Below are positions 1 to 46,076 of a DNA stretch of 46,076 nt, in pieces (the first letter of the stretch is position 1; every line of letters begins with the position of its first letter). The notes under the pieces are model-generated. The model was not told the DNA's origin, searched no databases, and worked only from the letters and a program-made list of their open reading frames with translations. A program made the position numbers and the translations under genes. Origin of the DNA: Verrucomicrobiota bacterium (GTDB lineage Bacteria; Verrucomicrobiota; Verrucomicrobiia; Limisphaerales; UBA1100); assembly GCA_028343615.1 (NCBI GenBank), contig JAOLZA010000018.1, positions 1 to 46,076 of the forward strand. The letters are read 5' to 3'.

Positions 1-69
1 CAAACCATTAAAGTGACTCAGCCACTGAAGCTGAAAGTCATTGAGGTGAAAAAAGAAACAAAGAAGTAA
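1..69 (+). CDS. C-terminal end of an unidentified protein (partial)
   Basis: The first 22 codons are open in frame 1 and end with TAA at 67-69. The visible tail is Lys/Val/Thr-rich (ends KVIEVKKETKK), as at the end of a beta-rich exported protein, but it is too short to assign a family. The stop lies 6 nt before the TTG start of the cytochrome-WD40 gene, so the two are probably co-transcribed. The 5' part lies outside the window. Confidence 0.6.
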   Translation, partial: QTIKVTQPLKLKVIEVKKETKK

Positions 70-75
70 ATCAAT

Positions 76-3000
76 TTGAAAACCATAAATCCAACTCGAA
101 CCCATTGTGTGGCAGCCGTACTTGCCGCATGTCTTTTGGCAAACTCCGTTCGCTCTGCACTGCCAGTGACTGACGTTAAGCGCACAACGCCGGTAGACTT
201 TCAAAATGAAATCCTGCCAATACTGCGTGCCAATTGCCTTGCTTGTCATAACCACACCAAATCCAAAGCCGATGTGATTCTTGAAACGCCCCAGGACATC
301 GCAAAGTCCGACATCATCGTGCCCGGCAAACCGATGGAAAGCTTACTCTTTCAAACCGCTGCGCACTTGGAGGACCCCTCCATGCCGCCAAAGGAAAACA
401 AAGTGTCAGCCAAGTTGCTCAGCGCCAATCAACTTGGGTTGCTCAAGCTATGGATCACTCAGGGTGCCAAAGGCGAAGTGCGGGCCGCTCGGGTAGTGAA
501 ATGGCAACCATTGCCGGCGGGGCTCAATCCGATTTATTCAGCAACCGTTTCCCCCAACGGCCAGTACGCCGCCGCCGGTCGTGCTAATCAGATTTTTGTT
601 TATCATATCCCGGGCAAATCACTGATCACGCGCCTTACCGATCCCGCTTTGCTCAAAACCGGTAATTATAAAGAAGGCGTGAGTCACCGCGACCTTGTGC
701 ATTCCATGGCCTTTCATCCAAGCGGCGAACTGCTCGCCAGCGGCGGTTTCCGCGAAGTAAAACTCTGGCGTCGCCAACCCATTTTGCCGCAGAAAACGTT
801 CGCCGCAAATCCCACCGTGATTGCGCTGAGTACCGACAGTCAGACCATGGCGCAAGCTGAAGGCAACAGTATTCGCCTCCTCAATGCCGCCACCGGCCAA
901 ATAGTTAAAACACTGACCGGCCATAAAACTCCTGTCAGCGCCATCGCGTTTTCGCTTGATAACACCCTGCTCCTCACTGGCGCGCAGGATGGTGCCATTC
1001 ATATTTGGACAATTGCTGACGGCAAATTCACCGCCCCAAAACTCGCGCTCGAAAAGCCAACGCCCATCACATCCGCCGCGTGGACCGCTGATGGCAAACT
1101 CATCACCACCGCGCATGGCGACAATGTCATCCGCTCATGGAATCTTGCCTCCGCGCAAACTATCAACGACACCCTTGCCAAATCGCTCGCCGCCGCCAAG
1201 CTGGCCACCCTCGCCCAACAAAAACTTTTTAGCACCGCTGATACCTCCGCTAAAACCGCCGTTGCCCAAGCCGCTAAGGTCAAAGCCAATGCGCCCAAAG
1301 CTACTGCAGCATTGGCCGCGGCTCTTAAGGCTTCCGCCGATGCCACGAAAGCAGTCCCTCCCGCAAAGGCGACCACCGTCAAGGCATTGGCAACATTCAA
1401 TACCGCTGAGGCCGCGGCCAAAGCTGCTGAAGCCAACGCGAAGAAAATTGGTGCGGATGCCAACCAAAAACCCGAGGCCAAACAAGCTGCTGCCAAAACT
1501 GCAACAGACAACCGCAAAGCTGCTGACAACGCTAAAGACGCCCACGCAAAGGCCCAAACTGCCGAGGCCGTCCTCGTGAAAACCGCGGCCGAAAAAGCCA
1601 AAGCTGTGACCTTGGCCAAAGCTACGGATACCAAAGCCAAGGCGGATATTACCGCCAGTGCCATGGTCGTGGTCGACACCCAAAAGGCCGTTACCACCAC
1701 CAAGGCTGTACTCGACCAAGCCAAGGCCGCCGAGGATGCTGCTATCAAAGCGGGCCTGAACCCGCACAAGGAAATGAAAGGCCACAGCCAGCCCATCCTT
1801 GCCCTCATCCGGTTACCGAAAAGTCCCACTCAAATTCTCTCTGGCAGTCGCGATGGCACGCTCCGTCATTGGGACGCCAACACCGCGCAAGCCATCCGGT
1901 CCATGTCACACGGCGGCCCTGTGTTGGCCGTTGCGGTGAGCGCGGATGGAGCCAAGTTCGCATCTGCAAGCGGAAATGGAACGGGCAAACTCTGGGCCGC
2001 CAGCAATGGTCAACAAATTGCCGAACTGAAAGGCACCCGAAAATCAATCGAAGATTCCGCTGACAAAGATCGCTTTGTCGCGTTTGCCAAGGCGGAAGTT
2101 GGCTATTATACCGCGTATCTCAAGACGCAAACGGACAATCATAAAAAGGGGGAAGATCGCGTAAAGAAAGCCGATGAAGCGCTAAAGAAAGCTGAGGGTA
2201 TGCCCATCGCAGAGAAGAAAAAAATTCTCGATACCGCGCAAGCCGAACAAACAATAAATGAAACCAATTACGCCAAACTCAAAGCCGATTATGATAATGA
2301 GGTAAAAATATTCCCCCCGCTGGACGCCGCCGCCAAGACCGCCGAGGCCGTTGCTGCCAAGGCCAAGACCGCTGCCGCGGGGCCGGTGGCCGATCTTGCC
2401 GCCAAAGAAAGAACCGCTGTCACCCGCAAGGCGGCTGCCACCGCAGCCCAAAAGAAAATTGATGATCAAATTGCCTCCCAACAAAAACCCGCAGAGGCCA
2501 AGCTCACCACTGCGCAAAAAACCGTCACCGCCACCAACACCGCCAAGACCAATACAGAAAAAGCATTGGTAATCGCAAAGGCCGTCACTGCCGCCATGAA
2601 AAAAGCGTTCGATGCTGCGGATCAAGCTGCCAAAGCCGCAGAGGTTAATTCCAACAAGACGGCGGGTGACGCCACAAAAAAACCCGAAGAAAAACAAGCC
2701 GCCGCCCAGGCTGCCACCGAAAAACGCAAAGCCGCTAATACAGCCAAAGCGGCGTGGACCCAAGCGCAGGCAAAAGAAAAGACCGCCCAAGCCGCCACCA
2801 CCGTTGCCACAACGAAATTCACACAAGCCTCGGCCGCGCTCAAGACTGCTGAGAGCGCACTAACCATTGCCAAAGTTGCTGTGGTAAATGCACAAAAAGC
2901 CCACACCGCGGCCGCCAAGTTGGCCGATGATGCCGTAAAAGCCGCTGCCGCTGCCAAGCCTATTACCGAAAAAGCCAAGACCGGTCAAGCCGCCGCTATG

Positions 3001-4263
3001 AAAGTTGCCACCGCCAAGCGAAAGCTTGCCAACGATTCAAAAACAAAACGTGATCAACTAAACAAAGATCAGATTGCTGCGAAAAAGAAAGTGGATGACG
3101 GCGCCAAGAAAGTAACGGCCGCCGATGTCGAATATAAAAAACTGGAGGAACCGCGCCAACAAGCTGCAAACGAGGCCAAGCTCTCCAAGGAGGCTCTCAT
3201 CAAAAAAGCAGCCGAAAAGAAAATGGCTGAAGGTCAAAAAACGGCAGCCGATCAACAACAAAAGACCGCTGATGCCGGTGCCAAAACCGCGAAGGACGTT
3301 CTCGCACAGTCCGGGCAACCGGTGCGCACCATTGCTTTTTCAGCTGATGGCCTCACGGTAGTTACTGGCGGCGATGACCAAATACTGCACCTTTGGAATG
3401 CTGCCACGGGCAAACAAAATGACAGCTACATTTGTCATAAAAGTGTGATCCATTTTGTTAGGTTTACTGCAAGTGGACAAATTCTCTCGGTAGGTGCGGA
3501 CAAAAAAGCAGCCCTGTGCGATCCTGTGGCCCAATGGAAACTTGAGCGTACAGTGGGCACTGGTGATGAGAAATCCCCCATCATTGATCGCGCCACCGCG
3601 CTGGCCTTCAGCCATGACGGCACGCAACTCGCCGTGGGCAGTGGTGAACCTAGTCGCAGTGGTACGGTGCAGGTTTTTTCCGTTGCGAATGGCATGATCA
3701 CTCAAAATTTTCATGAAGTGCATAGCGACACAGTAATGGGATTACAATTCAACGCTGCCGGCACACAGATAGCCAGCGGTGCGGCGGATAAATTTGCCAA
3801 GATCACAAACCTTGCTGACGGCAAAATCTTGCATGCCTTCGAGGGGCACTCGCATCATGTGCTCGGGGTGGCGTGGCAGCATAATGGGCGCATCCTTGCG
3901 AGCGTGGGAGCCGACAAGGAAATTAAAGTATGGAACGTGATCACCGGCGAACGCGCTGGGAAGGGCACGGGATACGGAAAGGAAGTCACCTCCATTCATT
4001 TTGTGGGTTACACAGACCAGGCTGTGCTCAGTGCCGGTGACAATCGCGTGCGCCGTGTGCGCGTGCCAATGGGTAACCCCAGTAACGTGCGCGACTTCAG
4101 CGGCTCCAAGGATTTCGTATATTCCAGTGCCGTATCAGCCGATGGTGCCGTCATCATCGCCGGCGGCGAAGCCAGCGTATTGCGCGTTTGGAATGGCACC
4201 AACGGGCAAGTCATCGCCACCTTCGAGCCGCCCCAGCCGATCAAAGTTGAAGAAAGCCGGTAA
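76..4263 (+). CDS. Exported cytochrome c-WD40 protein with two long Ala/Lys-rich helical insertions
   Basis: A 1395-residue protein starting at TTG. Residues 1-28 form a signal peptide. A planctomycete-type cytochrome c domain follows, with one haem motif C54-L-A-C57-H58 and a downstream MPP segment. WD40/beta-propeller repeats occupy about residues 145-360, 565-655 and 1080-1385. Two insertions split the propeller: about 365-560 and 656-1077. Both are low-complexity Ala/Lys/Thr/Gln sequence predicted to be long alpha-helix or coiled coil, and both carry a related module (AAKAAE...K.E.KQAAA...RKAA). Homologous cytochrome-WD40 proteins are common in Planctomycetes and Verrucomicrobia; their substrates are unknown. 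It probably acts in the periplasm or at the cell surface as an electron-transfer or scaffold protein. The minus-strand ORFs opposite the insertions are by-products of GCC/AAG-rich codons. Family assignment is firm, function is not. Confidence 0.88.
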   Translation: MKTINPTRTHCVAAVLAACLLANSVRSALPVTDVKRTTPVDFQNEILPILRANCLACHNHTKSKADVILETPQDIAKSDIIVPGKPMESLLFQTAAHLEDPSMPPKENKVSAKLLSANQLGLLKLWITQGAKGEVRAARVVKWQPLPAGLNPIYSATVSPNGQYAAAGRANQIFVYHIPGKSLITRLTDPALLKTGNYKEGVSHRDLVHSMAFHPSGELLASGGFREVKLWRRQPILPQKTFAANPTVIALSTDSQTMAQAEGNSIRLLNAATGQIVKTLTGHKTPVSAIAFSLDNTLLLTGAQDGAIHIWTIADGKFTAPKLALEKPTPITSAAWTADGKLITTAHGDNVIRSWNLASAQTINDTLAKSLAAAKLATLAQQKLFSTADTSAKTAVAQAAKVKANAPKATAALAAALKASADATKAVPPAKATTVKALATFNTAEAAAKAAEANAKKIGADANQKPEAKQAAAKTATDNRKAADNAKDAHAKAQTAEAVLVKTAAEKAKAVTLAKATDTKAKADITASAMVVVDTQKAVTTTKAVLDQAKAAEDAAIKAGLNPHKEMKGHSQPILALIRLPKSPTQILSGSRDGTLRHWDANTAQAIRSMSHGGPVLAVAVSADGAKFASASGNGTGKLWAASNGQQIAELKGTRKSIEDSADKDRFVAFAKAEVGYYTAYLKTQTDNHKKGEDRVKKADEALKKAEGMPIAEKKKILDTAQAEQTINETNYAKLKADYDNEVKIFPPLDAAAKTAEAVAAKAKTAAAGPVADLAAKERTAVTRKAAATAAQKKIDDQIASQQKPAEAKLTTAQKTVTATNTAKTNTEKALVIAKAVTAAMKKAFDAADQAAKAAEVNSNKTAGDATKKPEEKQAAAQAATEKRKAANTAKAAWTQAQAKEKTAQAATTVATTKFTQASAALKTAESALTIAKVAVVNAQKAHTAAAKLADDAVKAAAAAKPITEKAKTGQAAAMKVATAKRKLANDSKTKRDQLNKDQIAAKKKVDDGAKKVTAADVEYKKLEEPRQQAANEAKLSKEALIKKAAEKKMAEGQKTAADQQQKTADAGAKTAKDVLAQSGQPVRTIAFSADGLTVVTGGDDQILHLWNAATGKQNDSYICHKSVIHFVRFTASGQILSVGADKKAALCDPVAQWKLERTVGTGDEKSPIIDRATALAFSHDGTQLAVGSGEPSRSGTVQVFSVANGMITQNFHEVHSDTVMGLQFNAAGTQIASGAADKFAKITNLADGKILHAFEGHSHHVLGVAWQHNGRILASVGADKEIKVWNVITGERAGKGTGYGKEVTSIHFVGYTDQAVLSAGDNRVRRVRVPMGNPSNVRDFSGSKDFVYSSAVSADGAVIIAGGEASVLRVWNGTNGQVIATFEPPQPIKVEESR

Positions 4264-4317
4264 GCGAGCTTCTTTGAGCCTTGAACCTTTTCCACTGCTC
4301 CGGTTCAATCTCCACCG

Positions 4318-5295
4318 ATGGCCGTGCAACGCGCAGCGCAGTATTTCGTGGGTGTGGATGTGGGTGGCACGAAAATTTTGGCCGGGCTCTTCAATCGTTC
4401 GCTCAAACTGCTCGGCACGGTCAAGCTAAAGACCAAAGCCAATCGAGGGGGCGATGCAGTGCTTGATCGTATCGAACGCGCCATTCGCGAATTACTCACC
4501 GAACAATCAATTCGCCTCACCCAAGTGTGTGCCATTGGCGTGGGCGTTCCCGGCATTGTTCATCAGGGCCGTGTGTTTGGTGCCACTAACATCGGCTGGG
4601 AAGACGTGCCTATACGCGCTTTGCTTAACCGCCGGTTGCGTCGCCCGGTGGCGGTAGAGAACGATTGCAATTTGTTCACGCTCGGCATTCATACTCTGGA
4701 ACTCAAGCGCAAACCCCGCACGATGGTGGGCGTGTTTCTCGGCACCGGTTTTGGCGGCGGTATTATCATTAACAACAAACTTTACACAGGATTCAACAGG
4801 TCGGCAGGTGAGTTTGGGCAGATAGTCATTTCCAAAGGCGGCTTGAAAACCGGCACAGGCATTCGAGGCAGTTTGGAATCGCTCGCCAGTCGGACGGGAA
4901 TTGTGCGGCGACTGCGCAAGGCGGTGCTGGAAGGGGGGGAGACAATGTTGCAGGAGGAACTGGGCGCGCAGCTCAAGGGCGTCCGCAGTCGGCATTTGCG
5001 ACAAGCCATCACGGCGCGCGATCCTTTGGTGCGACGCGTGATTCGTAGTGTGGCGGAAGACACCGGACTCGGCGTGGCGGCGATTGTCAGTGCGTTCGGG
5101 CCGGAATATGTGGTGATGGGCGGTGGCGTGATCGAAGCGTTGCACGGGACAATGCTGCCGATCGTACGAAAAACTGTAGAAGCACACGTGTTGCCCGGCA
5201 CATTAGATGGTGTGCAAATTGTTACCAGTGCGTTGGGTGATGATGGCGGCATCAGCGGTGCAGCCGTACTGGCGCGTGACGGGGTGGCGAAGTGA
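4318..5295 (+). CDS. ROK-family sugar kinase-like protein without the zinc site
   Basis: 325 residues, normal ROK length. The phosphate-binding motif DVGGTK is at residues 14-19. The catalytic Asp is D116 within VENDCN, and the second nucleotide motif is LGTGFGGG. ROK members are usually cytosolic glucokinases, N-acylhexosamine kinases or repressors. There is no N-terminal helix-turn-helix, so this is a kinase-type member. The usual ROK zinc site is gone: the GE(I/L)GH histidine is Gln (GEFGQ), and the CxCGxxGCxE loop reads KTGTGIRGSLES with no Cys. Substrate cannot be read from sequence. It starts 54 nt after the WD40 gene on the same strand. Its TGA directly abuts the convergent ppk stop, leaving no space for a terminator. 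Confidence 0.88.
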   Translation: MAVQRAAQYFVGVDVGGTKILAGLFNRSLKLLGTVKLKTKANRGGDAVLDRIERAIRELLTEQSIRLTQVCAIGVGVPGIVHQGRVFGATNIGWEDVPIRALLNRRLRRPVAVENDCNLFTLGIHTLELKRKPRTMVGVFLGTGFGGGIIINNKLYTGFNRSAGEFGQIVISKGGLKTGTGIRGSLESLASRTGIVRRLRKAVLEGGETMLQEELGAQLKGVRSRHLRQAITARDPLVRRVIRSVAEDTGLGVAAIVSAFGPEYVVMGGGVIEALHGTMLPIVRKTVEAHVLPGTLDGVQIVTSALGDDGGISGAAVLARDGVAK

Positions 5296-7416
5296 TTATG
5301 AAAGCCGAGTGGTCTCGGTGGTGCGGCCCATTTTAAATTTGGTTTCCCGTTTGCTTTCTTTCTCGACAGATTTTGTTTTCCGGATGAATTCCATTTGGCT
5401 CCGGCGTGGTTTTTTGCCTTTGGGTGTGCGCAGAATATAGGTGCCATCAGGTTGTAGCTCGCGGGCTTTCACATTGTCCTTGAGGTGCGAGGGTAAGATT
5501 TTTTTCACAAGAAATTTTTTGATCTTGGCATCTTCAATCGGAAAGGCGACCTCAATGCGTTTCTGAAAATTTCGGGGCATCCAGTCACCGCTGCCTGCAT
5601 AGACTTGAGTATCTCCGCCGTTTTCAAAGTAATAAATCCGACTGTGTTCCAGAAAGCGGTCGATGATACTGATTACGCGGATGTTCTCACTCAATCCCGG
5701 TACGCCCGGGCGCAGGCAGCAAATGCCGCGCACGATGAGGTCGATCTCTACGCCCGCGGCGCTGGCTTCATACAGCGCCTCGATGACCGGCTTGTCGACG
5801 AGCGAATTCATCTTGGTGATGATGCGCGCAGGCTTGCCGCTGGCGGCGTTGACGGTTTCGCGCTCGATGAAGCCGAGCATTTTTTTGTGAAAATCGTGCG
5901 GCGCCACGATCAATTTGCCAGTCTCTTGAAATTCGCAGAAGCCGGTCAGAAAATTAAACAGTGCCGCAACATCCTCGCCGTATTCCTTTCGACAAGTCAT
6001 CAGGCCTAGATCGGTGTAGAGCTTAGCGGTGTTGGGATTGTAATTACCGGTTCCAAGATGCAGATAATGCCGGAGACCATCATCTTCCTGCCGCACGATG
6101 AGGCAGAGCTTCGCATGTACTTTGTAGCCGACCAGCCCGTAGCTCACATGCACTCCAGCCTCCTCCATTTCGCGTGCCCAACGGATGTTGTGCGCCTCGT
6201 CAAAGCGCGCTTTTAATTCCACAACCACGGCGACTTGTTTGCCATTATGTGCGGCGCGAATGAGCGCACCGGCAATGCGCCGATTCGACCCGGCACGATA
6301 AAGGGTTTGCTTGATCGCCAGCACTTTTGGGTCTTCGGCGGCCTGTTCGAGCAAATCCACCACGCTATCAAAACTGTCGTAAGGTGAATGAAGCAGCACA
6401 TCCTGCCGGCGCAGCACGCCAAAGATATCTTTCCGCCGATGGAACGCCGCCGCGATGGGTGCGATGAAGGGCGGATCACGCAGCTCGGGTGAATGATCGC
6501 CTTCGAGCAGTATGTTCACGTGGATAGGATTCACCGGTCCGTCAATGCGGTAGAGATCCGGCGAGTCCAGATTGAATACTTCCAACAGCTCCTGCACGAG
6601 ATCGTCCGGGCACGTGTGATCAATTTCCAACCGCACCGCATCTCCGCGCCGCCGGTTGCGCAATTCGTTTTCCACCGCTTGCAGCAGATTTTCTGCATCT
6701 TCCTCTTCCACGTATAATTCACTGTTGCGTGTTACGCGGAAGCACCAGTTACCTAGAACCTTTGTGCCCGGGAACAGATCATCGATGAAATAGGAAATGA
6801 TATCCGCAAGAAACACATGCTCGTGCGTGCCCGAAGGACGGGGCAGCGCGACAAGGCGCGGGATGACCCGTGGTACCTGCACGATGCAAAGCCGTTGCTC
6901 GGTGCCACCCGCGCGTGTGATCTCGGCGCGCACAATTAAATTTAAAGATTTATTTAATATGAGCGGGAAGGTTTTGAGCGGGTCCACCGCCAACGGCGTG
7001 AGCACCGGCCTGACTGATTTGCGATAATACGTCTCCACCCATTCGCGATCATCTGGACCGAGATCATCAATGGCATGAAATCGAAACCCCTCGCGCGCCA
7101 ACGCCGGTCGCAGATCCTCTCGCCAGCATTGAAACAGATCGCCCACCATTCGGTGAATGCGTTTCCCCGCCGCCTGAAAAACTTCTGTGGCCGTCCGCCC
7201 GTCGAGGCTGCGCTCCACAACTTTGCTTTCAATTTGTTGCTTGAGGCCTGCGATGCGGACCTCGAAAAACTCATCAAGATTCGAATTCGCGATGCAAAAA
7301 AACTTCACCCGCTCCAGCAACGGATTGCTCGCGTCCAGCGCCTCAGCCAACACCCTCTGGTTAAACTCCAGCCAGCTCAATTCCCTATTTATATAGTGTG
7401 ATCTCTTTTTGCTCAT
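5296..7416 (-). CDS. ppk1: Polyphosphate kinase 1
   Basis: 706 residues from the ATG at 7416, where the family-typical N-terminus SKKRSHYINRELSWLEFNQR begins; the seven codons upstream in frame look non-coding. PPK1 transfers the ATP gamma-phosphate to polyphosphate, reversibly, usually at the membrane. The N-domain (NRELSWLEFN), head domain and two phospholipase-D-like domains are all present. The autophosphorylated His is H434 in YKVHAKLC, and the second conserved His is H591 in FLEHSRIYYF. HLGTGNYNPNTAKLYTDLG is the usual family signature. A basic Lys/Arg-rich tail of about 40 residues follows the core. The gene is convergent with the ROK gene, stop codons touching at 5295/5296. Its 5' leader contains a terminator-like hairpin. 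No ppx or pst genes are nearby. Confidence 0.96.
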   Translation of the reverse strand: MSKKRSHYINRELSWLEFNQRVLAEALDASNPLLERVKFFCIANSNLDEFFEVRIAGLKQQIESKVVERSLDGRTATEVFQAAGKRIHRMVGDLFQCWREDLRPALAREGFRFHAIDDLGPDDREWVETYYRKSVRPVLTPLAVDPLKTFPLILNKSLNLIVRAEITRAGGTEQRLCIVQVPRVIPRLVALPRPSGTHEHVFLADIISYFIDDLFPGTKVLGNWCFRVTRNSELYVEEEDAENLLQAVENELRNRRRGDAVRLEIDHTCPDDLVQELLEVFNLDSPDLYRIDGPVNPIHVNILLEGDHSPELRDPPFIAPIAAAFHRRKDIFGVLRRQDVLLHSPYDSFDSVVDLLEQAAEDPKVLAIKQTLYRAGSNRRIAGALIRAAHNGKQVAVVVELKARFDEAHNIRWAREMEEAGVHVSYGLVGYKVHAKLCLIVRQEDDGLRHYLHLGTGNYNPNTAKLYTDLGLMTCRKEYGEDVAALFNFLTGFCEFQETGKLIVAPHDFHKKMLGFIERETVNAASGKPARIITKMNSLVDKPVIEALYEASAAGVEIDLIVRGICCLRPGVPGLSENIRVISIIDRFLEHSRIYYFENGGDTQVYAGSGDWMPRNFQKRIEVAFPIEDAKIKKFLVKKILPSHLKDNVKARELQPDGTYILRTPKGKKPRRSQMEFIRKTKSVEKESKRETKFKMGRTTETTRLS

Positions 7417-7445
7417 GCAATTTAGGTGCAAAAGCACTCTACCGT

Positions 7446-7476
7446 AAAAAACCGCCGGAAACAGCCTTGTTCCGGC
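7446..7476 (-). terminator. Terminator-like hairpin in the ppk1 leader
   Basis: On the minus strand an inverted repeat GCCGGAACA/TGTTTCCGGC (one bulged base, about 4-nt loop) is followed by GG and six T (plus-strand A-run 7446-7451). This fits an intrinsic terminator read in the direction of ppk1, only about 30 nt upstream of its ATG. As the next gene upstream is divergent, it would act as a leader attenuator or stop antisense transcripts. A short GTGC-TTTT-GCAC hairpin lies between it and the start codon. The remaining part of 7417-7713 is AT-rich intergenic DNA in which no clear promoter boxes were found. Confidence 0.45.
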
Positions 7477-7713
7477 AATCGGGAGATTTTGATAAAAAAT
7501 TCCGCTTAATTCGCCTAAATTTACAAATTATTCATCATTTGTGCAGATTTTATTCCCATGGTAACTTTTGCAAAGAAACGCAGGATAACCCCTTAAAATA
7601 GGCATTAGCCGATTCTGCAAAAAACCTAGGCTTCCTTATCCGCACATTATTCACATCAAAAATGACTAAAATCTGGGCTTTTCCACACTTTTCCCGTCAG
7701 GTAACATCCATTC

Positions 7714-8913
7714 ATGCGATATTTAATTGTTACCCTCACCCTCGGCGTCTTGGCGCACGCGGCCGATTGGCCAAACTGGCGCGGGCCGCAACACGATGGT
7801 ATTTCGCGCGAGGCACTGCCGAAAGCCGATTTCAGCAAGATCGCTTGGCGTGCAGAAATCGGCGTGGGCTTTTCTGGTATGGCCGTTGCCGACGGCCGTC
7901 TTTTCGCCATGGGCTGCACCGGCAAACGGAGCGGCAACAAAGAAACCTTCACTTGCCTCGATGCCGTCACTGGTAAAGTTAATTGGAGTGACACTTATCC
8001 AGCCGCGCTGGTCGATTATCTTCATGAAGGCGGCCCGTGCGCCACGCCCACCGTGGATGGCAAGCGCGTTTATGGCCTCAGCAAATCCGGTCGACTCGTA
8101 TGCTACAACGTTGCTAATGGCGAAAAACATTGGACCGCCGATCTAATGGCCAAAGCCGAGCTGCCCAAGCCGCCCGAATGGGGCTTTGCAGGCTCACCAT
8201 TAATACTTGGTGATATGGTCATCGTCGAAGCCACCTTCACTTGCGCGTTCAACAAAACCACAGGCAAAGAAATCTGGCGCAGCAAAAAATATAAACCCGC
8301 TTACGGCTCGCCCATTACGTTCCAATTCAAAAACAAAATGTACCTCGCCACCCTCAAGACCGATGGCCTCGTTGTGCTCGACGCTCAAACCGGCAAGACC
8401 GTCGCCTTTCAAGACTGGCGCACTTCATTCCGTACCAACTCCACCACGCCCATTGTTGTCGGAAACAAAATTTTTATCTCCACCGGCTACCAGCGCGGCT
8501 GCGCATTATTTGAATTCACCGGCAACGCCCTACGCCAAATCTATACCAATAAAAACCTCAGCAACCATATGAACAACTCCATCGTGCTCGGGGATTTTGT
8601 GTACGGCTTTGACGGCAATACTCACGGTCGCGGCCCCAAGCAAATTGTTTGTATGCGCCTTGCTGATGGCACCGTGCAATGGCGAAAAGAAGGCTACGGC
8701 TGCGGCTCGTTAATGGCTGCGCAAAACCAACTGCTCATCCTTGGCGAAAAAGGTAAACTCGCCCTCGGCCCCGCCTCACCCAAGGGCTTTACCCCCACTG
8801 TCGAGGCCCAAATCCTCCAAGGTCGCTGCTGGACCGTCCCCGTTTTTTCCAACGGCAGAATCTACGCCCGCAATGCTGCGGGCATACTTGTTTGCGTGAA
8901 CACACGCAAATAG
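7714..8913 (+). CDS. Exported PQQ-like beta-propeller protein
   Basis: 399 residues starting at ATG. Residues 1-16 form a signal peptide ending AHAA. The mature N-terminus DWPNWRGPQHDGIS is the hallmark of the PQQ-like (BamB-like) propeller proteins numerous in Planctomycetes and Verrucomicrobia. Blade motifs of the form 'LxCxDAxTGKxxWxxxY' recur (e.g. FTCLDAVTGKVNW, VVLDAQTGKTV). No PQQ-dehydrogenase catalytic Glu-Asn-Asp set is evident, so it is more likely a structural or binding propeller than a quinoprotein dehydrogenase. It is probably periplasmic. It is divergent from ppk1; a hairpin directly follows its stop codon. Confidence 0.85.
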   Translation: MRYLIVTLTLGVLAHAADWPNWRGPQHDGISREALPKADFSKIAWRAEIGVGFSGMAVADGRLFAMGCTGKRSGNKETFTCLDAVTGKVNWSDTYPAALVDYLHEGGPCATPTVDGKRVYGLSKSGRLVCYNVANGEKHWTADLMAKAELPKPPEWGFAGSPLILGDMVIVEATFTCAFNKTTGKEIWRSKKYKPAYGSPITFQFKNKMYLATLKTDGLVVLDAQTGKTVAFQDWRTSFRTNSTTPIVVGNKIFISTGYQRGCALFEFTGNALRQIYTNKNLSNHMNNSIVLGDFVYGFDGNTHGRGPKQIVCMRLADGTVQWRKEGYGCGSLMAAQNQLLILGEKGKLALGPASPKGFTPTVEAQILQGRCWTVPVFSNGRIYARNAAGILVCVNTRK

Positions 8914-8918
8914 ACTTT

Positions 8919-8957
8919 CAAATTCCTCCAAGTGGCGGCGTAGGTTGGAGGAAAATT
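8919..8957. terminator. Stem-loop after the PQQ-like gene
   Basis: A perfect 9-bp inverted repeat TTCCTCCAA ... TTGGAGGAA with a 13-nt loop begins about 9 nt after the TAA, and extends by AAAT/ATTT beyond a 2-nt bulge. No good T-tract follows on the plus strand, so it may be a processing or termination hairpin of a non-canonical kind. Confidence 0.35.
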
Positions 8958-9036
8958 TGGGAGGAATAAAGGCGTTGAAGTGGAGATTTTTTCCATCTTC
9001 TCTGAATCAGGATGGTGGGGTAGGATTCTCTTGGCG

Positions 9037-12000
9037 ATGAAAGCACTGATTCCGTTATACAACCTGAATCATTTCTTGAGGTTCTATTTCATATTGGTCC
9101 TTGTAGTCCTCTTTTCTTCCTTAACCGGCGTAGCAGTCTCAGCAGAGAAAAACAAAGCCGTTTTTCTAAAGACCTATTGCGTGAAATGCCATAATGCAGA
9201 AAAGCATAAGGGCGATGTTCGGCTGGATCAGCTTGCCTTGCGTGTGACTGGCGACAATCACGAACTGTGGAAAGAGGTTATACATAACATCCAGCGGGGT
9301 GACATGCCGCCCAAGGATGCCAAGCACCCCAAGGCGGAGGAACGCCGGGCGTTTCTTTCTGAGACGATCGGATTATTAACGAAATACGAGGAAGATGCGA
9401 AGGGCGGGCGGGATCCCTTGATGCGCCTAACCAATAATCAGATCGCACATAGTCTCCAGGATTTATTAAAAACTCATGAGCATATTGCGGACCAGCTCAT
9501 TGGCGACCCGGTCGACAAGCACGGTTTTTCCCGGCAATCGGAACTCGATCTTTCGGGTTCATACCTTCAACTCTATACCGATGCGCTCGAACAGATCATC
9601 GAGCGGGCGATGCCACCCATCAATCCAATCCGCCCGGATGTGTTTCGCATCGCGGGCAACGACTGGGAAAAATGCCACTGGGCGGGGGACAACTATCTTT
9701 ACGTGGGGCATCGGCGGTTGTACGAAGGGCCGAAATGGATCGGCGATGATTTTGAGATCCCGATCCCTCCCAAGCACGAATACCGAATGTTCCTGCGTGA
9801 AAACAGGAGCAAGGGCAGATTCCGGATCAAGTTAACCTTACGAAATGAGCCGCCAACCTACGGGTACGGAGAGCATTTTCTGATCAAACCTGGATTAGCT
9901 ATAGCCAAAGCGGTTCCCGGCCAGGAGGTGTTAAAAAATTTAGCCAAGCCACGCACCGTGCAAATCCCGGAGGAGGGCATCTATCAGGTGGATGTTTTCT
10001 TAAACCCGCCGAGAAACCCGGCGGTCGCAGCGGATCCTTCAAAATTGGAGCAGGGATTGGTGAGTGCCTGGGGTTTAAACGGTGACACTCAGAGTGAATC
10101 CAAGCGTAAGGAATTGACGGGCAAACTCGTGGGTGGCGCAAAGTACCTTGATTCACCAATTGGCAAGGAAGGGAAGGCCATTTCCTTGGATGGGCATGAT
10201 GATGCGTTGGTGATCCCGCGCAACCCCTTGATGGATGTGGGGAAAGGGGACTTCACCGTGGCTGCCTGGATAAATCCAAGCGAGTTGCGGCAGGCGGGTA
10301 TCGTTTGCCTGGGCCGTTACAACTGGGTTCACGGATGGTATATGGACATGTTGCAAGGGGGTGTGTTGCGGATTGAGACAGTCAATCCTGCCAATCAATC
10401 CAATGGGACCGTGGCTACAAAGCCTGGCATCCTCAGGGTGAATACTTGGCAGCACGTGGCGGCGGTGGTGCGGCGTGGGGAAAATCAAACACGATTGTAC
10501 GTCAACGGTTTCGAGGTGGCCTCCGGAACCGTTGCCCCCACCAACCTGGATAATCCGGCGGTGGCTATGCACATTGGACGGATACAGGGCTCACGGCTTT
10601 TCAAGGGGCAGATGGATGAGGTGTATTTTTACAATCGAGCGTTGGACGTGAAAGAAATCCAGGCCCTATTGGAACCAGGGAAACAATTCGTACGGGAACC
10701 CTCGGAACCACCACAGGAACTTACTGTGAAATTGGGTGGGCGCGAATTTACGGGATCCATTCATCAACCGGCATTTTTGGGAGTTCGCTTACCAGCGGGG
10801 CCATTGCAGGTAAGCGCTCGCTATGGTGACGACTTAACCCCTTATCGGATGGTCCTTACTCCAATGCCTACAGAGAGTGAGTTTGCCATTCGATATAGAA
10901 AATTTGAACAACGGGGGACCAATCGTACCCCGCAGGAAATCGGCGTGTACCTCGATCAGTCCGGCAAGCATCCTTACAAGTTGGTGGAGCCGATCACCGT
11001 CCCCATCAAAGAAGGCCCGCAGGAATTTGAAGTATTTGGCACCCTGGAAGATCACCTCGGCGTGGTTTCCGACGCCATTGAAGCCGAAGATCGAAGCCCC
11101 GGTTACTGGCTGAAGTTCCGTACGCTATCGATTGTGAATCACAACAAGCTTGAGGGCTTTAAGCTGCCTGCTCGATTTAATTGGACTGAACCGATTTACC
11201 TTGTGCGGCCCGATGAACAGTGGATCAAGGCGTTTGGCCATACACATGGTTTAATTCCTTCGGCAAATGGAAACAACGGCACGCACGGCAATGAAGCGAA
11301 GGGCCCCGCGGTATATCCCGAGGCGATGAAAACGCATGGCTACGTGGTCATCGAAAAGGTGGAGTTTGAAACGCCGTTCTCTGCAAGTTGGCCCCCACCT
11401 GCCATTCAGCCATTCTTAACCGGTGGGAAACTGAACCGGAATGAAATGCCCGGTAAGTTGAAGTTGTTCGCGGAACGGGCTTGGCGCCAACCCTTGTCCA
11501 AAGCCGACGCGATTCAGGTCGATCAGATATGGGCCGAAGAGATTGCCGCTGGCAGCAGTGACCTTGAAGCTCTGCGAAACTCAATCGTCACGATACTAAG
11601 CGACCCACGTTTTTTATATCTGCGCCGATCTAATAATTACGACCTCACCTCCCGTCTGTCTTACTTCCTATGGAACGGCCCACCGGATGCACAGTTGATT
11701 GCGCTGTCGGGTGAACATGACCATCTTGATGACTTTAAGATCGAACAGCAGGTTGATCGACTGCTTGCAGACAAGCGCGCGCGGCGATTTGTTAAAGATT
11801 TTGTCGCGCAATGGATCGATTTTACCCGACTGGATCAGATCGCGGTGGACCCGAATTACTATCCTTCATTCAAAGACCGTGGCATGCGAATCAGGGAATA
11901 TATGAAGCAGGAATGCATCGAATTCTTTGCGCGCGTTCTTCACAAAGATGTGAGTTGCCTCAGTTTTCTTGAATCTGATTTCGTGATGGTGAACGAAGTG

Positions 12001-12678
12001 CTGGCTGAGCATTATGGCATCGCCGGTGTCTTCACGCCAAGATTTGTATCCGTTGATGCGCCCAATGATCGAGGTGGCGGCGTCTTGGCGCAGGCTGCGG
12101 TCATGCTGGCGCAATCCAACGGGCAGGATGCCCACGCGGTGAACCGTGGGGTTTGGATTCGTTCGCGACTACTGGGTGATCCGCCGTCCGATCCGCCACC
12201 GGATGTGGCTTCATTACCGGAACCCTCCAGCGATGCCAAAGCCAGGGTCCCAGTATCAATCAAGCAAAGATTGGATTTGCACCTCAAGACTGGCACAACG
12301 TGTTACGATTGCCATAAGGATATTGATCCATGGGGAATTGCCACCGAAGGCCTTGATGCGGTGGGCCTGCTGCGAAGGTCAATTAAGAAAGCTGGCCCGG
12401 TTGTTAAAAAAGTCACGATTGATGAACAAGAGATCGACGGGCTGTTGCCCTTGAAAAAATTTCTTCTCGAAAAGCGGCACAAGCAATTCTCATATGGCTT
12501 TACCCGTCATATGCTTTCCTATGCTCTGGGCAGGTCGCTCACGTTTCGCGATGAGCAGACCGTGCTGAGTCTGCAGTCGCAGTTCGAAAAAAGCGGGTAC
12601 AAAATGCGGAGCCTGATCAAAGCGATTGTCACGTCAGACGTTTTCAGGCACGGTTCACAATCAAAGGTTCCACAATGA
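9037..12678 (+). CDS. DUF1592-type cytochrome protein with inserted LamG domain
   Basis: 1213 residues from the ATG at 9037, chosen because a hydrophobic signal segment (FYFILVLVVLFSSLTGVAVSA) then follows naturally. A GTG at 8980, with a GGAGG about 16 nt upstream, would add 19 residues. Order: cytochrome-like CxxCH (C48, C51, H52) with the MPP motif; DUF1587 around LTNNQIAHSLQDLL; a LamG/concanavalin-like domain at about 340-560 (DFTVAAWINP, LYVNGFEVASG, MDEVYFYNRAL); DUF1595 near ERAWRQPLS; DUF1592 (RLSYFLWNGPPD); DUF1588 with a second CxxCH (CYDCHKDIDPWG); and C-terminal DUF1585. The family is typical of Planctomycetes and Verrucomicrobia and lacks a proven activity. LamG suggests glycan or protein binding. 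It is followed 39 nt later by a DUF1552 gene, its usual partner. Confidence 0.88.
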   Translation: MKALIPLYNLNHFLRFYFILVLVVLFSSLTGVAVSAEKNKAVFLKTYCVKCHNAEKHKGDVRLDQLALRVTGDNHELWKEVIHNIQRGDMPPKDAKHPKAEERRAFLSETIGLLTKYEEDAKGGRDPLMRLTNNQIAHSLQDLLKTHEHIADQLIGDPVDKHGFSRQSELDLSGSYLQLYTDALEQIIERAMPPINPIRPDVFRIAGNDWEKCHWAGDNYLYVGHRRLYEGPKWIGDDFEIPIPPKHEYRMFLRENRSKGRFRIKLTLRNEPPTYGYGEHFLIKPGLAIAKAVPGQEVLKNLAKPRTVQIPEEGIYQVDVFLNPPRNPAVAADPSKLEQGLVSAWGLNGDTQSESKRKELTGKLVGGAKYLDSPIGKEGKAISLDGHDDALVIPRNPLMDVGKGDFTVAAWINPSELRQAGIVCLGRYNWVHGWYMDMLQGGVLRIETVNPANQSNGTVATKPGILRVNTWQHVAAVVRRGENQTRLYVNGFEVASGTVAPTNLDNPAVAMHIGRIQGSRLFKGQMDEVYFYNRALDVKEIQALLEPGKQFVREPSEPPQELTVKLGGREFTGSIHQPAFLGVRLPAGPLQVSARYGDDLTPYRMVLTPMPTESEFAIRYRKFEQRGTNRTPQEIGVYLDQSGKHPYKLVEPITVPIKEGPQEFEVFGTLEDHLGVVSDAIEAEDRSPGYWLKFRTLSIVNHNKLEGFKLPARFNWTEPIYLVRPDEQWIKAFGHTHGLIPSANGNNGTHGNEAKGPAVYPEAMKTHGYVVIEKVEFETPFSASWPPPAIQPFLTGGKLNRNEMPGKLKLFAERAWRQPLSKADAIQVDQIWAEEIAAGSSDLEALRNSIVTILSDPRFLYLRRSNNYDLTSRLSYFLWNGPPDAQLIALSGEHDHLDDFKIEQQVDRLLADKRARRFVKDFVAQWIDFTRLDQIAVDPNYYPSFKDRGMRIREYMKQECIEFFARVLHKDVSCLSFLESDFVMVNEVLAEHYGIAGVFTPRFVSVDAPNDRGGGVLAQAAVMLAQSNGQDAHAVNRGVWIRSRLLGDPPSDPPPDVASLPEPSSDAKARVPVSIKQRLDLHLKTGTTCYDCHKDIDPWGIATEGLDAVGLLRRSIKKAGPVVKKVTIDEQEIDGLLPLKKFLLEKRHKQFSYGFTRHMLSYALGRSLTFRDEQTVLSLQSQFEKSGYKMRSLIKAIVTSDVFRHGSQSKVPQ

Positions 12679-12717
12679 TCGTTGGGCCAAAATGGGCAAG
12701 TATGCAGGAAGACAATG

Positions 12718-14022
12718 ATGGCCAAGAGAATGAATATTAATCGTCGCACATTTCTTCGCGGCGCTGGCGGTGTGGCCCTGAGCCTGCCAATTCTCGATTG
12801 CATGGCGTCCGATCCGGCAAGTGAAATGCCCAAGCGGCTTCTGGCACTGTACGTGGGGCACGGATTCGCCCTGCATGGTGATTGGAGTTGGTACCCGAAA
12901 TTGGTCGATGGCCAAATGCAATTCGGCAAGTCAATGGAAGCCTTTAACCCGTTGGCTAAGCACGTTACCATTGTAAAAGGATTGGAGCATCCCCATTGCG
13001 TGAGCGCCGGCGGACACAGTACCGCGGATTCATTCCTTACCGGCAGTAATCCCGCCGCAGCGGTGAAAAGTCCTTCACTCGATCAAATCGCCGCGATGAC
13101 GCACGGGCATAAAACGCGTTATCCGAGTCTTGTGCTTGGTAATGAAGGGGGGCTGGGCGGCGAAGGGAGATCGAATACGCTTTCTTACAATCAGTTCGGA
13201 CGCGGCGTTCCTTCCTCGAACAACTTACGCGGGTTGTATGATGCGATGTTTAATTCCGACCCGGATTTGCAGAAAAAGCAGCACCTACGATTGGCCAAAG
13301 ATAAACGCCGTGTCGATCGTGTTCTGGCATCTTACCGCGAGATGAAACGTAAGCTCGGACGCGACGATTCGCAGAAGCTGGAGCACTACCTGCACGCATT
13401 GCGAGATGTGGAGAAAGAGATCGAGCGCATGGAGCGCTGGACGGCAACTCCCAAGCCAAAGGTGCCCACAGATGAGTTGGCGCTTAACGCCTCTGTGCAG
13501 GATCCAGCGGCTTTCATCCGCACGATGTACAACCTTATCTATCTGGCGTTCAAGACAGATTCAACCCGTTATGCGACCTACATGCTACAGAGCATGAATA
13601 GTAGCAAGTGGGACAACATTCCGATCGCTCTCGGGCTCGGTGTCACCCACCATGTGCTGGCCCACAACGCGGCCAAAGGTGCTGCACAAGCCGTCCCCTT
13701 GGGGAAGTACGACAAATTTCAGGGCGATCTGCTGGCTGAGTTCATCACTAAGCTTGTAAACACGCTTGAGGGTGAAGGAACGATGCTCGATAACACGGTT
13801 GTGCTCTACGGCAGCAGCAACAGCCAGACACACGTCAATACCAACTATCCTATGATGTTGGTGGGAGGCGAAAAACTTGGCCTCAAACAGGGTGCATTTC
13901 ATGATTTCGGCAAAGAGGCTCCACCGCTTTCAAACCTCTACCTAACACTGGCAAACGCGTTGGACGTTCCCGCCAAACAGTTCTCCGACAGCAGCGGAGC
14001 TATTCGGGAAATCATGATTTGA
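12718..14022 (+). CDS. DUF1552 protein with Tat signal
   Basis: 434 residues from the ATG at 12718, which has AGGAAG about 6 nt upstream; an adjacent ATG at 12715 and a TTG at 12682 are alternatives. The N-terminus MNINRRTFLRGAGG is a twin-arginine signal followed by the hydrophobic stretch VALSLPIL, so the protein is probably exported folded. The rest matches DUF1552 along its length (LGVTHHVLAHN, YGSSNSQTHVNTNYPMMLVGG, C-terminal LYLTLANALDVP). DUF1552 genes almost always follow DUF1592-type genes in these phyla, as here. The biochemical role is unknown; the alkaline-phosphatase-like neighbour family DUF1501 has a similar context. It is convergent with a second DUF1552 gene 197 bp away. That gap holds no recognisable gene or terminator. 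Confidence 0.88.
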   Translation: MAKRMNINRRTFLRGAGGVALSLPILDCMASDPASEMPKRLLALYVGHGFALHGDWSWYPKLVDGQMQFGKSMEAFNPLAKHVTIVKGLEHPHCVSAGGHSTADSFLTGSNPAAAVKSPSLDQIAAMTHGHKTRYPSLVLGNEGGLGGEGRSNTLSYNQFGRGVPSSNNLRGLYDAMFNSDPDLQKKQHLRLAKDKRRVDRVLASYREMKRKLGRDDSQKLEHYLHALRDVEKEIERMERWTATPKPKVPTDELALNASVQDPAAFIRTMYNLIYLAFKTDSTRYATYMLQSMNSSKWDNIPIALGLGVTHHVLAHNAAKGAAQAVPLGKYDKFQGDLLAEFITKLVNTLEGEGTMLDNTVVLYGSSNSQTHVNTNYPMMLVGGEKLGLKQGAFHDFGKEAPPLSNLYLTLANALDVPAKQFSDSSGAIREIMI

Positions 14023-14219
14023 ACTGCGGTTGATCATTTGCCGGCAACTGATCTCAAGATGCTGAGAATCGCCAAAGGAAGCCCGAGGGAAAGGGTGACA
14101 GTGCTCGGTAGCAAAATCATACCCTGACTGTGGCGTGTATCATCGCGCTATCTGCGTCGATTGGGGCCTGGCTGAGCAACGGACGGGGGCGAGGAAATCG
14201 CTGATCCTTGGCAGAGGTG

Positions 14220-15560
14220 TTAGGCGACGGACTCGTCCAAGCTGCCGGTGCTATCGGCGAAGGAGTCAGCCTTGGCGCCCATTCGTTTCTGAATGGTGAC
14301 AAACAGGTTGGCCAAGGGAATATCTTTATCAAAAGTGAGGTATTGCCCGTGCTTATATCCCATTTTTTTGCCACCAGCGAGGACCAGGGGATAGTTATTG
14401 TTGTTATGGGTCTTGCTGTTGCTGCTGCCGTAAAAGATGCAGGTGTTGTCGAGCACGGTGCCGTCGCCTTCCTTTATCTCGCTCAAGCGCTTCATCAAGT
14501 AGGCTAGGCATTCTGTCTGGAAGCGGTCCCATTTACCTTTGTTTTCTGCCCCCTTTCCCTTTCCGGCCCCATGTGCCAAGCCGTGGGCATCCTTGGCAAA
14601 CCCGAGCAGTGAGGGGAACTTATTGGCGATCGAGATCGCCCCATGCATGCTCGCCAACTGGTAGGTGGCGAAGCGGGTAGAATCGGTTTGGAAGGCGAGT
14701 GCGATCAAGTCGAGCATGGTGTAAATCAACTTGGCCGGGGTCTCGTTGTCGGCATCGAGGGTGAGCCTTTCTGCGTTGATCTTGGGCTTCGGCACATCGA
14801 GCCAACGCGCGGAACGTTCCACGTCCTGCTCGATTTCACGCACCGAGGTGAGGTACTGGTCTAGCTTGTCTTGGTCGGTTTTGCCCAACTTGCGCTGAAG
14901 GGTCTTGGCTTCGTCCATGAGCAGGTCGAGGTGACTTCCTGTACGGGTAAGTCCTTTTCTTTGCGCATCAATCGAGTCTCCCTTCAGGCCGAAGAGGCGC
15001 TCGAACACGAGGGCTGGCCGGTTAAGAGAAGGAATGGGTAGGCCGTTATGGGAATAGGAAAGGGTGTTGGCCCGGGTAGGAAGACCGGTGCCGCCATCCG
15101 AGGAAAGGGTCAGGCTGGTGAAGCGGGTCTTGGCGCCAAGACGGTGGGTGCGGGCCATGAACTGATCGAGGGAAATTGAATTTTTAAGTCCGGTTGCTCC
15201 CAAGCTCATCTCCTCGCCAGTCAGAAAGGTGTCTCCGCTGTCGTGGCCTCCGATACGTCTGACTTTTGGATGGGAAAGGCCTCCCAGAACGGTGACCTGA
15301 TCACGAAAGGGCTCAAGCACTTCAAGAGATTTATTGAAAATAAAGTCCCTCCCTGAACCTTTGGGAAACCAGTTCCATTGGCCGTATTCCCCATCTTGTT
15401 TAGGCAGGCTTACACCGTAGGGAAAATAGATAGAACAAAACCTGCGGGGAGGTGATTTTACCGTCGGCGCGGCCAAGGATTCCATCCATGGCAATGCGAG
15501 AGATATGCTCGCTGCCCGGAGCATGGTCCTACGATTCATTTGGAAATTATTCTCACTCAT
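14220..15560 (-). CDS. DUF1552 protein with Tat signal (second copy)
   Basis: 446 residues. An RR motif (NRRTMLRAAS) followed by ISLALPWMESLAA is a Tat-type signal. It is a paralogue of the plus-strand DUF1552 protein: same length class, same order of motifs (GLSHPKVRRIGGHDSGDTFL, YGSSNSKTHNNNNYPLVLAGG), but clearly diverged. The ATG at 15560 is preceded by AGGAGC almost without a spacer, so the ATG at 15539 (MNRRTM) is a possible alternative. It lies 31 nt downstream of a DUF1592-type gene and is probably its operon partner. The C-terminus is Ser/Asp-rich (DSFADSTGSLDESVA). Confidence 0.88.
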   Translation of the reverse strand: MSENNFQMNRRTMLRAASISLALPWMESLAAPTVKSPPRRFCSIYFPYGVSLPKQDGEYGQWNWFPKGSGRDFIFNKSLEVLEPFRDQVTVLGGLSHPKVRRIGGHDSGDTFLTGEEMSLGATGLKNSISLDQFMARTHRLGAKTRFTSLTLSSDGGTGLPTRANTLSYSHNGLPIPSLNRPALVFERLFGLKGDSIDAQRKGLTRTGSHLDLLMDEAKTLQRKLGKTDQDKLDQYLTSVREIEQDVERSARWLDVPKPKINAERLTLDADNETPAKLIYTMLDLIALAFQTDSTRFATYQLASMHGAISIANKFPSLLGFAKDAHGLAHGAGKGKGAENKGKWDRFQTECLAYLMKRLSEIKEGDGTVLDNTCIFYGSSNSKTHNNNNYPLVLAGGKKMGYKHGQYLTFDKDIPLANLFVTIQKRMGAKADSFADSTGSLDESVA

Positions 15561-15591
15561 GCTCCTAGGAAAGAATGCAGAATTTACAGCA

Positions 15592-18500
15592 TTAACGCGA
15601 TAAAAAAGGTTTGCTTCGAATGATATTTTTCATGAGGTCGGATAGTCGATAATCCGCTTTGACGAACTCTTTGCTCAATTCCTTGACCACCGGTTCGTCG
15701 CTCAGTTCGAGGGAGCGCCCGAGGGCGAAAGTCAGTATTTTGGAAACAAGGGCATGAGCGAATTGTCCCCGCCTTTGGTCGATCAAGAATTCCTTGAGAT
15801 CCTCCAAACCGTTGATCTTATGGTTTCCGGGCAGGACGGTTTCGGTCGATATGGGTTTTTTCGTGCGGACGGTCTTTTCACGGAACAAACCGATGGCATC
15901 GTAGGACTCAAGGGCGATTCCCCATGGGTCGATGCTGCGGTGGCAATCGGCGCAGGCCGCTTTTTTGCGGTGAATTTCCAATTGGTCACGCACGGACAGT
16001 TTTTCGAAATTCTCCACGCTTTGTTCGATGCCCGGAACGTCGGGAGGCGGTGGCTTGGGCGGATCGTGGAGGAGTCGTTCCCTGATCCATACCGCCCGTT
16101 TGATGGGGTGGGAGTCAGCTCCGTCCGAGCCGGATAGTTGAATAGATGCATGCCCCAGTACGCCACCGGGTCTGTCCGTTCCTTTGAGGGAAACCCGTTC
16201 GAAACGCTGAGACTTTGGCCCTTCCAGTCCGTAGTGCTTAGCTAGGGAAGCGTTGAGCATAGTGAAGTCGGCATCGATGAACTGCAGGGCGGAAGAATCG
16301 CTGCGCAGGATTTCCCTGAAGAATTCGCGCGTTTCCTTCACCATATCCGTTTTGAGGGAACTGTCGAAGTCCTTGTAGTATTGGGGGTTGATGGCGACTC
16401 GGTCGACCCCGTCCAGATCCAGCCACTGGGTGCTAAACTGATCTACGAAACGGTCGGACTTCTCGTCTGCGAGCATTCGGTCAAACTCTTTTTCGAGGAT
16501 CTTAGGTTCGAGCAAGCTTCCATTGTCGGCGAGGGCGGAAAGTTTATCGTCCGGCATGGAACCCCAAAGGAAATAGGAAAGCCGGCAAGCAAGTTCGTGG
16601 ACACTGAGCGGTCTTTCCTTTTGGGCCTTGTGGGGCTCGCTTAGGTAGATGAAGTTGGAAGAAGCCAAGGATGCCGCGAGAGTTTCCCGCAGCGCGAAAA
16701 TGGTTGAATCCTCCTCCTCCCGAATTCTTTCGAAATGACTGATCCACTTGCCGAGCTCCTCCTCGGTTACCGGTCGGCGCCAGGCTCTGCGCAGGAAACG
16801 AACGATGACCGCCTTAGCTGTCCCGGGTTGGAGAAGGTTCTCTCCCTCATGAATGATTCTTCTGTGCTGAGGTGGCGGCCAGGACGGATAGTCGTTACGG
16901 GCGAATTCCACCGACTCGATAATGATTCGGGAAAAGTCCGGATCCTCGGGGTAAACCGTTGCCTTCTTCTTTCGGAACATGGGAAGAGGCTTGCGTCCTT
17001 CTTGGGCCAAGCTTTTCGCTTTCAAGTTAATCCAATATGGGTCAATTGACTTATATTGTAGTTCTAGGGCTTGCCTCTGTGCTGGGGCAAAAGATTCAGG
17101 TCCGCCCAGTTTCTCCACCGCCTCGAGCAAGCTCACCAGTTCCGCTCGAACGGACTCCCCGTCGAGTCGGGGGATAGGTGAGGCAGAGAGGGAAAAACGC
17201 GGCCTTCCAATGACCTGCTGTCCATTGTCGGGCCTCTTCTTGTGAAGGTAGTCTAACTCGAAAGTGAAAACCGTTCCTCCCTCATTTTCAACTGGTTCGG
17301 AAAAAGCGAAGAGACAAGCATGGTCTTTGCCGAGCTGATCAATGTTTAAAGTGCTCCCCGATGACCAACCGGTATCAATAGGGTTGCCATCGATCGCGTT
17401 GGCGGCCGAGGGGTTGAGGCCGTTATCGTTATGATGCAGAAAGTTGTTCTGGGGGTTAACCAACTTGACGGGCTTGCCTTTGCCTTGTACCCCGATCGGC
17501 TTTGCAAATACACGCAGATCAGTCAGGACAAAGTTCCCACTGTTTGCACGACCCGGACCTTTTTTCTTGAGTGACTTATCGGCAAGAGCCTCGATTCGGA
17601 TAGCCCGGATAATAGGTAAGTCAACCTTGGCCGAAACGACCCATCGGTCAGTTTTCGGGTTCAGACCGGAGAGGAGAAAGGAACCATCTCGCTGGGGCAA
17701 AAAGGTCGCGCCCTCGAGCGACTTGGGTACGGCGTTACCGATGATCAGCCAATCAGGTGGTGTGAGAGGTTTGGCTGGTCGCTTCTTCAACCATTCATCA
17801 AACCGGGCGGGAAGCTGTTCCTTTTGGAACTTCTCTTGCTGGGCAATAAGCACGGATCGATCCTTTTCCCATTTCTCAAGTTTTTTCCGGGTGGCTTCCG
17901 CATTGAGCTCCTCCACGATTTCCTTGTTTTCGCCTTTCGGGGGAGGATTGCCGTCATTCAAAACATTCTGCAAGGTGATCACGCCGTTGAGCTTATCGAG
18001 CGGAACATGCGGTTCGGCTCGAGGAAAAAAACGAGCATGGGAAGAGAATTCGTAATATTGAGGCGTGTTGGAAGTGATGGGAATCTCACCCAAGTCATCC
18101 ATGACGTTGAGAGTCAAGCCGGAGACGAAGTATCCATACCGACCGGAGAGAATGGGTGCTGGCTGTCCCGGTTTGCGGTCCGTCGATGCCTTGACTCGAA
18201 CAGTTAACCGGCCTTCCCGCGGCGGCTCCTTGAAGGAACCGTGCCAATAATTAACCCGCCCAAGCCTCGGCGAGGAGTTGGCTAGGTAGCGCTTGTTTCC
18301 CGCACCCCGGAGTTTACCCTTGTTCCAAAGGACTTCGCTCGTTGAGGTTTCCGGCTTCCCACCATCCAGAAGAACGAAGTCGAGCGCTTTTCGGGCCGAC
18401 TTGAGGTAGTTCTCGATTTGTATGGCGGAGGTTGTCAGGCTGGCGCCATTGTTGAGAAATCCGTCGGGGGAAAGAGAGTCGTTGGGCAATTCATCCGCGT

Positions 18501-18918
18501 AGTCCATCTCGAAGCCGAGCAGGTCGGTCATGGTATACTGGTACTCAGCTCGGTTGAGGCGCCGCATGACCAGGGAATCCTCCGTCCCCTGCATTTTCTT
18601 GAATGCTTCAGCTAAGTTGCGGTCGATCCATTCGGTAAGAACCTTTCTCTCCTCCTGCGACAATGGATCCTCGTCTTCCGGAGGCATCTCTCCGAGTTTA
18701 ACCTGATCGGATGCATCGTGCCATGTCTCGGCTGCCGCCCTGTCTTTGAGAAAGTCAGTTGAGAGAGTATCCAGCCGCAACTTGCCCTTTTGTTTCTCCG
18801 GTCCATGGCATTTGACGCAATGCTCTTGAAGCACAGGAAGCACATCCTTTTTAAAGACTTCATCGGCCCGTAGCACAAGCGCAGGGAGCAGAAATAAAAT
18901 GAGAGCTAAGTGCTTCAT
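15592..18918 (-). CDS. DUF1592-type cytochrome protein (no LamG)
   Basis: 1108 residues with a signal peptide (MKHLALILFLLPALVLRA). Order: cytochrome-like CxxCH (C34, C37, H38) and the MPPEDEDP motif; DUF1587 (RRLNRAEYQYTMTDLL); a long Lys-rich middle region containing discoidin/carbohydrate-like beta segments; DUF1595 (LRRAWRRPVTEEE); DUF1592 (CRLSYFLWGSMPDD); DUF1588 with a second motif CADCHRSIDPWG; DUF1585. It shares the conserved C-terminal half with the plus-strand paralogue, but the middle region is unrelated and has no LamG domain. It presumably acts in the periplasm; the substrate is unknown. It is the first gene of a two-gene minus-strand unit with the DUF1552 gene. The 287 bp upstream (18919-19205) hold the divergent promoter zone plus the repeated element of the next gene. 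Confidence 0.88.
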   Translation of the reverse strand: MKHLALILFLLPALVLRADEVFKKDVLPVLQEHCVKCHGPEKQKGKLRLDTLSTDFLKDRAAAETWHDASDQVKLGEMPPEDEDPLSQEERKVLTEWIDRNLAEAFKKMQGTEDSLVMRRLNRAEYQYTMTDLLGFEMDYADELPNDSLSPDGFLNNGASLTTSAIQIENYLKSARKALDFVLLDGGKPETSTSEVLWNKGKLRGAGNKRYLANSSPRLGRVNYWHGSFKEPPREGRLTVRVKASTDRKPGQPAPILSGRYGYFVSGLTLNVMDDLGEIPITSNTPQYYEFSSHARFFPRAEPHVPLDKLNGVITLQNVLNDGNPPPKGENKEIVEELNAEATRKKLEKWEKDRSVLIAQQEKFQKEQLPARFDEWLKKRPAKPLTPPDWLIIGNAVPKSLEGATFLPQRDGSFLLSGLNPKTDRWVVSAKVDLPIIRAIRIEALADKSLKKKGPGRANSGNFVLTDLRVFAKPIGVQGKGKPVKLVNPQNNFLHHNDNGLNPSAANAIDGNPIDTGWSSGSTLNIDQLGKDHACLFAFSEPVENEGGTVFTFELDYLHKKRPDNGQQVIGRPRFSLSASPIPRLDGESVRAELVSLLEAVEKLGGPESFAPAQRQALELQYKSIDPYWINLKAKSLAQEGRKPLPMFRKKKATVYPEDPDFSRIIIESVEFARNDYPSWPPPQHRRIIHEGENLLQPGTAKAVIVRFLRRAWRRPVTEEELGKWISHFERIREEEDSTIFALRETLAASLASSNFIYLSEPHKAQKERPLSVHELACRLSYFLWGSMPDDKLSALADNGSLLEPKILEKEFDRMLADEKSDRFVDQFSTQWLDLDGVDRVAINPQYYKDFDSSLKTDMVKETREFFREILRSDSSALQFIDADFTMLNASLAKHYGLEGPKSQRFERVSLKGTDRPGGVLGHASIQLSGSDGADSHPIKRAVWIRERLLHDPPKPPPPDVPGIEQSVENFEKLSVRDQLEIHRKKAACADCHRSIDPWGIALESYDAIGLFREKTVRTKKPISTETVLPGNHKINGLEDLKEFLIDQRRGQFAHALVSKILTFALGRSLELSDEPVVKELSKEFVKADYRLSDLMKNIIRSKPFLSR

Positions 18919-19157
18919 CGGATTGAGGGAACCCTAACAAAAAACACCTTATTTGCCGATGCAAATTAGTTCGCGGATGGTATGACCAAAGGCGCGACCG
19001 CCAGCAAAAGAAACACTCGCACGTGTCCACGATGTTCCGGTCACTCCAAGATCATTGATTGCCATCACGGCTAAGGCATCCAGATTGCTGCAAAAGGTGT
19101 TTGCCGAAGTGTAAAATCTCCGGAAAATACATCACGAAGCAGCCCGCTCACCCCTTT

Positions 19158-19205
19158 CCCCCAACAGCATTTACACCAGCGTCGGTAAGGCGTAAGGTGA
19201 CTGGC
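19158..19205 (+). promoter_or_regulatory. Repeated upstream element, copy A
   Basis: A block reading CCCCAACAGCATTTACACC, then AGCGTCGGTAAGGCG, ends at the GTG of the LRR lipoprotein gene. Closely similar blocks occur at 20113 and 21706. Conserved parts are CCCCA, the TTTACAC box, GYCGG and GGCGTARG. The boxes have promoter-like spacing, but sigma factor and start site are unknown. Confidence 0.45.
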
Positions 19206-20084
19206 GTGAAGCAGATTAGCTTAATGATTGCGGTGGTTGTATTGGTGGGGTGCGGGAAGAAGGAGAAGGCTCAAAATTTTGAAGGGAACAAAGGTGCCGC
19301 CATAAAACCTTCGAAGCAGGCCTCATCGGAAGAAAAGATCGTCGGATCTTATGCATTTCCCAGGGAAGCAGGAGGGGGCCACTGCCACTTCTTCGACAAT
19401 GGTGTTGTTGAAACATCTGCTGAATCCGGAACTTTACTGCTGGGATCATGGTCCATCAGGAAGGGCGAGGTTGTCATTGTAAGTGATACGGGAGGAACAT
19501 CGTTCCACAAGATTGAGGAGAACGGGAATTTAACATGGGTCGGTCTTACCCTTGATGGTGAAACCGAACGTCATGCCCATCCCAAGGAGGACCAAGTCAC
19601 GTGGAAAAAAATGAAGGTATCAGAGGAGTTGCGGACCGAAGAAAAAGAGAAGACCATCGCATACATTGATACAAAGATCCGGTTCCGAATCGGCAAGCGA
19701 ACAGGCGCGCTTACCGAAGCCGATTTGGAGAAAGTAAAGTCTCTTACTTTCGAAAAATATGAGGAGGGGAAGTCGTTCGAGGAGGGCGTTGACTACTCAA
19801 AATATCCATATATCAGGGACCTCACGCTGCTGGCGAAATTAACCAAGCTGGAAAAACTTGTTATCACCGGGAACAAGATCACCGACTTGAAACCCTTGGG
19901 AGACTTGACCGAGTTGCAAGTGCTGGATCTCCGGCGAAACAAAATCACAGACCTGTCCCCTTTGGCAGAGTTGAAACAGCTAAAAGAAGTCAGCCTGTAC
20001 AGCAATTATATCACGATGGAAGAAGTTAATAAACTGAAGACAGCGTTGCCAAATTGCAAAATCTTCCACAACGCGGATGATTAA
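19206..20084 (+). CDS. LRR-containing lipoprotein
   Basis: 292 residues from the GTG at 19206, preceded by AAGGTGA at good spacing. This start gives a clean lipoprotein signal, VKQISLMIAVVVLVGC, with the lipidated Cys at 16; frame extension upstream to 19059 crosses the repeated element and looks non-coding. The N-terminal third has a small beta-rich domain (GSYAFPREAGGGHCHFFDNG, GSWSIRKGEVVI), like those that describe a displayed value or coating. The C-terminal part (about 205-290) has internalin-type leucine-rich repeats (LEKLVITGNKITDLKPLGDL, LQVLDLRRNKITDLSPL). LRRs mediate protein binding, so an envelope-anchored adhesion or interaction role is plausible but not shown. Confidence 0.8.
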   Translation: MKQISLMIAVVVLVGCGKKEKAQNFEGNKGAAIKPSKQASSEEKIVGSYAFPREAGGGHCHFFDNGVVETSAESGTLLLGSWSIRKGEVVIVSDTGGTSFHKIEENGNLTWVGLTLDGETERHAHPKEDQVTWKKMKVSEELRTEEKEKTIAYIDTKIRFRIGKRTGALTEADLEKVKSLTFEKYEEGKSFEEGVDYSKYPYIRDLTLLAKLTKLEKLVITGNKITDLKPLGDLTELQVLDLRRNKITDLSPLAELKQLKEVSLYSNYITMEEVNKLKTALPNCKIFHNADD

Positions 20085-20112
20085 CCCTGCTTCTTTCGCC
20101 CTTCTTCAATAT

Positions 20113-20150
20113 CCCCAAAAGCATTTACACTAGGGCCGTTGCGGCATAGA
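20113..20150 (+). promoter_or_regulatory. Repeated upstream element, copy B
   Basis: CCCCAAAAGCATTTACACT, then AGGGCCGTTGCGGCATAG, aligns with copies A and C. It abuts the start region of the thioredoxin-like lipoprotein. The GGCGTAAGG box of copy A is degraded here to GGCATAGAA, which also removes the ribosome binding site. Confidence 0.42.
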
Positions 20151-20159
20151 ATGTCGTTT

Positions 20160-20639
20160 ATGAAGCAATTCTATTTGATGTTCACTTTGATGATAGCAAC
20201 GATTCTTGGTTGCTCGGAAACAACTACCGAGGAACAGAGTTCTGAGCTCGAGGACGCAAGCGGGTGGCTGGTTAGCTTTGCAGAGGCCAAGGCTAAGTCC
20301 ACCGAGGAAGGCAAACCCATCCTTATGGAGTTTACCGGGTCGGACTGGTGTCCGCCGTGCATTGCCCTTCATGATAACGTGCTGACATCGGATGCTTTTA
20401 AGCAACAAATCCCCGAGAAGTTTATTCTACTTAAGCTCGATAACCCTCGGGATAAATCCAAGCAAACACCCGAGGAGATTGCCCAGTACAAGAAGCTAAG
20501 TGCTGAGTATAATGTGAAAGGTGTGCCAACAATCATAGTGTCTGATGCCACCGGCAAGGAGCAGCATAGGCAGGTTGGCTATAGTCGCGAAACGCCACAG
20601 GAATGGGTTGCCAAGCTTATAGGAGTCGGTAGTCCTTAA
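20160..20639 (+). CDS. Thioredoxin-like lipoprotein
   Basis: 159 residues from the ATG at 20160; an in-frame ATG at 20151 would add three residues, and neither has a Shine-Dalgarno. The lipoprotein signal ends ATILGC with the lipidated Cys at 18. The mature part is a thioredoxin fold: WLVSFAEAKAKSTEEGKPIL, then F-T-G-S-D-W-C64-P-P-C67, and the cis-Pro loop VKGVPTIIV. It resembles the thioredoxin_7/DUF255-like single-domain periplasmic proteins. A membrane-tethered disulfide reductase or isomerase role in the periplasm is likely. Its first residues (MKQFYLM) resemble those of the upstream LRR lipoprotein (VKQISLM), pointing to a shared secretion module. Confidence 0.85.
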   Translation: MKQFYLMFTLMIATILGCSETTTEEQSSELEDASGWLVSFAEAKAKSTEEGKPILMEFTGSDWCPPCIALHDNVLTSDAFKQQIPEKFILLKLDNPRDKSKQTPEEIAQYKKLSAEYNVKGVPTIIVSDATGKEQHRQVGYSRETPQEWVAKLIGVGSP

Positions 20640-20648
20640 ATTTGGGTC

Positions 20649-20702
20649 ATAAAGCAGATTCTCTTGATGGTGGCGTTGCTGGGGGGTGTGGTCGATGCAC
20701 GC
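20649..20702 (+). pseudogene. Remnant of a third MKQ-type signal-peptide start
   Basis: Codons from ATA at 20649 read IKQILLMVALLGGVVDARDG, closely like the starts VKQISLM and MKQFYLM of the two preceding lipoproteins. There is no valid start codon, no lipobox Cys and no recognisable domain; the frame closes near 20829 inside the next gene. It is best read as a decayed paralogue start. The assignment rests on a short similarity. Confidence 0.35.
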
Positions 20703-20772
20703 GACGGGGCGACAAACCCAATCTCACCCCTATTTGCTATACGTCAAATGATAATTCACTCACAATTTGCAG

Positions 20773-21663
20773 ATGCCAATACACCTGATACTGATCTTGC
20801 TTCTCGGCAGCGTGTTTTCTGCGCAAGCCATTGAGCCTTGGAAAACTCTCAAACTCTGGCCCGAAAAGGCCCCTGGCGAACAGGGCGATATCGGCCCGGA
20901 GGCGCCTCGGCCGGTAAGGCCCGGACAAAAGAAAGTCATTCGTATTGGAAATGTTAGCGTACCGACGCTTTCAATTTTTAAACCAAGGAAACCCAATGGC
21001 GCGGCGGTGGTGATTTGCCCCGGTGGGGGCTACTCCATTCTCGCGTGGGATTTGGAGGGTACGGAAGTAGCCCATTGGCTTAACGGAATAGGGGTCACAG
21101 CACTCGTGCTAAAGTACCGCGTGCCCCGTCGTAAAAACCGCCCCAAGCACGAGGCCCCGTTGCAGGACGCACAGCGCGCGCTTGGCCTGACACGCCACAA
21201 CGCCAATGCGTGGGGGATTGATCCCAAGCGCATTGGCATTCTTGGTTTCTCCGCGGGAGGTCATCTTGCAGCGACCACGATGACAAATTTTCAAAAGAGA
21301 ATTTATCCAGCCGTGGATGCTGCCGAACAGGCCAGCTGCAGACCCGACTTTGCTATTCTGGTTTATCCGGCATATCTCGTGGACAACCCCACCAAAACCA
21401 AACTCGTGCCCGAAGTGCCTGTCGATAAAAACACGCCTCCAACAATTTTCATCCACGCCGGCAACGACCCTATTTCCGCAGATGGCAGTGTGCAGATGTG
21501 GTTGGCCCTACGACGCGCAGGGGTACATTCGGCGCTGCACATCTTTCCCAACGGTGGGCATGGCTACGGGTTACGGCCATCCGAAGACCCTGTTTCCTAC
21601 TGGCCCAAGCTTGCAGAAGATTGGCTAAAACGGACTGGCCGATTAAAAGCCGCGCATCACTGA
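20773..21663 (+). CDS. Exported alpha/beta hydrolase, acetylxylan/pectin-esterase-like
   Basis: 296 residues from the ATG at 20773, giving the signal peptide MPIHLILILLLGSVFSAQA. The oxyanion-hole region is VVICPGGGYSILAWDLEG. The predicted triad is Ser160 in GFSAGG, Asp232 in AGNDP and His263 in GGHGYGL. The sequence type matches the secreted carbohydrate-esterase-like hydrolases of Bacteroidetes and Planctomycetes (often annotated as xylan esterase or lipase). It precedes a pectate lyase on the same strand, so deacetylation of pectin or hemicellulose is a reasonable inference; the acyl substrate cannot be read from sequence. Confidence 0.85.
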   Translation: MPIHLILILLLGSVFSAQAIEPWKTLKLWPEKAPGEQGDIGPEAPRPVRPGQKKVIRIGNVSVPTLSIFKPRKPNGAAVVICPGGGYSILAWDLEGTEVAHWLNGIGVTALVLKYRVPRRKNRPKHEAPLQDAQRALGLTRHNANAWGIDPKRIGILGFSAGGHLAATTMTNFQKRIYPAVDAAEQASCRPDFAILVYPAYLVDNPTKTKLVPEVPVDKNTPPTIFIHAGNDPISADGSVQMWLALRRAGVHSALHIFPNGGHGYGLRPSEDPVSYWPKLAEDWLKRTGRLKAAHH

Positions 21664-21705
21664 ATTTCATTCAGGCCGTTAGGAACAACGCGTTGGCAAA
21701 CGCTT

Positions 21706-21754
21706 TTCCCCACCGTTTACACCAAAGCCGGCGAGGCGTAGGCTGACGGGGGTG
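21706..21754 (+). promoter_or_regulatory. Repeated upstream element, copy C
   Basis: TCCCCACCGTTTACACC, then AAAGCCGGCGAGGCGTAGG and CTGACGGGGGTG, is the copy closest to A. It ends in a GTG that opens a 12-codon ORF (21752-21790, stop TAA), which finishes 9 nt before the pectate lyase ATG. The short ORF may be a leader peptide or a relic. Confidence 0.42.
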
Positions 21755-21799
21755 TCCGCTGAAAATACAAGTCATGTTTTGAAGAAGTAAGAACACAGA

Positions 21800-22837
21800 A
21801 TGAACGTAATCCTCTCCGCGGTTAGTTTAATCCTCTTCTCCGGGCTGCTGTTTTCTGCTGATAACAGGGCGGAAAACATCCTTCTTCATCAACGAAATAA
21901 TGGCGGGTGGCCCAAGAACTACGATCAGAACCATAAATTTACCGAGGTAGAAAAACAAAAACTGCGGAGCGATAAAAAGAAGAACGACACGACCTTTGAC
22001 AATGGGGCCACCCATACCGAGGTCCGTTACCTTGCTAAAGCATTCAAAAGCACGGGCGACAAACGCTTCGAGAAGGCTTTCCTCGAGGGCATCGAGTTCA
22101 TGCTCGATGCCCAGTACAACAACGGTGGTTGGCCTCAATGCCACCCCCATCCCAAGGGCTACTCTGCCCGCATCACATTCAACGACGGGGCCATGATCGG
22201 CGTGATATCGACTTTGCGAGATATCTCTAGGAATAGTAAGGCTTTTCCATTTGTGAACGACGATCTTCGGAAGCGCTGCAGCAAAGCCGTGAGTAAAGGT
22301 GTCGCATGCATTTTAAAGTGCCAGATTATGGTGAAAGGAAAGAGAACCGCCTGGTGTGCCCAGCACGATGAAAAAACTTTGGTTGCACAAATGGCCCGAA
22401 GTTATGAACTGTCCTCCACCAGCGGTGCCGAGTCCGTTGGTGTGATCCGTTTCCTGATGGAGATCGATGAGCCTTCGCCCGAAATTATTGACGCTGTGCA
22501 AGGTGGCGTCAGCTGGTTCAATGAGGTCAAATTGATAGGCATTCGCCAAATTAAGAAGGAGGCTAAAGGGAGCTCAAATGGATGGGACAAAGTGGTGGTA
22601 AGGGATGCCTCTGCTCCGCCCATGTGGGCGCGTTTCTACGAAATCGGAACGAATCGCCCCATCTTCTGTAGTCGCGATGGTGTGCCAAGGAAAACCTTGG
22701 CTGAAATCTCTTTCGAACGGCGTAACGGCTACAGTTGGCTTGGTTACTACGCGCAGGACTTGTTGGCCAAAGACTATTCACTCTGGCAGCGGAAGTGGGT
22801 TCCCGAGGACAATATATTGCGCAAAAGCCGACCGTAG
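21800..22837 (+). CDS. pelA: Secreted pectate lyase (polysaccharide lyase family 10 type)
   Basis: 345 residues with a signal peptide (MNVILSAVSLILFSGLLFSA). Family features: ILLHQRNNGGWPKNYD, the DTTFDNGATHTEVRYLA helix, YNNGGWPQCHP, ITFNDGAMIGVI, AWCAQHDEKTL and PMWARFYEI. Together these match the Pel10/PelA family, which cleaves polygalacturonate by Ca-dependent beta-elimination. The length fits a single catalytic domain with no carbohydrate-binding module. It acts outside the cytoplasm. Together with the preceding esterase-like hydrolase it suggests use of plant or algal pectin-like polymers. It is the last gene before the tRNA; no terminator is evident. Confidence 0.92.
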   Translation: MNVILSAVSLILFSGLLFSADNRAENILLHQRNNGGWPKNYDQNHKFTEVEKQKLRSDKKKNDTTFDNGATHTEVRYLAKAFKSTGDKRFEKAFLEGIEFMLDAQYNNGGWPQCHPHPKGYSARITFNDGAMIGVISTLRDISRNSKAFPFVNDDLRKRCSKAVSKGVACILKCQIMVKGKRTAWCAQHDEKTLVAQMARSYELSSTSGAESVGVIRFLMEIDEPSPEIIDAVQGGVSWFNEVKLIGIRQIKKEAKGSSNGWDKVVVRDASAPPMWARFYEIGTNRPIFCSRDGVPRKTLAEISFERRNGYSWLGYYAQDLLAKDYSLWQRKWVPEDNILRKSRP

Positions 22838-22905
22838 ACATATCCTGTTTGCATGACACTTAAAACCCACCACACCGCCAGGGGAGGATTCACCGCCCGT
22901 GCCGC

Positions 22906-22935
22906 TTGCAACTGCCTAACGAGCGAGGCTATATT
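22906..22935 (+). promoter_or_regulatory. Predicted promoter of tRNA-Arg
   Basis: A -35 box TTGCAA (22906-22911), an 18-bp spacer and a -10 box TATATT (22930-22935) fit the primary sigma consensus. The -10 box ends only 6 bases before the first nucleotide of the mature tRNA, so transcription should begin at or next to G1. Confidence 0.45.
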
Positions 22936-22941
22936 GGCGGT

Positions 22942-23017
22942 GTCCCCTTAACTCAATTGGATAGAGTGCCGCTCTCCTAAAGCGGGAATCTGGGTTCAAG
23001 TCCCAGAGGGGATACCA
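22942..23017 (+). tRNA. tRNA-Arg (anticodon CCT)
   Basis: All four arms fold. Acceptor GTCCCCT/AGGGGAT (first pair G-U), D-arm ACTC/GAGT with AATTGGATA loop, anticodon stem CCGCT/AGCGG with loop CTCCTAA giving anticodon CCT, T-arm CTGGG-TTCAAGT-CCCAG. The discriminator is A and the CCA end is encoded (23015-23017). It reads the AGG arginine codon. No integrated element adjoins it in this window. Confidence 0.95.
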
Positions 23018-23097
23018 TTTTATCATAAAAATGAAGTGGGAGACCTCGCTTTAGTTACTTTCAGTCCTCAGGGCGTTGCCAATTTCCCAGGCGAATC

Positions 23098-24264
23098 TTA
23101 CGCCAAAAATCTCATCTCGCCGTCGAGCCAGACGCCTTTGACTTGGTAGCGGTTGTCGAACCAGACGAGGTCGGCGCGTTTGCCGGCTTCGAGTGAACCG
23201 AATTCGTTGTCTCGTCCGAGTTGGCGGGCGGGGTTCAGGGTGGCCATTAGCACGGCGTCGACGAGCGGGACGTTGGCTTGTTCCACGGCGGTTTGCACAG
23301 CGCGAATCATCGTAAGTGTGCTGCCTGCGAGACCGCGGCCATCCAATACTTCGGCGGTGGTGGGGGTGACTTTTGCTTTGATACCGCACAGCTCAAACTG
23401 GGTGCCAGGCTTGAGCCCGGCACCTTTGGTGGCGTCGGTGATGATCACCACTTGCTCGCGCGGCTTGGCGTTGAAGAGCATTCGCATCAAAACTGGCGGT
23501 ACGTGTTGGCCGTCCGTAATGAGTTCGCAAACCAAATCATCTTCCGCCAACCCAAACTCCAGCATTCCGGCGGTTCGGTATGGACCTTTTTTCGTGAGGC
23601 CGCTCATGGCGTTGAAGGTGTGGGTGACTTGATTCAAGCCGGCTTTGACCGCGGGGAAAAGTTCCTTCTCAGTGGCGTCGGTGTGGCCGGCGCTGGCGAT
23701 GGTGCCATTCTTACGGAGGGCCTTGATGAGGTTGAGGGCGCGGGGCAGCTCGGGCGCGAGGGTCATTTGCGTGATGAGCTTGCCGTGCTTGAGGATGGGT
23801 TGCCATTCCTTGGCGGTAGGGGCGCGGCAATATTCCGGGTTCTGTGCTCCGGCGCGGATTTTATTGATGAACGGTCCCTCCACATGCACGCCCACGATGC
23901 GCGAGCCGCCGATGGAGCGGTTATGGATGGGCGCGATTGCATCAAGGGCTTTTTCGATGTCACTTTGCGCGGCGGAAAGGGTGGTGAGCGTGAGCGAGGT
24001 GGTGCCACCTTTGAGATGGAAATCGGTAATTTCCTTAAACGCATCCAAGCGGGCTTCCATCGTATCGCGCCCGAGTGCACCGTGGATGTGGAGGTCAATA
24101 AATCCTGGCGCGAGAAAACCGCCGCGCAGGTCGAACACATTATCGCCCCCTTTGGCCGGCGGCTTGGCGTCCTTAGAAATTTTATGAATCTGCCCATCCT
24201 GCACGCTCAAAGAGCCCCGCTGGATTTCATCCGGCAAAACAAGCCGTGCATTGGTAAATTCCAT
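23098..24264 (-). CDS. nagA: N-acetylglucosamine-6-phosphate deacetylase
   Basis: 388 residues, typical length for NagA, an amidohydrolase that converts GlcNAc-6-P to GlcN-6-P and acetate in amino-sugar catabolism and cell-wall recycling. Family motifs: GFIDLHIHGALGRD (metal HxH), VGVHVEGPFIN (metal Glu), SAGHTDA and VTHTFNAM (metal His), ITDGQHVPP, and the catalytic Asp in VIITDATKGAG. The C-terminus returns to the small beta domain (AGKRADLVWFD). It is cytosolic. It lies 32 nt downstream of the APC permease gene and is probably the last gene of that minus-strand unit. nagB is not in the window. Confidence 0.95.
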   Translation of the reverse strand: MEFTNARLVLPDEIQRGSLSVQDGQIHKISKDAKPPAKGGDNVFDLRGGFLAPGFIDLHIHGALGRDTMEARLDAFKEITDFHLKGGTTSLTLTTLSAAQSDIEKALDAIAPIHNRSIGGSRIVGVHVEGPFINKIRAGAQNPEYCRAPTAKEWQPILKHGKLITQMTLAPELPRALNLIKALRKNGTIASAGHTDATEKELFPAVKAGLNQVTHTFNAMSGLTKKGPYRTAGMLEFGLAEDDLVCELITDGQHVPPVLMRMLFNAKPREQVVIITDATKGAGLKPGTQFELCGIKAKVTPTTAEVLDGRGLAGSTLTMIRAVQTAVEQANVPLVDAVLMATLNPARQLGRDNEFGSLEAGKRADLVWFDNRYQVKGVWLDGEMRFLA

Positions 24265-24296
24265 GGGCGGATGATGGGGTCAGCGGATGGCGGGCG

Positions 24297-25637
24297 TCAA
24301 TGGTTTTGGGATGAATCGGTCGACGAGGTAGTCTCCCCGCCCGTGAGTATTGGTTTCAGCGCCCACACGATAAGGACGGTGGCAGCTGATGCTGCGGCGG
24401 TTTTCCAGTTTTGGGTGATGGCGGAGAGAGCCATCCAAACCGAGAGGCCGAGAAAGATCAGTGGCGTGACTGGATACAATGGCACGCGGAAGGGACGTTT
24501 GGTTTTGGGCTCTCGCCGCCGGAGCACGAATACGCCGGCCACCGTTGCGCCCATAATAAGTGTGAGCGGTAGGCCGATGTAATCGAGTATCGTGCCCACG
24601 CTGCCCACGGAGTTAGCGGCGAAAATGAAAATGAGAGTGAGCGCGGCTTGCAGGATGAGTGCGTTTTGTGGCGCGCGCGTGGGGCTGGGGCGGCCGAGCA
24701 TGGCGGGCAGTTGGCTATCGCGCGCCATGGAGGCCACAAGGCGTGAGCCCACCATCAAGATGGTACTTGTGGTGGAAATTAACAAAACAACAACCATCCA
24801 CTTAAACCATTGGCTGGCGGCCGGCCCAAATAAAATTTTGGTGGCGTGCAGGCCAATGGCTTCGATTTCACCGGTCATCGTTGAGGCCGATTGCGCGCGC
24901 AGAAAAACGGAGTTGAGCAACAGGTACAGCACGGTAACAAAGACCGTGCCGGCAATGAGCGAGCGTGGCAGATTGCGTTTGGGGTCGTGGATGTCGCCGG
25001 CAATCCACGACGAAGTTTCCCAACCGAGATAGGCGAAGCTCGCCGTGAGCATCGCGCTGGCGAAGGGCGCGGAAAACACGCCGGGATTGGTTGCGGCGGG
25101 ATTCACCGTGGGCTCAACGTTCGCCTGAAAGCCGGCGACGATGAAGGCGAGGATGACACCCACTTTGAAAATCGTAAAAAAATTGTTCACGTAATTTCCC
25201 TCGCGCAGCCCGATGGAGTGGATGAGTGTGAAGACCAGCACCACCGCCGAGGCCGTGGCGGCGGGCGGAATGCCCGGGATGATTTCCTGCACGTACACGC
25301 CGAGCAAAAGCGTGATGAACGCCGCCGCACCCACAAAGGCGAGAAGGAAACTCAGCACGCCGCTCAAGTAACCAGCGGTGTTGCCATAGAGATGTCGGTT
25401 GTAAGTATAGCATCCGCCACTGCGGGGCATCATCGCGCCGAGTTCTCCAAAGGACAGCGCGCCGGTCAGCGCGAGCAGACCGCAGAAGAGCCACACGAGC
25501 AGCACGTTGGTGTCTGAGCCCAGCTCGTGAGCGAAGCCGCCGGTGGCACCAAAGATGCCCGCGCCAATCATTGTGGCGATGACAGCGCCGGTGGCGGACC
25601 AAAAGCCCAATGGGCGCTCGTGATTTTTTTCGCTCAC
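24297..25637 (-). CDS. APC-family amino acid permease
   Basis: 446 residues with about 12 hydrophobic segments. The first helix carries the APC signature MIGAGIFGATGGFAHELG; helix 2-3 has GALSFGELGAMMPRSGGCY; helix 6 region is ASFAYLGWETSSWIAGDI. APC members exchange or symport amino acids or polyamines; the substrate cannot be assigned. The start is GTG at 25637, immediately after the TAA of the upstream gene (TAAGTG), implying translational coupling. The C-terminal tail is Ser/Thr-rich and cytosolic. Confidence 0.9.
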   Translation of the reverse strand: MSEKNHERPLGFWSATGAVIATMIGAGIFGATGGFAHELGSDTNVLLVWLFCGLLALTGALSFGELGAMMPRSGGCYTYNRHLYGNTAGYLSGVLSFLLAFVGAAAFITLLLGVYVQEIIPGIPPAATASAVVLVFTLIHSIGLREGNYVNNFFTIFKVGVILAFIVAGFQANVEPTVNPAATNPGVFSAPFASAMLTASFAYLGWETSSWIAGDIHDPKRNLPRSLIAGTVFVTVLYLLLNSVFLRAQSASTMTGEIEAIGLHATKILFGPAASQWFKWMVVVLLISTTSTILMVGSRLVASMARDSQLPAMLGRPSPTRAPQNALILQAALTLIFIFAANSVGSVGTILDYIGLPLTLIMGATVAGVFVLRRREPKTKRPFRVPLYPVTPLIFLGLSVWMALSAITQNWKTAAASAATVLIVWALKPILTGGETTSSTDSSQNH

Positions 25638-26885
25638 TTACTTGTTGGCGAAATAAACGATGATACCGATGATCGAAATGACCAACAACGCGGCAAGGGT
25701 AATCTTCACCCAGCTCCACGGGCGCTCGCCCTGCACTTCGCCGGTGCGGGCGTTGACGAGGAATTGAAAACTTCGATCCTTGAAGCGGTACGCACTGATC
25801 CAGACTGGGAGTAGGATGTATTTGAAAGTGATGTTTTGGTAAACGGTGGTCTTGCTGTGGATGCGCTGTTCGTCGCCGCCGATATCCCAACGGATTTTAC
25901 TTTCGATCTCTGGCACCATTTTATCTTTGGCGAGATTAAAGCCGCCGCGCAGGTCGGTGGTGTAGCTTTCACTTTGGAAACCACTGAGGTATTCGTCGGC
26001 GTAGGGGGTGAGATTAGGTAGATCCCACGGCTCGAGCTCATCCACATACTTCCGCGGCAATGTATCGCTAGCGGGCACGAGAATGTCATCAAAACTCACC
26101 CACACACGGCCCGCGGCGGGATACCAATTCACGCGGCGTTCTTGGCGGGTCTTACCTTCGCCATCGGAGACGGTAACATAATACGCCTCTCCGCGTTGGC
26201 CCATGTAATCGGTGATGGTGTCGCTGTCATACGTCCAATGCGGAATGTAGAGACCCTTCAGCTTGTTGATGTCGCGCGCGAATTGTTTTAGCTTGTTTGG
26301 GGCAAACCACAGGCCGTTGATCCATTCGCGAAAATGGCCGAGGCCTTCCTCGCGCGTGACGGCAAAGGGTAGTACCGCTTGCGGGCGCAGCACGTTGGCG
26401 GTTTGCGGTTGTTGGACAAACGCCGTGCCGCAGAAGGCGCATTCGCCGGAGGTTTGGTTGGCTTCGAGTTGGTTGTGCGCGCCGCAGGCTTCGCAGTTTA
26501 CCTCGGCTACCACGGTGGTGGTTGCGCCGGATTCCAGCGTAGCGAGCTGGTTTTCGAAATCGTGCTCCAGCACTTCGCCCGTGGGCGCGGGGCAATCCAC
26601 CTCCGCGCCACAGTAAGGGCATTCCATTTTGGCGGCGCCGGGTTTGAACAACAAATCTCCCCCGCAACCAGTGCAGGGAAAAGTGGACGGGCCGGATTTT
26701 TCTTCAGCCGCGGGCGCGGCATTTTCATTGAGGCCCGGCACGTCCTTCAATGGCAACCAATCTGCCGCACCTTCGTAATGCGCGCGGTCGGTTTCCTGCA
26801 ACGTGCCGTTGGCGAGCAATTCGCGGGCCTGCTCCAGCGAATACGGGCCGTGATTATCACCGGCGCGGTTGATGGTGATTTGCAT
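25638..26885 (-). CDS. GYF_2-double zinc ribbon membrane protein
   Basis: 415 residues. The N-terminal GYF_2 domain (about 1-50: GDNHGPYSLEQARELLANG, AADWLPL) is followed by two zinc ribbons, with Cys pairs C71/C74 plus C89/C92 and C131/C134 plus C149/C152. A large conserved domain (about 170-385) of the type seen in proteins annotated 'primosomal protein N'-like' or YdjG-like follows. One C-terminal transmembrane helix (about 391-412) anchors it. It is not a helicase: no Walker motifs. It sits 14 nt after the SPFH gene. A membrane-associated complex with that protein is likely, as for the B. subtilis YdjG-YdjI partners of PspA, but this is inference. Confidence 0.78.
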   Translation of the reverse strand: MQITINRAGDNHGPYSLEQARELLANGTLQETDRAHYEGAADWLPLKDVPGLNENAAPAAEEKSGPSTFPCTGCGGDLLFKPGAAKMECPYCGAEVDCPAPTGEVLEHDFENQLATLESGATTTVVAEVNCEACGAHNQLEANQTSGECAFCGTAFVQQPQTANVLRPQAVLPFAVTREEGLGHFREWINGLWFAPNKLKQFARDINKLKGLYIPHWTYDSDTITDYMGQRGEAYYVTVSDGEGKTRQERRVNWYPAAGRVWVSFDDILVPASDTLPRKYVDELEPWDLPNLTPYADEYLSGFQSESYTTDLRGGFNLAKDKMVPEIESKIRWDIGGDEQRIHSKTTVYQNITFKYILLPVWISAYRFKDRSFQFLVNARTGEVQGERPWSWVKITLAALLVISIIGIIVYFANK

Positions 26886-26899
26886 GGTGCGCTATGGAA

Positions 26900-28069
26900 T
26901 CAGGGCAATGGGGGCGGGCCATCATCGGCGGCGCCAGGCAAGGGCGGCGGGCCGAATAAATCGGAAAGCTCAGGCACTTCTCCGGCCTTCGTCCATGCGC
27001 CCATACCTTTGGCCCACACGAGCATGTCGGTTTTGAAGCTGCCGTCATCGGCCATCTTTTGCAAATGCCCCAAACCGTACGGGCCATATTTTTGATCATT
27101 GATCGCTACGGTATATTCCGTACCCGCGGCAGCGGTCGCACCTGGGAGGGGCGGGGCCTGTTGTGGTTGTGTGGCTGCGGGTTGCGTTGCACCCGTTGCG
27201 GCAGCACCCATTTGGTTACCCATCATCATGCCCATGCCCATGCCCATACCGGCACCGGCAACACCTCCGGCCCCGGGGTTGTTGGCCAAATCACCCATTG
27301 CGCGGCTGGCGCGCAGGGCGGTGAGGTTTTGCATCGCATTGGGATCGGCGTTGGCGAGTTTACCCGCGCTGAGGCGGCTCATCTCCATCAACTCCTTGCG
27401 CACATCGTCCGGCATGGAGATACTGCCCACGCGGAAGCGCGTGATCTCAAGGCCGAGCGTGCCGAAATATTCCTGCAACGGCGCTTGCAGCTCCTCGGAA
27501 ATATCCTTCATTTTGCCGGTGAGCTTGGCGGGGTTCAGTTCCATCTCGCCCAGCCGATCGCTGACGTTCATCAGGATTTCCTCACGCAGATCGTTGGAAA
27601 TTTCGTCCACCTCAAAATTGCCATCGGTACCCACCTTCTCGGTCAAAAACATTGCAGGATCCGCAATCTGGATCACATAGCTACCATTAGCACGCAGGTC
27701 AAACATTCCGTACCCCGCACACTCCACTGTCACTGGCGCGCGCGTGCCCCACTTGAGGTCTGTGATTTTGGTGGTTTTGAAAAAATAAATCTCTGCCTTA
27801 AAGGGGCTTTCGAAGCCGTGTTTCCAGCCCATCAACGTGGACAGAATCGGCAGGTTGGCTGTGGTCAGCTCGTGCGTGCCTGGCTCGAACACATCCGCCA
27901 CGCTCGTGCTGCCTTCGTTGACAAACACTGCCGCCTGCCCCGGCCGCACCACCAGCTTTGCGCCATTTTTAATTTCGTTATTATGCCGCTCGAAGCGGTA
28001 CACCATCGTATCCTGCCCGTCATCGAGCCACTCGATAATGTCAATAAATTGTCCAGATAACCATCCCAT
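26900..28069 (-). CDS. SPFH-domain protein (YdjI-like) with C-terminal GYF_2
   Basis: 389 residues. Residues 1-240 form an SPFH/band-7-type domain of the YdjI 'virion core protein' class: IEWLDDGQDTMVYRFER, VRPGQAAVFVNEG, ITRFRVGSISMPDDVRKEL. A Met/Gly-rich hinge (GMGMGMGMMMG) and a Pro/Ala/Gln-rich linker follow. A GYF_2 domain (about 315-370: YGPYGLGHLQKM, MLVWAKGMGAWTKAGEVPEL) and a Pro-rich tail (GPPPLP repeats) close the protein. GYF domains bind proline-rich peptides, so the tail could bind GYF_2 domains of itself or its partner. SPFH proteins oligomerise at membranes. It is the first gene of the minus-strand operon. AAAGG lies about 8 nt upstream of the ATG. Confidence 0.82.
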   Translation of the reverse strand: MGWLSGQFIDIIEWLDDGQDTMVYRFERHNNEIKNGAKLVVRPGQAAVFVNEGSTSVADVFEPGTHELTTANLPILSTLMGWKHGFESPFKAEIYFFKTTKITDLKWGTRAPVTVECAGYGMFDLRANGSYVIQIADPAMFLTEKVGTDGNFEVDEISNDLREEILMNVSDRLGEMELNPAKLTGKMKDISEELQAPLQEYFGTLGLEITRFRVGSISMPDDVRKELMEMSRLSAGKLANADPNAMQNLTALRASRAMGDLANNPGAGGVAGAGMGMGMGMMMGNQMGAAATGATQPAATQPQQAPPLPGATAAAGTEYTVAINDQKYGPYGLGHLQKMADDGSFKTDMLVWAKGMGAWTKAGEVPELSDLFGPPPLPGAADDGPPPLP

Positions 28070-28176
28070 GATAAATGCCTTTTCGTTAGGGTTGCTGTGT
28101 TTGTAGGGAAAGTATCGCTCAATCTAGGAGAACGCGCAACCCTGATGTGCCACCCATTGAGACTGGCAGGCTTGTC

Positions 28177-28191
28177 ATCGATTTTATCGAT
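28177..28191. repeat. Double ATCGAT site in divergent promoter region
   Basis: Two copies of the palindrome ATCGAT separated by TTT lie between the divergent SPFH operon and the acyltransferase gene. It could be an operator; no other copy supports this. Confidence 0.2.
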
Positions 28192-28231
28192 TTCCACTCC
28201 TAGGCTTCTTGCGGTAGAGTTCGGCCCACGG

Positions 28232-30379
28232 ATGAATATTTGGGCGAATCGATTATTTTTGAAACTGATGCGTTGCGGACTGCGGGTGTGGTTTCGTTTT
28301 CGCGCGATCAACGAGGAGGCCACGCGTGGCGAGGGGCCGTTGCTGCTGGTCCCGAATCATCTTTCGTGGATTGATTGGCTGTTCGTGGGCCTTTGCCTAG
28401 ATCCGGATTGGAAATTTGCCGCATCGGAAATGCCAGCGCGCACCAGCAAACTCCACGCGTGGATTCTCGGCAATCCGCGCATCATTCTGATTGGAGCCGA
28501 CCCGGTGGCGTCGTTGAAAAAAATGACGTCGCATCTCGAGGCGGGCGGTAAGTTGCTACTCTTTGCTGAAGGGCGGATGAGCCGCACGGGGAGTTTGCAG
28601 CGGCTCTTTGATGGCACGGGGTTTCTCGTCCAAAAAACAAATGCGAAGGTGATCACATGTTATTTGCGCGGCGCGGCGCGGGTGTTGGCGAGCCCGCACG
28701 GGGGTTGGACGAAGTGGTTCCCAAAAGTGACGGCGCATTTCAGTGACCCCGTCGAGCCGCCGCAATATGAGGGTAAGCCAGCGGAGCAACGGGCGAAGCT
28801 CAACCAATGGCTGCGTGATCGGATGGTGAATCAGCAGTTTGAAACTGAGATGGAGCACGGCCCGCAAACGATTATCACCGCGCTGGCCGCGTTGGCTAAA
28901 CAAATTCCGCATGAGGTGGCACTGGAGGATATGACGTTTCAAACGTTGACCTATAGGCGACTGCTTATTGGCACAGATTTGCTGGCCGCGCAGTGGGAGC
29001 GGCTACTGAACAAACGCGCTGAACGCGTGGGGGTAATGCTGCCGAACGTGAATGGTAAGGTGGCCACGCTTGCCAGTTTGTGGGCGTGCGGCAAAGTGCC
29101 GGCGGTTTTGAATTACAGCGCCGGTGTAGCCACGATGCTGCAGTGCGCGGAGCTGGCAGGCATTAAACAGATTATCACGTCGAAAGCGTTTTTAGAAAAA
29201 GCAAAACTGGAGCCGGAACCGTTTGAGGCAGCGGGGGTGGAGTTGGTTTATCTGGAGGACGTGCGCGAAAACATTTCCGGCCTCAGCAAAATTTTCACGT
29301 TGCTGAACCACAAGCTTAACCCGCTCGCGGGACATTACACACCGTTTACCGACACGGCGGTGGTCCTCTTCACGAGCGGCTCCGAGGGCGTGCCCAAGGG
29401 CGTGGAACTGACCCATCATAATCTACTCGCCAACGTGCGCCAATGCGACTCGGTGATCGATCTCAAAGAATCCGATCGTTTTTTTACCTGCCTGCCGCTC
29501 TTCCACAGCTTTGGGCTCACGGCGGGCTTGTTGCTGCCGCTGTTGCGCGGCAATTTTGTTTACCTGTTTCCATCGCCGCTGATGTACCGGCAAATCCCTA
29601 TGGTGTTTTATGATCGCGATTGCACGGTGATGCTTGCAACGAATACTTTTCTCAACGGCTATGCACGTTTTGGCCAAGCTGCTGATTTCGCCGAGCTACG
29701 TTATGTGATTTGTGGGGCCGAAAAAATTCAAGAAGCCACGCGTGACGTGTGGGCGCGGAAGTTCGGCGTGAGCTTAATGGAAGGCTACGGCGCTACCGAA
29801 ACCGGCCCCGTGCTCAGCACCAGCACCATCCTCGAAAGCCGCGAGGGCGCGGTGGGTCGGCTGTTCCCCGGTGTCGACTATCGGCTGGAGAAAGTCGATG
29901 GAGTGGAGGAAGGGGGCAAGTTATTGGTCAAAGGCCCGAACATTATGAAGGGCTACCTCAACCCCGAGCCCAACGCGGAATTTCAAAAACTCGATGGTTG
30001 GTACGACACCGGCGACATCGTCACCGTGGACGAGGACCGCTACATCACCATCAAAGGACGAGCCAAGCGCTTTGCAAAAATTAGTGGCGAAATGGTCAGC
30101 CTCACCGCCGTGGAAAATGCATTGGCCGGAGCGTTCCCGCAACACGGAGAAGATTGCGCCGTCGCCGTTGTGGCCCGACCCGATGCGGAAAAAGGGGAGC
30201 AACTCATCGCCGCCACCAATAAATCCGCGCTCGAGTTGGGCGAAATTCGCGAAGCCATCACCGCCGCTGGTTTGCCCAACCTCGCTGCTCCCCGCGAAAT
30301 CAAAGTGCTCGAAGAAATCCCGGTCCTCGGCTCCGGCAAAACAAATTATCCGGAATTGAACAAATTAGTTCAGAGCTAG
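28232..30379 (+). CDS. aas: Bifunctional acyltransferase/acyl-ACP synthetase (Aas-like)
   Basis: 715 residues from the ATG at 28232, almost the length of E. coli Aas. The frame is open to 28097, but those 45 residues look non-coding and precede the conserved acyltransferase start. The N-terminal PlsC-like domain has NH43LSWID48 (HX4D) and FAEGRMSRTGSL. The C-terminal AMP-forming ligase domain has VVLFTSGSEGVPKGVELTHH (P-loop), GYGATETGP and the hinge YDTGDIVTVDE...IKGRAKRFAKISGE. Aas re-acylates lysophosphatidylethanolamine with fatty acid activated on ACP, at the inner membrane. No MFS domain (LplT) is fused. It is divergent from the SPFH operon and convergent with the ABC exporter. Confidence 0.88.
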   Translation: MNIWANRLFLKLMRCGLRVWFRFRAINEEATRGEGPLLLVPNHLSWIDWLFVGLCLDPDWKFAASEMPARTSKLHAWILGNPRIILIGADPVASLKKMTSHLEAGGKLLLFAEGRMSRTGSLQRLFDGTGFLVQKTNAKVITCYLRGAARVLASPHGGWTKWFPKVTAHFSDPVEPPQYEGKPAEQRAKLNQWLRDRMVNQQFETEMEHGPQTIITALAALAKQIPHEVALEDMTFQTLTYRRLLIGTDLLAAQWERLLNKRAERVGVMLPNVNGKVATLASLWACGKVPAVLNYSAGVATMLQCAELAGIKQIITSKAFLEKAKLEPEPFEAAGVELVYLEDVRENISGLSKIFTLLNHKLNPLAGHYTPFTDTAVVLFTSGSEGVPKGVELTHHNLLANVRQCDSVIDLKESDRFFTCLPLFHSFGLTAGLLLPLLRGNFVYLFPSPLMYRQIPMVFYDRDCTVMLATNTFLNGYARFGQAADFAELRYVICGAEKIQEATRDVWARKFGVSLMEGYGATETGPVLSTSTILESREGAVGRLFPGVDYRLEKVDGVEEGGKLLVKGPNIMKGYLNPEPNAEFQKLDGWYDTGDIVTVDEDRYITIKGRAKRFAKISGEMVSLTAVENALAGAFPQHGEDCAVAVVARPDAEKGEQLIAATNKSALELGEIREAITAAGLPNLAAPREIKVLEEIPVLGSGKTNYPELNKLVQS

Positions 30380-30385
30380 GTAATG

Positions 30386-30402
30386 CGGTTTCTCCGAAAC
30401 CG
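30386..30402. terminator. Hairpin between convergent genes
   Basis: CGGTTTC-TCC-GAAACCG is a perfect 7-bp stem located 7 nt after the aas stop and 11 nt before the convergent ABC exporter stop. No T-tract follows on either strand, so termination is only a possibility. Confidence 0.3.
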
Positions 30403-30412
30403 AACCCCATCA

Positions 30413-32245
30413 TTATTCCTCAAGTTTCTCGAAACTCTCTTCGATGAAGGTGGTGTTTTGGATTCGCGCGAGCTTGGCGTAGAGGCCGTTTTGTTCCAGT
30501 AAGGTTTCGTGCGTCCCGCGTTCGATTATCTCACCGTTCTTTAGAACCAAAATTTGGTTGGCTTTACGAATCGTACTCAATCGGTGAGCGATTACAAAAC
30601 TGGTGCGACCTTCCATTAGGTGCTCGAGGGCTTCTTGAATCAATCGCTCGGTGGCGGTATCCACGCTGGCCGTGGCTTCGTCGAGGATGAGCAGCGGGGC
30701 GTCGGCGAGCAATGCGCGCGCGACGCTGACACGTTGTTTTTCGCCGACGCTGAGTTTCACGCCGCGTTCGCCCACGCGGGCGTCGTAGCCTTCGGGCAGT
30801 GCGGTGATGAATTCATGGCAATTCGCAGCTTTGGCGGCGGCGATGAGTTCGTCCTCGCCGGCATCGAGTTTGCCGTATTGGATGTTCTCGCGGATGGTGC
30901 CGTTGAAGAGGAACGGTTCCTGACTCACAATGGCGATGTGTTGACGCAAGGACGCCAGCGAAGTGTCGACTACGCTTTGCCCGTCGATGGTCACGCGCCC
31001 GGAACTGATTTCGTAAAATGCTGGCAACAAATTCACGAGCGTACTTTTGCCTGCGCCGGTTGGGCCGACGAGTGCGATCATTTCCCCGGGTTTGGCGTGC
31101 AGCGAAATGTTTTTCAAAATCGGTCGCTCTGGTTCGTATTCAAAACCGACATCCTTATAAATCACTTCGCCCTTCACCGGCTCGTGCAGTTCGGTTTTGC
31201 GGGCTTCGTCGCGTTCGATGTCGTGGTCTAGAATATCGAACACTCGCTCGCCGGCTGCGCGCGCGCTTTGGAGCATTTGATTTAGCCCGTGCAAGCGCGC
31301 CACCGGTTCGTAAAACAGCATTAAGTAAAACAGAAATCCGACCAATTCGCCTGTGGTCATATTGTCCGCCATCACTTCCTGTCCGCCAAACCACAGCACC
31401 AGCACGATGCCGAGCGCTGCAAAAAAATTCATTGCGGGATTGTAATTCGCCCAAGCACGCATAATGCCTAGGTTGCCTTTGCGCAGCGCATTGGCGCGGT
31501 CGGCGAAGCGCGCGTCCTCGTGGTCCTGTCGCCCGTACGCCTTGATTTGTCGGATGCCCTGCAGATCATCCATCAAAAGCGCGTTCATCGAGCTGGCGGC
31601 TTCGCGTTGGCGTCGGTAGCGGCGATGCGCGGTGAGTGTGTACCACAACGCGCCCGCGGCCAGCAGCGGAAGTGGTGAGAGCGCGACGGCGGCCAGAAAT
31701 GGATTGGTGTAAAATAAAATGCCACTGATGCCACCGATGCAAAGGATAGCGACGGTACCTTGTTCGGTGCCGTCAATGAGTACGCGTTCGACGTTGTTAA
31801 TGTCTTCGACCACGCGCGTCATGAGATCGCCGCTGGAGCGTTTGTCAAAGTAGTTAACTGGCAACCGCTGTAGTTTGCCAAACACTTCGCGCCGCATATC
31901 GAAGATGACGTTTTGCTCAAAATGATTGTTGATGCGAATGCGGAGGCTGTTAAAGAGATCACGCAGGAGGAACGCCCCCGCCATTGCAAGCACGGCCCAT
32001 TTGAGGCGTTGTATGCCGCCGTCTTTTTGGATGATGCCGTCGATGATGTATTCGGTGAGCTTCGGGTACGTGAGCGCGCACAGCAGCGAAAGCACCGCGC
32101 AGCCAACGGTGGCTAGTGCGAGGAGCTTGTAAGGCAATAGATATTTCCACACGCGCCTGAGGACTCCGATCGTGGAACGCTTGCGCGCGGTGAAAGTGGG
32201 ATCGCCCGCGGGTGCGGAATGATCAGCGTGACTGTGACTGGACAT
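30413..32245 (-). CDS. MsbA-like ABC exporter (fused permease-ATPase)
   Basis: 610 residues. A His-rich N-terminus (SSHSHADHS) precedes six transmembrane helices (about 35-330) and one nucleotide-binding domain with Walker A GPTGAGKST near residue 393, Q-loop SQEPFLF, signature LSVGEKQRVSVARALL, Walker B LLILDEATASVD and H-loop VIAHRLST. This is the half-transporter architecture of lipid or multidrug exporters working as homodimers. MsbA-type lipid A/phospholipid flipping or drug export are both possible; adjacent genes do not decide. It lies 60 nt downstream of a small MORN-type gene on the same strand. Confidence 0.92.
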   Translation of the reverse strand: MSSHSHADHSAPAGDPTFTARKRSTIGVLRRVWKYLLPYKLLALATVGCAVLSLLCALTYPKLTEYIIDGIIQKDGGIQRLKWAVLAMAGAFLLRDLFNSLRIRINNHFEQNVIFDMRREVFGKLQRLPVNYFDKRSSGDLMTRVVEDINNVERVLIDGTEQGTVAILCIGGISGILFYTNPFLAAVALSPLPLLAAGALWYTLTAHRRYRRQREAASSMNALLMDDLQGIRQIKAYGRQDHEDARFADRANALRKGNLGIMRAWANYNPAMNFFAALGIVLVLWFGGQEVMADNMTTGELVGFLFYLMLFYEPVARLHGLNQMLQSARAAGERVFDILDHDIERDEARKTELHEPVKGEVIYKDVGFEYEPERPILKNISLHAKPGEMIALVGPTGAGKSTLVNLLPAFYEISSGRVTIDGQSVVDTSLASLRQHIAIVSQEPFLFNGTIRENIQYGKLDAGEDELIAAAKAANCHEFITALPEGYDARVGERGVKLSVGEKQRVSVARALLADAPLLILDEATASVDTATERLIQEALEHLMEGRTSFVIAHRLSTIRKANQILVLKNGEIIERGTHETLLEQNGLYAKLARIQNTTFIEESFEKLEE

Positions 32246-32305
32246 CGCGGGAATGGAACCGATAAGACGTCAAGACGCCAAGGTTTATTTGAAATGAAGG
32301 GAAGA

Positions 32306-32653
32306 TTAAATCGGAACGCCGTCTTTGTCCCAGTGTTGGGCTTGGGCGCATTCGCCGTTGGTGATGAAAAATTCTTCGCGCTTTTGGCCGTTGTCGTACC
32401 AGCGCGTCCAATGGCCTTCGGGGCGGCCTTCTTGGAAGAACCCTTCAGCGGTCACACGGCCCCGTAGGTCGACTGCTTGCGCGCGGCCGGTATAGGCGGT
32501 GTGTTCACTTTGGAAATAGGAAAGGCAGTCGAAGAAATCCTGTGAGGTCGGCATGTCCTGCACTTCGCCCACCACATCGCGCAATTCCAAATCCGCAAAG
32601 CGGACTAATCGCACACAGCGCGGTGTGAAAATATGATGTCCTGAATCCTGCAT
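32306..32653 (-). CDS. Small MORN-repeat (YwqK-like) protein
   Basis: 115 residues, no signal peptide. The C-terminal half carries two MORN-like units (GRVTAEGFFQEGRPEGHWTR, WYDNGQKREEFFITNGE), as in proteins annotated 'toxin-antitoxin YwqK-family antitoxin'. No toxin gene adjoins it, so the antitoxin label is not supported here. The N-terminal half is unrecognised. Start ATG at 32653. It may share a transcript with the downstream ABC exporter. Confidence 0.65.
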   Translation of the reverse strand: MQDSGHHIFTPRCVRLVRFADLELRDVVGEVQDMPTSQDFFDCLSYFQSEHTAYTGRAQAVDLRGRVTAEGFFQEGRPEGHWTRWYDNGQKREEFFITNGECAQAQHWDKDGVPI

Positions 32654-32761
32654 GAACCTCCCTCTGCGCGAAAGGTACCCTGAGGCATTCCTCTGGCCTA
32701 CGAAAACTTATCAACTATTTCAGCCTTCTGCCTTTTGCTCGCAACCATTAACCTCGCGGGC

Positions 32762-34783
32762 GTGTCACGGGAGTACACATTACAGCCTTATCGAGACTCG
32801 GTTGATTTACAAATCGACTATGAGGTGGAGCTAAACGAATCGCAACGCGCGGCTGTCACCGCGTTGCCTGGGCCGGCGTTGGTGATTGCGGGAGCGGGCT
32901 CGGGCAAGACGCGCACGCTCACGTATCGCGTGGCATATTTGCTGGAACAAGGCGTGCCGGCGGACCGCATTTTATTGCTAACGTTTACAAATAAAGCGGC
33001 CAAGGAAATGATGGGGCGGGTGACCGATTTGATTGGGCGGGATATGAGCGAGCTTTGGGGCGGTACGTTTCATTCCATTGGCCATCGCGTGCTGCGGCGG
33101 CACGCGGAGACACTGGGGTTCACGCGGTCGTTTACCATTCAAGATCGTGAAGACGCCAAAGGGCTCATCACCGCGTGCATCGCCGAGGCGGACATCGACG
33201 TGAAGGCCACGCGCTTTCCCAAGCCGGATGTGGTTGGCGACATCGGTTCGCTCGCCATCAACAAACAAGTGCCGGTGAGCGAAATTATTGAGGACCGCTA
33301 TCCGTGGTTTGAGCCGTTGACTGAGCAAATCACCGACGTGCTCAATCGCTACACCAAACGAAAGCTCGCGAATGGGCTTATGGATTTTGATGATTTGCTG
33401 GTGTTGTGGCTGCGCTTGATGAAGGAGCACGAGGACTTGCGCGCGATGTATCAGCAGCGGTTTCAGTTTGTGTTGGTGGATGAATATCAGGACACGAATT
33501 TGCTGCAGGCGGAGCTGATTGATCTGCTGGGCGCGCGCTTCAAAAACGTAATGGTGGTGGGCGATGATTCGCAGAGTATTTACTCATGGCGCGGCGCGAA
33601 TTACGCGAATATTATGGAGTTCCCCAAGCGTTATTCCGGTGCGCAGGTTTACAAAATCGAAACGAACTACCGCAGCACGCCGGAGATTCTCAACCTCGCC
33701 AATGCCGCCATCGCCGCCAACACGAGGCAATTTGCCAAGGAACTGACCGCGTGTCGTGATTCCGGCGAGAAGCCGGCGAAAGTGGTGTGCAGTGCGGCCG
33801 ACGAACAAGCGGCCTTTGTGGCGCAACGCGCGCTGGAGCTGCGCGAGGAGGGCATCGAGCTAAGCGATATGGCGGTGCTGTATCGCTCGCACTTTCACGC
33901 GCTGGAATTGCAGCTCGAACTAACGCGTCGCAACATCCCATTTTCCATTACAAGCGGCGTCCGGTTTTTTGAACAGGCGCACATTAAAGATGTGACGTCA
34001 TACCTCAAGTGGCTGGCTAATCCTCGCGATGAACAGGCCTTTAAGCGACTCGTGCTGATGCTGCCAGGCGTGGGCGGCAAAACGGCACTCAAGTTATGGG
34101 GCCAATTTCTGACTGCGCACGCGGGCAGTCGCCCCTTGGCGGAAGCCGTGCAGCTTTGCTCCGGTGTTCCAAAAAAAGCAAAAGTGCCGTGGGCGCAGTT
34201 TTCCGCAACGGTTGCCCAGCTCGAAACCAAACAGGTGGCGGGCGATGCGGGCGCAATGATATCTCTGATTTTAGAGGCGGGCTATTCGGATTACGTCGAA
34301 GCGAATTATGACAAAGCACCGCAGCGTAAAGATGACATCGAGCAGCTCAGCGTCTTTGCGCGCCAATACGAATCGCTGGAAAGTTTTCTGGCCGAGCTGG
34401 CGCTACTCACCAACGTGGAGGCCGAACAGGAACGATCCGAAAATGAGGACGACGAGAAACTTCGCCTCACGACCATTCACCAAGCCAAGGGGCTGGAATT
34501 CAAAGTGGTGTTTGTCATTATGCTGTGCGACGGGATGTTTCCGAGCAATCGCTCGCTCGATTCGCTGGACGGCGAGGAGGAGGAGCGGCGCCTCTTTTAT
34601 GTCGCCATCACACGCGCGATGGACGAGCTGTACCTTTGCCATCCACTCATCCGCACCGTTGCCGCTGGTAGCAGTGATGATATGATTCAACTCCCGTCGC
34701 GTTTTCTCAAAGAGTTGCCCGATGAATTGTTTGATGAATGGAAGATTGGATCGTTTGATCCGTATCAGCAGGGCGCGTTTTAA
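32762..34783 (+). CDS. UvrD/PcrA-type superfamily 1 helicase
   Basis: 673 residues from the GTG at 32762 (SREYTLQPYRDSVDLQIDYE), a start that matches the N-terminal form of related PVC helicases; a TTG at 32735 would add nine residues. Motifs in order: Q-motif ELNESQRAAV, I GAGSGKT (44-50), Ia TFTNKAAKEM, II LVDEYQDTN, III GDDSQSIYSWRGA, IV ETNYRST, V TIHQAKGLEFKVVF, VI RRLFYVAITRA. It is a 3'-5' DNA helicase for repair and replication restart. No nuclease domain and only a short C-terminus, so RecB/AddA is excluded. Probably monocistronic; a palindrome follows its stop. Confidence 0.92.
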   Translation: MSREYTLQPYRDSVDLQIDYEVELNESQRAAVTALPGPALVIAGAGSGKTRTLTYRVAYLLEQGVPADRILLLTFTNKAAKEMMGRVTDLIGRDMSELWGGTFHSIGHRVLRRHAETLGFTRSFTIQDREDAKGLITACIAEADIDVKATRFPKPDVVGDIGSLAINKQVPVSEIIEDRYPWFEPLTEQITDVLNRYTKRKLANGLMDFDDLLVLWLRLMKEHEDLRAMYQQRFQFVLVDEYQDTNLLQAELIDLLGARFKNVMVVGDDSQSIYSWRGANYANIMEFPKRYSGAQVYKIETNYRSTPEILNLANAAIAANTRQFAKELTACRDSGEKPAKVVCSAADEQAAFVAQRALELREEGIELSDMAVLYRSHFHALELQLELTRRNIPFSITSGVRFFEQAHIKDVTSYLKWLANPRDEQAFKRLVLMLPGVGGKTALKLWGQFLTAHAGSRPLAEAVQLCSGVPKKAKVPWAQFSATVAQLETKQVAGDAGAMISLILEAGYSDYVEANYDKAPQRKDDIEQLSVFARQYESLESFLAELALLTNVEAEQERSENEDDEKLRLTTIHQAKGLEFKVVFVIMLCDGMFPSNRSLDSLDGEEEERRLFYVAITRAMDELYLCHPLIRTVAAGSSDDMIQLPSRFLKELPDELFDEWKIGSFDPYQQGAF

Positions 34784-34794
34784 ACCAGATTCAG

Positions 34795-34823
34795 GTAGGG
34801 CGTGCTCTCAGAGCGCGACCTAC
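34795..34823. repeat. 29-nt palindrome between convergent genes
   Basis: GTAGGGCGTGCTCT-C-AGAGCGCGACCTAC forms a 14-bp stem with one G.A mismatch and one G.U pair (effective loop about 7 nt). It starts 11 nt after the helicase stop and contains the apbE stop codon. Without a T-tract it resembles REP-type intergenic palindromes more than a terminator. Only one copy is present in this window. Confidence 0.45.
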
Positions 34824-35689
34824 TGCAAAACACGCATTCCCACTGGCGCTTCCAATTCCGGCTCCACCAAAAACGCTGTCGCCCACGCATCACTTTCCGT
34901 GGCGGAATCGCACACCACCACAGCTACGCGTGCCGCTTGCGTGGGGTGGCCTGTGCGGGGATCGATGACGTGGCCTTGTTCGTTGCCTTTAGCGTCAATG
35001 AATGACTTACCGCCGATGCCGGAAACGGACAGCGATTCATTATGCAAATCAACAAATTGCAGCGGCAACTGGTTTTCATCGGGATGTTCCACTGCCACGC
35101 GCCAGGGAGTTCCATTGGCTTGGGTGCCGCGCGCGTAGACGGTGCTGGTGCCACCGTGGATGAGGAAATTTTCAAATCCATTTTCGAGCAATAACGCAGC
35201 GGCGCACTCCAGCGCGTAACCTTTGCCGATAGAGCCGAGGTCGAGCATCACACGATCTCGCGCGAATTGTACGGTGGTTTCGGTGGCGTTAAGTTGGATG
35301 TGCTGCATCCCCGTGCACGTAAGAGCTGCAGTGATGGCATCGGCGGTGGGTTCCGCGCCGCTGTCGTTCATGAAACGCCAGCACTTCGTCAATGGCGCGA
35401 GGGTGATGTCGAAGGTGCCTTGGGTTTGTTGGCTCAAATCCATGCAGCGTTCGAGCAGCGTGAAGACTTCAGGTGATATCCGCACGGGCTCGAGCGAGGC
35501 GCGTTGGTTGAGGTGGGCAATTTCGCTGGTGGGTTGGTACAGGCTTAGGATGCTTTCGAGTCGTACGATTTCCGCCAGCGCCTCTTCGGCGGCGGCTCGC
35601 AAAGTGGCTTCGGGCGCGCCGTGTATGGCGACCTCGAAGCGAGTGGCCATCGCCTCGGCGGCGACGGTGGTGGGATGCTGGACGGTCAT
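34820..35689 (-). CDS. apbE: FAD:protein FMN transferase
   Basis: 289 residues. ApbE links FMN to Thr/Ser of flavoproteins such as NqrB/C and RnfG/D through a Mg-dependent reaction with FAD. Family motifs: ATRFEVAIHG near the N-terminus, FDITLAPLTKCW, LDLGSIGKGYALE, FLIHGGTSTVYARG, GHVIDPRTGHP and the metal-site region SDAWATAF. Unlike most ApbE proteins there is no signal peptide or lipobox, which suggests a cytosolic form. No nqr, rnf or FMN-binding-domain gene is in the window. The start is only 22 nt after a strong terminator. Confidence 0.93.
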   Translation of the reverse strand: MTVQHPTTVAAEAMATRFEVAIHGAPEATLRAAAEEALAEIVRLESILSLYQPTSEIAHLNQRASLEPVRISPEVFTLLERCMDLSQQTQGTFDITLAPLTKCWRFMNDSGAEPTADAITAALTCTGMQHIQLNATETTVQFARDRVMLDLGSIGKGYALECAAALLLENGFENFLIHGGTSTVYARGTQANGTPWRVAVEHPDENQLPLQFVDLHNESLSVSGIGGKSFIDAKGNEQGHVIDPRTGHPTQAARVAVVVCDSATESDAWATAFLVEPELEAPVGMRVLQ

Positions 35690-35711
35690 TGTGCTGTCGG
35701 TAGCACGTTAC

Positions 35712-35741
35712 AAAAAAGGCTCCACGGTTACCCGCGGAGCC
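35712..35741 (-). terminator. Intrinsic terminator after the Gfo/Idh/MocA gene
   Basis: On the minus strand GGCTCCGCGG-GTAA-CCGTGGAGCC forms a 10-bp stem (one G.U) with a GNRA tetraloop, followed directly by six T (plus-strand 35712-35717). It lies about 19 nt after the oxidoreductase stop and 22 nt before the apbE ATG. Confidence 0.85.
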
Positions 35742-35759
35742 CGTGAATTTTCAATGGTC

Positions 35760-37175
35760 TCAGCTGCTGATTTCTTTGATGGGACCGTACGGGCCTTGGT
35801 CGAGCTTGGATTCCTCGGCGTAATCATAGGCCTTGATCTCGCGGCCGGAGCCGTCGGTGATCTTGCGGGTCTTGGGATCAAAATGCGCCATAGTGCCACG
35901 CCGATCGGCGATTTCAGCGAGGGAAATTACCGCTTGCACCTTCATAGCGAGGTCGATACCTGCCACGGGTTCTTCGCCATTACGGATGCAGTCGAGCCAG
36001 TTTTTGTGATGCTGCGGGGTAGTGTTTCCACTCGGGGCGAGGTTGGTGTAGCTCTCGGGATCAAATTCCTCGGCGAATGGGCGCTCAGGTTTGTACTCGA
36101 GGCTGCTTCCATTTGTACTCAAATACATCGTGCCATACTGGCCGCGAATAGTTTCGTTAAGGCCCTGCTCGTTAACCGACGAGCTAGTAACAATCAGAGT
36201 CATACCATTCGGGAACTCCGCGAGCACCTGAGTATTGTCACTTACATCTCGATCGGGCGTGATTTTGCGCGTGCCGAGGCATACGACGCGGGTCGGGAAT
36301 TCCGGCTTGCCCGTTGCTCGCATCAGTGGGAACAATCGGTGAGGGATGAGATCACCCAAAAGTCCGGCACAATAAGGCAGATATTTGCGCCAACGGAAAT
36401 AGTGGTCGGCGTTGAAGCCAATTTGTTTCATGTCTTCACGGAGCCAGCCAATTTTACCACCCTGAGTCGTCCATTGAATGTCACCCTTGGTGGCCCAGTC
36501 TTGTAAGCGGTAGTTCCACTCGCCCTTCGGGTTGTTGCGCATGTAGGAACCTTGAGCAAGCACGAGCGGACCCATCTTGCCCTGAGCGATTAACTCAGCG
36601 GCCTTGGCGAAGTTACCGCAGCTAGTAATCTGTGAGCCCACCTGCACTTTGCGTTTGGTGCGCTTCACTGCATCATACAGTTCAAAAGCTTCACCCAGAT
36701 AGCGGGTCATTGGCTTTTCAACATAAATGTCTTTGCCGCTTTCCATGGCCTCAATACAAATGCTTTTGTGCCAGTGATCGACTGTGGCGCAGACGACGGC
36801 ATCAATATCCTTGCGCTCGATCACTTTGCGGTAATCTGTATAGGCCTCAACCTTGTCTTTCGATTCTCTGGTGATGAAAGCTTTGGCATTATTGGCGCGG
36901 TGTGTGGACACATCACAAACTGCAGCCTGCGCAATGTTATTACCTTCAGCATTCTGTCGCATTTGACGCACATGCGCACCAAAACCACGGCCACCGACGC
37001 CGACATAGCCTACAACGATCTTTTCATTCGCGCCCTTCACATTGGCCGATGGTGCCTTGTTACCAGCGTATACGGGGATCTTCAATACGGCAGCGGTCGC
37101 GGCTACCGTGCCGGTTTTTTTGAGGAATTTTCGGCGTGTTTCGCCGGACTTGGGGGACTGTTTTTTATTGCTCAT
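35760..37175 (-). CDS. Tat-exported Gfo/Idh/MocA family oxidoreductase
   Basis: 471 residues from the ATG at 37175 (AAAGG about 7 nt upstream). The longer frame to 37283 lacks family similarity. A Tat signal (TRRKFLKKTGTVAATAAVLKIPVYA) leads into a Rossmann NAD(P)-binding domain with GYVGVGGRGFGAHV, VCDVSTHR and the family motif IYVEKPMTRYLGEA. The C-terminal alpha/beta domain follows (HYFRWRKYLPYCAGLLGDL). Family members oxidise or reduce sugars and inositols; Tat-exported forms are abundant in Planctomycetes and Verrucomicrobia, sometimes acting as glycosidases or sugar-modifying enzymes. The substrate is unknown. The nucleotide cofactor must bind before export. It is divergent from a sodium:solute symporter, 165 bp apart. 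Confidence 0.9.
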   Translation of the reverse strand: MSNKKQSPKSGETRRKFLKKTGTVAATAAVLKIPVYAGNKAPSANVKGANEKIVVGYVGVGGRGFGAHVRQMRQNAEGNNIAQAAVCDVSTHRANNAKAFITRESKDKVEAYTDYRKVIERKDIDAVVCATVDHWHKSICIEAMESGKDIYVEKPMTRYLGEAFELYDAVKRTKRKVQVGSQITSCGNFAKAAELIAQGKMGPLVLAQGSYMRNNPKGEWNYRLQDWATKGDIQWTTQGGKIGWLREDMKQIGFNADHYFRWRKYLPYCAGLLGDLIPHRLFPLMRATGKPEFPTRVVCLGTRKITPDRDVSDNTQVLAEFPNGMTLIVTSSSVNEQGLNETIRGQYGTMYLSTNGSSLEYKPERPFAEEFDPESYTNLAPSGNTTPQHHKNWLDCIRNGEEPVAGIDLAMKVQAVISLAEIADRRGTMAHFDPKTRKITDGSGREIKAYDYAEESKLDQGPYGPIKEISS

Positions 37176-37340
37176 AAATTGCCTTTGGTTTTGTTTCCCA
37201 ACTGGAGACTCAGAGGATAGCCTCAAGCGGGCAATCGTCAACCCTGAATCTCCCTTGTGCTGCCGGCAAGATACCGACAGCACATCGGCCTGTGAATTGG
37301 ATTTAGTTGCCCTTGCCCGCCGTCTCCGGACAATAACCTT

Positions 37341-38825
37341 ATGCTTGCCGTCGCGCCGACGATTTCTTCGATCGATTGGGCGGTGATTTTTGTTTACCTC
37401 ACTGGGATCATCGCACTCGGTCTGTGGCTGGGGCGCGGGCAGAAAACCACACGCGATTATTTCCTAGGCGGCCGCGATCTGCCGTGGTGGGCCGTAGCAT
37501 TTTCCATCGTAGCAACCGAGACCAGCGCGCTCACTTTTATCGGTGTGCCCGCGATGGCGTATGGTGGCAATTTGATGTTCATCCAAATCGTCATCGGTTA
37601 CGTGATTGGCCGCCTCGTATTGGCGGTGGTGATGGTGCCGTTGTATTTCAAAAAAGAAATCTATTCACCCTACGCGCTCATCGGCAACGCCTTCGGAACA
37701 GGCGCGCACAAGACGGCGGCTGTGATGTTTCTCATCGCCGGCACGCTCGCCGCTGGCGTGCGCGTGTTTGTTACGTGCATCCCTCTGCAGATCATGCTCG
37801 ATTGGCCTGTGCTACCGGCCATCCTGCTCTTTGTTGGCTTGTCGCTCGTATACACTTATGTGGGCGGATTGAAAGCCGTGGTGTGGACCGATGCCGCGCA
37901 ATTTATTCTCTTCGTGGCCGGTGGATTATTTGCGCTGTTTTATATTCCAACGCTCATCGACGGCGGCTGGAGCGAGGCGATGGAAAACGCTCGTGCGGCT
38001 GACAAACTCGAATGGCTTAACACAAAATTATCCCTCGCCGCGCCGTACAACCTCGGGATGGGCATTCTCGGCGCGGGCGTGTTTGTGCTGTTCACCCACG
38101 GCGTAGATCAACTCGTCGCTCAGCGTGTTCTCGCCTGCCGCACCATCGCTGACGGACGTAAGGCACTGACCTTTTGCGCCATTGTGATTCTGCCGATGAT
38201 GCTACTTTTCCTAATGGTTGGCGTGTTGCTTTGGGTGCTCTATCAGCAAACCCCCATCCCCATCGACATTCCGGAAAATTCGTTTGGCAAAAAACAAATC
38301 GATTTTGTCTTCCCCATATTCATGCTCGCCCAAGCACCGGTGGGGGTGAAGGGCCTTCTGCTTGTCGGCATCTTCGCCGCCGCCATGTCATCAGTAAGTT
38401 CTGCCCTGAGTGCGTTGTCGTCCGTGACCGTGATGGATCTCGGCCTTGCGAACCCGGAAGCCAGTGACGGCCAAAAACTCAAACTCAGCCGTTGGACGAC
38501 TTTGTTTTGGGGCGCAATGCTCATCGGGGTCGCCTTCGCCAGCCGCGAAGTGGAATCGGTAATGGACGCCGCCTTTAGCCTTGTGGGCCTTGCCAGCGGC
38601 GGCTTGCTCGGCGGTGTGCTGTTGACGCTCATCTTAAAGAAGGGTCGTGGCACATCCATCATCCTCGGTATGGCCGTTTCGTTGATGGCCATGCTTGCCG
38701 TTAAGTACGGATTAAAAGACGCTATTCATTGGCCATGGTACACGCTAATTGGCAGCGGGATCACACTTTTAGTCGCAATGCTGGCCAATGCCTTGTGTGG
38801 AGAGGAAGATGGGCCAGAGGCCTAA
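37341..38825 (+). CDS. Sodium:solute symporter (SSS family)
   Basis: 494 residues with about 13 hydrophobic helices. The N-terminus has the SSS hallmarks LGLWLGRGQKTTRDYFLGGRDLPWWAVAFSI, ETSALTFIGVPAMAYGGN and, later, TYVGGLKAVVWTDAAQ, which mark sugar or inositol Na-symporters of the SGLT type. Substrate not determined. It shares a divergent promoter region with the Gfo/Idh/MocA oxidoreductase, so joint handling of one sugar-like compound is plausible. The C-terminus is acidic (CGEEDGPEA). No terminator is visible before the convergent small gene. Confidence 0.92.
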   Translation: MLAVAPTISSIDWAVIFVYLTGIIALGLWLGRGQKTTRDYFLGGRDLPWWAVAFSIVATETSALTFIGVPAMAYGGNLMFIQIVIGYVIGRLVLAVVMVPLYFKKEIYSPYALIGNAFGTGAHKTAAVMFLIAGTLAAGVRVFVTCIPLQIMLDWPVLPAILLFVGLSLVYTYVGGLKAVVWTDAAQFILFVAGGLFALFYIPTLIDGGWSEAMENARAADKLEWLNTKLSLAAPYNLGMGILGAGVFVLFTHGVDQLVAQRVLACRTIADGRKALTFCAIVILPMMLLFLMVGVLLWVLYQQTPIPIDIPENSFGKKQIDFVFPIFMLAQAPVGVKGLLLVGIFAAAMSSVSSALSALSSVTVMDLGLANPEASDGQKLKLSRWTTLFWGAMLIGVAFASREVESVMDAAFSLVGLASGGLLGGVLLTLILKKGRGTSIILGMAVSLMAMLAVKYGLKDAIHWPWYTLIGSGITLLVAMLANALCGEEDGPEA

Positions 38826-38852
38826 GTAGCCCACGGCAACTAAGAGCCAAGC

Positions 38853-39242
38853 TTATCCATCATCTTGATCAAAGGAAGAAACATTGCGACAACCGTAGCT
38901 AGCCCAAGACTGAGCAAGCTGCATCAGAACCAAACATCGATTAATTCGCACATCGACTTTGGAAAAAAAACGTCTCTTGTGCCCTATAAACCAAGCGAAT
39001 CCCACCAGCACCGGAATGAAAACGCCCCAATTATTTTTGAATGCATCAGAAACCGCGAAGACTAGTTGCGTAAATTCGGGTAACGCTTCGCCTTCACCCA
39101 GCATGTCGGTAAAGATAGTTTTGAATTTTGGAACCACAAACTGAATGATGAGAACTGGAGCGGCTAAAGCCGTGCCCGCGAATATCCCTGTCGCATTACA
39201 TTCCGCCGTTTTAGGCAATTGTTTCGGTGATTCAAAAGTCAA
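38853..39242 (-). CDS. Small membrane protein resembling a GspF fragment, possibly degraded
   Basis: About 129 residues from a TTG at 39242; the start is uncertain because the frame is open further into the upstream gene. Two transmembrane segments (GIFAGTALAAPVLIIQFVV and WGVFIPVLVGFAWFIG) flank VPKFKTIFTDMLGEGEALPE, which resembles the C-terminal repeat of type II secretion/type IV pilus GspF/PilC. After HKRRFF the sequence stops looking membrane-like, just behind an eight-base T run (38963-38970 on plus). In another frame, to 38840, a third helix (GLATVVAMFLPLI) is encoded, but an in-frame TGA at 38924-38926 interrupts it. It may be a pseudogene or an atypical small protein. Confidence 0.4.
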   Translation of the reverse strand: MTFESPKQLPKTAECNATGIFAGTALAAPVLIIQFVVPKFKTIFTDMLGEGEALPEFTQLVFAVSDAFKNNWGVFIPVLVGFAWFIGHKRRFFSKVDVRINRCLVLMQLAQSWASYGCRNVSSFDQDDG

Positions 39243-39255
39243 AACGTAAACGATA

Positions 39256-40143
39256 TTACAAACCCAGATGGCCCAAGGCAAGCAGCCCGTAAAAAGTATA
39301 CTCGCAGTCGAGATAGTCATCCGACCAATGGCCGTGGAAACCGCCGGTGGCGTTCCAGAGGGAATCAACGAAGTCGAGGCAGCGCTCGGTTTCCTCCTCA
39401 GTGAGTCGCATGTCCAACGCGGCCAGCGCGTGGAGGGTGGTGGCGGTGGAGAGGAGATCGGGCATGGGCGCGCCAGGCACGGCGACGAAGCCGCCTTGCG
39501 GATGCAGCCGTGCGCGCAGCCATTGGCCGACTTCTACGTTGATGGGGAGGTGCAGATTATTGAGAAGCACCACCGCGCCTGCGGTGGGGTTAGTGGAGCC
39601 GATGGGGAGGTTGGGATGATTGTTCCACGCGTGATCGGGCGTCTCCAGTTTTTTGAGGCTCTGCAAAATACGCAGCGGCTTGGGAGGCAGCTTCCCCATA
39701 TCCTGATACGCGCCGAGGGCGAGGAAGGAGCCGTACGCCGTGCCGTGCTCGCGTTTCAGGTTATTGTCCCAACCGCCACACGGTTTGCGAAAGGACTCAA
39801 GGCGTTGAAGCAGTTTAACCCGCAAGCCTTTCGGCATTCTATCTTTTCCCAGCGAACCCCAACAACGCGTGAGGCCACTAAGGTGCACGAGGTCCAGCCC
39901 ATCGCCATCAGCAAACGTGCCTAGGAATTTTTCAACCGTATCGAGATTCGGTTCCGCTTGAAAGACCGCCAGCGCATCCAGCCCGAACACGGTGTAGTAC
40001 AGATCACTCTTCCCCGAGCGATCCTTGAAGCCACCATCCGGATTCTGCTGTCCCCGGAGAAATTCCTTAACCAACCCCGCCGCTTCCCCCAACACAGCTG
40101 GGGCCAGCCGCGCCACCTGCAACATTTCGAGGCGGAGGCTCAT
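39256..40143 (-). CDS. Prenyltransferase/terpene-cyclase-repeat protein
   Basis: 295 residues made of alpha-alpha barrel repeats with QQNPDGGFKD, FRKPCGGWDNN, LHPQGGFVAVPG and LWNATGGFHGHW, the pattern of the beta-subunit prenyltransferase and squalene-cyclase repeat superfamily. The DxDD and DCTAE motifs of class II cyclases are absent. The protein-prenyltransferase zinc triad is incomplete (only DCEYTFYG is reminiscent), so catalysis is uncertain. No signal peptide. It follows the DUF116-polyprenyl synthase gene by 16 nt, so an isoprenoid ligand is a fair inference. Confidence 0.78.
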   Translation of the reverse strand: MSLRLEMLQVARLAPAVLGEAAGLVKEFLRGQQNPDGGFKDRSGKSDLYYTVFGLDALAVFQAEPNLDTVEKFLGTFADGDGLDLVHLSGLTRCWGSLGKDRMPKGLRVKLLQRLESFRKPCGGWDNNLKREHGTAYGSFLALGAYQDMGKLPPKPLRILQSLKKLETPDHAWNNHPNLPIGSTNPTAGAVVLLNNLHLPINVEVGQWLRARLHPQGGFVAVPGAPMPDLLSTATTLHALAALDMRLTEEETERCLDFVDSLWNATGGFHGHWSDDYLDCEYTFYGLLALGHLGL

Positions 40144-40159
40144 GAATTAGAGGAAACGA

Positions 40160-41911
40160 CTAAGCGACCACTTGCGCTCCGTTGCCGTTTTTGGCACGGA
40201 CCTTTTCCAGCTCGCTGATTTCTTGAACTTCGCTGCACCAGCCCTTGACAACGGTGTCGTTGAAAATTTTACCGATGACGCGGCGGAGGAGGCCTTTGAG
40301 GTTGGCGTTTTCCAAATCGTTCAGTGAGCGGATGGCGAGTTCTTTGTAAGTGATCTGCAAATCCTCGGCGCGTTTTACGGCTTTGAGGTCGAGGTACCAT
40401 TGCTCGATTTGCGGGAAGTTGACGCCTTCCGGCAACTGCCGACGCCACACTTGGGCGAGTTGTTCCTTTTGATCGCTCTTTGCCTTTTCGTGCGCGATGG
40501 CGAGCAACAGAGTGGGCCGGAGGCCGGCGAGGTCGTTAGTGTCACCTTCCTCGCCGAGGTCGGAGAGGTCGTCGCGAATTTGATAGGCGATACCGAGATT
40601 TTTACTATACTCGCCGAGTACTTCGGAGACTTCCTCGTACTTGTCAATATCGGCAGCAATGGAGCCAAGGCGCAGAGCGACTTCAAATGCGGGTGCGGTT
40701 TTTTGGCGGAAAATATCGAGCACCTGCACGGACTTGAGCGGCTCGGGTTTGCGCTGCCAAACCAGCTCCGCGCCTTGGCCGCGGCAGAGGTGGCGTTGGC
40801 CATTTGCTGCTACTTGTAGCATCGCGGCGCGTTGTTCAGCGGAGAGGGTCGTTTCGCCGAGGAGGCGATAGCCTTCACCGATAAGGAGGTCGCCGACATT
40901 GAGCGCCACGCCGAGGCCGTGTTCTTCGTGCAAAGTTTTTTCACCGTAACGCTCGGCGTCTTCGTCCTCGATGTCGTCGTGGATGAGTGAGGCTTTGTGG
41001 AAACACTCGACGGCGACGGCGACTTTTTTGAGGTCATTCGGAATGGCTTTCGTGGCATCATCGCGCAGGGCTTGATACGCCGCCACGCTGAGGAATGGCC
41101 GCCAGCGTTTGCCGGCGCGTGCGAGCCAAGCGCGGCCGATGAATTCAGTTTCGCCTTCGACCTCGCCCATAATAGCAGTAAGCGATTCGGGCGTGAACCA
41201 CGTTTCCACTTCGTCGTGCAGCCCGCTCAAATCCAAACGGCGCGTGTGGTCGTCACTGGTGAGGTATATATAATCCCAAATCCAATCCTCATCGACGGCG
41301 GTGTCGATGCAATCATCCTGCAGCAACGGAATCGCCACGCCCGGCACGGCCGCCGCTTCCATGTACGGGAAGGCACGTTCGAGTACGGGGATACACGCCA
41401 CGCCGACGATGGCGTCAATCTTGCCGGTTTGGATGAGGCTCATCACGATGGCACTGCCCTCGGCGACGAGCGCCGCATAGCCAAGCTTCTCCGCCTCGTA
41501 TTCCAAGTCCTGAATGCTGCACAGCCCGCAGCTCTTGCAAAGCAGCCCAAACTCATCAAAGGGTGCTGGGCACTTGGCCTCCACGCGAAGGCATTTGGGG
41601 ACCATCAACAGGCGGCGCTCGAAGGGCACGGCGGCGAGCGTTTCGCGCCAGAGTTCGTTGTTGATGAGAATGCCGATGTAGTCGCGGTAAATTTCCTTGG
41701 TCCCGAGCGCGGAGACCAATTCGTCCGCGTGTACTTTGAGGTCCTCCATCGGCACTGGCGGCACAAGGGTTTGTTCGGCTACATAATGCCGCACCTCCCG
41801 CAGGATGGTTTCGCGTTCTTCGCGGGTCTGGGGAATATTCTCTCGCGGCGTCCGCGGCTTGCGCTGCGGAATGACCCGTGGAATTTTCAGTGGTGCGCTG
41901 GCGGTAGTCAT
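40160..41911 (-). CDS. DUF116-polyprenyl diphosphate synthase fusion
   Basis: 583 residues. An N-terminal DUF116 domain (about 60-205) carries a Cys set C107, C114, C125, C128, C131, suited to a Fe-S or metal centre. The C-terminal trans-isoprenyl diphosphate synthase (about 255-480) has GKRWRP (267-272), the first Asp-rich motif D312-D-I-E-D316 (HDDIEDED) and the second D447-D-L-S-D451. Both Mg-binding motifs are intact, so it should condense IPP with an allylic diphosphate; chain length is not predictable. About 100 extra C-terminal residues follow the usual domain. No signal peptide. It is 91 nt downstream of the ferredoxin gene and 16 nt upstream of the prenyltransferase-repeat gene. Confidence 0.88.
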   Translation of the reverse strand: MTTASAPLKIPRVIPQRKPRTPRENIPQTREERETILREVRHYVAEQTLVPPVPMEDLKVHADELVSALGTKEIYRDYIGILINNELWRETLAAVPFERRLLMVPKCLRVEAKCPAPFDEFGLLCKSCGLCSIQDLEYEAEKLGYAALVAEGSAIVMSLIQTGKIDAIVGVACIPVLERAFPYMEAAAVPGVAIPLLQDDCIDTAVDEDWIWDYIYLTSDDHTRRLDLSGLHDEVETWFTPESLTAIMGEVEGETEFIGRAWLARAGKRWRPFLSVAAYQALRDDATKAIPNDLKKVAVAVECFHKASLIHDDIEDEDAERYGEKTLHEEHGLGVALNVGDLLIGEGYRLLGETTLSAEQRAAMLQVAANGQRHLCRGQGAELVWQRKPEPLKSVQVLDIFRQKTAPAFEVALRLGSIAADIDKYEEVSEVLGEYSKNLGIAYQIRDDLSDLGEEGDTNDLAGLRPTLLLAIAHEKAKSDQKEQLAQVWRRQLPEGVNFPQIEQWYLDLKAVKRAEDLQITYKELAIRSLNDLENANLKGLLRRVIGKIFNDTVVKGWCSEVQEISELEKVRAKNGNGAQVVA

Positions 41912-42002
41912 TCAGTTTCAAAGCCGGCCGAGCCGGTGGCGTTGCGTTTGCGGCAGTTTCGCTGATGTGAGACGCCAATGCGAGTGGAATGTTTCAGGCA
42001 AG

Positions 42003-42863
42003 TTAACCTGACTTCTGAGCCGCCAAGGCTGCCGTTGCCTTGGCGTTCGCAGCGGCTGATTTTTCAGCAATTTCATCGGCGCTGGGGAGGCTTTGCAAAA
42101 CTTCGAGAGGGATGTCGATGTCGGCTTCGGCGGCGAGTTTGGTGAGGCACTTGGTGCGTTCGCCAAGCGCTTTGTCCGAGCTGCGTTCTTTGGAAAAACG
42201 ACTGCGTGAGCGTTGGCTTCTGTCGCGGAGCATTTGGTATATGTCACCGCCGAGCAGCGCGGAGATGTCAATTTTCATTTTCTCGCGATTGAGGTCACCA
42301 TCGCTCACCACGTCGCCATTGATGGGGCCGCTTTTGTATTTAGGAAACATAATGGCCGCTTCGGGGCACACGCGACTGCAAGCGGGACAGTTGGTTTTGC
42401 AGTTGTCGTTGTTTTGTACTTGGATTTCCTGCTCGTCATCTACCCCGTAAACGTCGAATAAACAAAACGAGAGACACTGCATGCAGTTCGTGCAGCGGTC
42501 GTAATCGATGACCGGAAACCACGGCTTCCATTCGCCGTGCTGAGCGGTTTGGGTGGACTTGCGTTCCTCCTCAACTAGCGCCGTGATGCCCTCGGAATCG
42601 AGCCCATCAATATCGCGAAACCGAATTGGCACCGCGCCATTGGCATCCTCTGCCTCCGGCGTTTGGCCATTTTCAAAACGCCCGAGCACCAACAGCGCAC
42701 TGTCATCTGCCGGGGCCACTGCGCCCGAGCCGGCGCAAGTTACTGCGTACCCTTTACCCAGCAGCGCAGTCAACGTGGAGCCACGTTCCGCCGCATCCAA
42801 AGTTGCCGCGCCCGCGCCCTCATAAAGGACGATTCGCAAAGTTATCTCGTCAGCAATGGCCAT
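42003..42863 (-). CDS. Ferredoxin-type protein with two [4Fe-4S] clusters
   Basis: 286 residues. The first cluster motif is C124-x2-C127-x2-C130-x3-C134; the second is C155-x3-C159-x2-C162-x3-C166-P. A long insert (FDVYGVDDEQEIQVQNN) separates them. The N-terminal ~100 residues form an unrecognised alpha/beta domain, and the C-terminal ~100 are charged helical sequence ending in an Ala-rich tail (SAAANAKATAALAAQ). It is cytosolic and most likely an electron carrier or Fe-S subunit. It starts 2 nt after the HdrA-like gene stop, implying tight coupling and possibly a complex of the two. Confidence 0.85.
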   Translation of the reverse strand: MAIADEITLRIVLYEGAGAATLDAAERGSTLTALLGKGYAVTCAGSGAVAPADDSALLVLGRFENGQTPEAEDANGAVPIRFRDIDGLDSEGITALVEEERKSTQTAQHGEWKPWFPVIDYDRCTNCMQCLSFCLFDVYGVDDEQEIQVQNNDNCKTNCPACSRVCPEAAIMFPKYKSGPINGDVVSDGDLNREKMKIDISALLGGDIYQMLRDRSQRSRSRFSKERSSDKALGERTKCLTKLAAEADIDIPLEVLQSLPSADEIAEKSAAANAKATAALAAQKSG

Positions 42864-42865
42864 TG

Positions 42866-43312
42866 TTAAATTTTCTTTTCCCCTTCCGTCGCAGCCGCCA
42901 ATCCATCGGCGGCCAGATTGGGAGTCACCTTTTCATCAAGTAGCGCGCGCGCCGCATCTTTGGCGGATAATTCGCGCATATTCACCACCTCCGTACGATC
43001 GGCACTCAATGGCGCTTGGCACCCACCGAAAAGCCATTTCACCGCCCGTGGATAACAAGCCGCGATTTTTACTGGGGCCTCCCCCGCCGCCAGCCGTTTG
43101 AGTGCCGGATCACGCCGCGCGGCCATTTCGCACAAATCCGCTACTGCCTCAAAAGCTTGGCCCGATTCACACAGCGATTGCAGCACGCCGGCCTTCACCT
43201 CCTCCGGCACCACTTGTGCGTAGTTGCAATGGCAAAAAAGAATGCGGGGTTTGTCGGCCATGAATGCGGAGAGGGTATAGGCGCGCGCTGCCTTTGCCAA
43301 CGCGGAAGTCAC
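42866..43312 (-). CDS. Small HdrA-like cysteine protein
   Basis: 148 residues from a GTG at 43312 that overlaps the upstream stop (GTGA), which argues for coupled translation; an ATG at 43261 (MADKPRILFCHC) is the alternative. The pattern ILFC27-H-C29-NYAQVV ... DLCEMA ... VKIAACYPRAVKWLF matches the N-terminal domain of heterodisulfide reductase subunit HdrA and HdrA-like proteins (CxC-G, LC, AACSPR...LF). The FAD domain and ferredoxin domains of full HdrA are absent. The ferredoxin function may be supplied by the next gene. Activity unknown; a thiol or Fe-S relay is plausible. Confidence 0.65.
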   Translation of the reverse strand: MTSALAKAARAYTLSAFMADKPRILFCHCNYAQVVPEEVKAGVLQSLCESGQAFEAVADLCEMAARRDPALKRLAAGEAPVKIAACYPRAVKWLFGGCQAPLSADRTEVVNMRELSAKDAARALLDEKVTPNLAADGLAAATEGEKKI

Positions 43313-44418
43313 ATGAGGTCGGTCACACGGTGGGTGGGCTCTGGCTTGCCGGGGCGGAAGTGTTCGAGGTGGTCGAGGGTGGCGGTGAGGGCTTTTGGGG
43401 TGTTAGCGAGGGCGGTTTCGACGGCGGCTTTTAATGTTTCAGGGTCGCCTTCGGCGCGGAGGTTTATAATGAGTTGGGCGCTTTCGATGGGGGAATCGAG
43501 GTCGGCGGAGAGTTCGGGTACGAAATCGTTTCGCACGAGGTTGATGATGGCGACTTGGCCATCGAGGCCCGCATCGGGGCTGAGGGTCATTTTTAGGTGG
43601 GCGATTTCGGCGGAGGCTTCGTCGAGTTGCGATTGGATGTCAGTGGCAAATTGTTGCAGCACGGGCTGGGCTTTGAATGGGGAGGCAGCGCGAAGCTGCA
43701 CGGTGGCGTTGAGCCAGCCGAGCAGGGATTCGCCTTCGGCGTAGAGTTCGTAATCTACTTCCATCACGGCGCGGGCGATTTGCTCGGCCTCGGTGATGCG
43801 GGCGAACCATTCCTCCAGGGACTCGCCGTTGCGGGCGGAGATTTGGAGGATTTCGGCGTTTGGAAATTCTCCGCTGAGTTTGTCGTGCAGTGCGGCAAGC
43901 GCGGCGGGCTCAATCAGGTCGGTCTTGTTGATGACGATGAGGTCGGCTTCCTCGAGTTGTTTGCGGTAAATATAAGTGACCTTTTCAGAAAACTGGCCGC
44001 CTACGCTCAGGCCAAAAATGCGCGCGGCGCGAATGGGGTCAACCAACACGCTTAATGGCGCGATGCTGAAGTCGTCGCCATAAATTCGCCGCAGCGGATA
44101 GGTGACCGTGGCCACAAGGTCGGTGCAACTGCCAACTGGTTCGGCGATGAACACATCCGGTCGCGATTGTTCAGTGAGTTTGTTGGCGGCATCGACGAGT
44201 GAATTGAACCGGCAACAAAAACAGCCACCGGGGATTTCTTCCGTGGTAAATCCCTTTGCGCGCAGCATCGCGGTATCAACCAACTCGCGACCTTGATCGT
44301 TGGTGATGAGCCCAACGGTGCTGCCGGTTTTGGTCAAGTGCTGCGCCAGCGCGGCGACGCAAGTGGTTTTGCCCGCGCCGAGGAAGCCGCCAATCATAAT
44401 ATAACGTGCGCGGCTCAT
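43309..44418 (-). CDS. G3E-family (CobW-type) GTPase
   Basis: 369 residues. Walker A GGFLGAGKTT (10-19), the metal motif C66-F-C68-C69 in PGGCFCC, the Asp/Glu switch region FIAEPVGSC and the guanine motif VINKTDLIEP identify a G3E P-loop GTPase (CobW/HypB/UreG/MeaB group). CXCC-bearing members are metallochaperones that insert Zn, Co or Ni using GTP. The C-terminal ~150 residues differ from the standard CobW_C domain. The ATG overlaps the upstream gcvH-like stop (ATGA), and its own TGA overlaps the next start, so stoichiometric expression with the lipoyl carrier and HdrA-like protein is likely. Confidence 0.9.
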   Translation of the reverse strand: MSRARYIMIGGFLGAGKTTCVAALAQHLTKTGSTVGLITNDQGRELVDTAMLRAKGFTTEEIPGGCFCCRFNSLVDAANKLTEQSRPDVFIAEPVGSCTDLVATVTYPLRRIYGDDFSIAPLSVLVDPIRAARIFGLSVGGQFSEKVTYIYRKQLEEADLIVINKTDLIEPAALAALHDKLSGEFPNAEILQISARNGESLEEWFARITEAEQIARAVMEVDYELYAEGESLLGWLNATVQLRAASPFKAQPVLQQFATDIQSQLDEASAEIAHLKMTLSPDAGLDGQVAIINLVRNDFVPELSADLDSPIESAQLIINLRAEGDPETLKAAVETALANTPKALTATLDHLEHFRPGKPEPTHRVTDLM

Positions 44419-44879
44419 TCCTGTGCTTTTTGTTGTTCGAGCATTTTATCGATGGTTTGGTTGAGGATAGCGGCGTAGCCCTCGGCGTCCACGCATTTGT
44501 CATCGAGCGCCCCGCGCGCTTCATAGAGCCAGCCGCCGCCGTAGGGTTTTTTGTTAATGAGCGCGATGTTTGTTTGTAGCTCGAGGTTTGTGTCAGTAAA
44601 TTCCCCGTGTGTAAAAGCGTACACATCGGAGATTGCCTTGAATCCCTCCACCCATCCGAGAATTTGCCCCGGCTCAATCGCCGAGGTAGCCTTCACCTCG
44701 AAGCCGTGGTCCACCATATCCCCCAACATTCTTGTGGCGAATTTTGTAAACCCAATCCGCCACACGCTATCGGCCATTTCCCGGGCCCAGAAATGCGATG
44801 GGCTGTAAACGTAATCCACAGGCAAACGCGTGGCGAAATGCGTGCGCTTGAACAGCAGCGTTTTGTTTTCAGATGCCAT
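44415..44879 (-). CDS. Orphan GcvH-like lipoyl carrier protein
   Basis: 154 residues from the ATG at 44879; the longer frame to 44996 runs into the divergent gene and looks non-coding. It has the H-protein fold pattern: YSPSHFWAREMADSVWRIGF, TKFATRMLGDMVDHGFEV, the lipoyl-Lys site EGFK81AISDVY and the late motif PYGGGWLYEARG. Lipoylated H-proteins shuttle methylamine or, in the sHdr pathway, sulfur-bound intermediates. No gcvP, gcvT or lipoate ligase is near, and the carrier is instead the first gene of an Fe-S/GTPase/isoprenoid operon. This makes a role outside glycine cleavage likely. No Shine-Dalgarno is evident. Confidence 0.85.
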   Translation of the reverse strand: MASENKTLLFKRTHFATRLPVDYVYSPSHFWAREMADSVWRIGFTKFATRMLGDMVDHGFEVKATSAIEPGQILGWVEGFKAISDVYAFTHGEFTDTNLELQTNIALINKKPYGGGWLYEARGALDDKCVDAEGYAAILNQTIDKMLEQQKAQE

Positions 44880-44968
44880 GCGTGCCGTGAAGGTTTCTGA
44901 AACTATCGGGTGAGGCAAGCCACAAAAGTCTCGAAAGCCAACAGCCGGTGCGTATCCTGCCCATCCGC

Positions 44969-46076
44969 ATGATTTATTTCGACCACAATGCCACATCGCC
45001 GTTGAGTGACGCCGCGCGTGAGGCGTGGGTGGATGCGAGTGACCGGTTGGTGGGGAATCCTTCGAGTCCGCATCGGTTGGGGGCGCGGACGGAGAAGGCG
45101 TTGGCGGATGCGCGCGAGCAGTTGGCGGGGTTTTTGAGGTCCGAGGTATCGGATATTATTTGGACTTCAGGCGCGACTGAATCGAGCAATATGGTGATGT
45201 ATCACTATGCAGAGACGCTCGCGCCGGATACGGAGGTTTGGGTTTCGGCGATTGAGCATCCGTGTGTGTTGGAGGCCGCGCGTTCGCATTTTGGTGAGTG
45301 CTTGAAAACATTGCCGGTGACGTTGAGAGGTGTTTTAGATTTAGATGCTTTACGTGAGCGATTGGGGAAGCAGCGGCCTGGGCTCATTTCGGTGATGGCG
45401 GCGAATAATGAAACGGGGGTACTGCAGCCGTGGCGCGAGGTACGGGAGGTTTGTGCGGAGCACGACGTCCCGTTTTTTTGTGATGCGGCGCAGTGGATTG
45501 GCAAGCTGCCTTCAGTGGATTTAGGGGAGTGCGATTTTGTGAGCGGCTGCGCGCATAAATTTGGTGGACCGACAGGGGTAGGTTTTTTGAAGTGTCCGGC
45601 GCAAGGTGGTGTACGGTCGCAAATGGTCGGCGGGCCGCAGGAGGAAGGCCGGCGCGCGGGCACGGAAAATGTGGCCGGTGTGCTCTCGATGATAGCGGCA
45701 CTGGCGGAGCGCGAGGCGGCTTTGGTAAGCAACACTATTATAGAAAGAGAAGCGTGGCGGAATGCATTCGCGGCGAACCTCGCGGATGCGACAATTCTGG
45801 GCAAAGGAGAAGGCCGTTTGTGGAACACGGTTTCCGCATTGCTGCCGGGTGATTGCCGAGCGCGTTGGGTCGTGAAGCTCGATAAAGCGGGCTTCGCAGT
45901 TTCCACCGGTAGCGCCTGCGCCAGCGGCAAGGAAGCGCCAAGCCACGTACTCACGGCAATGGGTTTGGCGGCGGATGAAACCGACCGCGTGGTACGTTTT
46001 AGCAGCGGTTGGGAAACGACGGCGGATGACTGGCAAGCTTTGGCCAAAGGCGTCACCGAAGTGGCAGCCGATTTTT
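44969..46076 (+). CDS. Cysteine desulfurase, NifS/IscS type (3' end outside window)
   Basis: The frame is open from the ATG at 44969 to the window edge (369 codons). MIYFDHNATSPLS is the canonical start of class V PLP aminotransferases of the NifS/IscS group. IWTSGATESSNMV, AIEHPCVLEAA, AANNETGVLQPW, FFCDAAQWIGK, the PLP-lysine motif GCAHKFGGPTG and the active-site Cys loop STGSACASGKEAPSHVL follow in order. It releases sulfur from cysteine for Fe-S clusters or thio-cofactors. It is divergent from the lipoyl-carrier operon, sharing an 89-bp region. IscU is not seen. Only the last few residues should be missing. Confidence 0.95.
   Translation, partial: MIYFDHNATSPLSDAAREAWVDASDRLVGNPSSPHRLGARTEKALADAREQLAGFLRSEVSDIIWTSGATESSNMVMYHYAETLAPDTEVWVSAIEHPCVLEAARSHFGECLKTLPVTLRGVLDLDALRERLGKQRPGLISVMAANNETGVLQPWREVREVCAEHDVPFFCDAAQWIGKLPSVDLGECDFVSGCAHKFGGPTGVGFLKCPAQGGVRSQMVGGPQEEGRRAGTENVAGVLSMIAALAEREAALVSNTIIEREAWRNAFAANLADATILGKGEGRLWNTVSALLPGDCRARWVVKLDKAGFAVSTGSACASGKEAPSHVLTAMGLAADETDRVVRFSSGWETTADDWQALAKGVTEVAADF

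Follow-up and report, generated by a model that had tools for sequence, protein, structure and literature searches.

A conserved Verrucomicrobiota gene set for the probable synthesis of a cyclised, radical-modified isoprenoid lipid

The sHdr-LbpA genes of sulfur oxidation are usually accompanied by lipS1/lipS2 and sLpl(AB) (PMC10332631), and the tetraether lipid synthase (Tes or GDGT-MAS) is a radical SAM enzyme that acts on an isoprenoid lipid (PMC8941075). Here we describe a gene cluster that shares features with both, found in a 46,076-nucleotide stretch of DNA from a Verrucomicrobiota bacterium (GCA_028343615.1, contig JAOLZA010000018.1), hereafter the window. We found no description of the system in open-licence papers, and the initial annotation of this DNA knew of no described pathway with this gene set.

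Six consecutive genes lie on the minus strand. The first two in reading direction are accessory and encode a GcvH-like lipoyl carrier (44415..44879; Pfam GCV_H, 1.1e-19), with the lipoyl residue Lys82 in an EGFKAxSD motif, and a G3E (CobW-type) GTPase with a GGCFCC metal motif (43309..44418; Pfam cobW, 5.9e-26). They are followed by an HdrA-N-like protein with the pattern CxC...C...AACxPR, in which C27, C29, C61 and C86 are invariant (42866..43312), and by a 2x[4Fe-4S] ferredoxin whose N-terminal domain (~110 aa) is divergent (42003..42863; Pfam Fer4 and 4Fe-4S dicluster matches). The last two are DUF116-PPS, in which DUF116 (residues ~67-214; PF01976, 5e-34) is fused to a trans-polyprenyl diphosphate synthase (~263-550; PF00348, 4e-41) (40160..41911), and PTrep, an alpha-alpha toroid protein of 295 aa with the prenyltransferase/cyclase fold (39256..40143; Pfam Prenyltrans, 1.9e-12). 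A cysteine desulfurase of the NifS type, also accessory, is encoded divergently on the plus strand (44969..46076; Pfam Aminotran_5, 3.6e-48); its ORF is truncated where the contig stops and probably starts at the ATG at 44969. The GcvH-like/G3E GTPase and G3E GTPase/HdrA-like junctions are 4-nt overlaps, and gaps of 2 nt, 91 nt and 16 nt separate the HdrA-like gene from the ferredoxin gene, the latter from DUF116-PPS, and DUF116-PPS from PTrep, respectively. All seven genes, and their linkage by overlaps and a 2-nt gap, are as the initial annotation had placed them, with the caveat that the GTGA start of the HdrA-like gene may not be real: relatives begin near an internal Met, at window position 43261, and this ATG is probably the start, so the overlap with the GTPase gene may not mark a true one. 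Every gene on that earlier list is present, but a radical SAM enzyme and a cyclase were missing from it, being encoded on other contigs.

Phyletic profiles were drawn from one sample of 289 genomes, all from Verrucomicrobiota, and the range given here for the system is that within this phylum. DUF116-PPS is present in 52 of the 289 genomes. The radical SAM gene occurs in 48, all of them among these 52, and the cyclase gene in 53, of which 51 are common to the DUF116-PPS set, so that the three profiles are nearly identical. All 39 genomes with the HdrA-like gene also carry DUF116-PPS, even in a family in which these two genes are unlinked. Fisher tests on these profiles count related genomes as independent, and the positives correspond to about 22 families. 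In one family, f8, the genes lie on separate contigs or more than 100 kb apart, yet all are present; the exceptions to this dispersal are the HdrA-like and ferredoxin genes, which are adjacent, and a radical SAM gene that lies nearby in some members.

The cluster is therefore a real system, beyond a quirk of a single genome. Its core consists of the HdrA-like/ferredoxin pair, the radical SAM enzyme, DUF116-PPS, the toroid protein and the class II cyclase, which form one co-inherited system with intact catalytic motifs; it is on this co-occurrence that the existence of a pathway rests. The initial annotation had taken the Fe-S and isoprenoid halves for a single system, and in the 289 genomes the genes are neighbours in more than one genome and the profiles of the two halves are correlated, also where the genes are dispersed. 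That they are neighbours by inherited synteny alone, without common function, draws on general caution about related genomes and nothing more. Co-occurrence persists among dispersed genes, over about 22 families and down to about 40% identity, and presence is patchy within the taxonomic order to which the window belongs; the phyletic profiles thus refute this reading, and we give it a negligible probability.

Gene order across Verrucomicrobiota families, whose conservation would, by the initial annotation, support one system, is conserved in deep-branching families, where it runs HdrA/Fdx (fused), radical SAM, DUF116-PPS, toroid protein, cyclase. The run HdrA/Fdx-radical SAM-DUF116-PPS was seen at 15 loci, radical SAM-DUF116-PPS-PTrep at 17 and DUF116-PPS-PTrep-cyclase at 14. 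In many relatives the radical SAM gene lies between those for the ferredoxin and DUF116-PPS, but in the window's genome it sits on a different contig.

The lipoyl carrier, the G3E GTPase and the cysteine desulfurase are accessory and belong to a subset of lineages. At the threshold used, the GTPase was found in 19 of the 289 genomes, all positive for DUF116-PPS (19 of 52), and among the 55 relatives with enough flank, 18 have NifS upstream of the cluster. The GGCFCC motif is conserved in 27 GTPase relatives, and an alignment of 32 carrier relatives shows conservation of Lys82 of at least 90%. The carrier scores below the equivalog cut-off of the NCBIfam model for the glycine cleavage protein GcvH (68.7 against 115.85). 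Since these three proteins are limited to a subset, the carrier-bound chemistry suggested by the initial annotation is excluded as the common core. A sulfur pathway akin to sHdr-LbpA, bound to the lipoyl carrier and with the isoprenoid genes as bystanders, could account for the conserved lipoyl lysine, the HdrA-like cysteine pattern and the adjoining desulfurase. However, it is the isoprenoid genes that are invariant while the GTPase is not, and HdrB, HdrC, LipS1/S2 and sLpl(AB) were not recognised among the conserved neighbours, nor was a lipoate ligase in the gene neighbourhoods. We consider such a pathway very improbable. No full HdrA/HdrB/HdrC subunit set was recognised among the neighbour families, which leads us to reject sHdr-LbpA sulfur oxidation itself, and the analogy drawn earlier fails on these defining genes.

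The HdrA-like protein matched no Pfam or NCBIfam family, and a profile of 43 such sequences matched no HdrA chain at E values up to 10; the NCBIfam models for HdrA match little beyond the ferredoxin part. HdrA structures are among its best fold matches, weakly (E 0.02-0.1, TM at most 0.20). The CxC...C...AACxPR pattern is conserved among its relatives, as are the eight cysteines of the ferredoxin in 83 relatives. Because the two genes are fused in the deep-branching families, we take the two proteins to form a functional unit.

In DUF116-PPS, seven DUF116 cysteines (107, 114, 125, 128, 131, 173 and 201) and the first Asp-rich motif of the synthase (D312, D313 and D316) are kept in 60/60 relatives, and the second motif in nearly all (D447 in 59/60, D448 in 60/60 and D451 in 57/60). 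Ala307, at position -5 from DDxxD, is present in all 60. By an established rule, an alanine here points to chains beyond C20, the length predicted for the product of DUF116-PPS. The window's genome encodes two other prenyl synthases, which makes this one extra. For DUF116, the model fold search gave no significant match to a solved fold (best E 0.02), and no sequence relatives were found in the PDB. In a plasmid search the ten best matches were ordinary prenyl synthases and none of 312 records covered 80% of the fusion; no relative was found in the viral contigs searched. Pfam lists DUF116 as a domain of unknown function; it gains a testable setting here, as a seven-cysteine domain that is joined to a prenyl synthase and inherited together with a radical SAM enzyme.

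The cyclase, encoded on contig C119 of the window's genome, has an intact DxDD motif (DADD), with D354, D356 and D357 invariant, and matches the SQHop_cyclase domains PF13243 (7.6e-36) and PF13249 (6.6e-19). Domains and motif place it in the squalene-hopene cyclase superfamily, and its profile matches squalene-hopene cyclase with an E of 4e-37; identity as a hopene cyclase (TIGR01507) was rejected (101.9 against a cut-off of 431.1). A squalene/phytoene-synthase-like gene, recognised by eye, lies ~6 kb from the cyclase gene in this genome. PTrep lacks the class II cyclase DxDD, and D47, Y49, D229, D279 and E281 are invariant. When it is aligned to the beta subunits of farnesyltransferase and Rab GGTase, the Zn ligands D/C/H correspond to D279/E281/Y50, a replacement on which we reject PTrep as a protein prenyltransferase.

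The radical SAM enzyme is encoded on contig C112 with its motifs intact (PF04055, 9e-13): C58, C62 and C65 of the CxxxCxxC motif are invariant, and likewise three further C-terminal cysteines, C269, C288 and C328. It was rejected as HpnH (scores of 34.9 and 41.6 against a cut-off of 225). Its closest profile matches are SkfB, BlsE, PqqE and AhbC/NirJ, with tetraether lipid synthase matched weakly, and homology gives no indication of a lipid substrate, since the relatives of known function act on peptides, sugars and tetrapyrroles. Together with the relation of the toroid to protein prenyltransferase beta subunits, these matches would fit a peptide or protein substrate, with a SPASM-like maturase role for the radical SAM enzyme and prenylation of the peptide by toroid and cyclase. 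We find this distinctly unlikely, given the D/E/Y in place of the Zn triad, the polyene-cyclase acid motif of the cyclase and the lack of a conserved small precursor gene in a clustering of neighbouring ORFs of at least 70-80 aa.

We lean, at slightly better than even confidence, toward a pathway dedicated to making a cyclised, radical-modified polyprenoid, beside the housekeeping prenyl synthases, in which the HdrA-like/ferredoxin pair supplies electrons, and infer its reaction order, electron flow and product as follows. The synthase half of DUF116-PPS would make a polyprenyl diphosphate whose chain probably exceeds C20. The class II cyclase would protonate a polyprenyl substrate, through its DADD acid motif, and cyclise it; PTrep may bind or transfer the same prenoid. 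The radical SAM enzyme, with its CxxxCxxC and three C-terminal cysteines, would functionalise the unactivated prenoid. Low-potential electrons would come from the HdrA-like/ferredoxin pair and go to the radical SAM enzyme, to the seven-cysteine DUF116 domain or to both, DUF116 being taken as an Fe-S redox site where the polyprenyl diphosphate emerges. In a subset of lineages the lipoyl carrier, the GTPase and the desulfurase would help, probably with the supply of sulfur or Fe-S. The cyclase substrate could instead be squalene, because of the squalene/phytoene-synthase-like gene close by. No member of the pathway has a characterised orthologue, and the product is a prediction.

In deep families the operon runs on into PQQ-type propellers, a NapH-like membrane ferredoxin and a 4Fe-4S protein whose N terminus has a signal-like stretch. 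Of the 46 genomes with the NapH-like gene, 39 are DUF116-PPS positive. The product might thus be a redox-active, quinone-like membrane lipid, its head group built and prenylated by the radical SAM enzyme, DUF116 and PTrep, and used by the NapG/NapH-like ferredoxins and the PQQ-type beta-propeller proteins encoded by linked genes. However, neither the window's genome (59% complete) nor any sampled f8 member has the NapH-like gene, seven genomes have it without the synthase, and no head-group enzyme is recognisable, so we regard this as unlikely. Returning to the cyclised polyprenoid, we tentatively entertain, at rather less than even chances, a wider proposal: an undescribed membrane lipid or redox carrier spread across the phylum. 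The radical SAM enzyme would rebuild its hydrocarbon skeleton, DUF116 would be a new Fe-S enzyme domain that works directly on the polyprenyl diphosphate, and in many lineages the lipid or carrier would be coupled to a NapGH/PQQ-propeller electron chain. The pathway leads us to expect an isoprenoid, not seen so far, in Verrucomicrobiota that are common in soil, freshwater and the sea. Lipid profiling of cultured carriers (Chthoniobacter flavus, Brevifollis gellanilyticus and Verrucomicrobium sp.) could find it quickly, and as a membrane lipid, should it prove to be one, it would be a possible biomarker.

Compared with sHdr-LbpA, the locus shares a GcvH-like carrier with a lipoyl lysine, an HdrA-like cysteine pattern and a ferredoxin, but the carrier here is accessory, and the Hdr part is limited to a short HdrA-N-like protein, HdrB and HdrC not being recognised among recurrent neighbour families scanned without a dedicated model. 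PTrep has the alpha-alpha toroid fold of protein prenyltransferase beta subunits (FTase and Rab GGTase), with a sequence match at E 7e-5; it differs in its D/E/Y Zn ligands, and no alpha subunit was recognised. With Tes the cluster shares the radical SAM class and a weak profile match to 7tol, at an E of only 1e-5 in the core domain and without orthology. The cyclase profile also matches the catalytic domain of bacterial meroterpenoid and diterpene class II cyclases (PDB 7xr7, 8zg1 and 5bp8), and here too a prenyl synthase is encoded alongside, but the scores are lower than against squalene-hopene cyclase and an aromatic head-group enzyme is not recognisable in the cluster. In hopanoid biosynthesis, squalene-hopene cyclase and the radical SAM enzyme HpnH, members of the same superfamilies, likewise pair a DxDD polyene cyclase with a radical SAM enzyme in the service of an isoprenoid lipid; to this the cluster adds a dedicated DUF116-PPS, an HdrA-like protein and a ferredoxin.

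All seven genes of the initial annotation were found in the window at the places given (39256-46076): six on the minus strand, encoding a GcvH-like carrier, a G3E GTPase, an HdrA-like protein, a ferredoxin, a DUF116 domain fused to a trans-polyprenyl diphosphate synthase (DUF116-PPS) and a toroid protein with the prenyltransferase/cyclase-repeat fold, and a divergent cysteine desulfurase gene that is truncated by the end of the contig. The junctions in order of reading are two 4-nt overlaps followed by gaps of 2, 91, and 16 nt. Two points of the initial annotation need amending, the truncation of the desulfurase gene and the start of the HdrA-like gene, which is probably an internal ATG at 43261, matching the starts of its relatives. 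Elsewhere in the window, positions 34820-35689 hold an ApbE-like gene, judged by eye to encode a probable FAD:protein FMN transferase, and a few related loci have one downstream of the toroid gene. An acyltransferase/AMP-ligase fusion is encoded at 28097-30379, and in a distant family a relative of its ligase part is found close to the operon of the pathway (locus L170:3-1589).

A scan of GTDB genomes returned 163 relatives of the ferredoxin, and those listed by name belong to Verrucomicrobiota except for a few labelled only "bacterium." Neighbours were counted in 80 loci, with the loci having enough flank as denominators. The HdrA-like gene adjoins the ferredoxin in 68/73 loci, DUF116-PPS lies downstream in 32/62, and on the upstream side GcvH was found in 26 and G3E in 24 of 55 loci. 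At or near the operon edge, several families carry a LolD/FtsX-like ABC transporter pair (L032:541-4586, L051, L151:17893-19000, and L169), a possible exporter of the pathway product. The system is also present in several public metagenome-assembled genomes titled Akkermansia muciniphila (L016, L025, L027, L028, L052, and L056), titles that are probably wrong judging from gene content and neighbourhoods.

Clustering of the neighbourhoods brought out two further members, a radical SAM protein of about 400 to 430 aa, whose gene sits between those of the ferredoxin and DUF116-PPS in many loci, and a cyclase of the squalene-hopene cyclase family (about 600 aa) directly after the toroid protein. 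Both had been missed in the gene set first proposed, and both are encoded intact on other contigs of the same genome, the radical SAM gene at C112:3387-4592 and the cyclase gene at C119:32324-34078; this assembly is 59% complete and comprises 129 contigs. The radical SAM enzyme conserves CxxxCxxC and three C-terminal cysteines, and the cyclase conserves DxDD. About 6 kb from the cyclase, on the same contig, a squalene/phytoene-synthase-like gene was recognized by eye, without a model (L217:16464-17462), and another is found near the cyclase at L227; such a gene could supply the cyclase with squalene. In three genomes, a gene for a small putative thiol-disulfide protein of the DCC type (DGDCPMC) immediately precedes the cyclase (L225:7968-8390, L226:7929-8339, and L230:8246-8740).

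Distant families have the HdrA-like and ferredoxin domains in a single protein (HdrA/Fdx), and their operon runs in the order PQQ-propeller, HdrA/Fdx, radical SAM, DUF116-PPS, toroid protein, and cyclase; beyond the cyclase lie further propellers, then a multi-4Fe-4S protein and a membrane ferredoxin resembling NapH.

A single sample of 289 Verrucomicrobiota genomes was searched with each protein in turn. DUF116-PPS was found in 52 genomes, radical SAM in 48, the cyclase in 53, the NapH-like protein in 46, G3E in 19, and the HdrA-like protein in 39, the last count being a minimum because three genomes (G007, G076, and G123) were negative with the HdrA query from the window yet have the HdrA/Fdx fusion. 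Every genome positive for the HdrA-like protein, radical SAM or G3E was also positive for DUF116-PPS, as were 51 of the 53 cyclase genomes. Fisher p-values against DUF116-PPS range from 1e-16 to 1e-53 for these genes, although they overstate independence. The proposal that the Fe-S and isoprenoid halves form one system is borne out by this co-occurrence, which spreads over about 22 families and includes one (f8) whose genes are mostly scattered but all kept. Within the window's own order, some genera of one family have the toroid gene and others do not, and the co-occurrence is therefore not simple shared ancestry. The NapH-like gene falls in DUF116-PPS-positive genomes in 39 of 46 cases and is missing from family f8; given this absence, the NapH-like module is linked to the system yet dispensable.

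In DUF116-PPS, the seven DUF116 cysteines are conserved in 60/60 sequences and the prenyl synthase part keeps its Asp-rich motifs. All 60 also carry Ala at position -5 from DDxxD, a residue that, under the rule known for prenyl synthases, favours products longer than C20. DUF116-PPS is an additional prenyl synthase, as the genomes tested already encode one or two others. A model of DUF116 (pLDDT 85) showed no significant resemblance to solved folds; the domain is probably an Fe-S site beside the synthase.

The model of the HdrA/Fdx fusion (pLDDT 80) matched the delta subunit of oxalate oxidoreductase, ferredoxins and, weakly, HdrA itself, and sequence profiles gave no HdrA match for the HdrA-like protein. 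For both reasons, "HdrA-like" should be read as a label for a cysteine pattern, short of proven homology. The lipoyl lysine of the GcvH-like carrier and the GGCFCC motif of the G3E GTPase are conserved.

Taken together, the data show a system co-inherited as one with an isoprenoid core, to which the lipoyl carrier, the GTPase and the desulfurase are an add-on. From the families involved, a polyprenyl diphosphate would be made, cyclised and modified by radical chemistry that the HdrA-like/ferredoxin pair would feed. The product may be a lipid with a structural or a redox role, or it may be attached to protein. The toroid protein can be aligned with protein prenyltransferases, but their Zn ligands D/C/H are replaced by D/E/Y. 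No description of the system was found in the open-licence literature searched, where the gene combination and the DUF116 fusion match no described pathway; all components but the HdrA-like protein belong to known superfamilies.
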